64,000 nucleotides of DNA from positions 186,001 to 250,000 of the forward strand of contig CP137329.1 of the NCBI GenBank assembly GCA_033182465.1. Reading direction: 5' to 3'. Made by a program: the position numbers and the translations under genes. Origin of the DNA: Sanghuangporus weigelae (Eukaryota; Basidiomycota; Agaricomycetes; Hymenochaetales; Hymenochaetaceae). Below are positions 1 to 64,000 of this stretch, one piece after another (the stretch's first letter is position 1; each line of letters opens with the position of its first letter). The notes under the pieces are model-generated. The model was not told where the DNA came from, made no database searches, and was given only the letters and a program-made list of their open reading frames with translations.

Positions 1-543
1 CAGTACTTCCTATTATCTATAGACATATATAAGCAAGATAATTCACCGTTCCTGTGTGTGGATCACACAACAAACCGCCATTGCACCCACCAGTCGCACA
101 AGAAGTTGGACCCGGGTTAGTACTAAAGTCACAGTTCCGGCGGCCCCAAATACGCCCTGCCTTCCAGTTGTCTGGGACGGAGAAGGAGACGGAGGAGAAT
201 GCCGGGGCTTCCCATCTGTGCACACAGGGTTTAAGCGACAAGTAACGGAAGAAATAAGCCAAAATCATACCCTGTCGCCTGGTCTGGGACGTTCGGCGCG
301 ACGTTGAGGTCGGTGAACAACTGAGAAGAAAGTTAGAAAAGCCATGGTCAAATACTCAACGATGGACGTACTGCTGGCCTGTAAGATAGCGATATAATCA
401 GTAACTTCTCTCGCACACTTTGATATTACGAGAAGAACGTACCAAATCGTGAATGGGCAGCTGTTCGTAACCGTGAAGGTCCTAGCAACAGTAACGCTAG
501 CAGACGCAAGAGCGATCACAGACGAGGAGACAAGGAGCTTCAT
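1..543 (-). CDS. Thaumatin-like protein A (partial, 3' part beyond window edge)
   Basis: Secreted thaumatin-like protein, family PR-5/GH64-like; fungal members act on or bind beta-1,3-glucans. Visible exons on the minus strand are 543-443, 378-372 (a 7-nt microexon), 320-271 and 215-47. The window starts inside intron 4, so the C-terminal half is missing. Residues 1-20 form a signal peptide ending ...VTVA before RTFTVTNSC. Exon 1 ends in TG, the microexon supplies GCCAGCA and exon 3 starts TTGTTCACC, giving the family signature W-P-A-L-F-T. Exon 4 carries the typical W-K-A-G-R-I-W-G-R-R and CATGGCNGG stretches. The block is nearly collinear with copy B (position 1 pairs with 3265, the start codon at 543 with 3806), so this is a recent tandem duplicate. 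A TATA-like TATTTAAAGG lies near 673-682 on the minus strand. Confidence 0.88.
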
Positions 544-1611
544 ATTGAATGGCTAGTGACTGTCGTCGAGCAGAGAGTAAACAAGTAGAGAAGCTGAACT
601 TGTCGAATTCTTCGAGGTTAGCACGAGTAGCGAGTACTCCCTGAAGACAAAAACCTCCACTCATTTCTTCGCCTTTAAATACCCTCCCAGAACGATGCCG
701 AAGCCGTCAGATTGCATTACAAGGACGATCCCTCGGGAGAACATCCCAACAAAACAGTATCACGATCGCATATAATTCCTTGATTTGCACCCTTATTCCT
801 TCAGTGATCCAAGTTCCGTGAGTGACGCCGACATATCCATCAAGACGTAGCACGTAGCACCTTAGCGCTCACTTCTGAAATGCCATAAACAGTCTCACGT
901 AGCACGCGGCTCGCACGGCAAGTGATCTCAAAAACATACCGCCCCACATAAGTGATGAGAAAAACGCACCCTTGATTTCCTATTCTTTCAATGCTATATT
1001 AAAAGAAGTTAGCGATGTCGGTATTAGATCCGTGTCGATGGGAGTGGGCGAGCCGGGATGCGCCACGTCATAGATGGACGCTCTGTTTAGTGAGAACAAG
1101 CGCAGTGTCTTCATATACAGCAAGGTATGTCATCGCTAGCATGCCGGAGGTGATCTTCCGCCTTCCGAACAATGCCGTAGCAATGCCAGTGAGAACGCAA
1201 AGACAGAACTTGATGTCGATGGTCAGAGCCTGGAAGTCACATGTTGTACTTCAAAAGAGCTTGCGCATGCCGTTGTATTCAATACCAATCCTGTGACTTC
1301 CTCTCGACTGTCTTGCGCACGCAGGAACGAGTTTCCAACGTGCGAAGAACGGCGGATGGAAGGCGTTTGAAAATTTGTCGCGGGAAGATCGCGGGCCAGT
1401 CATCTTCCTCGAAGTCCGTAGATTCAGAGGTCCTACATAGACTAGACAAAAGCAGTTCCCGAAGCTCATTCTCTCATGAGGACCAGAAAAATCTAGGTAT
1501 AGCTTCAGATCAGAGGTGGAGCTCAGCGAGCATGCCGATGCTTCAAAGTCCCGCTAGCATAGCAGTTAGGCACAGTATGCGTCGTTTGACGAATACGCTG
1601 ATCCTTGATAT
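544..1611. other. Upstream region of thaumatin-like gene A, no gene seen
   Basis: Minus-strand promoter region of copy A, matching 3807-4771 upstream of copy B. A TATA-like element is near 673-682. Open frames here (1015-1296, 1241-1756) lack conserved content and are not kept intact in the duplicate. Confidence 0.6.
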
Positions 1612-2119
1612 CCGCCTAGGGCTCCGACCCGTATCCGTATACGGGTACGGTCGTATAAAAGAAGTTTCATACGGATACGGGCGTATATTTAGCACATCAG
1701 ACCGTGGTACGGATACGGACAGCCCGTATACGGCAGTTACAGGGCAGAAACTGTAGAATAGAAATGAAATGACTTGAACATGTTCATTTCGAGTTATCCG
1801 GAACGTGCATATTGCAAATACCACATTTTCAAGTTGTTCGCCCCTGCCAGGAAGGCGCAGCGGACAAATTCAGTCACCAGTGGACCGTGATAGGAAAGGA
1901 GATGCGTGGGAACAGTACTGTATTGAATCCGGCAGTCCCTTCCTCATTTTGGTAGCCTGGGAATATAATTTTCAAGTAAGTGATCTACCAAATCACCAAA
2001 AATGGTATGAAGTGTACTTGATTCTATGCTACCGGGAGGCACAGACCTTACACAGCGGGCAAACTGTTATTTAGACCCGGACTAAATCCATAACTAGATG
2101 ACCCAAATCTCTTGATGAA
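1612..2119. mobile_element. Insertion-like segment with hAT-like terminal motifs
   Basis: This segment has no counterpart in the right duplication copy. It starts TAGGGCTCCGACCCG and then holds a cluster of inverted and direct copies of CCGTATACGG / ACGGATACGG (1621-1735). Such subterminal clusters after TAGGGC are typical of fungal hAT transposon ends; no transposase is visible. Its right part (2052-2110) shares about 60 bp with the reverse complement of 59190-59250. A degenerate non-autonomous DNA element is the likely identity, by inference only. Confidence 0.4.
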
Positions 2120-2251
2120 AGAGTAGAATCAATAGTAAACCGGCGAGTAAACAATACAGAGATCGTCGCAGTTTATGCAAATAAGTCAAGGATCAGACAG
2201 AAAATCAAGAAACTTAAAGCTGTCTTCGCCTTTCTGCTATCGTAGACGAAG

Positions 2252-2625
2252 AGATGAAGCAATTGGGGATCAATCTGGATTGAGATATATTCAGAATGTA
2301 TGAAAGCAAAAGCAGGGAAGCGCAGTTTGGGACGTGTTTTTCGAGTAGATGACGAATACGTGTATTTCCCAGTTAATGCACAACCGCTGGCAGATCAATA
2401 CATTAATGCAATATCCGCCTTAGTTTTGAGTATACAGTCTACATACACTTGTGTGTCTTCTCAGAAAGCGAACGATTCAGTTGAACAAGAGGCCAAAGAA
2501 GTGTGTATTGAGGGAAATACATAGTTATAGAGGTTTTTGAGTCAGATCAACAATGAGGTGGGATCAAATTACAAGACACTAGGCACAATCCTTCAACAAA
2601 GGTTCCTCCATTCAGGAGCGGAAAT
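2252..2625. other. Gap with no recognised gene
   Basis: About 370 bp between the duplication scar and the stop codon of gene B. It holds the 3' flank of gene B. No conserved open frame or RNA gene was seen. Confidence 0.5.
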
Positions 2626-3806
2626 TCAAGGGCAAAAAGTAAGTGTATAATCCGCATTCAAGCCCGAATCACATGTCCACAACGCCGTTCCGCTGCTCTC
2701 GTCAAACGCATAAGCATACGCATTCGGACAGTTACCCTTGAAGTAGTCGTAGAACTGGACGCCTGAAGGCGGGCATGTCGCGGCAGTGTTATGAGAACCT
2801 GTGCAACAGTTCGCCGAGTCCTCTGGGTGAGGTGAGTTAGTGAGTACCATTACTGCGAAGCGAGGGGAAAGACGTACGGGGGTTTCCGTCTAGGTTGGCG
2901 AAGCAGGCGCTCTTGCATCCGAGAGAGAAGCCGGTAGAGTCAAACGGTCCCTTCAAAGGATCGGGGCCTATACAACTATAATTATAATTCCTATAACAAG
3001 ACAGAATGTCGAACAAACGTACAGTTCGGACCGAGATCAACTCCACAGTTCGCAACAGGGCATCCAACATTGTTGGTGATGCTCATCGGCAAGTCATACC
3101 CATCAACGAGCGATACTGGATTTGTACAGAAATGTCAGTATTACTGATTCAACTGTACTTATGATCATGGGAGTCTCGCCGTCGTAGAAATCCCGATTCC
3201 CATCGCCCTGAAGGGTCCACTCCGCAACAGTGACAGGCGGCACTCCCTACAAACATTGAAAATTCAGTACTTCCTATTATCTATAGACATATATAAGCAA
3301 GATAATTCACCGTTCCTGTGTGTGGATCACACAACAAACCGCCATTGCACCCACCAGTCGCACAAGAAGTTGGACCCGGGTTAGTACTAAAGTCGCAGTT
3401 CCGACGACCCCAAATGCGCCCTGCCTTCCAGTTGTCTGGGACGGAGAAGGAGACCGAGGAACCTGCTGGGGCTTCCCATCTATGTACGTAATTTAAGTGA
3501 CGAGTGTCGAAAGAAAGAAGTCGGAAATCATACCCTGTCGCCTGGTCTGGGACGTTCGGCGCGACGTTGAGATCGGTGAATAACTGCGAAGAAAGCTATA
3601 AAAGTCATGGTCAAATACTCAATGATGAACGTACTGCTGGCCTGTAAGATAGTAATATAATTAGTAGCATCTCTCACACACTTTGATATTACGAGAAGAA
3701 CGTACCAAATCGTGAATGGGCAGTTGTTCGTAACCGTAAAGGTCCTAGCGATAGCACCGGTAGCAGACGCAAGAGCGATCACAGACGAGGAGGCAAAGAG
3801 CTTCAT
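2626..3806 (-). CDS. Thaumatin-like protein B, secreted
   Basis: Complete gene, 8 exons on the minus strand: 3806-3706, 3641-3635, 3583-3534, 3479-3311, 3246-3180, 3115-3023, 2967-2878, 2822-2626. Summed length 774 nt gives 257 residues with no frame break. Features: signal peptide about 1-20 (ends ...GAIA), thaumatin fold with W-P-A-L-F-T, W-K-A-G-R-I-W-G, Y-D-L-P-M-S-I and C-terminal A-D-Y-T-L-T-F-C-P. I count 16 cysteines, the number that makes the eight disulfides of large thaumatin-like proteins. Exon 2 is a 7-nt microexon (GCCAGCA) needed to keep frame. Intron 5 starts GCGAGA, a GC-AG intron; paralogues C and D have GT at that place. TATA-like sequence at 3936-3945. Fungal family members can hydrolyse beta-1,3-glucan; activity here is not proven by sequence. 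Confidence 0.93.
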
Positions 3807-5480
3807 ATCGAACGGCTAGTGACTATCGTCGAGCAAAGAGTAAGCAGATAGAGAAGCTAAACTTGTTGAACTCTTCGAGGTTAGCACGAGTAGCGAGTAC
3901 TCCCTGAAGACAAAAACCTCCACTCATTTCTTCGCCTTTAAATACCCTCCCAGAAATATGTCGAAAATGTCATATCACATCACAAGGACGATCCCTCAGG
4001 AGAACATCCCAACAAAACAGTATCACGATCGCATATAATTCCTTGATTTGTACCCTTATTCCTTCAATGATCCACGTTCCTCGAATCACGCAGACATATC
4101 CATCAAGACGTAACACGTAGTGCCTCAGCACTCGCTTCCAAAATACCATAAACAGTCGCACGAAGCACGCGTCCCGCATAGGAAGTGATCTCAAGAACAT
4201 AGCGCCTACGTATAAGCGATGAGAAAAACGCACCCTTGATTCCCGCAATGTTAAACTGAAAGAAGCTTTCAATGATTGTACTAGGTCGTGTCGAGACAAG
4301 AGTATGGGTGTGAGTGAGCCGGACTGTACCACGTCATATCTGGCTTATGAGAAGAAGCGCGAAGTCCTCCAGATACAACAAAGTGTGTCATCGCATGCAC
4401 GCCCGAGGTGATCTTCCTAACAATGTCGTAGTATTCAATACCAATCCTGTGATTCCTCTCGACTGTATTGCGCATGCAGGAACGCGCTTCCTACGCGCGA
4501 GGAATAGCGGATAGAAGGTGTTCGAAACTTTACTGAGTGCAGATCGTAGGTCAGTAATCAACCTCTTCTTGGAAGTCCGCAGATTCAGCGGTCCTACATA
4601 GACTAGACAAAAGCAGTTCCCCAAGCTCATTCTCTCATGAGAACCAGAAAAGTCTAGGTGTAGCTTCAGATCAGAGGTGGAGCTCAGCGAGCATGCCGAT
4701 GCTTCAAAGTCCCACTAGCATAGCAGTTAGGCAGTATGCTTCGTCTGATAAATACGCTGATCCTTGAGATACATCTGATCGAGGTTCATGTCGGGTAAGT
4801 AACATGAAAAAGTGTCCACACCAAGTGATACAGTATAAGTACAACATAATGTACATCAACAAGTCTTGAATTTCAAGGAATAGATGGTCTTGGAATGACG
4901 TCGAGTGTCCTACGAGCGCAAGAGATCGCGAACGCCAGAAGTTCTGGCGGAAAGAATAGAAACAATAATTAACCGGCGAGTAAACAATACAAAGATCGTC
5001 AGTAATTCATGCAAAAAAGTCAAGGATTAGAAAGAAAATCGAGAAACTTAAGGAACTGACTCTTACATATCAATCCGAGATCTCACTCATCCTTTTTCTC
5101 CGGAGCAGCCGTCGCAGAGCCTCCCCACCCGAACCAACTCGTCCTTCGAGCAGCACTGGGTTGTGCAACTCCCGCTGGCGCCGTCCTCCGCTGCGGTAAC
5201 GGACCAACGTCATAGCCTTCCACATCACTCGGTGCTTCTACTTCCTCATAGGCGCCATTCCCACCGCCATTTCGCGAGCGCAGATCTGATTCTGAAGCTC
5301 CCGATGTAGGGAGGTACGAGCTCGATCCTGCGCGTTGCTTCGGCATCAAAACGGGAGATTCGGGTTCTGAACCCGATGAATTATTGTTGTCCTGCTGGTA
5401 TTCGTCCATCGGAGGGAGGGAAGCGAGTTCTGCTTCAAGCCGCCTTCGCCTTTCTGCTATCGTTGACGAAGAGCTTCTCG
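3265..5480. repeat. Tandem duplication unit 1 (right copy)
   Basis: Partner of the left copy at 1-2251. It contains the 5' half of thaumatin-like gene B, its upstream region and, at the end, the REEP exon segment (5447-5477) that left a 30-bp scar in the other copy. Similarity over the upstream region is high but interrupted by small indels. Confidence 0.78.
3807..5082. other. Promoter region of thaumatin-like gene B and 3' flank of REEP gene
   Basis: Non-coding by inspection. Its first kilobase is the duplicate of the region upstream of gene A. The frame at 3970-4332 is not maintained in the duplicate copy and is not supported as a gene. Confidence 0.6.
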
Positions 5481-6303
5481 GCTGCTGCGGACGCTGCGGC
5501 GGTGCTTGCGCCGGTCGCATGTGAACCGCAGCACTTGCCATCGTGAACAGTGAGGCACCCGACGCGACAATTGAAGGCCCATAGCTCCTCCACAATCCAC
5601 CAAGCAGTTGTGTCGGCCCAGAAACAGGGTCGGCAACACTTGGAGATTGTGCGATATCCGAGGACGTCGTAGCTCCAGGTTGCTCAGTTTGTCCAAGTGA
5701 TCCGAGGACGTTGCCCCAGAGCAAACGGAACTTCTCTTGGAGGTATGTGTAGACACGTGCTTTGATTTTGACAAGAGTTGCATCGATATCGGCTTCATGT
5801 GAATGGAGGAAAGGTTGGAGGTAATTCACATAGAGATAGGAGGACCCCTGGGTTTGTGGCAATGAGAGATACAAGAGGAATATTGTCTTCAAAGGATAGT
5901 AAAGTGGCAACCTGCGTGCAATTGTAAGTCATTTAATACACATGAGAGCGAGAAGGAAATATAAGCTGGCAACGAGGGAAGACGAAGGCGGCGAGAGTAC
6001 TGTAGTATTCGACAGAATGGGAGGAGGTTGTGAAGCTCACCAGGAGATCAGCCACTCAGCAACATATTCCACACCAACGATACAGCCCAGCACAGACCAA
6101 TACATCAACCATCTCTCGAGCTCGGCTTCGGACGCAGGACGCTGCGACAAGCACTTGAAGGACGCGTAACCGGGATACAAGAACGCAGCAGTCGAACTAA
6201 ACAAAAATCACGGACACATCTCATATCAGCTCTTCCGAGTTCTTGTGGCCGAAATTCGAAATTCTTGCCTAATTACTCTGGATGTGAAGTAGATGAGCAT
6301 CAT
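5083..6303 (-). CDS. REEP/DP1/TB2/HVA22 family ER membrane-shaping protein
   Basis: Minus-strand exons 6303-6269, 6196-6041, 5911-5083; 1020 nt, 339 residues. The N-terminal part reads as the TB2/DP1/HVA22 domain: start MMLIYFTSRV, then A-A-F-L-Y-P-G-Y-A-S-F-K, the W-L-M-Y-W-S-V hydrophobic hairpin, P-L-Y-Y-P-L-K-T and L-P-Q-T-Q-G-S-S-Y-L-Y. The family (Yop1/REEP5) inserts hydrophobic hairpins into tubular ER membranes and interacts with Rab and reticulon proteins. The C-terminal 200 residues are low-complexity, rich in P, S and E, and end in a charged EKKDE. Intron 1 has a GC donor (AG/GCAAGA) and is needed to join the start exon in frame. The start exon is short, so it is the least certain part. 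Confidence 0.85.
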
Positions 6304-6503
6304 GCTAGTCGGTCGAGTCGAGGAATGCAATGAAGGCCTCACACGAGAGCCTTAAGGCATAATGGTCTAAGGATTACAAATAAAGAAATAAAATCCCACG
6401 CTTTCTAAGTGCCGCGCCGCCGCGGGTTTCAATAGGCCTTAACTACCCTTACATTCTCCTGACCACAAACTATGCCTGCACTTGTTTCCTAATATTTACT
6501 GTC

Positions 6504-8185
6504 ATGATACGAAGACGAAGACAACTTGAACAACCCAACTCATCAAAGTTCTCATCGACTGCCTCAGCCAAAAAAAACATGCGTTCGAAAAAGCGGAAAC
6601 GAGATTCTCCAGGTCCAGGAGAAACAAATGGCATTTCGCCTTCTCTTCTTTCGCCTCCGAAGAAACGGCATGTATCCCTTGTCGGTGGCGACCCGTTAGC
6701 TCCTACTGAGAAAGAATGGGAGCAAATGGGCGGTTTTAGTAAATTCGTGGGCATGTACTCATGAGAAGAGGCGTCTTTTACTTCGTACTTACGTAGTCCT
6801 ATGTGCCTCTCCGCAGTTCCAGATGGTGACGGTCAAGCGTATCATTTCCCAACGAAGAAGTAGTGAGTGTATTAATCACCTTTTTTTCACGTTCTGAAGC
6901 GCAGAGGTAAATAGTGCTCTTATTCTTCCGGATAGTGCCCGCCCCAAAGTGCCAATCCCTTTGCGGGACTATTGGGTCGGAAAAATCAAAGATATCAGGT
7001 CACGAAACAACGATCCAGCAGATGTGAGCATTTCAATGAAGGACCCTTCATGAGTCATAGACTCCTTTCTCTTACCCTATTTATACATGTATTGATCACT
7101 TATGTTATTCGCCACTGCAGGTTTGGGTGAAGGTACAGTGGCTTTGGTCTATCCAAGAGCTTTTGAAAGAAAAGAAAAACATGTGAGCTCTAACGATGCA
7201 TACTCAACATATTCAATTACCCTGTTCAAGGCTGACAAGATTCCTTTGGACATTACTATGCATCGTAACTTAGAGACCCAACGCCATTCGGTGATATGGA
7301 GAGAGTACTTTCAAGCCATTTCGATTTTGTTTCCGCGATGTGCTTCGACGGTATGCGTCACGTACTACTTTGATCGTGCCTTACTGACCGTCTTTGCAGA
7401 TATCACGGACGTTGAGGCATACGTGGAATCCGATCCTGAGCCTCCAGCCATCAGCGATAAGACATTTTATTATCGGAGTACATACGAAATCCATTCCGAC
7501 ATGATAAAAGTGAGCGCTTTCTTATTTTTAGAATTGATAATAACGGAAGGTTGAATGATCATAGTCAATACCTAAACCTACCTGTTTCTGCGACAAAGCT
7601 TATAACGCAAACGAAGCAGGCATTATGCACTTCTGTCCTCGGAAGGGTTGTTGTCGGGCGTTTCATGCTAATTGCTTAGCTCGAGATGGCTTCGTTGAGA
7701 AATCACAGAAAGACCTTCGTGCGTTGCGAGCGCAGAGGGGTCTACAGCTGGAGCGGACACTCCCGAGTGCGTCAGACGAGGAAGAAGACGAACGTGGAAG
7801 TAGCTCGCCTATCTCGAACTCGATAACTTTATCCGTACCCAATTCAAACAGATATCCTGAAACTGAAACTGATCGACATCACGAAATCCCCCCGGAGCTT
7901 CTCGTACTGGCGCGCTCACCAATGGTTAAAGGCAATGGCACCGGCCTCCCGCACGAATGGTCCTGTGTAACAGGAAATCATGCACTTGTCACCCGCGCTA
8001 GAAAACTCGTGCACGATGCACTGGAAAGTAAGAACTCTCGCTTACCGCTCAAATGGCGAACGCTTCTTGAAATCCCTGGTGAGGAGAGCATGAATGACGA
8101 AAATATCGACGCAAGCAAAATTCGTGCTTGGGCAGTTGAAGATGACTATCTATTTTTATGTCCTCGTTGCAAAGGTGCAATCTAA
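6504..8185 (+). CDS. BAH-PHD chromatin reader-like protein 1
   Basis: Seven exons: 6504-6750, 6817-6862, 6915-7023, 7121-7182, 7274-7350, 7400-7509, 7565-8185; 1272 nt, 423 residues. Residues 1-60 are basic and low-complexity (possible nuclear signal R-S-K-K-R-K-R). About 60-217 form a bromo-adjacent-homology-type domain with L-R-D-Y-W-V-G-K-I-K and V-Q-W-L-W-S. From residue 224 comes a PHD-type zinc ligand series: C224, C226, C241, C246, H251, C254. The closing pair C416/C419 is only reached after a 160-residue acidic, serine-rich insert. Exon lengths match the two following paralogues. Intron 1 has a GC donor (GCATGT) where the paralogues have GT. BAH and PHD modules usually read histone tails in silencing complexes; that role is inferred. 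Confidence 0.88.
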
Positions 8186-8717
8186 TTGTCAAGAAGTTTC
8201 GGATTAGTTTCTCGTTGAAAGCTGCTGTCTCGCTTTCTAAATGCTGTTTATTCTTTATATTTTTAACTCACAGTATTCTTTCTTGTTCTATCTGCTATCT
8301 CGTATTCACGATGTTGATGTAATGCTGGTTGTATTCTCACATAGCAAGCTATATGTATGGGCTGTCCTCTATCATGCTTAACGACATTCCTTGCCGGTGG
8401 CCACCCAGCCTAAATCTATCTCTGCCACCACAACTGCGCTTCGACAGATAGCTCTCGCAATGAGAACATACATGTATTAGCTGTTCCGATTCCATTCAGC
8501 ATTATGGATTGTGGCTATCGATTCTGCTTGAGTAGAAGTTGCAGGTAAGCACCGCTTTGACCCGGCTTGCGCTGTACATAGCGTCAAAACAAGGTCGGCA
8601 CCGAATTTTAGGTACTACTCGCTCTAAAGTATACAAATGAGGCTTTCGACTCCCACGCATATGTGTTAATCACAAACCCCGAGCTTCTTTCTAACCTTTC
8701 TCACTAACTCTCATGTC
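8186..8717. other. Intergenic region between BAH-PHD genes 1 and 2
   Basis: About 530 bp holding the 3' flank of gene 1 and the promoter of gene 2. No open frame or repeat recognised. Confidence 0.6.
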
Positions 8718-10435
8718 ATGAATGAGGATTCGTCTCAATCATCCTATCCTTCAGAAAATAAACTAAGACTACTAACGGGAACTGAATCGAAGAGAAAAGG
8801 AAGAAAGAGAATGACTCGAATGACTCCTAAACGCAGGCGAATCGGAACAGCTTCTAGAACTAGTACTACTGCCATTTCCCGGAAGAAGCGGGATGGCTCG
8901 TTAGTCGGTGGAGATCCAACAGCACCAACTAGAAAAGAATGGGAAGAGATGCAATCCTATGCATGCTTCGTTGGTATGCATTTGTATCTTTCATCGGTTC
9001 ATACATACGCTGCAAGCTGTTCGCTTACGTATACACCACACGCCACTTCCGTACAGTTGTGGACGACGATGGGGAGGAACACAAATTCCCAAAAGACAAT
9101 TAGTAAGTCTCTCAATTTAGTCATCACCTCTCCCATTTCTATACCCTTCCTATTTTGAATATTGTGACAAAATGCGAATATTTATGTTTGTTAGTGCGCT
9201 TGTCCTTCCTGAAGGCGCTGACCCAAAGGATCGTCTCCGATTACGAGACTACTGGGTGGGGAAAATAAAGGAGATTCGGTCGAGGAATAGAGATCCAACA
9301 GAGGTAAGTAAGATTCGTGCGTATGACTCACGGTCTCCTGTAATCTCTTATGATTATCTCATGATTATATAGGTCTGGGCGAAAGTACAGTGGCTCTGGT
9401 CAGTTGACGATCTTCTGAAGCTGAAGCTTGACATGTGCGTACATTCAGTAAACAGTTCACACGTTTTCAATTCAAATTGATATCATTATTGATTTTTACT
9501 TTCCCAGAGACCCGGCACCGTTTGGGCTCATGGAGAGGGTCCTGTCAGATCACTTTGATTTCGTCCACACGTCGAGTTTTGCCGGTGCGTCGTGTTTCGC
9601 TGAACTTTTTTTCAATTGACCATTATGGTGTACAGGTCTTATACGAGTTCAAGCATACGTAGAATCCGATCCTGAGCCTCCAGCAATCAACGATGAGATG
9701 TTTTACTACCGTTCTACTTACGAGATCTACGCTCGCGCGATCAGAGTGAGTGTTCAATATTTATTTTCCCACAATCAAATCAAGATAACTGAATACGGAT
9801 GTCTCGTGTAGTCGTTACCAACCGCTACATGCTTTTGCGGCGAAGCATACAACGCGAACGAAACCGCAATCATGCACTTCTGCCCGCGCAGGGGATGCTG
9901 TCGAGCCTTCCATGCAGATTGTCTCAGGCAATCTGGCTTCGTCGAGAAACCACGAAAGGACATGCAATATTTACGAGCCCAGAGAGCACTTCAATTCGAG
10001 CGCACGCTTTCAAGATCCTCAGATGAGGAAGATCATGATGAAGACCAAAGCAGCATTATCAGTAGCTCCCAAAGTTCCTCCGAAACACTCGTCGCTTCAA
10101 CCAAATCCCAAGCTCATCCAGACCGCCACCACGAGATCCCATCGGAGCTCCTCGCTCTCGCACGTTCACCAATGGTCAAAGGCCTGGGTACCGACTTGCC
10201 ATACGAATGGTCCTGCGTCACCGGCAACCTCGCCCTCGTCACCCGCGCCAGGAGGCTTATCCATGATGCGCTAGAGACAAAAAACTCAAAGCTGCCGCTG
10301 AAATGGCGGACGCTACTCGAGATTCCTGGTGAGGAGAACACGAGTGATGATTGCATTGATGAGAATAAAGTAAGAGCGTGGGCGGTTGGCGATGATAATC
10401 TGCTTTTATGTCCTTGCTGTAAGGGCGCGATATAA
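8718..10435 (+). CDS. BAH-PHD chromatin reader-like protein 2
   Basis: Seven exons: 8718-8973, 9057-9102, 9195-9303, 9373-9434, 9508-9584, 9636-9745, 9812-10435; 1284 nt, 427 residues. Closest to paralogue 1. Basic N-terminus (K-R-K-G-R-K-R), BAH-type core with R-D-Y-W-V-G-K-I-K-E-I-R-S-R and V-Q-W-L-W-S, then PHD ligands C227, C229, C244, C249, H254, C257 and a distant C420/C423. The 162-residue insert keeps conserved blocks P-P-E/S-E-L-L-x-L-A-R-S-P-M-V-K and L-P-L-K-W-R-T-L-L-E-I-P-G-E-E, so it is not random linker. An ATG at 8713 is followed at once by a stop, so 8718 is the start. Confidence 0.9.
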
Positions 10436-10788
10436 TTTCTCATGTTAATTCTTGATCTGCACTGCCTTGTTTTTAGTAGAGAGATTCTGTTGTCTTCATT
10501 CAAGTTGTTCATCTCTTCTCGTTCTTTGCGTCTTGCTTATTTCAGAATGTTTTTCAATTGCTACCTCGCAGTTTATCAATGTAGTCCACTGTATCTCTAG
10601 CACAACAACAATCTCAGCTTCTTGCGCTTGATTTGATCACAGTACGGTGTAATCTGAATTTGCTTCCGTCGCTTTTGAAATTCCCACGGACTTGCCAGAT
10701 AGCGCGCACGGTACGCGTCGCGAGTCCCTCCCCATTACAGAGCCGCAGATAGTCGATAACGCACAAAGCTGCCCATCTCGATGCGAAG
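10436..10788. other. Intergenic region between BAH-PHD genes 2 and 3
   Basis: About 350 bp; 3' flank of gene 2 and promoter of gene 3. Nothing else seen. Confidence 0.6.
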
Positions 10789-12657
10789 ATGCCCCCGGCA
10801 GCAACGAAGAAGCGCAGACGAAGAGTCCCTCGTCTAACTCTTCTTCCCAAAAAGCGTCAAAAACGTGCCGATGAGTACGACAAAGCTAACGAATCCAACG
10901 ACGGCTGGGGCTGGGATGACGACCGTGTACCTTATCACGAAAGAAGCCGCCCGTCCTGCCTCGCAGACTTCTCCGAGTGGACGAGATATAAGAATTTCGT
11001 CGGTACGTGCCGTTGATCTTCACTATCTCGTTTGATTTATCTATGGGAACCTTTTTACTATCCTTGCTTGTCTGTCTCATTTGACCAGTGAAAGACCAGA
11101 ATGATGAGCCTGTGACGTTCCAAACCGGTGGTTAGTGAGTACTGTTGTTTTTGTAATTTCCAGCTTTCTTCAATTCTAAAATTTCTTACACCGGGTATAT
11201 TGTAAAGTGGCCTAATCGTCCACGAAACTGGGAAGAAACGACCTAAATACTTGCATGAATATTGGGTGGGGCAAATAAAGGAAATCAGATCTAAAGGAAA
11301 AGATCCTAGTGCAGTGCGTAAGCATAATATGCGCACGCAATCCCTCAAATATTACTTTAACCTGCCCACTCATCGTTCTCTGCCATGCATCCAGGTCTGG
11401 ACAAAAGTACAATGGCTTTGGTCAGCTCGGGAGGTCGCAGACGTGACCAAGCGGATGTCGGTCTGCTCTTGTAACCGTCTCGACTTATCCTGACGATCAT
11501 TCACAGAGATATCAAGCCGTTTGGAAAGATGGAGAGGCTCTCATCTCACGAATGGGACTTTGTGCATTCGTCTTGTTTTCAAGGTATATCTACATCTCAG
11601 GTTTACTCCGAGTCGAATACTAATACCAGGATGAATGGAATAGACGTCGCACAAGCAGTGCAATTCGACGAATTCAGTCCCGAGCCACCTCTGATAACAG
11701 ATGAGACGTTTTACGTCCGCTCATCTTTCGACTTCAACGGAAAAAGCATTAAAGTAAACAGTCTCTTCGTCTCTTCGTCTCGAATTCTTACTCACCGCAA
11801 TTACGATACTGCCAATGACACATTTGATCTAAAAGCCAAAAGTCAAGTCAACGTGCCTCTGCGATAACCCGTACAACCCCGACGATTCCTTGTCGATGCA
11901 TTTCTGTCCGCGGAAGAAATGTTATGAGGCGTATCATGCGTCTTGTCTGCGAGACCGCGGATACGTTCAGAAACCTCCTCCCCTTCCTCAATCAAGCGAC
12001 CACAATAATACTGACGAGCCTCACTTACAAACCCAAATCCAAACTCTGCCAAGGACACCAACGAACTCGAGTCACACAAGTCAAGGGAAGCAAACAGGAC
12101 GGAACACCGTAGTCCCTCGATTCCTACAATTCGAATGGACCCTTCCAGGCTCGACACTCCGAGACTCCAAGAAAGCCATCCCGCCTGACCTCCTATCTTT
12201 AATCCCCAGCTCACCAATCTCACCAGTAAACGCTTCCGTCTCACAAACTCCTCCTGTCCCTAAGAAGAAACAAGATCGTCTGACATTCACGCGGTATAAG
12301 TTGATACCAGCTGCTCTTCTTGCGCTAGCTCGATCACCAATGGTTCGTGGAGACACTCTAGAGACGGAGCTGGATGAGGAGCTGGGATGTGTAGCAGGGA
12401 ACGTTGCTTTCGTTACTCGGGCGAGACAGATTGTTGAACGGGTTGTTCTAGGCGGGGAAGCTCTCGGGGAGAAAGGGGAATGGATGAAGGAGCTTGGGTT
12501 GCCTTTGCATGAAAATGGCGGTAATGGCGATGACGAGGGGAATGTGAAGGACGAGAACGTCGAAGACAGCGGGAAACCGAAGTCGGAGGAAGAGATGATG
12601 CGATGGGTCGTCCCGGATAAAGGGTTTCTTTGTCCTAGTTGCGGAGGTGTGATTTGA
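10789..12657 (+). CDS. BAH-PHD chromatin reader-like protein 3
   Basis: Seven exons: 10789-11002, 11089-11134, 11208-11313, 11395-11456, 11507-11583, 11644-11753, 11836-12657; 1437 nt, 478 residues. Most diverged of the three, but exons 2, 4, 5 and 6 have the same lengths (46, 62, 77, 110 nt) as in paralogues 1 and 2. N-terminus strongly basic (K-K-R-R-R-R-V-P-R), BAH-type core with E-Y-W-V-G-Q-I-K-E-I-R, PHD ligands C212, C214, C229, C234, H239, C242, and the final C471/C474 after a 228-residue insert rich in S, T, P and E. The insert retains L-A-R-S-P-M-V-R and a G-N-V-A-F-V-T-R-A-R block shared with the others. Probably nuclear. Confidence 0.88.
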
Positions 12658-12950
12658 CTTTACAGGTCAGCGAATGGTCAGATTTTCTTGGGGAAGACGG
12701 AGGAACGTATCGTATCGGACTGGGACTGGATGGATTGTTCTGAATTGCGATACGGCGTGTTCATGTATTCATATCGAAATGCTCTGACTCTTGCTCTGAA
12801 ATGCTATTGTGTACATGTGCAGATTGCTGCTCGTTCATTCTTATGATATTCATACAGTCGATCTCTTCGATTCTGTCGTCAAACCAATCAGCTTTATATC
12901 AAGAAGCTATTTGAAACGAGAAATGCGCACGTTCATCTCGAGACATTCAT

Positions 12951-13394
12951 TCAATCTTCCAACCACCCTTCGCTCTTCAGCCTTTCAACAACATCCTCCC
13001 AGCTCTCGCCCTTCTCATCACCTTTCTCTTCAGCTCTCTTGACTAGCCTCAAATCCCTGATAAACTCCCCCGTCAACATTCCATACAAATGCGGGTAACT
13101 CTCCCCATTCGACCTGCTCTTCTCCCACTTCACAATCTTCCATGCGCTCAGTCGCCCATAATCCACCTTCAATACTTGTACTCCCTTCTCCAGATCCTCC
13201 TTGGCAGAGTAAAATCGCGTGAGCGTGGAAGGGAGTTGGTGGAGAGTGCTGAGATGCACGAATCCGTCGTCCAAATCCGTTTGAGTCTTTGGGAACTCCC
13301 AGGAGGAGGGGATGGGGATCGGTGTGCCGGTGTAAGGAGAGGAGTTCGGGAGGATTTTGTAGATGTACATGGGCAATTGAGAGAGTGCGGACAT
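12951..13394 (-). CDS. DUF952 family protein
   Basis: Single-exon gene, 147 residues starting M-S-A-L-S-Q-L. It shows the DUF952 hallmark D-D-G-F-V-H-L-S-T near residues 41-49, and W-K-I-V-K-W plus Y-P-H-L-Y-G-M-L downstream. These small cytosolic proteins are found in bacteria and fungi; their biochemical role is not established. The upstream in-frame extension to 13517 would overlap the divergent NOSIP start, so the internal methionine at 13394 is preferred. It shares a 111-bp gap with NOSIP. Confidence 0.87.
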   Translation of the reverse strand: MSALSQLPMYIYKILPNSSPYTGTPIPIPSSWEFPKTQTDLDDGFVHLSTLHQLPSTLTRFYSAKEDLEKGVQVLKVDYGRLSAWKIVKWEKSRSNGESYPHLYGMLTGEFIRDLRLVKRAEEKGDEKGESWEDVVERLKSEGWLED

Positions 13395-13505
13395 TGTAGC
13401 TAGTGGTTTGTGTATTATACGGTATTTCGCGACTTTTATGAGATGACGGTATGAGGTAAAGATCATGCATGCACGACGCGACTTGGCTCTTGACCTGGAT
13501 TCGCC
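13395..13505. promoter_or_regulatory. Divergent promoter between DUF952 gene and NOSIP homologue
   Basis: Only 111 bp separate the two start codons, so both genes must use overlapping control sequence. No clear TATA box was seen. Confidence 0.6.
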
Positions 13506-15028
13506 ATGACGAAACACAGCAAGAACAACACCGCGTCCTCGATATTCTCATACCATGAATACAAGAGACTGGAGTATGGCACTAAACGAGTTCGTCTATA
13601 TCTATCAATGTACTCGCTCGTAATAACAAGAACTGGCCGGGTAACAGCAACGACTCGGAAACGAGTCCATGCGTCCCTTCGATGCTTGTGCACTCTGTCT
13701 TCAGAAAGCTCGAGAGGCGGTAGCATGTAGCGAGGGGCACCTATTCTGCAAGGAATGTATTTATACAGACCTCCGTTCGTCCTACCTTCTCTGCTAATGC
13801 CATCTAATGCGCACGACTAACACACATTACCTCGGCACGACTCTATTTCGTACTATATGGATGTCTGATTGACTGCAGTAACACAAAAGAAAGACATTAA
13901 GCGCCAAAAAGCCCGTCTCGAAGCTCTGAAGAAAGAAGCGGAAGAGGAGAGAGCGCGTGCGAGGGCTGAAGCTCGCGCGCGAGTATTGAAGGACTTTGAG
14001 CGCGGGCAGCTTGGTCTTGGGCTGGGGATTGGGAATGCTGCAGCAGGCGCGGGTACTCTCAATGGTAAGGAGAAAGAGACAAGCAAAGAAAAGGAGAAGG
14101 AAAAAGAAAAAGCGAATGGGAAACCGGAAGGGAACTCAAAAGACTCGTCCGAGCGTATGCTCCCTTCCTTCTTCCCACCCACTTCTCACCTAACAATTAC
14201 CCTCCTGATACAGCACGAGGAACAAAGCGCAAACTCTCCCTGACCACCCTGACCTCTCCAGAGCACCTTGAATCCCTCCTCAGTGCAGCCGAAGTCGAAG
14301 CCCTCGCTCGCATCAAGCACGAACAAGCCGAATCCCTCAAGGCCAAGCTCCCCGATTTCTGGCTGCCCTCGCTCACGCCGACGTATACCGGTGGACCGGG
14401 CTCGATACCTCAGGACTTGAAAGACGTCAGAGTCGTTACGAACTGTAGAGCTGGACGGGAGGCACATGAGATTTCGTATGTCGTTTTCCTTCTTCGATTT
14501 TCTTATACTTATGTTCTCTGCCCACAACTGACTTGATGACCTTTTCGACTCCATTGGCGCACTAAGATTGAAGTCTCTCGTCCCTGTGACGTTCGCATAC
14601 CCAAAAGACCTCCCACCAGACGTGAAGAACCCGGCCGACAGACGAGACGCAATCTGTCCGTCCTGCAAAAAGAGCTTCTCAAACAACACAATCACGTTCC
14701 GTACGTCTTCCCATCTCGATCTCATCCGTGCGCACAGCGTCTAACTCCTAACAAATACTTTCATCTCACTTCACCCGCTCTTGGTCTCGTCACGACAACG
14801 AATAATACCATTGGGTCATATTGATGCACGATCACAGTCATGACCTCATGCTCACACGTCGTCTGCAAAACCTGCACCGACACGCTCGTCCTCCCGTCTT
14901 CGCAATGCGTCGTCTGCGACTCGCCAGCACCAAAGGACAAAATCGTCGAGCTCAAACGAGAAGGTACTGGCTACGCCGGCGGAGGGCTCGCCGAGACTTC
15001 AAAATCCGGTATTGCTTTCCAAGGGTAG
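13506..15028 (+). CDS. NOSIP-like RING/U-box E3 ubiquitin ligase
   Basis: Six exons: 13506-13589, 13648-13774, 13879-14154, 14214-14475, 14567-14700, 14838-15028; 1074 nt, 357 residues. The N-terminus M-T-K-H-S-K-N-N-T-A and Y-G-T-K-R-Q-R-L-G are diagnostic of nitric-oxide-synthase-interacting protein, which in fungi is a conserved nuclear ubiquitin ligase linked to spliceosomes. A first zinc-ligand set C-A-L-C ... G-H-L-F-C-K-E-C lies at about 40-65, and a second C-P-S-C ... C-S-H-V-V-C-K-T-C ... C-V-V-C at about 275-325, as in the family. Between them is a basic coiled coil (about 75-150) rich in K, E, R and A. The C-terminal F-Q-G ending is also typical. Confidence 0.92.
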
Positions 15029-15317
15029 AAGTACACTCACTCGCATACACATTGTACAGTACATCTCGTTTTCAATGCAGTTGCACCGCCTAGACTTGCA
15101 ACCTCAATTCCGTGAGTAGAATACCTTCTTGACCAAGTAAGCAACGCGAAGATCATGTTAAGCCCCCAAAAGTTACAGTAAACATGACTTCTTTTCAGAA
15201 CGAAAGTTAATTCAATTATCATAACCATCAACTACAATAAAAATGAGCAGAGCAAGAAAAGAAGGTTATACATCATTTCCCTCCTCTTTACCGCCCTACA
15301 AAATTGGGGCTCCAGAA
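15029..15317. other. Intergenic, NOSIP 3' flank
   Basis: Short non-coding stretch between NOSIP and tRNA-Gln. Nothing recognised. Confidence 0.5.
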
Positions 15318-15401
15318 AGGCAATACCAGGGTTCGAACCTGGGTTCCAGGAAATTCGATTCTAGTCAAAATCCTGAGTGATGACCACTACACTATATTGC
15401 C
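15318..15401 (-). tRNA. tRNA-Gln (anticodon TTG) with 12-nt intron
   Basis: On the minus strand the sequence folds as a full cloverleaf. The acceptor GGCAATA pairs with TATTGCC (discriminator T), the D arm is GTGTAGTGGTCATCAC, the anticodon stem CAGGA/TCCTG, and the T stem CCAGG/CCTGG around TTCGAAC. Between the anticodon stem halves lie 19 nt; removing a 12-nt intron next to the anticodon leaves the 7-nt loop TTTTGA+N with anticodon TTG. All stems are perfectly paired by eye, so the gene looks functional. Confidence 0.88.
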
Positions 15402-15802
15402 TCGGCACATCTAGCCTATTTAAAATATTCTATGTGCTGCTAAGTCTTAGATTCGAACATTCTTTACTTTGCGGAAAGAATGTAGAATGTACGTGTTCTG
15501 AAATATAGAGAGGTAAAACTTTCATGTGTCAAACACCGTTCAATGCAAAATCTAACGAAGGATGAAAAGGAGAGTTCTCGATTCGATTGAATACGCGACG
15601 TATACAAGACGAAAAACAGTTGATTGTTCGACAAGCAGTGTGTAGTGGTATATACATGAGCTTCTGTAATATTAAAAAAAGGTTTGATGCGAAGCGGAAG
15701 TGCTTTAGAAAATGTCTATATAACGTTGACAAAAGAGAACAGAGTGTCATTTTATTGTTCGCTGGTTCGTTGGTTCGTGAAATGCAAAATATTCCCTTCG
15801 TT
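15402..15802. other. Spacer between tRNA-Gln and thaumatin-like gene C
   Basis: Non-coding 400 bp, partly duplicated at about 17590-17772. The repeated GTTCGTTGGTTCGTGAAA motif just beyond the stop codon of gene C is conserved in the other copy. Confidence 0.55.
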
Positions 15803-16978
15803 TCAAGGGCAGAACGTAAGAGTATAATCCGCGGCTAAGCCCGAATCACACGTCCACAACGCGGTACCGCTGCTCTCGTCGTATGCATACACGTACGAGT
15901 TAGGGCACCTGCTCTTGAAGTAATCGTAGTACTGGACGCCTGAAGGTGGGCACGTCTCTGGCGTGTTGTACTGGCCCGAGCAGCAATTGGGCGAATTCGC
16001 TGTTTATAAGCAAAACGTGATGAGCGATGCTGCGCTGATAAAGAAAGAGAATTCTGCGGACCTTGATTGCCGTCGAGGTTTGCGTAGCACGCGCTCTTGC
16101 ATCCGACTGGCTCTCCGTCAGCGTTGTTCGGTCCTATGAGCTCAGCAGGGCCTGTTTAACCACATTCATGATCAACGTGAGAGAATCAATATTTAGAAAA
16201 TGGAAAAACGTACAGTCAGGATTGAGGTCCGCCAGGCAGTCAGCAACGGGGCATCCAACGTTGTTAGTGATACTCATTGGCAGGTCGTACCCGTCGACGA
16301 GCGAGACTAATGATATCATAAGAAAATCAGTGGCTAATCCTCATGTAGAGAGGAAATATGTCTTACCGTCGTACCAATCCTGATTCCCATCAGCAGACAG
16401 AGTCCACTCCGCAACAGAAGCTGGCGGGACGCCCTACGAAATCATGACGCTTAATAGAACCCCAAATGCATAAGGAAGATTACGATTACAGTTCCAGTGT
16501 TCGCGTCGCATTCAAGGCCACCATTGCATCCACCGACAGCACACGAGTTTGGACCAGGATTAACGCCGAAATCGCAGTCCCTGCGACCCCAAATGCGCCC
16601 TGCCTTCCAGTCGTCGGGAACAGTGAAACTGACGGACTGGGATGCAGCCTGCTCCCATCTACCAGTACCGAGGTTAATAAGATCAAAGGGGAGGGCAGTG
16701 AACGGTTGGTACTGCTTACCCTGTAGGTTGATCGGGAACGGCGGTGCCAACGTTCAAATCCGTATATATCTACACGAGTAAGACCAGTGCTACCCGGGAG
16801 AGAGAAGGGCTACCTACAGCAGGCCTACATGAACAAAGTTAGTCTACCGAAGGTTACGGAACACCAAGACAAGGATGGAGGCATACCAGATAGTGAAGGC
16901 ACAGTTATTCACAACCGTGAAGGTTCTAGCAGACGATCCGATGACGACAGCAAGAATGGTGAGAGAAGCAGCGAGCAT
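15803..16978 (-). CDS. Thaumatin-like protein C, secreted
   Basis: Eight minus-strand exons: 16978-16887, 16824-16818, 16769-16720, 16658-16490, 16433-16367, 16306-16214, 16151-16062, 15999-15803; 765 nt, 254 residues. Exon lengths after exon 1 equal those of gene B exactly (7, 50, 169, 67, 93, 90, 197). Signal peptide about 1-17 (ends G-S-S-A), then R-T-F-T-V-V-N-N-C. The 7-nt microexon is GCCTGCT and yields W-P-A-I-Y-T. The C-terminus is identical in pattern to gene B (D-Y-T-L-T-F-C-P). A TATA box GGTATAAAAG is at 17051-17060, 73 bp upstream of the start. Likely extracellular and glucan-directed, as for the family. Confidence 0.93.
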
Positions 16979-17050
16979 TTCGAATTCAGACAGAAGAGCA
17001 AGTTTCGAGCTTGTTTTCTCGATAGAGACCCAATATGAAATTCCGCTTTT

Positions 17051-17060
17051 CTTTTATACC
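17051..17060 (-). promoter_or_regulatory. TATA box of thaumatin-like gene C
   Basis: GGTATAAAAG on the minus strand, about 75 bp upstream of the start codon. The same motif stands at the same distance upstream of paralogue D. Confidence 0.6.
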
Positions 17061-17417
17061 TTTCCGTCCCTCCCCTCCTCTCCCCCCTCCGCAGACATAC
17101 CGCCTCATTGCGCGCGGCACCCGACAATAAGTTCAATCCCTTGTTTCCAAGGGCTTAGAAACTAAGACGAAATCACTCTTGGGACCATGTGCATTATCGT
17201 CAGGTGGGCTATGCGAAAAACATATTTCTCAGACCTGACACGTATAATCCAGAGAGCCGAGCGCGTTCCGCAATTGAAATATCATGAGAAAACCGTCATA
17301 GGTCATATCACGAGCGCCAGAACATATTCAATATTCGAAAACTCAAGGAAGTTAGGAGGTAGATGGTTACGCGGATCAACAAATTCAATATTAGGTTTCA
17401 GTCAGAAAGCTGACTAA

Positions 17418-17442
17418 TAGTCAAAATCTTGAGTGATTGACC
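17418..17442 (-). pseudogene. Relic of a duplicated tRNA-Gln
   Basis: Twenty-five bases match the D-arm/anticodon half of the tRNA-Gln at 15318-15401 with few differences. The acceptor and T arms are gone. It sits in the same place relative to gene D as the intact tRNA does to gene C, so it is the decayed copy from the tandem duplication. Confidence 0.7.
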
Positions 17443-17772
17443 CCGTCACGTCTCTATATAGAATGCATCGCAACGAATCAGATCTTTTATCTTTGTTTCT
17501 TGACTTTGAGTGCTTTGCAGGCATCGGGTGCCGTCCCGGGCAATTCTTGCGAAGCATAGGAACAAGAGTCCAGGGGGACGCGAGGGACCAAAAGTACTTG
17601 ATTGATTGTTCAACAAGCGGTTTGTAGCGAGATATACATGAAATGTTGTCAAGAAATCGCGTTTCGAAGCGAAAGTGAATCTGACAGCGACTATATAGAG
17701 TTTGCATAAGTGGGAGAATAGTATTTTATCGTTCATTCGTTCGTTCGTGAAAAGTAAAACATTCCCTTCGCT

Positions 17773-18964
17773 TCAAGGGCAGAACGTAAGAGTATAATCC
17801 GCGGCTAAGCCCGAATCACACGTCCACAACGCGGTACCGCTGCTCTCGTCGTATGCATACACGTACGAGTTAGGGCACCGGCTCTTGAAGTAGTCGTAGT
17901 ACTGGACACCTGAAGGTGGGCACGTCTCTGGTGTATTGTACTGACCCGAGCAGCAGTTGGGCGAATTAGCTATTTAATAATTTATAAAAAAGCTTTATGT
18001 GAGTGATGATGCGCTAATAAGGAAGGAGAGTTCTACGGACCCTGGTTACCGTCGAGGTTTGCGAAGCAGGCACTCCTGCACCCGTCTGGCCAGCCTTCGG
18101 AGTTGTACGGTCCTCTAAGCTCAGCAGGGCCTATTAAACCGCATGCACGCTCAGCATTGAAGAATTAAAGTCTCTTTGAAATATTGAAACGTACAGTCAG
18201 GACCGAGATCCACGGGACAGTCAGCGACAGGGCATCCAACATTGTTGGAGATCCTCATTGGCAGGTCGTACCCGTCGACGAGCGAAACTAATTATATCAT
18301 AAGAAAATCAGTGGCAAATCCTTATGTCGTGAAGAAACATGTCCTACCATCGTACCAATCCTGATTCCCATCAGCAGACAGAGTCCATTCTGCAACAGAG
18401 GCCGGCGGGACGCCCTACGAAACCATGACGATCAGTAAAAACCCAAATACATAAAGAAGATCACGATTACAGTTCCAGTGTGCGCATCGCATACGAGACC
18501 ACCGTTGCATCCGCCGACAACACACGAGTTCGGACCGGGATTGACGCTGAAGTCGCAGTCCCTGCGACCCCAAATACGCCCTGCCCTCCAGTTGTCCGGG
18601 ACGTAGAAGCTGACAGATTGATATGCGCCCTGTTCCCAGCTACCAGTACCGAGATTGATAAGGTTAGGAGGGAAGAAGATGATTAACGTCACTTACCCTG
18701 TGGTATGATCGGGGACGGCGCTGCCAACGTTCAAGTCCGTAAAGATCTACATGAATGAGATTGGGGCTCCTATGAGAGAGTAAAGGCACCTACAGCAGGC
18801 CTACATGAACAAAGTCAGAATGTCGAAGGTTATAGAGAGAAAGGGAACAACAAGAAGGGGATGGCGACATACCAGATGGTAAAGGGGCAATTATTATAAA
18901 CCGTGAAAGTTCTCGCTGACGCACCGATGGCGACAGAAAGAAGCGTGAAGGAAGCAGCGAGCAT
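17773..18964 (-). CDS. Thaumatin-like protein D, secreted
   Basis: Eight minus-strand exons: 18964-18873, 18800-18794, 18746-18697, 18639-18471, 18414-18348, 18287-18195, 18130-18041, 17969-17773; 765 nt, 254 residues. Signal peptide about 1-17 (ends G-A-S-A), mature start R-T-F-T-V-Y-N-N-C. The microexon GCCTGCT again codes the middle of W-P-A-I-F-T. Exon sizes are identical to gene C. All introns are GT-AG. Same C-terminal pattern D-Y-T-L-T-F-C-P. TATA box at 19038-19046. The gene looks intact. Confidence 0.93.
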
Positions 18965-19037
18965 TTCGAATTCAATCAAAAGAGCAAGTTTTCGAGTTCG
19001 TTTTCTGGATACAACCTCGATATGAAATTCCCCCTTT

Positions 19038-19046
19038 CTTTTATAC
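19038..19046 (-). promoter_or_regulatory. TATA box of thaumatin-like gene D
   Basis: GTATAAAAG on the minus strand, about 75 bp upstream of the start codon, matching gene C. Confidence 0.6.
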
Positions 19047-19325
19047 TCTCCTATACATCCCTCCGCGAAGTATATGGAACGGCTCCCGAGTCCAAGGCAA
19101 ATCTCTTCTATCGAAAGGTGCGAAGGCTGAGGCGAACATGAAATATTAGGACCACGCGGATTCCCGTCAGGTGCGTGGTGCGAAGAACATATTTCTCGGA
19201 CCTGACACGTATAATAGCAAGACAAAGAAAATGAGCGAGGGAGAAAGACCGTTCTCGAATTAAGAGACCATACGCGAGGACCGTACAGGTAGCATCACGA
19301 GCGCTAGCACATAGTCAATATTCCA

Positions 19326-20805
19326 GAACGCGGATCAAAGCTTTGAATATAGGAAATAGAGAATAAGGATATGATAGACACGGAGGTCGGATAAGCATGA
19401 CGGGCCGAACAGGTCGCATATGTGCCCTAAAGTCCCGTTTCGTTAGATGAGTACGAGAGAATACCGACAGCCTAGCAAATTTGGGTATTCTCGTACTCAC
19501 AGATCATAAATCCATGACTTGATAATAGGATATTATTCAATGCCGAACCATAAAAAACATTCCGGCGCAGACATGTTTGTCGATCGGATCACCGAAACAT
19601 ATTGTACGACGATTTGCGTTTAAGGCACAGAAGCCAACAGAAACATAAGGTACCCATGTGCTAAATGTGCAGTCACCAGCTGGGCAGTCAGGACAGTAAT
19701 AGAAACAAAGGCACTAAAAACACATGCATGGACTCTTGGTCGTCACATCGGCATACACTGCATTGGTGACCCTGACCGAAGTATTGCCAGCGGAAGCATG
19801 ACAAAGGTCGTTTGGCAAGACCAGATTAATGAGAGCGAAGGAGATTGAGACGAGGTAGAGTTGACGACAGCACTATCATTGTCCAAGCGCTCGTATCAAG
19901 AGACCAGAATGTAGATCCGGAAATTAAGACAGGGCTAGAGGTCCCACTGTCGTTGAAGATGTTTCAGGGGATGTCGACGCACATCAATGATCAAAATTAT
20001 TGAAGCTCTGCAACACAACAACAGACGACGCCCAGTCATGAATTTAATTGTCCGAAACACAAAGCGAGAACGCACACCTGATACCACCTCATGATCTCCA
20101 CGTCCACCATCAAAGAAAAAATATTTGAATGTCTTATGGTCAAGCAATAAAGTATCGGAGGACAGAGCACGAAACACCGGAGACGCGTCTACGCCTGTCG
20201 ACGCATGCCAGGAATCGGCTAAAGCACACCAACGTGCAGAGCCATGGACGCTATGCAAGACGGTGATAGGGGCATTCTAATCTTAAAGAAATACCACATG
20301 CTGTATTCTGGGCGAGTCAGGGTTGCATATTTAAGAGAAAAAAAACAATTAGCCGGTTTTCATGATTAGAATATTTATTTCCTGAAGTGCGAAGTGAGGA
20401 ACTCACCACAGACCCACGAATGTTCGGGAAGTTAGGACTTGAATCTGATGAGATGGAAAATACAGAGTACGTTGGAAGAATCGGGTATCTTCGGATGAGC
20501 CTCTAATGGTCGGTCACACGTCGGACGGACAAACACGAAGGATTGATGACATAGTACACATTTGTCGTTGGAAATCGTACAGAAAGCAAATCTAAAAGCA
20601 AGAAGTGAAAGGAGTCCATATGTCGCATTCTATACGAGAGATGATGGCGACTCGGTGTCAACGGAAGGATGTACCACATAATACACTCGCGCGTTTGGAT
20701 CATCCAGTATTCTCCCACTCTCATCCATGGATGTCGGAAGAGACTGCTGTACGTCACCCCTCATCTGTAAAATGAAGTTATCCTGAATGATAAGAGGATG
20801 CGGCC
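19326..20805. other. Gene-free interval before MCM6
   Basis: About 1.5 kb. Frames at 19935-20258 and 20503-20757 (minus) show no family resemblance and no splice continuity. A perfect 13-base inverted pair (GAGTACGAGAATA) is present near 19449-19500. No RNA gene seen. Confidence 0.5.
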
Positions 20806-23935
<3,130 letters not shown>

Positions 23936-24207
23936 GGCGTTTCGGTTGGATCAAATAAGTTCGTTGTCAATGAAATTGAAGAAGGGCTTCTGCGCGGGTG
24001 TGGCCTTGAGGCGGATGGGGTAGAAGAAAGAGAGAGGCGACGCGCCGTGTCAAATTGGGACTTGGACGCGAAGAAGCCTGCCCTCAAGCGCTGAAGTAAG
24101 CCTGTGATCGAAGTCACGCATTTGCCCCGATCCGGCGGCAACAGCCACAACCGAACGAACGTGAAGTCGCGTCTGTCACGCTCACTTCTCTTTTACAGCT
24201 CTCCGCC
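23936..24207. promoter_or_regulatory. Divergent MCM6/MIS12 promoter with two ACGCG cores
   Basis: The 272-bp gap contains ACGCG at 24040-24044 and 24066-24070. ACGCG is the core of the MBF (MCB) site that drives G1/S transcription in fungi and is typical upstream of MCM genes. Binding is inferred. Confidence 0.5.
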
Positions 24208-25309
24208 ATGTCCGACCAGCAGAAACGACCAGCGCCTCTAGGTGGACAAGCCGTTCTCCATCCGACGCTCGTCCCAGAGCTGCTAGGATTCTCACCACAA
24301 ATGCTCCTCGACGATATCATCAACACCGCCGCAGAAGCCATCCTGCAATGCGTCCAAGCGATGGAGCCGTTCATGCAACGCTGGGCCGACTCGCGCATCC
24401 CGAATCCTCCTCCTCCAAAAGAAACTAGCAAGAAGGGGAAGAAAGGCAAAAATAAGGAGAAAGAAAAGGAAAAGGAGGACGCAGAGTGGGATGGACTCGA
24501 AGCTGTTGAACGCGGTCTAGTCGCGTTCAGCACACTCTTGGAATCCCACACCGATATCGCGTTTGATTTCTTCGAGGCGTGGTCTATGCGGAACATCTTC
24601 GCCATCCCACCCGACCTTCCTGTCGTCGCGCCTCACCAGCGTGGACTCGATCTTGGCCCGCGTCCCGAGGAGGAGGCGGAACTTATGGCAGACATCGAAG
24701 AGTTACGGCGCAAAATCGAGAACGTGAGTCGACGACCTAATACAACGTATTTGCTCTCTAGCTCATTATCATTCCAAATCTTAGCAACGTCGTCTGAGAC
24801 GTACGTACATGAAGGCTCTCCGCATTGCGCGTATCGGACGAATGCATTCCGAACGCCGCTTAGAACGATTATCGTACCTCACTGCTCCTCTCCCCTCTCC
24901 TCTCTCTTCTCCCTCCTCCACTTCTAAAGTCCCTCCTTCCGCTCCCGTCTCTACAGCGGATCTTGTCACAGCACTCTCAACGCTCGCGCCCTCTGTTCTC
25001 CAACTATTTGAGAACGAGGCCTCCCTTCCACACATCGAAGGCGCGGCAGCAGCCAACGCGCCCATCCCCGACCCGAGCAAGCGTCTCTGGGAAACGGGTC
25101 ATACTGGGTATGTCAACTGGGCGGTCCAACAGCTCATCGCCAAATCAAAAGAAAGCGCACCTATTCGGGGTGGAAGCACAGCTGTCTCTAATGCGGTTGA
25201 TCTGGCGGAACGTGTTGGCGAAACAGGGGACATCAAGGCTGCTGTGGATGCTGCTCAAGCAGAAGCGGAGCCGGAAGCCACAGACATCGACCACATGGAC
25301 ACCTCATAA
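24208..25309 (+). CDS. MIS12: MIS12/Mtw1-like kinetochore protein
   Basis: Two exons: 24208-24723 and 24785-25309; 1041 nt, 346 residues. The MIS12 family core is clear: E-L-L-G-F-S-P-Q-M-L-L-D-D-I-I-N, then G-L-V-A-F-S-T-L-L-E-S-H and D-I-A-F-D-F-F-E-A-W-S, followed by V-A-P-H-Q-R-G-L-D-L. It is the central subunit of the MIND/MIS12 complex that joins the inner kinetochore to NDC80. A lysine/glutamate-rich spacer (about 75-92) interrupts the first helical pair. The C-terminal half is predicted coiled coil plus low complexity. Exon 2 starts Q-R-R-L-R-R-T-Y. Confidence 0.9.
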
Positions 25310-25786
25310 ATAACTATCGCTGTCTCCCCCCTCTCCTCTCCTAAAGACTCTTGCAATATACTCTCGATGCTATCTTGAAATTGTGAATGCCTGTAATGTC
25401 CGATCATGTAATTTTCCGTCATATCGTTACATTATTTTACTATGCTAGATGTCCGACAAACGCTATGGCGACGACTGTATGCATATATATGGCAAAACAG
25501 GCAAGCAGGCAAAAACGAGAAAAGACCAAGACAATCGTGACACGTTTAAGGAGAAATGAAGGAAGTGATGATTGATAAGGATGCCTCCAAAAAAAGAAGG
25601 GGAGAGTGCGATGCGGAGGTGCGTTGTGTGTAAAGGTAGAAATGGCAAGCGGCATTTATAGACTGGAAGATGGTTGTCCGGCATTAACTTTTAAGGGTAT
25701 AGTAAAAGGATTCGGTAGATATCAAAGTCCATGCGATAGATGAAAGGAGTCCATCGTGTGAAAATTCATAATCACGAAACATCAGA
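25310..25786. other. Convergent 3' flanks of MIS12 and glucan synthase
   Basis: About 480 bp between two convergent stop codons. Nothing beyond 3' ends seen. Confidence 0.55.
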
Positions 25787-28700
25787 CTATATGTTCTGGC
25801 ATATAGTACAGTTCTCGCTGATAACATGGCTAAAGGCCACAGCTATAAGGAGAATGATTAAAATCGGTAGACATCGGTAGTGGAAATGGAGACCACGTAC
25901 GCAGAGCAATCAAGGCGGCAGAAATGCCGAAGATAAGCACGAAGATAAACCCATACTTGATGACAATTTGCCTTCGTTGCCGCTTTTGCTTTAGAGAATA
26001 CAACGGGGCGCGGATCTGACGCGAGGGGCGCAACCAGACTGTTCAGGAAACATAATTAGCCAAAGGCATTATGACGGATGAAGTGAATCAAACGTACATA
26101 GGAACGTCGCGTGCAGACGATCAAAGTAAGGAATGAACAATGGGATCGCGAGCATGAACAACAATAAATGGCAGATCAAGAAGTCCGAGCTCCACAACGA
26201 CAGTTCGATAATCTTGACGATAAACTCGCGAGCAGGTTGGCTCATCGCATGTGTACCGAGGCCGCGACCATACCACTTCCCTGTCCACCAGGCACGATTC
26301 GTCTCATCATGCTTGAACTCACGCGATAGGAAGACAGAGATAAGAATCTTGTGGATGGCGCGTTCGATGAAGATGATTGCTATGAGTCCCATTACTGCAT
26401 GTGATGTATTCCACAGCTCAAGGAACCACTGCACAAAGTCAGATACCTCATCACATAGAAACTGAAAGACTTTACTTACGAGGAACTCAAAGAAACCAAC
26501 CATCCCAACGAGAGCCGAAGTGTGAGCGATGAATGCCATGACTGATCCGAACTTCGGCGCGACGGTATCAAGCATAGGTCCTAAGAATATGGAAACCAGG
26601 AACAAAACGAGCAAAACGGCAGCGTTCCAAACGATGGGGCCCAGACTGACAATCGCAAGTCGAATGAGAGGGCTTGCGTTCTCCCTGCCGTCGGACTGCC
26701 GGAATGACTTGACAAACAGATACGCAATGATGAATAATATCGCCAGGCAGACCGGGAACACGATCTCCGAGAGCAACACTGTACGCCATCCGGCACGAGG
26801 CGAGTCACCACCAGATTGCTTGTCTGATGGCTGACCGAGCTTCTTTTTCTTGTATCCAGTGATCATTGTCCGTGACAATCTGCAATACCCGATCCACGCG
26901 TTCTTGTGAGCACGAGCATTGCCACGCGACATCCAGCGCAAGAACTCCCGATAGTCAATGATGAAATCTGCGACTGAGAATTGGTGCGGGTTGAAGATGA
27001 ACGGAGCTAAACACAACGCGAGTGTTGTAATCCAGAAGTAGATTATATGCGGAATAAACAGCGTCAAGGTCACGTAGAGCAACATTATCAGCGTACGCAT
27101 TCCCAGGTAAATACTGGGACCCGCGAATCGCGAGAATAGCGTGCTAAAATTAACCCTCGAGGTTGCGAAGCCTCGTCCTGTTGCGATGTATCGAGCACCA
27201 CCATAGTTAAGATTCGTCAAGATAGAATTGCACTGAATCTGAGTGGAGAAGATTTCAAAAACGGGCGACAGGGACGTGAACTGCTTCGTCAACCGGAGAA
27301 TAGCACGTCCAGCTCCGCGTTCGACAAGTTCTAGTGTACAATCATCAACACCGGTGAGCTACAAACCATGCTTATGGAGCGTACCTTGCAAGAACAGGGG
27401 CAAGAAAGCAATCATGAACACCAAGAAGATACTGTAGATACACCTCTTAATCCAATCGAAAACGGGAGACAAGTTGTAGCATCCAGATTGATTCGGAATA
27501 AGCTGGCCTTGGCTAGTGTATCTGCAGATCTGCACAGAGCTACCCAATGTACCAAGGAACACCACTACACGCACAGATCAATACCATAGCAGACGCGTGA
27601 TAGCATGAGAACTTACTGGTGACAATGAAGACCTGGACCGAAAGGATGACCATGATGTTGTTGATCTGGAAACCAGGATGGCCGTAGTAGAACGTCAGGA
27701 ACCGGTCGATAGGTAACTGCGTCCCAAGATAGTAGTACTCGCGACTCAGCATTTGCTCGCCCATTCCGTGGCCGAGTTTCGTCTGGAAGTTCAAGATAGT
27801 GCCAAAGCCAAGGTCACGTCCCTTTCCGCACTGGAAGTACTCTGTGTGCTTGATCTTGCCGCCTCTTCCAAATGCCGTTATACCCGCATAGATATCTTCG
27901 TTCAAGTGAAGACCCTTTTGAGCCTTGGAAACACCGCCACGAGTGTTCATGAAGATGCCGTTGAGGAAATCCGGATGTCCGTAATGAAGTTTTCCACCGA
28001 TCCATGACAGAGTGCGTGCCGAAAGAGTTCCGAACGTTTGCTCTTTACCAGCAGCGATATCACCAAGAACACCGATATTCTCTGAGAAAATGTATTCGCG
28101 AGCACCAACGATAGCCACGGGAGCCTTCTTGAAGTCCTGATGCCCCCACTGAGCGTAAGGACTCTGACTTGATACCGAAAACTCCTCGAACTCCCCGAGC
28201 ACGTTTCGGATCTTCAAGCACTCTTCAAGGTAGTTGTCTTGGTTCGCATCAATAAGCTGGAGGTATTCGCCACGGTAGAAGATAATCGCATGGTTCTGAT
28301 TGTCCGATTTGCCGTCACCAAGAATAGGATTGCCCGGAAGCTCAATTCGGAACTTCGGACGACGACGTCCTGTCTCGGGTATGAACTCGGAGTGACCATC
28401 AATAAGAGCACTAAATAGCCGCGGCTCTCCACCTTCACGCTTCGAGGGCTCCTCGTCAAGATATGCGATCTGCAAGTCAGGATATGCTCGCAACAAGAAC
28501 TCCGCGTTCTCTCGCTCCTGGGCATTGAACTTTGAATACCTTTGCATTGAAACCACGAATTTGAATTTGCGACGAGCCATACGCTCGAGCTCGCGTTCGA
28601 GCTTGTCCGTATTGCCACCGAACAGCTGGACGACCTCCGGGTTCTCAACACGGTAGAGGAGCTTTATCGCCTTCGCGTAGTTCATCATTCCGGATACCGT

Positions 28701-31700
28701 ACGGTACAAGGTCTGAGCGCGCAAACTGGCCCAGATACGCGTCCTCAATGTGAACTCCGGCGCCGAACTCTTGAAACCAATGCAGTAAAACGGTAAATCA
28801 TCCGCACTCTTTCCATTGCTACCCTTTTCGTCACTGCCTCCAAACGGATTCTGGCCATTGAACATATTCGACTCTTCCGCGAGAATCTTGGTGTCCTTCA
28901 CGAAGTTATCCCATTCAATCGGATGCAATTGCTTGAGGTACTCGAGTAGAGTGACGCGCGTGTGCTGGTCCTCTTCCTTAATAATCTCACGCAAAGAGAG
29001 CAATATTTTTTCCGAGTAATGCGGCGTCAGAACAGTGAACGTCGGCATTGCATCAACGGGTAGAGCTTCGGGAATGTTTGTCATAAGCGACTGTGAGAAG
29101 AACGAGATACGGCGTTCAGCCTCACTCCCCGAAGGGAAGAATTCACCCCTGAATCCACGGTCGCTCTGGCTCAGGAAGAACGCTGGTGCACGCAGAGCCC
29201 TTCTGTCGCCCTCCCCATCCGTTGCAACCTGGTGGTATAGCAGCTTCTGCACGTGATTGATTGACAACAGATGCTCCCGATACATGGAAATGATGATCGC
29301 GTTCCAGATCTGACTGACCAGCACCTTCGGCTTGTATTTGACCTCCATCTCCGAAGTAGCAAGTAGCTTGGAGTAGATACGCTTAGGGAGCCGCGTGAAG
29401 ATCTCGCGCCATGGAGTCCATATCGAAAGACCAAGCATGAAAGCACGCGCAATGCTGAAGACCGTACTCCAGATAATGTACCACAGGAACGTGTCGAGGA
29501 AGAAAAGAACGAGATCCATGATATACATTATCGTCAACGTGAAGGCCGCCTGATTCGAGCAAAGCGCATCCCCAAAGAACTTGTCATCGCAACCTTGGAT
29601 CTTCATGCCTACCATGACTGAGATTGGATCACGGAAGCTCGAGGTCAGGAAGAAGTAACTTTCCGTGAACTTGCATCCAAAGACCAATATCCAGAGCAAA
29701 AATGAGCCCAGTCGTGCATTGCGAGTAAGCGAGGGGTGGCTGGCTGTAAACGTCTGGCTCGCGAGATATTTGCGCGATTTACTAGCAACACGATCCCCGA
29801 ACATGCGACCGGATGGCATGATACTGAACAGCAATGTCGCGACAACCGAAATGAAGAACTGGACGATGCCAATGATAAGCGGAACGTTACTTGACGAGCC
29901 TGGGTCATCAGCGATGGCAACGTAAAAGGTTGGTCCGGCCGTAAGCGCAAGAGTGATGAACAAAAATAACAGGCGACGCGTAAGATGAGAGGTATTATTC
30001 CACGTCGTCGGTATATACGAGAATTCCGCAAGGGTAGCCAAGATCATAATGACAGTTGACACCGCGCCGCCAAGAGCCACGGCAGACCAGGTCATCGCTG
30101 CAGTCGGGCTCTGTTCGCCGCTGTGCGTGTACACCACTTTGGAGTTGTATGCCGTGTAGTACCAATACAAAGAAATATGGACTACCCATATCCGATTGAA
30201 GTTGACCAGGAGGTGGAAAAATGAGCGTTTTTCATAATACGTCTTGAAGAACACCCTATTCCAGTCTATCCTATCGAACTTCATGAAGCGATGCGCGGGT
30301 GCAACATCAACGAGACGCGTCTATTTTATGCATCGAGATCAGTGACCATTTAACAAAGAACGAGTGGATATACCTTATCGGTAAGAACAATCCGCGCAAT
30401 CCCCTCAGGATACCAAAATAACTGGTTTATGTCGTCATAACCAATGATCTGGTCGTGGTCCCTTTCACGCCTAATGTAGCGTCCATCTATGAGTTCGTAT
30501 CCTTGGTCCCTAATGAAACGGTACAATGGCTTGATCACGGCACGTAAATACAGACCCTCCGGTACTGGTTGATCACGATTTTGGCACTCAGGCGACCGAT
30601 AATAGTCATCTGCGCACTTGAAGATGAAGCACATTGCCTCCGGGCAGAAGCGTACTTGAGCGGCTTCTCCCCAAATAAGGAGGTATAGAGCAATCTGACG
30701 CAGACGGTCGTACTGGGACATGTTATGCATGGCCTGGCGCCACCGGTCAAGGGCAGCATTAAGCGACTTCTCTGATGACCCGCGACTATGTGGAGGCTTC
30801 TTTTTGATAGACTTAGACGCCAGTCGTTGTAGGCCAGGGTTCTGCGACTGCCCCACAGCGTCATCCAGGTCAAGCTGGGCGGCAAAGTACCACTTCCGGT
30901 AATTCGCGTGCCAACCCCCAATATAGTCCGCATGCAGGGTAAGGAGCGCTTGATCGGGAGGCATACGAGATGCCCGACTGTCGAGTTGCTGCATTAGGAA
31001 GTCGAACATATTCCGCATCGAGTCACGTTGGAAGCCGAATTTATTCGCAAGGTCAAGAAAAACGTCCTCAATCTCTTCCTTCGAGAGAGGAATACTTCGC
31101 TCTCGACTCCATGCTGGGTACTGTTCACGGATGGCACCGCCAGAGAGAGCACCAAAATCACCCGACAGAGTTGGGGTGTCCGATATACCCATACGCGACC
31201 CCGGCATGAGCGACTCCGCGGATGGTTCATAACGGTGCCCATACACATCGATTTCCGAGTCAGTGTCACCATCTTGACGTGGATGTGCTATGACGAAATT
31301 AAATAGTCAGTAGATTGCGTGAGAAATTTGATTAGTAGCATAGGCCGAGAAATCAACAATCCCGCTGAGCGAGACCAGCGCCAAACGGAGCACAATGAAT
31401 GTACGATATCACGCGCAGCAAACGGCCGCAACGTAAATCAAAAACCCACAAGCCATCGACCGATAACAGATTGAAAATTCCGTCCAACCTCCGACAGGTT
31501 ACGAAAGAAACTGAGTGTGGCAACTCACAATAGTCATGGTCATAGTATGGGTTTTGCGAGTCAATATCTGACATGTAGGTATTCCTTCTCGACGGATAAT
31601 CACCAACATCGCTTTCGGATTCGTAGTATCCCTGGCCATCGTGGTGAATGAAGGGATTTGGAGTTGGGATCTGGGGCGCGACGCGCGGATCGCCCGTGTA

Positions 31701-31742
31701 CGCAGAGTCGGGGGCGCGCGGCCCACCGGGTCTCCCAGTCAT
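25787..31742 (-). CDS. FKS1: 1,3-beta-glucan synthase catalytic subunit (FKS, GT48)
   Basis: Eight minus-strand exons: 31742-31529, 31287-30374, 30320-27617, 27564-27385, 27330-26480, 26428-26098, 26038-25901, 25842-25787; 5388 nt, 1795 residues. Integral plasma-membrane enzyme that polymerises UDP-glucose into cell-wall 1,3-beta-glucan; target of echinocandins. It has a disordered N-terminus with many Y, D, P, then the FKS1 N-terminal domain, a first multi-helix membrane block (about 395-700), the cytosolic GT48 catalytic domain holding K-S-D-N-Q-N-H-A and L-G-D-G-K-S-D-N-Q, and a second membrane block to the C-terminus. The start of membrane block 1 has E-F-S-Y-I-P-T-T-W. Frame closes at every junction. 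The intron at 26429-26479 is 51 nt and stop-free, so retention would add 17 residues. Confidence 0.94.
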
Positions 31743-33838
31743 CGCTATCTAGTTCCAGCTGTAAGCTGTACAAGAATTGGAGATTACAATGTTTCAGCGA
31801 CGTAGAGAGCACGGACGAGGCTGGCAAGCAAGGAATAGGAACCAAGGCAAGAAAAGAGAGGCCGACGACAAGAACTATCTAAGTGAGCGCTGGTCACGAC
31901 GTCGAGCCCTTCGACAGTATGTCGACTGCCAAACCGGTTGTCACTAAGCGTCGTGAATGAGAACGACGAGGAAGAAGAGGAAGACGGGGAAGAATGTGGT
32001 GGGAGAGCAGTTAAAGGAGGGCAAGCGAGCGAGCGGCGAACGCATGCCCGCATCATGTGGGAATTCCCGCCGAATAAGGCAAGAGTGGAGTTTCATAATT
32101 ATTTTTCTGTTTCTGGCTATGTCCGTCTTTTCTCCCGGGTTTCCTTGTCTTGTCACTCAGACTTGCCTCTTTTCTCCGTATGTTGTCTCCGAATATCATT
32201 GCAACGTATCATTGTCAGCCGCGCATCTGTCCTCATTTCTCTCGGGCTTTCTTGTCCCAAAAAATGAATTTAAAAAAAGAAAATGAATCGGAGTCAAATG
32301 ACTAATCGATCCTTTGACGACACCGAACGGCACATTTTTAAACTACGTTACGTGTCCAACAGCCACGGCTACTGCTACCAGCACCGCTAGCACTTGCTCT
32401 CGCAGAATTTCTCATCGTCGTGAACGTCCTTGAACAGCATCAACATCAGCATCGCTGTGCTGTCCTCTCTGCATCACGTCAGCCGCAGTTCGGACATTTT
32501 GAAGATGCCAGCAAAGCGGCGGCGAGTGGATAAGAAGTAGCCGAGAGGACTCTTCCCGCAACCCCTAACATCGATTCGCCTGCAGGAAGAGGTGTGTGAC
32601 GAAACTTCGTACCCAATAGGCAGTGCCGAAGCCCTAAGCATAAATTCCATTTCAAACGCCTTTGTCTTTCTTATCATGTTATCTTACCTTGCTCATCTTC
32701 TGCTCTTCTGAACATCCCAACATACCAACGGGAAACTTGATCACCACATATATATAGGCCACGCTTTGATTGAAAAATTCCATTCCGCTAAGCCACCGTT
32801 GACGGACGAATTCCAACAGCAGAAAGACCAAGCGTTTCTACCGATCTGAGGTACCGTAAACTATCGTAACCTGTCTTCGAAGACGTTTTTTTGAATTGTC
32901 ATTCGGATGCGCTCGATTCTGTAGTCTTATCGCTGCGACATTCGGTAGCGAAGGTCCAATTCGCATCAATTTCGCCTCCGCAAAAAGCGTTTCTTCTATG
33001 CAAAATGTTTGTTGCATCATATCTCATTTCTTCACAATCCGGTTTTTCAAACTTCTCTTAAGCAGTGTATAGACGGAGCTTCTAAATCCGCAACTGCATT
33101 CGTGGAGGTCCTTGGGTGCTGCGGACGTCTTTGATTCCGATCTCAGATTTCGGACAAAGGAGCATTACTCATTTGCTCCAGTTTCGTTCATATGCATCAC
33201 TCTTCCGTCCGCAGGCACCGCATAAGCCATACAGCACATTTTGGGAATATTCTAATTCCTTCAGCGATCGCTATATGTTAGTTTAAGGCGGAATTACCTA
33301 GCCAACCAGACAGCTGATTCGTCGCATATCACCCGCTGGAAGTGTATCATAGATACTCTGAAGCTCACGGACACTTGGAGCGATCCTCGACCTGACGATT
33401 AACGTCTCCTGCCATCAGGGAAGACTCAAACTCACTTCCTAGATTTCGTTAATCTCGCTTCGTTTGCTCGTTATGTACTTCCGTAGCTCGATTTAGCATC
33501 TTACCGATTCTCGTAGTGCGATCGCACGTTGGTATGTATTTCAACTTGCCACGGATCTCGCATGAAATGCAACAGATCTGGAGCTTTGAGAATGAACTTG
33601 TCAAGACACCCACAAGGCACCAAACTTTTCGGATTCAGACACCGATTCTGGCTTTCACCGGCCACAAGATTCAGGTACTTATTTCCAGCTCTCGTATTCA
33701 GCAGCAATAGGAGCTAAACTTCAGATAAAGCTCCTTACATGATTGATCATCATTTTGTTTCACATACAAGTACAGTTGCAACTTCACATTTTTTTACATT
33801 CATCCTAAACCATTGCTCCGTACCACCCAAAATAAATA
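31743..33838. other. Glucan synthase upstream region, no gene seen
   Basis: About 2.1 kb. The first 600 bp are the FKS promoter and probable 5' leader. The rest has only short frames without family resemblance and no tRNA-like fold. Confidence 0.5.
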
Positions 33839-34135
33839 TCAAGGATGTGCTCGAGCTCTCCTAAAGTAGCGACTCCGCCTTCCTGAATGCATCGAAGCTC
33901 GCGCATCATTAACTGGCGCGGTAAGCACACTCCAGGTGTCATGGAGCAGCTTGTGCCATACCCGATGGTGCTCATAGTCTTCGACCGAGGGCGATGCCGG
34001 AGATTCCATACTAGAAGGCATAATCTTCGCGTCCGCCTGAACCTGAAACTGTGGATGCGTTTCGTCGGCGGGTACGGCCCACGCCACAGCCAGCACCAGA
34101 CCAATTAGAATAGCAAAAGCGAAAGCGACACGCAT
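33839..34135 (-). CDS. Putative small secreted protein
   Basis: Ninety-eight residues. The first 20 form a convincing signal peptide (M-R-V-A-F-A-F-A-I-L-I-G-L-V-L-A-V-A-W-A), followed by V-P-A-D-E-T-H-P-Q-F. The mature part is acidic then basic, without cysteines, so it is not a typical disulfide-rich effector. The last 30 residues are R-rich and may be intronic read-through; another frame downstream (33805-33960) also looks coding-like, so the 3' structure is uncertain. No family recognised. Confidence 0.45.
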   Translation of the reverse strand: MRVAFAFAILIGLVLAVAWAVPADETHPQFQVQADAKIMPSSMESPASPSVEDYEHHRVWHKLLHDTWSVLTAPVNDARASMHSGRRSRYFRRARAHP

Positions 34136-35439
34136 GAAAAGAGCGACGACGGATATGCGAATTCAAAGCAACGAACTAAAGTATGTTAAATGCACGATCG
34201 ACCTATAATCTCGATGTCGGGCTTCGCATACGAAGACGAATCGAAGATTTTATAGCTTACCTTGACTAAGGTTGATAAGTGAGGACGGAAGACCTAGGAG
34301 AATTATAGCGACCTGTTCCCCTTAAATATCGATTCCCGTAAGTGCGGCCGTGGCGGTTATGCGCGTAAGGTAGTGATCAGCGTAGCTCGTGGCGTTGCAG
34401 AGTACGACGGAAATATTGACACTTTCGATCGTGTGCCGCTGTACCGGTCAGTCTCCAGTGGGCGGAAGAAGATTACGCAGAGAGACAAAGGAAGACCAAC
34501 AAAGGCTCGTGGTTCACTTGTCCGCTTTTATATTCCGCATAGGCTAGCTTTCAACTTAAAGCTCGCTTTTTCGGAACTCGCTCCGCTTCCAGGCTTATAT
34601 CTGTTCCGTGACCGCAGCAGTCAGCAGTATATAGTGTCGAATCGGGCGGCCACCGTGTCAGTCAGCCCGGAGATTCGCAAGCGGTGGGAAACCGACCGAT
34701 GTATCGCGAGAGGCAAGAAGTGGTCAAAGCCGCGTCTCTAGGTAGAGCCCGTGAACCATGATACACATACTCTGACAGACCAAGACCAACTTGGCTTTGC
34801 ATCGTCCTTTACGAGCACACAAAGGCTCAGAAGCGTGTCACCAGCGTGAAACCAACGAGGCTAACAGTAGGCATAAAGCGGAGGTGGCATCATTTCCAGA
34901 CGTGTCCACATTCGAGACAGAATTTGATCGCGGTTCCTGAAGCTGCATGAATTGAATAAACGATGAGAATATCAATGTGGTGAAAACCCATGAAATTTTA
35001 CTATGTAGGAGATAGCTGAGCGTCGTCGTCACACGACGTCGCAGGCGACTGGTCGCGAAAGTCGCAAAAGTCTGCGATGTAATAGACAGGCACCATTATG
35101 CCCGAACCATTTCATAAAAGCCATATTCACTAAGAAGGAAGTACTACATATCATGGTAAAAATCAATGGTTTTGTTGGAGTTTGATTTGATCATGAACGC
35201 GACTTGAAACACGTGCTTAGCATACTTTTTTTTTCCGTGGGATCATTGATTCACTCGATAAGCTCTCTCAAGGAATCCACAGTTCTCTCCGTATATCTTG
35301 ACGTACCAACTTGAGGCAGATAACTCTAATATGCCATCGATAGCCGCCTTCGTACTCAGGGCTTCACAGGCTCGGGTATTCCAAACATCGACTGCTCTTA
35401 AGGCTGATTACTGATGAATACAAAACGATACAACATCAA
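34136..35439. other. Gene-free interval
   Basis: About 1.3 kb. The frame at 34373-34741 has no recognisable domain or signal peptide. No RNA gene or repeat recognised. Confidence 0.45.
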
Positions 35440-35850
35440 CTATTGGCAGCCTGGGAAGCAGACTCGTGCTAACCAGTGCCTTTCGATAAACGCAACGCTC
35501 TCTTTCAACCAGTCTTCATCATCGATGTGCAAAACGTTATCAAATCCATATGCATGTTCGCCACGATGAACGACAAGTCTCAGCATTTCATCATCGTCTC
35601 TTCCTTCTTCCAAACCCTTCACTGCCTTGTGTCTCCTGAGGAAGTCAACAAACTTCTCTATTCCTGCCAGTGGGACCACGCTATCCTCAGAGCATTGGAG
35701 AAATATCGTAGGAGGCCATATCCGACCTTCCACTATACGATCATCGATGAGGATAGGCGTCTCGTCTATTGTCTTATACGTATGCGTTGAGACTTCAAAG
35801 TCAAAGAGGGAAGACCTGTCTTCCGGATCGACTCTGGTCACTTCTGCCAT
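35440..35850 (-). pseudogene. C-terminal fragment of an alpha/beta-hydrolase
   Basis: A 136-residue frame resembling the last third of alpha/beta-hydrolase-3 esterases: W-P-P-T-I-F-L-Q-C-S-E-D-S-V-V-P holds the acid position of the triad, and G-E-H-A-Y-G-F-D the histidine, followed by the final helix E-S-V-A-F-I-E-R-H-W. The oxyanion HGG and nucleophile GxSxG parts are not found upstream (35851-36700), so only a fragment remains. Real expression seems unlikely. Confidence 0.5.
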
Positions 35851-38800
35851 TGATAGGTTCAGGAATATCTGGTATGCCTAGTGCCTTTGTTTATTCCTCC
35901 GATTCCTTTGCTCGTATCTTCGTTTTCATCGGTCTGAATAATAATTTTGGTTACGTGTATCTATGCCACAGGGACGCTGCGCCAGTTACTTGGTGGTTTG
36001 ATGCTTGCCGATAACACATTTGTTGCACATTAAGCACGTCAATATTCCAACTCCATTCATCCAGGGCACTTATAGAGCGATGACTAAAGAAGACCTGGAA
36101 CTTTCAGATGATTGGATGTGATTAACATAGGCGCCAAGCTCTCTGCTGTTTCTTACCGACAACGTAGACATACTTAGCTAATGAACTAATGGGGCTGCAG
36201 GAATAGGTTCGACCGAGTTTCAAGGAGCATATTGTATACAGAAGCATTTTTTTATTCTTGTTTATGTCTGGCTTGCGTCGCCACAGTTTTGCCGCCGATC
36301 AAGGTAGTGCCAACCCCCCTGACTGAATTTACGAGAACCAACATTTTCGTACAACGCAGTGCATATTGATTCCGCGAATCCTTGTCTAAAACTCTGACTC
36401 TAGTCTACTTGATTTTCGATTATCTTCTGCGCTGCCAGCAATGATTGTCGATATATCTCGTTTCACTACGCGACCCAGCTAACATCATGTGTGCGTCTTC
36501 GTCATACAAGATGAAATCTCGAGGCTCTGACACCGTTACGATTCCAAGGCAGAGTATTCTGGATAGCCGATTTTCATCCACTAACTGAATTTCTCCAAAT
36601 GCTCGCAATCTTCGGAAAGACAAGCAAAACGATCAGCAGAATGAAGAATAGGATGCATCATTCCGGATAACTATAATGCGGCATCGGAAGCAGCTTAGAG
36701 AGCTGGATTGATTACGCATAGTTCACTTTACCGAAAGACTGCCAGAAAATATCGTAGGAGACCGTTGCAGCCCACTGCCTAAAGTACTTTTCTATTCTTA
36801 TTCGTGTCTGTTTGCGTGTACAATGCCGACCGGTATCCCTACATAATCAGTCATTTTTGAATTTCTGCTCGACATTCGTAGCGCATTTTGTAGCGGCTGC
36901 CTCTAGCGTGCCCTCAGTCGCCTCAGTGACCAAGCCGCCATCATCTTTGTTTGTTACTAGAAAAGGTATGGATTGGTTAGAAAGTAAGTGATGCTTTCGA
37001 CGCGTACGACTTACTAAAGATGTGAGATTTCCTCCCTTGTTTCCCCTTGTAAATTGTGCACGTATTGTAACCGTATTTTAAGTTAAGTGCTGATGAAACA
37101 ACGCTATTGTTAATGCTTTTACTCAGCTTGGTGACGAAGATACTCGCTGGAGATGAGTCTCTTGAGTTTTGACTTCTTGTCGAGCAATTCGTAATCAATG
37201 TCGACTATGTCATCCTTAGAAAGATTATCCGGTATATGAACGCCTCGAGTCATTTGGATCTCTAACTCAATACGACGTAGCAGAGACGAAGGGAACCGCC
37301 TTCGTTGCTTGCTGAAGATGTTGTATCGTCCGATGAACGTTGATGCGTTGCACCCATTTATGACTTCTGTACAAAGTATCAAATGTGCAAACTACATTGC
37401 GATTTAAGATTGCTGTTCATTGTTCTTGAACTCACAGATTGTTATGCAACGGCGGCATGCAATTATGTATGTTCAGATGAGTGACTGTCGAATTTTGGAT
37501 GAGCCTATTCGGAGTCATGAGTGGAATGGCCATCAATTCATATGTTAATCATTTCAAGAAGGGTTTGATATATGCATATTTTTCAAGCAGTGTCATCTGC
37601 AGCTCGCGAGGAATCGCTTTGCAGACCAATTCTTCTTTCTCTTACGCAAAGGAGACTCCGCAATACATAGCGGTAGAGACTAGCACGCTAAATAGCTCTG
37701 AAAAGCTATTATAATGCATCTGACGCTGACCGATGCATCGGCCGCATTGCCTTCGAAAGCCACGTAAGGATGATTTTTAAAGCATGGCATTGACTTTCCA
37801 GGATTCTAAAATCGTGTTCTTAGCTAGTGTTATTTTGCCTGTCTCAGTCATCTTTCTTACCCGGTTAAGAAACCAGGTAACGTAAACAGCGTAAAGACTA
37901 GCATATAGGGCCACTGGCACCATCATATATCGATAACCAGCCATACTAGTACGGCAGACACGGGAGTTCCCTATATTGTGTGCACCGCAGAGGCGATAAT
38001 AACGAACCGATAGCAAGATGAAGCTATCGGAACGTCTTTAGATGTCATTGCGACCTGTCGTCTAGAAAGTGTCCGAAAGATTCCTTTTCAGTTGCAACTT
38101 ATGAGCGTAATCATTACTCTCTGACGCAGTCGAACTGGGTTTATAAGTCCGCAGAAGAGTTTTTATCTAGACGAAGCGAAGTCTGCCCCTTCGACTTCAC
38201 GCAGGAGAAAATAGTGTAGAAACTTAGACATTACAGCTCGCGGTCAGGTTTACGTTTAACATCCTTTTTGCATTCTTGAACAGCCGCTGAAGCGATGTAC
38301 GAATGGCTTCTGAGACACTGTCGTTGTTGTCCTTTTCAAAGAATGGACAGAATGAGTAAGTGGGGAATGATAGGATCAAAAGCGTATAGCTTACCGAAGA
38401 TGTGATGCAACCCGTGCGTACCTACGTATATCCATATCTTTCACCCAGCACCGATGAGGTGGTGTCATCGTCAGGCCTAGTGTTTGCAGAAGATGCAGGA
38501 CGAACGCTGATTCACTGCACTGCTGCGACTGCAAGTATTTATAGCATTGCAGAGAACGCCATCATCTATTATCGGGCGCAATGTAACACAGAAACCTCAT
38601 GCTGCAAGTTCGATTGTCTTGCTCACAGTGACATAACCGCCTTATGCATTCAGGTCGCGGGTAGGGCGGGATCACGCGATGGTAATGACAGAACAGCTAT
38701 AAGAAAGTGATTAGTGACCTGAGATTCCCGAGGAGAAAAAAAGAGAAAATGGCACTCTGATCAGTTCGGAGTCTGTAACACTACCCTGATACTTTGCGGT

Positions 38801-39451
38801 TCTGCTGAGTTCCTATCACCGCTCCACACCGCAAAGTGAAAATGGATCTGCAAATAGACCGGTCACGATGATCGGTCAGTTTTAGAATGAGTCTATTATG
38901 GGTTCCCAATATTGTAGGTGATCATCTTAGCAATTGCGCTACTGAAGGTGATACATGAATGTCATTGAAACCGAACGAAGTCAACGGAGCATACCAGTCG
39001 CAAATATCAACGTTTCTTCGATTTTTCATCGTAACATGTCGCCGCTCGGCGAATCGCAAGATTGACGAAACAAACTGGAGATTCTGCAAGAAAGCGAAAA
39101 ATGCAAGTCGTGATCCCTGAAGATCCAAGACAAAGGCAGATGCACATCATTCATAGCACATATGTATTTTGCGATAGAAAAGTGGTATTGCGCTGTCTTT
39201 CGCTGCCGAGCCTGTACGTTAGTGGTCCGCGGACTGGATTGGAATAAGAATGACGAGTGGGAGCTCAAACTCGAAGAATTCCAAAAGTGACAAACTCAAG
39301 CAGCATAAAATAAGAAAGAACACCCGATTTATGGACATGTAAATTCCGAAGCATTAAGAAACATGTAGATGCATAGCTTCATAAGTTCCATGTGATATAC
39401 ATGTCAAGAATTTTGCGAATAGAAGAAAGCATCAACGAAGCCACACCAGGC
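35851..39451. other. Gene-poor interval
   Basis: About 3.6 kb with scattered short frames on both strands (37119-37382 minus, 37777-38016 minus, 38402-38710 plus). None shows a known family, a consistent intron pattern or a signal peptide I would trust. Likely decayed sequence. Confidence 0.45.
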
Positions 39452-40089
39452 TCAGAACTAATAAATAGCGAACTCAGTCAATACGCCTTATCAAAAATCG
39501 AAGCAGGCAGATCACTCACTCGCAACGCCTGGAAGAACCACTTATTCTTTCCGCTTGTGTACCTCTCCTCAAACAACTTCTTTACTGTCTTCTTCGCGTC
39601 CTCGCGTTGCGACGGCTCCTTGAAAGTTTCTGCAGAGACGACACCCTTCAGTCCCTCCAGTTCAAGGGTGTACCGAGTCGGGAAAAGGTGCGAGTAGTTA
39701 ACAGCCTAAATCCCAGCGCAAAACTCAAATTCCGCGCAACGATGAGACGACAAACAGAACGCACCTTGATGAATGGCTTGACCTTACTCCTCTTCTCCAA
39801 TTTCTTTGCACCCATGCGTCTGGTAACTTTGCGCGGGTATCGTTCAACTCCAGCAACGATAGCGTGCGGATATGGTCGCTCTTTGGTTCCCTCGTCGTTC
39901 TGCTTGATGACGACAACCTTTTTGCCGGCCTGGCGGCCTTGAAGCACAAATGCGATCTAGCATCCTCATCAGCGCAAGGTCCTCCCACCATCAAAGTATT
40001 TAATATACCTTTCCCGGCTTGTAAACTACGAAGATGCGATGTCAATAGCCTTTTCAATCCTCGATGATAATGTACATACTTTTGACCAT
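39452..40089 (-). CDS. RPL27: 60S ribosomal protein eL27 (RPL27)
   Basis: Five minus-strand exons: 40089-40080, 40025-40009, 39956-39765, 39705-39520, 39457-39452; 411 nt, exactly 136 residues, the eukaryotic eL27 length. Exons of 10, 17 and 6 nt are required: M-V-K-I-Y-K-P-G-K is assembled from the first two, and the last exon adds only F plus the stop. The body matches eL27 throughout: [39 protein letters not shown], and C-terminal K-W-F-F-Q-A-L-R-F. The frame at 39725-40219 is a shadow of this gene. Confidence 0.95.
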
Positions 40090-40568
40090 GTTGATGAATA
40101 CGCGGAGGACGTTGACGGTGACCTGTTGACGTTGGGGTGGGGAGCACTTCCACTTTCTCACAGTACCATAGAAGGAAATGTAAAAACTGCTGACAAATAA
40201 CTATACAGCACACAGGCACGTGCGTTTAGTCGATCTTATCTTATCTCTAATATCTGTTCCAAGTTTGAGGGTTGTTGTTGAAGTGGTGCAGGGGACTTTA
40301 CGATACTGATTATCAACAGAATACTCTCTTAATTCGATTATGAGAAACATACGATGAGCCATCAATGCTTTTTGGAATGTGGTTCCGCTTCAACAGTCAC
40401 CACAGGCAACTTGAAGTACATATGTGCGTAGACGACTTCCCTCCTTCTCGAAGAAGAGAGGAGCCAATTACGCCCAAGAATGGAGCAGTAATGGAGCGCG
40501 TGCATGTCGCGACGGAACTTTCATCGAACAGTTACACTCATTTCAACGTGCATTTCATTTCAACATCG

Positions 40569-41353
40569 ATGTCATCACCCCGAAAGAAATCCAAAGGAAT
40601 ATTCACACCGGGCAAAAACTCATTTTCGAACCGTGAAAATGTTACCCAGAACGGAAAAAGAGCCAATCGGATGAGAGCTCACCTGTTCCGATCAAAATTT
40701 CTAAGGGCAGAATGAGTTTTTGCCCGGTGTGATTATTATCCATACCTTCGAGCCGTCCTACTTTCGCCTCCACGAGGATGGAAAGGCCAATCCGGCCTTC
40801 ATCGTGCGACTCTCCGATACACGCCCCTCCTCGTCGCCGGCGGAAAGGTAGTTTTTTCTGTTTATCCTGTCCTGTCGTGTGCTTATGTTTGTTTGCCTTC
40901 TTTCAAACCATTAGCTAGAGTAATCTTTTTCCTGGACGAATGGACTAACGTTGCTCAAAACTCCGACATTGAAAGATACTTCAGCATTCAGCCAATTCAA
41001 CCCAATTCAACTCAATTGCCCTGTCTCGGAACCGTCGCCATTGATTCAAACAAAGCGTGCTCCTTTGACAGCGGATCAGATCTGATGGTGAATTTTTAGA
41101 GCCTGTTCCGGCTTCGTTTTTCCAGCCCTATCGAAGTTGATCTGCAGCTTATTTGCGAGACTTGCACAACGGCCGAAGAGCTCGCCTGGGACAAGAAGTG
41201 GAATGTTCTTGGTTTTCTTCTACGTATCTAGATCGACTAATGACCACAGTGTCGATCAACGGGCGGGACTGTTTTGTCTTTCTCGACGACCATTCGTACC
41301 TCAACACTTCTCCGTTGTCTCAGGAAGCACAGACTTTGCACACCGAATGCTGA
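40569..41353 (+). CDS. Hypothetical protein, family not recognised
   Basis: Coding-like exons at 40569-40632, 40706-40847 and about 40896-41085, followed by a well-formed frame at about 41120-41210 and 41259-41353. The first two join in frame (phase 1) to give a protein starting M-S-S-P-R-K-K-S-K-G with F-L-P-G-V-I-I-I-H-T-F-E-P-S-Y-F-R. The third reads F-F-L-D-E-W-T-N-V-A. The fourth and fifth read E-V-D-L-Q-L-I-C-E-T-C and G-R-D-C-F-V-F-L-D-D-H-S-Y-L-N. I could not find a splice that joins the third and fourth in frame, so the model may be wrong there or the gene damaged. It might extend to 41465 in another frame. Confidence 0.45.
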
Positions 41354-41690
41354 TATCGATGTCTCGGATGTCGTTACCTATTCCGATCCCGTCTTTCGCA
41401 CATATTCAAAAGAAAACAGAATCCCATTCAAACGTGCTCGCTTTGCTTCCTCAATTGCGCCCTGAACAATGATGAGCCTAGCTGTTTTTAGCGTCTAGAA
41501 TAATCAATCCTTTTCAGGACATACTTAGCTCGTTTCAAACGTGTTCAGGACCGGATCCGTTTCATATCCGAGTCGCAGTCCGAAATACTTTAAGAGCCAG
41601 TGAGATGATGTCAAAGCTCGACTGAGGCTGAGTGGCTCCTCATCTCTCAAGCCTTTTGGTTACCTGCTTTCCTTGTCTGCTTTCCTTGCT

Positions 41691-43747
41691 ATGGCCGCCA
41701 CAACTGTGACCCTGAAGGTTGCTCTACTTGCGCATGCTCTGCTTGGTACAGCGCTGGGTGTAGCAGGATCGGTTGTCCATGAACGATCAACCGAATCCTT
41801 GCAATACGTACCCATCTGCAAAGACATCGAGGATGTAATTTCTGATGCTTCCAACGTCTTCTACCCGTGTGCGTCCCGAGCGCTCCGCTCCAATGCATCA
41901 TAGCACTGATGGTTTTCGTGAACAGTGCAGTCGGATTATACGAGTGGAATTGAGCACTGGGCATCGTCAAGCACGCAGTCCTCAGCATGCTCCGTCGAAC
42001 CTGGTACAGCGGAAGATGTCGGGAAAATCGTGCGTGCGTTTCATCTCGCTATTTACGCGCAAATCGCACTGACGCGAAAGGCATGATTAGCTTCAGGTCA
42101 TCGCCAAGAATGGGGCTCCGTTTTCCGTACGTCTCGGTTCCATTCCGCTTAATTAGCTTCTTCCTCATTTTGAAATATTGCATAGGTGAAAGGAGGCGGT
42201 CACTCGCCTAACCGAGGCTTCTCCTCAACCGAGGGCGTTCACATCGCCATGTCGCGCTTCGACGACGTCGTGTACAACGCGGACGCCGGCACGGCTGAAG
42301 TCGGCGCCGGTCTCGTGTGGGATACGGTGTACTCTGCGCTGGAAGAACACAATGTTAATGTTGTCGGAGGACGAGTTCCCGGTGTTGGTGTCGCCGGTTT
42401 CACACTAGGTGGAGGTACGTTCTGCGCAATTAATGTTATTCGTCAAGTGATTGATCTAACTTTATCTTTTGTCAATTGACAGGATATTCGTGGAAGACGA
42501 ACCAGTTTGGATTAACGATTGATACGGTTCAAGGATATGAACTCGTGCTTCCTAACGGAACAGTCACCGCAGTCACTTCCGATGACGAAGATCTCTTCTT
42601 CGGTCTCAGGGTGAGAACTTCCTTCTTTCCAGTCTTCCCTTCCCAAAATGTATATTGACTTCTCGTCTCATCATTTTCTCACGCTTTGCTAGGGTGGTTT
42701 CAATAATTTCGTAAGAATCCTCCCATTGATATCAATCGATTTTAATTTTGCTTCGGATGCTTTTCTCTCTTTAGGGTATTGTTACCAAGTTTACACTCAA
42801 GACTTTCCCTCAGACCGAAGTCTGGGGTGGCCTCATGGTATTCACTGGAGACCAGATCGAAAAAGTCTCTACCGCGGCCTCAAACTTCCATAACAAGGCC
42901 ACCGATCCTAAAGCTGCAATCATTTCTGAATTCAATACACTTACCGGATTGGTATCTACGCTCTCCAGCTCTTTTCTTGAAACAGATCTAACGTATATTA
43001 CGGTATAGCCTGGAGTTACGTTGAACTTATTTTATGACGGTCCCGAACCACCAGCTGGTATCTTCGATGAGATCCTTGACATCCCTTTTTTGTCAAAGGA
43101 CGTTTCGACACGATCGTTTACATCTCTGATCGCAGCGACTCCTTCTCAGCTCACCTCTGGCCTGCGGTACGTTTACCTTTCCAGTTCGCTTAGAATACTA
43201 ACGCACCATTCCAGGGGAGCATTCCACACGGTTTCGGTTACTAATTACAGCGAGTCTTTAATGGATGTTATACTAGATCAACTGAACGTTTGTATTTTCT
43301 GACTTCATTGACACTTGTTTCTCAAGTGCTTACCTCACTGCATCTTAGTCTGTCGGATCGAACATCACTTCAGTATTCGCATCCGGCGCCTTCATCTCAT
43401 ACGATGTCGAGCCCTTCATTCCTACAATCTTCACTCACGGATCCGACTCCGCCTATCCTCCCTCTCGCGACAAAGTCCTCTTCCCTCTCAACCTCTACTA
43501 CGCCTGGACCTTCCCTACTTCAGATGATTACTTCCAGGATGTCATCAAGCAGAGCGCTCAAGCTATTGAAGAAGCTGCTATTGCGGAGGGCCAGGACATC
43601 AGCAACGCCCCGTTGTATGGCAACTATGCCATTTCCGGCACGGATTTGGAGCGCATATATGGTGACAATCTGCCGAGGTTGAGGTCTATCAAGGCGCAAG
43701 TCGATCCGGATAATGTCATGGGACTGGCTGGAGGGTGGAAGTTCTAG
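41691..43747 (+). CDS. Secreted FAD-linked oxidoreductase (BBE-like, PCMH-type)
   Basis: Ten exons: 41691-41868, 41926-42029, 42097-42126, 42186-42414, 42483-42610, 42693-42710, 42775-42951, 43009-43166, 43215-43287, 43349-43747; 1494 nt, 497 residues. Signal peptide about 1-25. The FAD-binding domain has F-S-V-K-G-G-G-H-S-P-N-R-G, with the histidine that is the usual covalent 8-alpha attachment site, and V-G-G-R-V-P-G-V-G-V-A-G-F. The C-terminus carries the BBE block Y-G-D-N-L-P-R-L-R-S-I-K and D-P-D-N-V-M. The cysteine of bicovalent members (G-x-C-P-T) is not seen, so single covalent linkage is likely. Such enzymes oxidise sugars, alcohols or secondary metabolites with O2. Exon 6 is 18 nt and exon 3 is 30 nt; both keep frame. 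Confidence 0.92.
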
Positions 43748-44180
43748 CCAGGCCAAGGGGCGTCTAGTTATGTGGGATTGGTATTGGACTCACTATTATC
43801 TGACAATCATATTCACTAATAATTGTAGTCGAAGAGTCTTTTCGTTCGTTCAATTCGTAGTCGCTTCTTTGCTTTGTCCTTGCATGTGATTTCTTATATG
43901 TATACCCTATTGTCTCTTTGGGCATAAATAATAGAATGCCACTGCCGGCAGAATTCCATGACCGTTGTCCGATGTCGATCGTAGTCTAATTAGGCTTCTC
44001 TGCCTATCCTTGCCGTAATTCCTAATGCAAAGTATCCAAAGAATCAGCTTCGTCAAACGAAGTTCCCATGCGGGAAGCTTACGTTCCTTCCCATAAAAAC
44101 CCGTGAATTACCCAGAACATTGAATATTTCCGAACAAACACTGTCCATTAGGCATCTCTTCTCACCTGTAGCCCATACTG
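43748..44180. other. 3' flank of the oxidoreductase gene
   Basis: About 430 bp without frames or repeats recognised. Confidence 0.5.
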
Positions 44181-44247
44181 AAGCGATCTAATTAGACCCG
44201 TGACAAGGACCCTTTGTCACGGGTATAATTAGATTGCTTCAGTTTGT
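44178..44247. repeat. Long hairpin (inverted repeat) of about 30 bp arms
   Basis: ACTGAAGCGATCTAATTAGA and its near-exact complement TATAATTAGATTGCTTCAGT face each other around CCCGTGACAA-GGACCC-TTTGTCACGGG. The stem is about 32 bp with few mismatches and a short loop. It may be a minute foldback element or two abutted transposon ends. Confidence 0.65.
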
Positions 44248-44275
44248 GCTCACAACATATACCGCAGGACCGCGC

Positions 44276-44704
44276 TCAATGGATGCTTATCCGTAAGGGA
44301 TCTGGCGACGGTGCCAGACCTAAATCGCCGGTCCGACGCTACCCGAGGGGCTGAGCCGAGTTTTCGGTCACCTCAGAGGGTGCCAGACTGGAGTGATCTG
44401 GGAAGGGGGGTTGACTCCCCTCCCCAGACTCAGAGAGAGCGCCAGACGACCCTGTTGCAGGGTCCATCTTCCTGAAGTGGTCTAGTACGTCCAAACAATG
44501 AGGACACACGATTATTCATGCTGATTGATGCTCCTATATGAAGATCTTGGTAATCAACATCACATTAGGTCAGAAAGTTCTAGGACTGGTCCCGGTTCTG
44601 TCCTTACGGTTGCTAAGTCCTGTCCCAGACACATAACCAGTGGAGTTTCAACCCATCTAGGTCTGGCGCTGGCGCCAGATCCCTTACGGATAAGCATCCA
44701 ATGT
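44276..44704. mobile_element. MITE-like element with about 45-bp terminal inverted repeats
   Basis: TGGATGCTTATCCGTAAGGG at 44280 and its complement ending GGATAAGCATCCA at about 44701 form terminal inverted repeats of about 45 bp with a few mismatches. The 430-bp body has its own internal GC-rich inverted stretches (GGGGTTGACTCCCC) and no open frame, so the element is non-autonomous. A clear target-site duplication was not recognised. Superfamily unknown. Confidence 0.65.
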
Positions 44705-45269
44705 GGGAGCTGGTATGTCATCACCGGAGACACAACTCCGGTGGCTGTCATCGGCTAGCGCCGTCCCCCCAACGGGCTGTGCCTGTCGTCTGCCGCACTT
44801 GCAAACATCATTGCCAACATTCATCCCGCAACACTCCGCTCCCTCCGCTTGCCTCCATATCTTGCCCACTATGCAGCCGACGCACGCCCTGGGGTACGTG
44901 CCTGACTTCGTAGGTTAGTCATCTCTTCGGCTAAATGCTGGATCATGTTGCGTGGTCACACACGTCACCACCGTTGTCGACGACGAGTGAACCTACCTCC
45001 CTCAATTCTGACTCTTTTTCTACTGCTTTTCTTGCATTTTGTAGCTACTTCAATTGACTTTTTAATTCAATAAACATTTGGGCATATCTTTATACACATA
45101 TATTATAATTATAAGATTAAGTAAAATATACGTGGTGTAATATAACAAGCTATGAATGACAAATTCAAAGCTGGACAACATAGTCATACAACTTCGATGT
45201 GCGGGCTTTGTTGCCATCATTGTGAAGAGCTGAAACCGTCAAAGCCAGGGATGCAACCGACGTGTTCAC
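44705..45269. other. Interval between MITE and repeat E
   Basis: No gene recognised. AT-rich from about 45040 to 45160. Confidence 0.4.
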
Positions 45270-45585
45270 ATTGGTAGTGTCGGCATCAATGTGCAACTCG
45301 CGTGCCCGTTGTATGATTGATAGGGTGTGTGGATGATTGGACTAGTGCTGTAGGGTGTGATCCTAGCAGGCTAGGGTGTTTGGTCCTATAGGGAGTGAGC
45401 GAGAATGAGTTGAAGTAGCCAATTGAGGAGGGGGATCCAGCAGACAACCCTGATATGGACCGAAGCTCTAGCCTACTCTAGGTGAATAGTGGTCAACTGA
45501 AACAGGTCCGACTGGAAGTGTCGCGGTGAACTTGTTGAAGAGATAGGATGTGAACGAGTGACTATATCCATGCTCTTGTGACCGA
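45270..45585 (-). repeat. Repeat E, outer copy, distal part
   Basis: On the minus strand this stretch matches the end of the inner copy at about 51525-51740, including C-T-C-C-C-T-A-T-A-G-G-A and C-A-C-C-C-T-A-G-C-C-T text. It is the continuation of 58112-59045; the chromovirus lies between the two parts. Confidence 0.65.
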
Positions 45586-46037
45586 TGTTAGAACTCGAAC
45601 ATTTTCCTTTTCTTTTCTTATGTCATCATTCATTTTATTATTCTTTTTTACATTACTCATCCCTTTTACTAATCCCGTTCGCTCCATCATGGCTTATTCA
45701 TCTTCAGTCATCAGCCATGACTAAATCTGTTCCTTCCGACTAAGACGCTCACTAATCACTCCATTCCTTTATCATGTGACTTCTTTATAGAGTAGACCTT
45801 TCTCATGCTCGAGTGCTATATAAGTAGCTAGTTAGACCTTTCGTTCCCCCATCTTACTATTCTACTTATCTTCACTATGACATAGGTATCTACTCTTGTA
45901 TTGTTAGTATTATTGAATTCTACTTACCTTCACTATGACATAGCATGCGTCTAGCCTGGCAACTCATGTTTAGCCTGTTGTTTGTTGTTTGTGTTGGCTG
46001 CCTCAAGATCGATGTCTGTTAGTCTTGCTGCCTAGCA
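45586..46037 (+). repeat. 5' LTR of the chromovirus
   Basis: 452 bp, TGTTAG...CTAGCA, with a TATATAAG promoter-like box near 45820. Partner of 57660-58111. Confidence 0.92.
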
Positions 46038-46534
46038 TAATAGTAAGACCTACCCTCTAGCCTGCGGAAATGCTCACTATCGCTACTCTACGGCAAGGAG
46101 TTACATCAACGATCATCTTGATCGCGCCCATCCCGGATTCATCCAAGCAACCTCTATCTAGCCCGTTGGTGTTTAACGCCGACATGTTGTGATATTCTCA
46201 AACAAACAACCAATCAACGTGGCACTCTGTATTAGTGTCTGGTGGGGTAATCAGCTGAGGTACACGTGGGTAACCCGAAGGGTTCAATCATTGATAAATA
46301 TCTTGTTTGTCATCCACCTGGAAGTATTCTGTATAGTCATCAACTTCCAAGATGAGCCAATCATACAAAGACGGACCCGTTTGAACTTGCCAATTCCTGT
46401 CCTGCCCCCTCGCTATCAAGGTGGATCTAACTGATGAGCAATGTCTCGCTCTACCTCAAGTTTGTTAGAGTGCAACAGAGAACTGCTACCAAGGTCAGTT
46501 ATACAGCAGCCTCTATGACCTCAAGTGGGACAAT

Positions 46535-47890
46535 GTGCAAAAGTTTTGGAAGTTGCAAGACTCAAAAGGCATTTGGTTTCCTTGGGCACCAAACCCAGGT
46601 GCAAACATTGAATTGTTCACACAGCAACAGTCTGTAAGCTCGTCGACTACGGAACCATCAACATTAAGAATACCCCCACCAATCACTCCAAAACCCAAAG
46701 TCACTATACCTGCACCCCCTCTCCAACTGTCGACATTGTTCACTGAACCACGAGAACCAGAACCAGCAATTGAAAGTCAAAGTAATATGCCAGAATTGCC
46801 ATCATCTTCTGTTTCAACAATGTCGATAGGACCACTCACCCAGGAACAGCTGACCGCCATGGGCACAGCAATTGCCCTAGCAATGCAACAGGGCAACATG
46901 AGCGGTAACACATCAAACAAGAAGATGGGAGTGTCAGTCCCATGTGAGTACTCAGGCAGTAAGGACTACGTCGATTTCAGATGCGAAGTACAACTGTACT
47001 TAAAATTGTACGAGTCTTGCTTCCGAACTGACAAGGACAAGATCATCTTCATCCTCTCATACCTGAAGAAGGAGAGAGCGGCAACGTGGGCAGAAAACTA
47101 TGTCGAGATAGCATCACGATCAGGAAGTCTAGTGATTGGAGAGACTTGGCCAGATTTCCTCGTCAAGCTCAACACTTTGTTTGACGATCCAAGTCGTCAT
47201 TAGAAGGCCTTCCAGAGCTTCAACATGATGAAGCAGGGAGATTGGGAAGCTGATAGGTTCCTCAACGAGTTTGATATCGTTTGAACACATGCAGGGCTCA
47301 CAAAGCCGGAACATGACGAAATAATTATCAACCGCCTCAAGGAAGCACTCAACCCAGCCGTTGTCAATGGAGTCATGCAAACTGACCTGGAACCAGACAC
47401 ATATGAAGCATAGAGGAAGAGAGCAATTAAAGTCGATAATGTCGAATGACAGATTAGAGACTTGGCCGCTCAATGTTGAGGACAACACCCAGCTATCACC
47501 CAACCAGTCAGGCAACCGGCATTCACTCAACCATATGCTCAAGCCCCACAACCAGTTTGACCAGCAGCACCTTTCCCTCAAGCTGATCATCATGATGTGA
47601 CAGGAGTGACATATGGAGGAATGGGACAGGCAATGGATGTTGCCATGAACCAAGTGCGTGCCAGACATGCATGCTACAAGTGTGGCCAAACTGGCCACTT
47701 TATTAGGGATTGTCTACGTGGTCATGAGGCAATCAGGTCCATCATTGCTGCCTTCAAACTAGAAGACAGACTGGCACTCCTCAAAGAGCTCGGCAATGTG
47801 AAGGAATCATCTTTCGACAATGTTGATGTGCGAGCAGTACCGGCTGAGCTAGGAGAGATAGTTAATGGTGAGGGTTTTCAGGATGACCAG
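46535..47890 (+). mobile_element. Chromovirus gag region
   Basis: Encodes a capsid-like domain (E-Y-S-G-S-K-D-Y-V-D-F-R and W-P-D-F-L-V-K-L-N-T-L-F) and, at 47673-47714, a zinc knuckle C-Y-K-C-G-Q-T-G-H-F-I-R-D-C. Fossil, broken. Confidence 0.8.
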
Positions 47891-48466
47891 GCGTAAACGT
47901 CAGAACAACTGGTCATATGATCAAAGGACTCTTTTTGTCACATTCGTTAAAATATAATCGCCCCAATGTACACTATCTAGATGCAGAAATGTGAGGCAGT
48001 TTTAACCTTTTTAACCTTCAAAAGATCCTGTCTGATGTAAACCACGAAGAGTCAGAAGATGACGATGACTTTGATGTCTACAACGACTTATTCATCAGAA
48101 GGGCAAGTGAGCAAGGAGGCGACTCAAATGTGATAAGAGCGGATGAGCGGATTCAAACCGCTGTAAAAAATGAGGTTGTGACGGAAGTACCTTACCGTGA
48201 GAACATTGTTGCCCAGACGGATGTTACTGAGGCAGTGTGGGATGTTGTTGGCAGACGCGCGGCTGAGGTATGGCACGTGGGCATAGAAGAGGCAGTACAG
48301 GAGCACATACAATTTGTCAGATGAAACGGCGGCAAGGAACTCGATGCATTTGTCAGCATCATACACCCGAAGGTAGCAAATGATGATGAAGTAGATGTCT
48401 CGAACCCTATCCTTGAAGACAAACACCTCATTGACACTCATGCATTAATTGACTCAGGTTGCACAT

Positions 48467-50068
48467 GTTAGGACCAGTGTTTTTAGACGAGGTGGTCAGT
48501 CTAAGCGTACCGGAACAAGTCCCTGCTTATTCCTTCTGATGATAATTGATTGGAGACGGAACGAAGGTTATAGATGTACTACTTTAGAAGCGAGCGATGG
48601 GCTCAAGCTTGACCTCAGTAGTAGAACAGGGTTTCAATCAAAGGGTACAGTTTTCGATTGAGAGTACAAAATAATTTTGCTGAGGGACAATGCCCCGCTC
48701 AGCTGGCCCTTAAATAACCTATTTACTAAATAGTACCGACTACCTATTACTACCGACTACAGCCTTGCTATTGGTCTAGACAATATGTTTTCTCTGACAC
48801 CAGTACTCTACTCTGGTGCCAACACCGATACTTTCCTCTAGTGTTGAAACACAATATTTCTACCATATTAGGAGGGTTTGTTTGAGTCCTACTACCCCGA
48901 TGCTTCGAGAAGCTTCTTCCGTGCTTCCTCCGATCTGCAATCGTTATCACATGTTAATCTCTCCTTATCTTTACCCCGCGATCCTTCTCCGTTCCCAGAC
49001 GGGTTCTCATGATAGTGGCCAAGCTATCGCTTCTCTGGCGCTCCGTTCCCGGGCCGAGCTTCTGCCGCTTAATCCTCGATCATGGGGGAGATAGTGATAT
49101 CAGGGTTCGAGATCGGCAGAGCTTGCCGATCTTCTCCCGGCGCACGAGTGTACTCCGCTACACTCCTTCTGTGCCTCGCCGCGACTTCGATGTCCGATAG
49201 TTGTAGTCCTGGGCCCGTGGTTAGCCGTAGCCTCTGTCCAAAGTGCTCACGGCTATTCCACTCGTCAACTGTAATTACCCCTGGCTCTGACGTTCGCCAA
49301 GCCTGCATCAAGCGTTCTATCGCTTCTTCCGTAAGATGCTCAATGTCCGAAGGTGGCCGCTTGTAAACTGGCCAATCTACTTCCACTGCCGTGTGACTGC
49401 ACAAGGTCTGGTGCCGATGCTGATTGATCCAAGCTCGCACGCCGACCTTCAATGCATAGACATCCCTATCGCTAAGCCATATGGATACCTCATGGTCGTA
49501 TGCGCTCATTCCGCGGTTCGGTAATGGTTGGTCTTCTGTTCGTTCCGAGGGTCCGGGCTTATGCCGAATCTTGACATCGGCTGCCTCCCTTGACACTAAC
49601 CGTTCCGTGAAGTTCTTCATGAGCCATTCCGCAAGTACCCAGCTTCGTTGGTAGGCCAAGTAACAATTGGCGCACACCAAGCTCTCGTGTACAAATCTTC
49701 TAGTTGCACCACGCCGATAATGTCTTCGTTGCAGGAGTTCCGTATACCTTGCGACATTCCTTTCTTCCATCGCCGCCAGACTGCGTTCCGGCGGTGGAGT
49801 ATGTCCAATGTGCATATTAGTTAGTCCTAATTGCAAATCATTAGAGTCCTCCGTGTCTTCTCCAGACGATCCGTGGTTTGCTACTCTTGAGTCACCACCA
49901 CTGTTCTGCCGTAGTAGCCTTTCGAAATAGTCTTGATTTGGCATCGCAACTCGGTGTGTAAAATTTAGCCCACGCCGCCTTAGATAACCACAATTTTCGT
50001 AACAGCACAGGCTCATGCATCGATGAAGGTTTTGTAAAGCGGTACAATTTTTCAACTCAAAGGTACAT
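48467..50068. mobile_element. Insertion 1 inside the chromovirus
   Basis: About 1.6 kb that splits the protease-like region, where the aspartate motif L-I-D-S-G-C lies just left of the junction. It starts TGTTAGGACC and ends GGTACA, so it could be an LTR-bounded or other element. It contains one long open frame on the minus strand. Boundaries are approximate. Confidence 0.55.
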
Positions 50069-50076
50069 ACGTCCAA
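49069..50076 (-). CDS. Uncharacterised open frame within insertion 1
   Basis: 335 codons; M-P-N-Q-D-Y-F-E-R-L-L at 49944 is the likelier start (291 residues). It is unbroken although the surrounding sequence is badly decayed. Visible: an acidic N-terminal stretch, C-A-N-C-Y-L-A-Y-Q-R-S-W in the middle, a possible C-x2-C pair, and a C-terminal arginine-rich part. No reverse transcriptase, transposase or gag motif was recognised. It may be a protein of an unclassified mobile element or a young insertion. Confidence 0.4.
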   Translation of the reverse strand: MDVCTFELKNCTALQNLHRCMSLCCYENCGYLRRRGLNFTHRVAMPNQDYFERLLRQNSGGDSRVANHGSSGEDTEDSNDLQLGLTNMHIGHTPPPERSLAAMEERNVARYTELLQRRHYRRGATRRFVHESLVCANCYLAYQRSWVLAEWLMKNFTERLVSREAADVKIRHKPGPSERTEDQPLPNRGMSAYDHEVSIWLSDRDVYALKVGVRAWINQHRHQTLCSHTAVEVDWPVYKRPPSDIEHLTEEAIERLMQAWRTSEPGVITVDEWNSREHFGQRLRLTTGPGLQLSDIEVAARHRRSVAEYTRAPGEDRQALPISNPDITISPMIED

Positions 50077-50589
50077 GACCAGTCTTCAACGCTGACGGAA
50101 CAAATAACAACGGTAGACCAATCAAAGAGTTCGTGGTTGTATGAATGATCTTTGGGAAACACGAAGAGGAGATTCGACTAGCGGTGATGTCGTTAGTATC
50201 AAGTAACATTTTCCTTAGTCACGATTGGTTACAGAAACACAATCCCAAGATTGACTGGAAGATTGGTAAAGTCAACTTCACCCACTGTAGTGCACACCGC
50301 TATTCTGGGCGTCAGCGGTTGAGTATTGTACATACTTCACCAGTGTCCAACACACTGGTGTATCAGCTTCCTGAGCGACTCCAACAGTCACAAAGGGTAT
50401 ATACGACTTGATTCAATTCTTCCGGGCGCTCCGCCATACCTTAGGACATGCCTGAGACTTCGTACATATCTTGGCTCACCCCATTTCACCTTCCTTTGCA
50501 CATATGTCACATTCCGAGACCCCGAAGACCTGCTAATACTGCGCCATAGGCGCCATGCCATATTTCATTGTCCATACTTTGTCATACTA

Positions 50590-51740
50590 TCACTGGCCAA
50601 CCTCCGCCTCAGTCATCCGAGCAGATATTGGCACTCCGAGGTCTGGACCCAGACTCCTGGAGGGATCCTAGCCCTTTTCATCAGTGTTTCACACTGCCAG
50701 GGACCGTTCTGACCTGTTTTGAGGCACCCAATGGTCGCGTACCTACATCCTAGACGTTCCACGAGGTGCACTCTGTTGTTCGAACCTTGCCAAAGTGGCC
50801 TCCGAGGTTTGGACTTCCAATCGGAGTTCGCCGATTGGTACATCCGTTTGATCACTCCATCCGGTTTGTTCGCCAATTTGAGTGTGCGGTTCGGAGGACC
50901 CTTCCTAGACAGTTTTCATGTTATTTCACAGTTCCTTGCAGTCTGTCTGACCCTTATTGCGTCAGTTTCACACTTCTTGCTATGATTTCATCTTGTTTCA
51001 CAGTTTCCTGTAGTCCACTAGACTTCTGTCTTGTTGGTTTCACGCTCCTTGTTGTGGTTTCATTACGTTTCACCTCACGTCTTGTTACGATCCTCCCCCA
51101 GTCCCATATCAGTTGTTTTGTACATGTTTTGGACCCACATAGTCTATAAAACCTGCCCAGATGTCATAGTTTTTAGATAGCAAATACCAGAGATCTGTTC
51201 AGCACACACATCTTCTGTTCCGAAGCCTCTCAGACCGTCCCGACCGACTCTGTCATTCATAGAAAGTTGAAGTACCCACTTTGGGTATCTCGCCTTCATT
51301 GTCTAGACTAGTCCGGACATCCTGAGAGTGACTCGGATACACTCAGCTTGTCTTCTTTCTCTGTCGACTCATCTCCGAGGTGATCAAGTCGCCAAAGTAT
51401 TCACTCGGTTCACCGCAGCACGTCCAGATTGGTCTCCCTAGATGACCATTGAGTATCACATCTTGCCTATGTGTATTCACTCCCCCCTTTTTCCGCCCTT
51501 TAGATAGTTCACCCCGACCGTTCCGGCCGGAGCCATTCCGACTAACTACAGTTCCCACAGAGTAGGCCGGAGCCTCGGTCTATCTCAGGGGAGTCTTCTG
51601 GATCACCCTTCCTTGTTTGGTTTCCCCGATTTGTTCTCACTCGCTCCCTATAGGATCGAACACCCTAGCCTACTAGGATCGCACCTACAGACCTAGTCCG
51701 ATTGTCCACCCACAATATCGATCATACACCACTGCCCTGA
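50590..51740 (+). mobile_element. Insertion 2 inside the chromovirus: repeat E, inner copy
   Basis: About 1.15-1.3 kb between the protease-like and reverse-transcriptase regions. It matches the reverse complement of 58112-59045 and then, without a gap, that of 45270-45585. It has a TATA box (AGTCTATAAAA) near 51140 and no long frame, so it could be a solo LTR or a small non-autonomous element. The left boundary lies between 50411 and 50600. Confidence 0.65.
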
Positions 51741-51756
51741 TGAATGCACATCAACG

Positions 51757-52630
51757 ATGACAGGAGAGGAAGTGGATGACGAGTATGTGCGAAAGGTACA
51801 AATGGATGAGGCAATGAAGTGGCCGCCCTACTTAGAGGAGTTTGCGGATGTCTTTAGTGAGGAATTGTTCGAGCGTTTACCAGATCATCGAACGTGGGAC
51901 CATGCTATAGACCTCAAACCAGACTTCAGCCCCAGTGAGTGTAAGGTATACCCATTGTCGCCAAAGGAACAAGGAGCTATGCGAGACTTCATTGAAGAAA
52001 ACCTTGCATCAGGACGTATCTGACAATCAAAATTGCCGATGGCGTTGCTGTTCTTCTTTATCAAGAAGGAAGACGGGAGCTTACGTGCAATCCAAGACTA
52101 TTGAAAGCTTAATGAAAGAATGGTTAAGAACAAATACCCATTGCCTTTGATCAATGAGCTCATCGACAAGGTCAAAGATGCAAAGTACATCACAAAGCTC
52201 GACGTTCAATGGGGATATTATAACATCCAGATCCGTGAGGGCAACGAGTGGAAGGCAGCGTTCAGGATGAACCTGGGTCTATTCGAACCAACGGTAATGT
52301 TCTTCGGCTTATGCAATGCACCAGCAACTTTCCAGGGATTCATGAACAATATCTTTTGAGAATTGATTCATGAGGGTGTCATCATCATTTATCTTGACGA
52401 TATACTCATCTTCTCGAACACTCTGGAAGAACACTGAGAACGAACCAGACGAGTTTTCGAAATCCTTCGACATAACAAGCTTTTCCTGAAACCGCAGAAG
52501 TGTGAGTTCGAGGTCAGTACAGTAAAGTACCTCGGACACATCATTGGCAATGGTGAAGTTTGTATGGACCCAAAGAAGACAGTTGCAGTACAAGAATGGC
52601 CAACTCTGAGAAACATCCATGAGTTACAAC
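51757..52630 (+). mobile_element. Chromovirus reverse transcriptase region
   Basis: Shows the Ty3-type series D-L-K-P-D-F, P-L-I-N-E-L-I-D, the F-G-L-C-N-A-P-A-T-F-Q block and the catalytic Y-L-D-D at about 52390. Fossil, broken. Confidence 0.85.
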
Positions 52631-52759
52631 AATTCCTTGGTCTAGGCAATTGGTTACATCGCTTTGTCAAGGACTACAGTTCAGTCGTCAAACCACTCAC
52701 AACTCTGATGGGTAAGGTGGAATGGAAGTGGGGAGAGGAGGAACAATGAGCATTCAAGG

Positions 52760-53250
52760 AGTTGAAGGAGCAGTTAAGCAGTCCCCCAGTATTGGCAATT
52801 CCAAACAATGACAACCCTTTCTGTGTTGAAGCTGACACATCGAACTTTGCAACAGGTGGCATACTCCTCCAGAAACAGGAGGGTAAATGGAAGGTCATTG
52901 CATACCAATCATCAACACTGTTAGATGCTGAATGGAATTACAAGATCTACGACAAGGAGATGCTCGCGATCGTTCAAACACTGAAGGAATGGCGACAGTA
53001 CCTTCAAGGTGCCAACCAATCATTTGAGGTATGGACTGATCATGCCAATCTAACGTACTTCAGGTCTCCACAGCAGATAAACCATCGACAAGCACGTTGG
53101 CGACTCGACCTGGCAGAATTCAACTTCTCGCTAGTACATAAGCCTGGAAAGACGTTAGGAAAAGCTAACTTGTTGTCACAACAGGCGGACTACGACAAGG
53201 GTGAACATGACAATGAAGACGTGATGTTCATCAAGGATGATTGGTTGGTC
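52760..53250 (+). mobile_element. Chromovirus RNase H region
   Basis: V-E-A-D-T-S-N-F-A-T-G-G, Y-D-K-E-M-L-A-I and W-T-D-H-A-N-L are typical Ty3-type RNase H blocks, followed by the L-V-H-K-P-G-K tail. Fossil. Confidence 0.83.
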
Positions 53251-53269
53251 AGGGGTACAGTGGAGACGT

Positions 53270-56010
53270 CAAGAGATGCGCTGTTAGGGAGTAGGCCTGG
53301 GGTTACACCGGTTCGATCCTTTTGCCTAAGCAGCGGTGTGTTGTGCAGAGGTGATCTTATCTACCCACGTCTGGCTATACCACGCAGTCCCTTACTAGCC
53401 TTCCTAGTTGCGGTCCGAGTTATGGATGCTTTCAGATACAAGGTGATAGTAAAGCAGATTGGGATTTCCAAGAGGCGTGATAGTACAAAGCACACAGTAA
53501 TAGTCTAGTTAGGACTTTACACCAGTGTGTTAAGAGGATCGAAAGATGGGGAAATGAGGGCCTAATCCTACAGCTATTTATGCTCCCAGATATTCCATTT
53601 TTCGTCCTATTCCTTACTCATCCTGTCTCCACTTTACTCCACTTTTCTCCACCATTACATCTGTCCCTTTGTCATCCTGCTGCGCTTTGCTCCACTTTGC
53701 TCCAATCTTTGTAATGTTGTCTCCACTATGACAGAATTCCGTGGAGTTGCTGACTGAGACAATAGAGGTGGTGCTTCGATATGGAATGCTCCACTGTTAG
53801 TACTCCATCATGATGTCATTGCTGTCATTGAGTGGCATCTTTGCTCTTGGAGCGATGTAGGCTGCTCAGTATGTGATTCTTCTGAATTCATCTCGAGGTC
53901 CAGCGAGGGTAAGCATAACTTGCACGTCGGTGTTAAGGTGTCGGGTCGGTGTAGAGTATGGTCCAAGGCATATCATGAACTGCATAAGCTCTGCTGGCGG
54001 GTTCTGCTGGGTTCTGGTGACTAGCCATGCTTTACCTTTGTATCGTATATCTCAAATGTAGTGCCATATCCTTCGTTGTATAAGGAGTTGTAATTGCTTG
54101 GTCTCCAGGTTCGCATCTCTTGGTAAATAAAGGTTTGCCTGTATCGTGGATGCTGGACATGGTGTGTGCAACTCTGGTCTATACCATCCAATCATTCTCC
54201 AGGTTATCGGGTTCGCAGTTCGAGGGGTTCGAGTTGTGATCGTGAGTTCCTCTCATTTCTTGGGTACTACTGGGTTTGGTGGATTGGAATGCATTGTATC
54301 TTGAAGGTGTCGCTTGGTGAAACTCCTTGGAACTGTCTGTTAGCAGAGGAGTGTCGCAGTTCTGTTGGGGGCTGTTCTGTAAGATTGAGACAAATGGAAT
54401 AGCAGAAGGGTGACTATAGGCCAAGGCTGGGGTGATTCCGAAGGGTTGAGCTAGGTTCCGAAGCAGTTTTGGAGGGGATGAGTGAGTTGAGATTGAAGGC
54501 TGCTGAAAGCATGCGAGGGTGGGGATTTGAGCAGAGAAAAGAAGCCAAGAAGCAAGCGGGAGAAGTCGAGGCGAGGGGGATCGGTGGTGGCGATACGATG
54601 GTATGAACGATGTCCTCACAGGTAACCCTTCGATGGATTCGAACCCTGGGGAGTAATGACAATGAGACGAAGCTTGGGACGAATATTTCCGAAGCTTAGA
54701 ATGAAGCTAGAGTGATCCTACGAGGATCCGATACGATGCGACGGGATGCGATGAAACGTGAGGTGTTGCACAGCGTAACGATGTGATACAACGCGGAACA
54801 GAGCGGGGGGGGACGAGAGTTGAATAAGGGGACCAGTAAGTTGCGGGTAGAGACTCTAACAGCAATGCGAGTTGAACTGAGCACACTGATCTCGGAACAC
54901 GACTGCTAGGCAGGGGTCTCGGGACAAATGAAACAGAACTATCGTATATTTGATAGAGGCAAGAATGGCAAAGTGAGTACAGTGAGAGTCGAGGTGTTTC
55001 GACTGTAGCAAGGAGAGAAGACGAGTAGGACTAGAACTGGGCTTTCTGGTCCAGACTTGACTCCTGTACTGATTTGTGAGCTGGACTGAACTGAACTCCC
55101 CTACACAAATAGATCGTCTATTTATAACATTGTCCATCCTGAGCCTTCGAAGCATCAGGGACCATAAACGAAGAGAAGTCGGAAGGCATATCTCAAAGGG
55201 GAGCATGGAGAACAAAAGACGAGGTGAACATATCTGGAAAGTGGCAAGCACATAGATCATGGGGCATAAAACAAAATATGAGCGCATATAGAACATAGAG
55301 GGGAGAAGTCGGAGCGCATTGCATTGGATCGAAGCTTGGGAGGTATCGGGCATCGGTCCCGAGTCTCACAATTCAAATCTTGGGCTTGAGACTGATAAGA
55401 CGAGTCGGCTGAGCCTTCCTTTGTGGAGTCGACTGGGTGGCTCAGGTGTCTGGTCTGCTATCCTTGAGCGATTTCCAACGTCGTAAGTTTTTCCCCGGCG
55501 GTAGTCCAATGCGTGAGGCTGTAATAGATTGCTCCGCTTCGAATCATGTCGATCCGCGCCGGATTAAACTGTTACGACGCGGAACATAGCGGAATGTGTG
55601 TCACGTGCGTGATTTCGGACCTAGTGCGTCGTTGCTTCTTACATCGGTTTCGATGTGACAGTCACATGTACCAACTGTTGCCGTGCATACTATGTAGTAT
55701 ACTTCATAAAGGACCATGTAAACTCGTGCACAGACTTGACAGTGCTGAAATGCCAGTGAGGTCTCCATAAACCTTATTAGCCTTTAGCCTTTTAGCATTT
55801 AGGCTTTAGTAGTTGTGCTTCTGGACTTCTAAGAAGTTTGATCGCTTCTTTGATCAAGGTCGCTCTGGTTGCTTGGTCGGCGGCGTTAGAGTGGTAGTCA
55901 GCGGTAATAGGCGGTCGGCAGTGTTAGCTGTTAGCGGGATTACGTATCTGCTTCAGTGCTTCTAGCACTCGGGTGGTAACGGGTTACTGTTGCCTAGGCC
56001 GCTCGATCGC
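53270..56010. mobile_element. Insertion 3 inside the chromovirus
   Basis: About 2.7 kb between RNase H and integrase with no recognised coding domain. GC content and text differ from the chromovirus. Family unknown; boundaries approximate. Confidence 0.5.
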
Positions 56011-56099
56011 TTGGGCCTGTGATAGCTGGCTTGGTTACTGGTCGTGTTTGGAAAGCTGATCGTGTAGATCTGTTGATCGCGTCGATCCTGATACGAGAT

Positions 56100-57250
56100 T
56101 TGAGCGGATCCTTTCATGTGCTCATTACTGAGATCAAAGAGGTGCAGGAGAAGTTAGACGTGAAGGACAGACCATCGAACTTAGTGTTCAAGGATGACCT
56201 GTGGAGAAAGGAGGTGACAGCCAAGCTATCAGGAATGACGATGAAGAAGTTCCAGAATGTCTTCGTACCAACAAGTGCCAGAGAAGCCGTAATAAAGGAA
56301 TGCCACAACTCGACGTTAGCCGGACATCCAGGAGCTAACAAGACAGTGGCAATGGTAAGCCGAAACTTCTGGTGGCCTAACATGTACGTCGATGTTCAGA
56401 ACTACATATGTGGATGTGATCGTTGTCAAAGAACAGAGGCTCTAAGAGTGATGAGGGCAAAGGTTTTGTACCCTAACGAGGTGCCGGAGGCGCCATGGCA
56501 GATTGTCACGGTCGACCTGATCGGAGAGTTACCGGAGTCAAATGGGTTTAATGCCATATGCGTGGTAGTTGATCGTTTTAGCAAACAGATCCATGCAATC
56601 CCAACAACGACGAAACTGACAGCAGAAGGCATGGCAAAAATCTATCGAGACCACGTCTTTTGTTTACACAGACTACCTCGAAAGATTATTCACGACCGAG
56701 GTGTACAGTTTGATGCGAAGATGATGAAGGAGTTGTATAAGCTTCTTCACATTGAAGGCAACCTGTCGACTGCGTATCACCCTCAAACAGATGGACAAAC
56801 TGAGCGTGTCAACCAAGAACTTGAACAGTTCTTACGCTTATACGTCAACCATTGACAGACGGACTGGGCAGACTGGTTAGCACTGGCAGAATTTGTGTAC
56901 AATAACTGCAAACACTCAGCAATGAAGTTGTCTCCTTTCTCTGTTAATACTGGAGTACATCCGATGGGTTTCATGGATGTTGGAACGTCTTCAGCAAATC
57001 TGTCAGCAGAAGAGTTTGCTAAACATGTCAAGGACGTACATGAACTCACACAAACTAATCTGGTTAAAGCAAATGAAGACATAAAGCGCTTCTACGATCA
57101 TCATGCTGGAAAGTCAGTAGAGTACAAAGCTGGTAGTAAGGTTTTCCTTGACAGACGAAACATAAAGACAATACATCTGACAAAGAAGATGGATGACAAA
57201 TGGTTTAGTCCTTTCAAAATTGTTGAGAAGGTTGGTGTGAGTGCATATTG
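56100..57250 (+). mobile_element. Chromovirus integrase region
   Basis: Zinc-binding H-N-S-T-L-A-G-H-P-G and C-D-R-C-Q-R, then the core with V-D-L-I-G-E-L-P, V-V-D-R-F-S-K and Y-H-P-Q-T-D-G-Q-T-E-R. Typical Ty3/Gypsy integrase. Fossil. Confidence 0.87.
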
Positions 57251-57369
57251 ACTCAAATTGCCTCGCACATGGAGACAAGTACACTCCATCTTCAACAAAG
57301 TCCTACTCAAACCTGCCGTTGAACCGTCCTTCAAATCACAAAGGAGACCACCGCCTCCACCACCGGTCA

Positions 57370-57545
57370 TTGTCAATGAAGAAGAAGAGTACGAGATTGA
57401 AGAGATACTCAATTCTTGTCTCCACCATGGGAAGCTTCAATACCTCGTTAAGTGGGTCAGATACAATGAAGCGACTTGGCAGCCACAGTCGGATGTTGGT
57501 GATAATGCGAAAGAAGCCATCAACAAATTCTATTGCAAACACCCA
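57370..57545 (+). mobile_element. Chromovirus chromodomain
   Basis: Y-E-I-E-E-I-L-N-S ... L-Q-Y-L-V-K-W-V-R-Y ... A-T-W-Q-P is a chromodomain, which in this clade steers integration to marked chromatin. Confidence 0.85.
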
Positions 57546-57659
57546 GGGGCACCAAGGAAGTTAACAATCCCTCGACAAAATCTTTGTGCACTCTACAAGT
57601 TCACGTCGTCAGAAGGCTTATGTGGTTGGTCGGGATGCCCAACCTTGAAGGGGGGGTGA

Positions 57660-58111
57660 TGTTAGGACTCGAACATTTTCCTTTTCTTTTCTTATGTCAT
57701 CATTCATTTTATTATTCTTTTTTACATTACTCATCCCTTTTACTAATCCCATTTGCTCTGTCATGGCTTATTTATCTTCAGTCATCAGCCATGACTAAAT
57801 CCGTTCCTTCTAACTAAGATGCTCACTAATCACTCCATTCCTTTATCATGTGACTTCTTTATAGAGTAGACCTTTCTCATGCTCAAGTACTATATAAGTA
57901 GCTAGTTAGACCTTTTGTTCCCCTATCTTACTATTCTACTTACCTTCACTACGACATAGGTATCTACTCTTGTATTGTTAATATTATTGAATTCTACTTA
58001 CCTTCACTATGACATAGCGTGCGTCTAGCCTGGCAACTCGTGTTTAGCCTGTTGTTTGTTGTTTGTGTTGGCCGCCTCGAGATCGATGTCTGTTAGTCTT
58101 GGCGCCTAACA
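57660..58111 (+). repeat. 3' LTR of the chromovirus
   Basis: 452 bp, TGTTAG...CTAACA, preceded by a G-rich polypurine tract at about 57648-57657. Partner of 45586-46037. Confidence 0.92.
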
Positions 58112-59045
58112 ACCAAGCAGGGGGGGGGGTGGAACAATCTATAGAGAGGGGGAGAGAATAGATATAAGCAGGATGGAATACTCAATGATCAACCTGGAAG
58201 ATGAATCCGGATGTGCTGCGGTGAGCCGAGTGAATACTTTGGCAACTTGATCACCTCGGAGATGAATTGATAGGACAGGGAAACAAGCAGAGAGTATATG
58301 GGGCCACACCTAGGACGTCCGGACCAGTCTAAACAAGGAAGGCGAGACACCCAGGGATGGGACTATGACCTTCTATGAGTGACAGAGTCAATCGGGACAG
58401 TCTGAGGGGCTTTGGAACAGAAGATGTGTGTGCTGAACAGATCTCTGCTATTCTCTATCGAAAAACTACGACATCTAGGCAGTTTTTATAGACTACCATA
58501 GTCCAAAACATGTACAAAATGAGTGATCTAAGACTGGGGGAGGATTGCGACAGGTTGTGAAGTGAAACACAATGAAACTACAACAAGGAGCGTGAAACCG
58601 ATGAGACAGAAGTCTAGTGGACTACAAGGAACTATGAAACAGAATGAAATCATAGCAAGGAGTGGGAAACTGACATGATAAGGGTCAGGTGGACTGCAAG
58701 GAACTGTGAAACAACATGAAAACTGTCCAGGAAGGGTCCTCCAAGAGGCAAATGCGCATCAGCAAACAAGGCAGATGGAGCACTCAAATGGAAGTACCAA
58801 TTGGGGAACTCTGATCAGGAGTCCGAGCTTTGGAGGCCACTTCGGCAAGGTCCAAACAATGGAGCGCACCTTGTGGAACGTCCAGGAAGAAGGTATGTGA
58901 CTGCTTGGTATCTCAAAACGAATCAGAGTGATCCCTGGCAGTGTGAAACATTGATGAGAGGATCTAGGGGCCTATCAGATGGTCTGGGTCCAGGCTTCAG
59001 AGTGCCGATATCCGCTCGGATGACTGACATGGTGGTCGGCAAGTT
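58112..59045 (-). repeat. Repeat E, outer copy, proximal part
   Basis: Reverse-complement match of the inner copy at about 50595-51520, including the TATAAAA box and the text CAGAGATCTGTTCAGCACAC. Continued by 45270-45585 on the other side of the chromovirus. A run of about ten G near 58122-58132 borders it. Confidence 0.7.
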
Positions 59046-59578
59046 GTAATGGTCAATGAAAGTTATTTCTTCCTTGACAAGATCATAAAAGAAACTTCAA
59101 ATTTCTTCCTTGGGATAATTTAAAATATCGCACGTGGAAAAATGCAAGCATCTTTTCTTTTATGAGGTTTCAAATTTCATTGGTAATCTAATTATGAATT
59201 TATTCTGGGTCTAAAAAATAACAGTTTGCCCGCTGTGCAGTAATACTCACTGTGTTACGGAAGAAATAATACATGTGTGTGTAGATGTGTGCTAGATCAC
59301 AAATCGCGTGACTACACTCAGAATGTAGATCATCTAACACACAGTTTATGTAGCAAACAGGAGTCTGACTACGGGGCGCTAGCACACTTGGTGTAGATGA
59401 GCTAGACAGTGCCAAAATGTATATTAGTGTAGACGCTATACAAACAAGTTTGTATATTTGTGTTGGATGGACTACAATGTCGGTATATATGCACCTAAGA
59501 ACTAAGTTTGAAATTCTCTGATCCACCCAAATAATTCGATATTGCTATATCAAGAATATAAATTGCTTAATATAGAAA
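59046..59578. other. AT-rich interval with repeat traces
   Basis: About 530 bp. Positions 59190-59250 match the reverse complement of 2052-2110 over about 60 bp. Recurrent GTGTAGA text at 59270-59480. No gene seen. Confidence 0.45.
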
Positions 59579-59599
59579 TTATATTGAATTTCGAATACG

Positions 59600-61030
59600 A
59601 CAACTATCTTGGCTAGCCCAGTACCTATCTGCCAATGCACTGATCCGTTCATGGTCTGATACAGAAGGTTGAGTCGAGGTGATATGCGCTGTTTGATCCA
59701 TCTCGTCGAGAAAACAACATCCATCCAAATCCCTGGCTACATCGCATACACTTACGGAGCGATCAACCTTGGTTCGCAGTTCCTGAACTTCAATATCTTT
59801 TGGCAATGAAACTTGTCGGACTGTGTCGCGCTCGCGGGATAGCTGAGTTCAAAGATCCTGACTAAAGCATCAAAAATTGGATGTTACTGCGCTAAAGCAA
59901 ACGTGATATAGAGGAACACTTACGCTTGGCCCTCCAGATTATGGATTCGGGACTCAAATCTTCGCCCATCGCTGCCGTTCGCCCTGTCAATGTCATTGTG
60001 CATTTTCTGCACGTTGGAAATCAAGTCCGCCATACGAGACCGCTCCAGAGACAGACTTTTGTTTTCATTAATTAATTGAGTCTGCACACTCTACATCTCG
60101 AGTTAATATGAATCACAAGACGAGTAATTAACGGCGACGCACCTCCCAGGTCTTCACGAAGATTGGAGCATTCGTTCCGCAATCGTTCGGATTGGATATT
60201 AGCGGAGGCCAATTCCTCGGCAGCATGGTTGATTGATCGTGCAATCGTTGATTCCGTTTCTGCAGATTTTGAGCTTCTCGCTTGTGCATGATGTGCTGTT
60301 TCTGAACCATGCGGTGCCGCTCTGACCCAGATGGTGAGCTTGACCCGTTGAGCAAAGAGAATAAACTCACCATTGAGGAATTCAAACCTCGCATTGGCCT
60401 TTGCGAGTGCCGCTCTCAATTGGCTGGATTCACGCTGGTATTGGAGAACTTCTTCGCGAAGCTTGATAGTATCAACGCCCATTTCTTTTCGGTATGCCTC
60501 GAAGTTAGTTCGGACTTCCTCAAGCTCATTCTCTAATTCAGTTGGCTCGCGAACAGATCCATTCACCTGTGGAGACGATGGTCACGCTTGTTGAGTAGAA
60601 GTAGCAGCTGGAAGTGCCCCGCCCCGTTCATAACGAGAAATCATAGTCTTCAGCGTGTCCCTCTCTTTGATGTAAGCCTGAATCGTCGCCTGGTGGCTGG
60701 CTTGGGTACTCTCAAGTTGAGCGTGCAGTGTCATGATTGCCTCGTGCGCCTCACGAATAGCCTCGTTCTGCTCGTTCTCCATTCGCGCCTTGTACTCCTC
60801 AGCAAGAACTCTACCAAGCGTACGATCAAGATTTTCCATGTCGCGCTGTTTCTTAGCCAGTTCACCTTGCATCCTGACATATTCAGCGTTAACCTCGGTG
60901 AACGTCTTGCTGCTTTTCTGCATGCGGTTGATCATTGAAATATTTGGGCTAAAGTTGAACAAGTTATCCGCAAATACGTTCGGTGAAATTTGCGCTGCCG
61001 AGGGAACCGGAAACTCACCCAAATTGATGC
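59600..61030 (-). pseudogene. Internal fragment of nucleoporin TPR/MLP1
   Basis: Minus-strand text coding for long coiled coil typical of the nuclear-basket protein TPR/Mlp1. Order: F-T-E-V-N-A-E-Y-V-R-M-Q-G-E-L (about 60890), A-Y-I-K-E-R-D-T-L-K (about 60650), L-R-A-A-L-A-K-A-N-A-R-F-E (about 60390), then E-N-K-S-L-S-L-E-R-S-R-M (about 60040) and L-R-T-K-V-D-R (about 59760). Both ends of the roughly 1800-residue protein are missing, and frame changes and stops interrupt it, so it is a gene fragment. It abuts the RPN9 fragment in the same orientation. Confidence 0.72.
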
Positions 61031-61345
61031 GGCCATTAAGCCGCATTTACTGCCGGGTCAACACCATCGAGATCGTCCAAAATCTTCCATGCTGTATCCA
61101 TATCCGTGCGCATTCAATCCAAATCACCGTAGAGGAATTTTGCATGTGCCAAGGATGAGAGGAGGACTACATGAGCTTTGGGTGATTCTTCGGTGCTGAT
61201 TCGAGAAAGGAGGGCAGTGAGGTAGCTGAGGATGGTGACAGGGTCTGAGTACGTTGACATTCTAGATAAAACCGTAAGAATCATCCAGTCTGGACATGAT
61301 TGCTTACCAGAGACGAGTGGTGGGCGCGATGTCGGATGCATGACG
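61030..61345 (-). pseudogene. Fragment of 26S proteasome subunit RPN9
   Basis: Minus-strand text reading S-Y-L-T-A-L-L-S-R-I-S, then S-L-A-H-A-K-F-L-Y-G-D-L and, after a break, T-D-M-D-T-A-W-K-I-L-D-D-L-D-G-V-D-P-A-V-N-A-A. These are neighbouring parts of the PSMD13/RPN9 family lid subunit. A stop lies between the two pieces and the protein ends after A-A where the real gene continues with Y-Y, so this is a truncated copy. Confidence 0.7.
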
Positions 61346-61756
61346 ACCGTGCAGCAGAAGAGAAGAGAGGTGATGATGGTGGCAGGCAGGAAGAGAGAAG
61401 TGACGCGTCGAGTTTTCGGTAAAGTCCCTCAGACTCGCGTAGATCTGTGTAGAGTTGTCTATATGAGCTAGCAATATTTCGTCATTTCCGTTGGTCATCT
61501 AGGCATATCTACAACTTGATGTGCACTAAGTCACCAATACGTAAATTTCTAGGTCATAAACAGACAACTACAAATGAAACTTTCATAGACTAAAACAACA
61601 TTTTTTGTAGATTTGTATTAGCTCATATATGATAGACTACACGGATGTGTGTTAGGAACCTCTGTAACGCGGTGACTGATACTGATAGTCTAGGTGACAG
61701 TTACATCGTCACGTCACCAGCTGGTTTGTCGTGCCACCAACTCTGTGCGAACCATC
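61346..61756. other. Promoter side of the Crinkler-type gene, repeat-rich
   Basis: About 400 bp AT-rich. No gene. Text such as GTAGATTTGTATTAGCTCATATA resembles stretches near 59270-59480 and the window end. Confidence 0.4.
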
Positions 61757-63758
61757 ATGTCGAAAAGTGTACTATACTTCGTTTTGTGTCCTGGAGACGC
61801 AAGTATCGGACCGGAGGAAATAACTCTGGGACAAGAGGTGCTTGTTTCTCATCTCCGTGATACGATCTACGACAAGCACAAGAAAATATTTGAACGTGTC
61901 GGTTGTGACCGCAGCGAACTTGTCGTGTACACGGTGGGTGGATAGGTTCCTCTTTCTCATGTCGTGTTGTACTTATCCAAAGAAGCCGTCCGACTTGAAA
62001 GAAGAAGGAGACGAGGATCTGCTTCAGCGAGTGACGGATAGCATCTCTAAGAGCAATCGTGTTCGTCATCGTGATCCACTAGACACGGTTTTTAGCCACG
62101 GTTTCGGCAAGGGCCTAATTCATTTGGTGCTCAAAGTGCAACTGATCCAGATTCGTGAGTCGTTGGCTCTATTGGTCCAGCTCATCCTCTGTGATACAAA
62201 ATTATATATCCATTTTTGATCTGCTGTAGCTACGTCTTTCAAACGACCGAGGTCTCCCTCCCAGGATGACGATGTGGAGCAACGTGAGTGTTTCGAAAAA
62301 AAGACTGGTTATTGTTGAAATTCAAAGTATGTTCAGGACATAATAAGCAAATCAGCCTTGGATTGAAGGTGCTTGCTCCCTCAACTGCTGCGAAAACTAG
62401 CGAGATGCGTTCCCAGCAGTCGAAGTTCCCGATATATAACGGGCGCCCCGACGATCTCCGTGGCCCGCCTATTGCAAGTTATCATGAAGCATTCGCAAGG
62501 ATGAAGGATGACCTTGACCATCCTGAAGGAATAGAAGTGACAGCCGAAGAATTAAGGTGGACGCATGAACTTTTCGAGGAGTCCACGAAATTCTACAGAT
62601 CTGAAGGTGCACTAGTCGATGGAACAAGGGGTCTGTGGGAAAAGCTTCTTGGTGTGGTGATAAGAAAGCTCGCGTCCGAGGGTGGTGAAACGATCGCAGA
62701 TGGTGGCGCGACTGTCGACTGTTTTGCAAGCGGAGGCAGCTGTGAACGTGCCCTCATTTGCGACTTCGAGTGGAAGCAAGATCTCGGAAGTTCGGGTGAT
62801 GCGGGCTTTCAGGGAGGTTGTTCATACCGGAAGATCGTTGTGCAATCGGTGGTATGATTTTACCATTTCCCATTAAATTTATTTTAACTGACAACTGTTT
62901 CAGAGCAAAAGAATCCATAACAGTACCTGTTGCCCTTGTCTGATTATCGGCATAATGGGTCCATATTTCTGCATCATGGGCGCCGTTTTCGTTGACATTC
63001 CAATTATGGAATTACTCACGGGTTGGATTCATCTCAGTGGCAACCCGCAAGGACGCGTCCTCGGCGTCGCACGTATTTTGAAAGCCGCAAAGAACACACT
63101 GTGCCGCTTGAGAAATTACTACTCGAATGTCCCACTCAGCGACGAACCTGACCGCAATGCTTACCTGCCTATGCCAGCTGTAAAAGACGAGTCGCAGCAG
63201 CCCCCTGCCCTGCGTTACATCGACAGACTGATAAAGGAAGACAAGGCACGACCTTTGTTCCGCGCGCGAATGGGCGACCGTGATGTGGTTGTAAAGTTCC
63301 CAAATCGATATTGCAGGGATGCTCACGAGCGTCTGGCTTCGGAGAAGCTTGCGCCCGCATTACACTTTTGTGAGCCTATTCGGGGAGGTCTTTACATGGT
63401 TGTAATGGATTATGTCAAAGAGGTAACTGCGCACGATCCAGCTGGGAAGATCCCAGGCGATGCTTACAAAGATGTCGTAAAAGCTATCGAGCTGTTGCAT
63501 GAAGAGGACTTCGTCTTTGGAGACCTGCGTCGGCCTAACCTCCTTCTTATGGATAGAACCGATGAGGGGCGCAAGGGAGCACTCCTGGTCGACTTCGATT
63601 GGTGTGGCAAGGACGGAGACGCAAGATACCCTGATACTTTGAATGATACCGGAGTTATCGAGTGGGCGGTAGGCGTTGAGCGGAATGGTCCGTTGAAGAA
63701 AGAACACGATTTGTACCGGTTGACAAGGCTTCAAGAGCTCGTTCCTTACGAAGATTGA
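61757..63758 (+). CDS. Crinkler-header protein with PD-(D/E)XK-like and kinase-like domains
   Basis: Five exons: 61757-61933, 61983-62154, 62230-62283, 62337-62851, 62904-63758; 1773 nt, 590 residues, frame closed. Residues 1-115 resemble the ubiquitin-like Crinkler header: V-L-Y-F-V-L-C-P-G-D, then K-P-S-D-L, then D-P-L-D-T-V-F-S and L-I-H-L-V-L-K-V. About 150-306 hold I-Y-N-G-R-P-D-D and a late E279-W-K281 followed by G-D-A-G-F-Q-G-G-C-S-Y-R-K, a pattern like PD-(D/E)XK nuclease folds. The C-terminus (about 400-590) is kinase-like: K437 in V-V-V-K-F, D513 in F-G-D-L-R-R-P-N, D536 in L-V-D-F-D-W. No secretion signal. Exon 4 could start 9 nt earlier. Header, nuclease-like and kinase modules are known together in Crinkler-type systems; function is inferred. 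Confidence 0.72.
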
Positions 63759-64000
63759 CCCTGTCCTCTGCTGCAGTCTCTAAATGTTACCTGTAAGTTG
63801 CTATGGCGCAACTATAACTCTTTTTTCTTAATGTTCATGTGAGTGCCATAGCTGTACATTAACTTTCTGTAATGATAATAATATTGAAAATGAAACAAGC
63901 ACTGCATATTGGAGGTCCTTAGCACAAGTCTATCTAACTATACAGATCTAAGATAAAGCAAATCTACATAAAATTCACATAGACATTATATTGAACTGAC
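63759..64000. other. 3' flank of the Crinkler-type gene
   Basis: Non-coding up to the window edge; contains AT-rich text ending in TCTACATAAAATTCACATAGAC, which may be the start of a repeat. Confidence 0.4.

What the first reader, a model, noticed from the sequence alone, without database searches (positions are those of the whole stretch)
61757..63758. Crinkler header joined to a nuclease-like and a kinase-like domain in one intact gene
A clean 590-residue frame links a header with D-P-L-D-T-V-F-S, a PD-(D/E)XK-like block (E279-W-K281) and a C-terminal kinase-like domain with K437, D513 and D536. The nuclease-like block sits between the header and the kinase. Crinkler-type proteins were first known as secreted oomycete effectors; in a free-living or symbiotic fungus without a secretion signal the role could be in inter-fungal conflict, selfish-element control or incompatibility. 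It lies beside a repeat-rich compartment, as is common for this class.
Basis: partly seen in the sequence, partly recalled or inferred. Interest (0 to 1): 0.8.

Follow-up and report, generated by a model that had tools for sequence, protein, structure and literature searches.

The report
Crinkler-headed nuclease-kinase gene in mushroom
A wood-decay mushroom carries an intact gene that joins a Crinkler-type header to a DNA-cutting-like domain and a kinase; this combination is already known, but its relatives have often lost the cutting site while keeping the kinase, a pattern that fits a poison-and-antidote gene and can be tested.

Summary
A five-exon model (61757-63758) gives exactly 590 aa with E279-W-K281, K437, D513 and D536. 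A full-length paralog keeps the exons; dN/dS is 0.27 overall, 0.16 in the nuclease block. A 97% identical S. baumii protein exists; its model omits our first exon. The kinase is supported by profile and fold. The nuclease rests on D256...E279-x-K281, textbook PD-(D/E)XK in relatives, and predicted topology; no solved or Pfam nuclease was hit. The header reaches PF20147 only weakly (E 0.021), but full-length relatives pass the cut-off.

Crinkler + REase + kinase is a published architecture: new member of a known kind. Added observation: nuclease residues were lost repeatedly (9 changes on a 35-row tree; 5 counting only E and K), while kinase residues were substituted in one row, itself nuclease-impaired. 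Two own-genome copies with complete nuclease residues but interrupted kinase argue against a strict rule, and a 2x2 test is not significant. The pattern recalls SPOK spore killers (nuclease kills, kinase protects). No function was tested; SPOK membership is not claimed.

The parts
61757..61933 (+). exon 1 (aa 1-59), first half of the Crinkler-type header; left out of the NCBI model of the S. baumii relative P0001
   Evidence: dN/dS 0.215 against the C11 paralog; P0001 starts inside our intron 1
61934..61982 (+). intron 1, GT-AG, 49 nt, with an in-frame stop
   Evidence: splice dinucleotides kept in the paralog
61983..62154 (+). exon 2, second half of the header (to about aa 113)
   Evidence: PF20147 match over aa 21-108, E 0.021, 16.0 bits against a cut-off of 24.6
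62155..62229 (+). intron 2, 75 nt
62230..62283 (+). exon 3, linker with KRPRSPSQDD (aa 121-130), a basic stretch of nuclear-signal type (motif recalled)
   Evidence: K[KR]x[KR] occurs just behind the header also in P0001, P0002, P0005, P0006, P0008, not in the other 23 relatives at that place
62284..62336 (+). intron 3, 53 nt
62337..62851 (+). exon 4 (aa 135-306): helical middle part and most of the PD-(D/E)XK-like core with D256, E279-W-K281, G288-D289, Q293, Y298
   Evidence: dN/dS 0.156 for aa 241-345
62852..62903 (+). intron 4, 52 nt
62904..63758 (+). exon 5 (aa 307-590 and stop): last strands of the nuclease core, connecting helix, kinase domain (about aa 396-590) with K437, D513-LRRP-N518, D536-FDW
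59248..61674 (.). multi-copy DNA element with CACTG-type ends and a possible 3-bp target duplication ACT; ends 82 bp before the start codon; neighbour, not part of the gene

Best explanation
An intact, selected Crinkler-type (CR) gene of the REase-kinase kind in a Sanghuangporus wood-decay fungus, most likely S. weigelae. Shown: gene structure, selection, kinase fold, patterns of catalytic residues. Inferred: the protein acts inside the fungus and reaches the nucleus, its PD-(D/E)XK domain cuts DNA, and its kinase restrains that activity in the same protein or in trans. By this reading the window gene is a complete nuclease-plus-restraint copy, while paralogs that lost nuclease residues but kept the kinase would be restraint-only copies, as resistance-only alleles are in the SPOK system.
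Against: Two own-genome copies with complete nuclease residues have an interrupted kinase: a TAG before the catalytic loop at C11:16k and a frame change before the kinase at C7:1469k; under the model these would be harmful if expressed. A 2x2 test of nuclease state against kinase state is not significant (15 intact and 2 interrupted against 18 and 1, p 0.59; counts entered by hand's rows plus C11:16k). A conserved kinase with a decaying nuclease also fits a plain signalling kinase. D256 as the catalytic aspartate is assigned by alignment and topology only, and in the C12 copies another aspartate (LQD) lies six residues before the place scored as D to N. No expression, localisation or activity data.
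Confidence: 0.5

Rival explanations
1. Conflict effector that acts on other organisms (other fungi, wood-inhabiting bacteria or the host tree), as oomycete CRN proteins act in plant cells; the nuclease damages the target's DNA and the kinase tunes it.
For: Header of Crinkler type and reported delivery of oomycete CRNs into plant cells and their nuclei (PMC5289972, passages).
Against: No signal peptide is obvious to the eye, though no predictor was run; no LxLFLAK-type motif; near-identical gene-sized duplications and repeated nuclease loss are more like a selfish or internal conflict gene.
Confidence: 0.15
2. Internal defence or allorecognition factor: a nuclease kept silent by its kinase and released on sensing a transposon, virus or foreign nucleus, causing incompatibility or cell death.
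For: Crinkler domains occur at the N-termini of fungal NLR receptors (PMC9815663, passages); genes lie among transposons; 5 of 17 header matches lie within 25 kb of a contig end and 9 of 17 on one contig.
Against: No sensor domain recognised in the protein; location beside repeats does not tell the classes apart.
Confidence: 0.2
3. Ordinary kinase with a vestigial nuclease-like scaffold: the kinase is the function and the PD-(D/E)XK residues are dispensable remnants.
For: Kinase residues nearly invariant while nuclease residues vary.
Against: Between the window gene and its paralog the nuclease block has the lowest dN/dS of the parts tested (0.156; 13 nonsynonymous, 21 synonymous changes), and complete D/E/K sets persist in Polyporales and Russulales (orders recalled).
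Confidence: 0.15

Closest known systems
CR (Crinkler-RHS-type) proteins with REase + kinase C-termini (Zhang et al. 2016, known to me here only through PMC5289972 and PMC12693581)
   Same: Ubiquitin-like header, then REase-superfamily domain, then kinase; reported in free-living organisms too
   Different: Nothing found in the architecture; here a family in mushrooms with repeated loss of nuclease residues is described
CRN8 of an oomycete (PMC5289972, passages)
   Same: REase-like plus kinase C-terminus behind a Crinkler header
   Different: This protein lacks the LxLFLAK-type motif; fungal, no evidence of secretion; no comparison with the CRN8 sequence was made
SPOK spore killers of Podospora (PMC6660238, PMC9972908, passages)
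   Same: Order nuclease then kinase in one protein; PD-(D/E)XK motif; nuclease-dead, kinase-live forms occur
   Different: SPOK has an N-terminal coiled coil and a Cys/His cluster C-x3-C-x13-C-x5-H-x7-H; the cluster is absent in the window protein and in the 28 relatives held, some partial, and the N-terminus here is a Crinkler-type header; SPOK drive is shown genetically, nothing comparable exists here
S. baumii ACEPAG_1900 (P0001) and ACEPAG_2605 (P0002)
   Same: 97% and 83% identical over 90%
   Different: Both annotated models start at the place of our intron 1 and so lack the first half of the header

Membership tests
CR (Crinkler-type) protein | N-terminal header homologous to Crinkler headers | tested here: met
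   Relatives P0005 (39% over 96%) and P0010 (38% over 69%) pass PF20147 at 34.4 and 36.5 bits against a cut-off of 24.6; the model of relative P0004 shows two strands, helices, short strand, two helices, strand over residues 2-106
CR (Crinkler-type) protein | Direct match of the window header above the Pfam cut-off | tested here: inconclusive
   E 0.021, 16.0 bits against 24.6, aa 21-108 to profile 16-104 of 106; not reported at E <= 1 when the whole protein was scanned
CR (Crinkler-type) protein | Enzymatic C-terminus of REase-kinase type | tested here: met
   the REase part by motif and predicted topology only
Oomycete-type CRN effector | LxLFLAK-type motif | tested here: not met
   No L-x-L-F-x-[AV]-K in the protein. 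Not filed here
Oomycete-type CRN effector | Delivery into host cells | not testable with these tools
   no assay
PD-(D/E)XK nuclease | D...(E/D)-x-K motif on the right strands of an alpha-beta3-alpha-beta core | tested here: met
   D256, E279, K281 on predicted strands 2 and 3 of P0001; PD...E-x-K in relatives
PD-(D/E)XK nuclease | Match to a solved or curated nuclease | tested here: inconclusive
   Profile of 10 segments: one match in PDB, no nuclease (E 1.2); no nuclease family in Pfam; the fold search was filled by the kinase and barely tested this part
Protein-kinase-like fold | Fold and catalytic K, D, D | tested here: met
Protein-kinase-like fold | Phosphorylation activity | not testable with these tools
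   no assay
SPOK | Cys/His cluster before the kinase | tested here: not met
   pattern absent in the window protein and in 28 of 28 relatives
SPOK | Sequence homology to SPOK | tested here: inconclusive
   No SPOK sequence was compared; no Podospora protein is among the 41 rows of three homolog searches, but five proteins have no organism shown and only part of the candidates was scored
SPOK | Killing and resistance in crosses | not testable with these tools
   no crosses

The most novel reading that the evidence does not exclude
The window gene is a single-gene killer-and-antidote element of a mushroom, the Crinkler-headed counterpart of SPOK: its nuclease damages nuclei or spores that lack it, its kinase protects carriers, and the nuclease-impaired, kinase-intact paralogs (for example C11:1028k, C11:1020k, C11:1782k and C12:717k) are suppressors that spread in response, with kinase parts exchanged among copies.
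Probability: 0.25. Interest if true: 0.85.

Novelty: new member of a known kind. Interest (0 to 1): 0.45.

Why it matters
Why free-living fungi keep Crinkler-type proteins is open. If nuclease-kinase Crinklers work by the same poison-and-antidote logic as SPOK, one principle would link plant-pathogen effectors, spore killers and genes of harmless mushrooms. Several Sanghuangporus genomes exist (PMC10803629, passages), and complete and nuclease-impaired copies in one genome give a ready-made natural comparison. In the library searched no paper holds both 'Spok' and 'Crinkler' as whole words or both 'meiotic drive' and 'Crinkler'; one paper does link the nuclease-kinase architecture of SPOK to Zhang et al. 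2016 and to CRN8 (PMC12693581, passages), so the general idea is in print.

Tried and rejected
Rejected: that the NCBI start (inside our intron 1) is the true start, because exon 1 is conserved with dN/dS 0.215 and completes the header. Rejected: that the missing kinase part of the S. weigelae models P0008 and P0010 is real; the matching loci in this genome hold it, so an annotation fault is likelier. Rejected: filing the gene as SPOK or as an oomycete-type CRN (see Membership tests).

Led nowhere: Pfam, PDB-sequence and fold searches for the nuclease block; the basic linker stretch as a family feature; a 2x2 test of nuclease against kinase state (p 0.59; a first version used a count that was one too high and is withdrawn). 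Whether the upstream element prefers Crinkler promoters could not be settled: two copies end 82 and 73 bp before Crinkler start codons, but the flanks of most other copies were not available. The candidate target duplication ACT may belong to the element, since ACT also follows the C12:636.8k copy.

Limits: own-genome states of nuclease and kinase were read by eye from translated frames for 18 of 19 loci; C8:2243k was too decayed and left out. The loci came from a kinase-domain query. The tree has 35 rows; left out were C11:16k (stop in frame), C8:2243k, P0007, P0008, P0010, P0027 and the partial proteins P0013-P0018; some long branches meet in it, so joins there are unsure. In two of three homolog searches about 8000 best-sharing candidates were scored, as in the third. 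My notebook gives Q294 where the residue is Q293, and distances of 78-83 bp for the element that one search corrects to 82 and 73; the column labelled Q is one position off and is not used.

Full report
What is there. The window is C12:186001-250000 of a 33.87-Mb genome of 13 contigs. Contig count, longest contig (4,491,666) and a contig of 2,774,212 agree with the Sanghuangporus weigelae assembly of PMC10803629 (passages: 33.96 Mb, 13 contigs, longest 4.49 Mb, N50 2.77 Mb), so I take the host to be that species or a close relative. This is an inference; two S. weigelae proteins in the databases come from a contig of 1,873,964 bases, which matches none of the 8 of 13 contig lengths seen here.

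The gene. An 88% identical copy lies at C11:1781250-1783273. Homology runs from 13 bp before the ATG to 19 bp past the stop and fails outside, although introns differ by only 31 of 223 sites: a gene-sized DNA duplication, or one whose flanks were replaced. dN/dS between the two is 0.27 (101.5 nonsynonymous, 103.5 synonymous changes); 0.215 in exon 1, 0.305 in the header, 0.302 in the middle part, 0.156 in the nuclease block, 0.29 in the kinase. The copy has lost the stop at that place and runs on a little.

Header. The window header alone reaches PF20147 at E 0.021, below the curated cut-off; with the whole protein it was not reported at E <= 1. Relatives P0005 and P0010 pass the cut-off over nearly the whole profile. 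A model of P0004 (mean pLDDT 78.9, header blocks 69-82) shows two strands, helices, short strand, two helices and a strand over residues 2-106, compatible with the ubiquitin-like header described in PMC5289972 (passages). The genome has 17 PF20147 matches; 9 lie on C11 (5.3% of the genome) and 5 within 25 kb of a contig end (1.9%). Tandem copies make these counts non-independent.

Nuclease. The model of P0001 (mean pLDDT 81.0, pTM 0.79) has helix 173-188, strands 193-196, 202-213, 219-230, helices 239-251 and 254-262, strands 267-273 and 276-284. Window D256 falls at the start of the second strand, E279 and K281 at the end of the third, Q293 and Y298 in the next helix. In the P0012 group (11 proteins) 7 read PD-x(n)-(E/D)-x-K; the other four have PN (P0012), no aspartate (P0020), E-x-Q (P0023) or E-x-R (P0028). 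Q-x4-Y here differs by one from the QxxxY reported for SPOK3 (PMC6660238, passages). Sequence searches with the block alone hit no nuclease.

Family. Searches found 13, 17 and 11 rows, overlapping; those with an organism are Sanghuangporus, Lactifluus, Auriscalpium, Fomitopsis, Antrodiella, Ganoderma, Daedalea, Dichomitus, Lentinus, Trametes and Earliella, all mushroom-forming fungi (class recalled). In the own genome a kinase-domain query gave 21 matches in 19 loci. Searches with the nuclease block and with P0012 added only a fragment at C11:1031974-1032201 and showed no nuclease-only gene (lower bounds by the tool's own note).

The asymmetry. By locus (nuclease D/E/K; kinase): window complete, intact; C11:1782k D to N, intact; C11:1028k E to G, K to R, intact; C11:1022k complete, intact; C11:1020k E to R, K to R, intact; C11:16k complete, TAG before the catalytic loop; C7:2188k complete, intact; C7:1469k complete, frame change before the kinase; C2:302k and C2:1k complete, intact; C1:4338k E to G, intact; C7:2178k complete, intact; C12:516k, 631k, 664k, 707k, 723k D to N, intact; C12:717k E to A, intact; C8:2243k decayed. 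Thus 8 of 18 keep D, E and K; counting E and K only, 14 of 18. In the C12 copies the D call is unsure, as an LQD lies six residues earlier. All 18 keep the kinase residues, 16 without interruption. Among 19 aligned proteins E is kept in 16 (D in one more), K in 15, kinase K in 19, each kinase D in 18; G-D, P and G of the nuclease block in 19. On a 35-row kinase tree, loss of D, E or K needs 9 changes, 7 forced by starred branches (shuffled mean 11.8, 31 of 500 shuffles as low); loss of E or K alone needs 5, 4 forced (shuffled mean 8.1, 7 of 500 as low). So losses are repeated but clustered. P0028, the one protein with a substituted kinase site, has also lost the nuclease K. The two interrupted-kinase loci are the contrary cases, and the 2x2 table (15, 2; 18, 1) gives p 0.59.

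Part exchange. Copy 631k on C12 is 96-100% identical to the 664k locus over L040 3088-4088 but 88-89% in the last 600 bp, whereas against the 717k locus it is 66-94% before and 100% over those last 600 bp, the kinase part. So the kinase part, not the nuclease part, appears to have been exchanged or converted between copies that differ in nuclease state.

Reading. In SPOK the nuclease kills and the kinase gives resistance; nuclease-dead forms stay resistant, forms without kinase function are toxic (PMC6660238, passages), and killing goes through DNA damage (PMC9972908, passages). For Crinkler proteins the review PMC5289972 reports the same division of labour as a proposal, with the REase as the toxic part (passages). 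The pattern here is what such a division predicts in outline, but a kinase beside a decaying domain would look similar. I give the restrained-nuclease reading 0.5 and the full killer-antidote reading 0.25.

Setting. A repeat at 59248-61674, with copies up to 100% identical elsewhere, ends 82 bp before the start codon. Upstream lie Ty3-type retrotransposon pieces. A diverged copy of the same element (86%) ends 73 bp before the start of another Crinkler gene on C2. In the C12 region 516k-724k six copies of a related nuclease-kinase gene are found; among the five compared, shared segments are about 1.6-4.3 kb at 84.6-97.5% identity.

Noticed in passing
window 59248-61674: Multi-copy DNA element (CACTG-type ends, at least 12 copies or pieces, several 97-100% identical) ends 82 bp before the Crinkler start; a diverged copy ends 73 bp before another Crinkler gene at C2:301397. 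Two insertions at nearly the same distance look non-random, but other flanks were not available.
   Followed up: partly
G000:C12 516k-724k (L038, L040-L043, L021): Six nuclease-kinase gene copies in dispersed duplicates; the 631k copy looks chimeric, with a kinase part 100% identical to the 717k copy and a front part like the 664k copy.
   Followed up: partly
G000:C11 1018k-1032k (L033, L034): Tandem array in which a nuclease-complete copy (1022k) lies between two nuclease-impaired, kinase-intact copies (1020k, 1028k), with a further fragment at 1032k; S. baumii and S. sanghuang have relatives with consecutive locus numbers on one contig.
   Followed up: partly
G000:C11 and contig ends: 9 of 17 Crinkler header matches lie on one contig and 5 of 17 within 25 kb of contig ends.
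   Followed up: partly
L043 5908-6997, L049 294-1375 and 2252-3341; half-units at L031 7997-8553 and 9296-9758, L045 2267-2823, L040 617-1152: A 1.1-kb near-perfect palindromic repeat, whole or half, recurs in several of the fetched loci; these loci were chosen for such genes, so no enrichment is claimed.
   Followed up: no
L030 5483-6361 (window 64483-65361, just beyond the window): Segment downstream of the gene is about 70% identical to repeats beside other Crinkler and nuclease-kinase loci (L041, L042, L044, L049).
   Followed up: no
window 58148-59052: Repeat piece about 80% identical to 30 listed places of about 900 bp each, a capped list.
   Followed up: no
window 26069-30284 and 21656-22411: 1,3-beta-glucan synthase (FKS-type) and MCM helicase coding pieces, ordinary genes (Pfam).
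   Followed up: no
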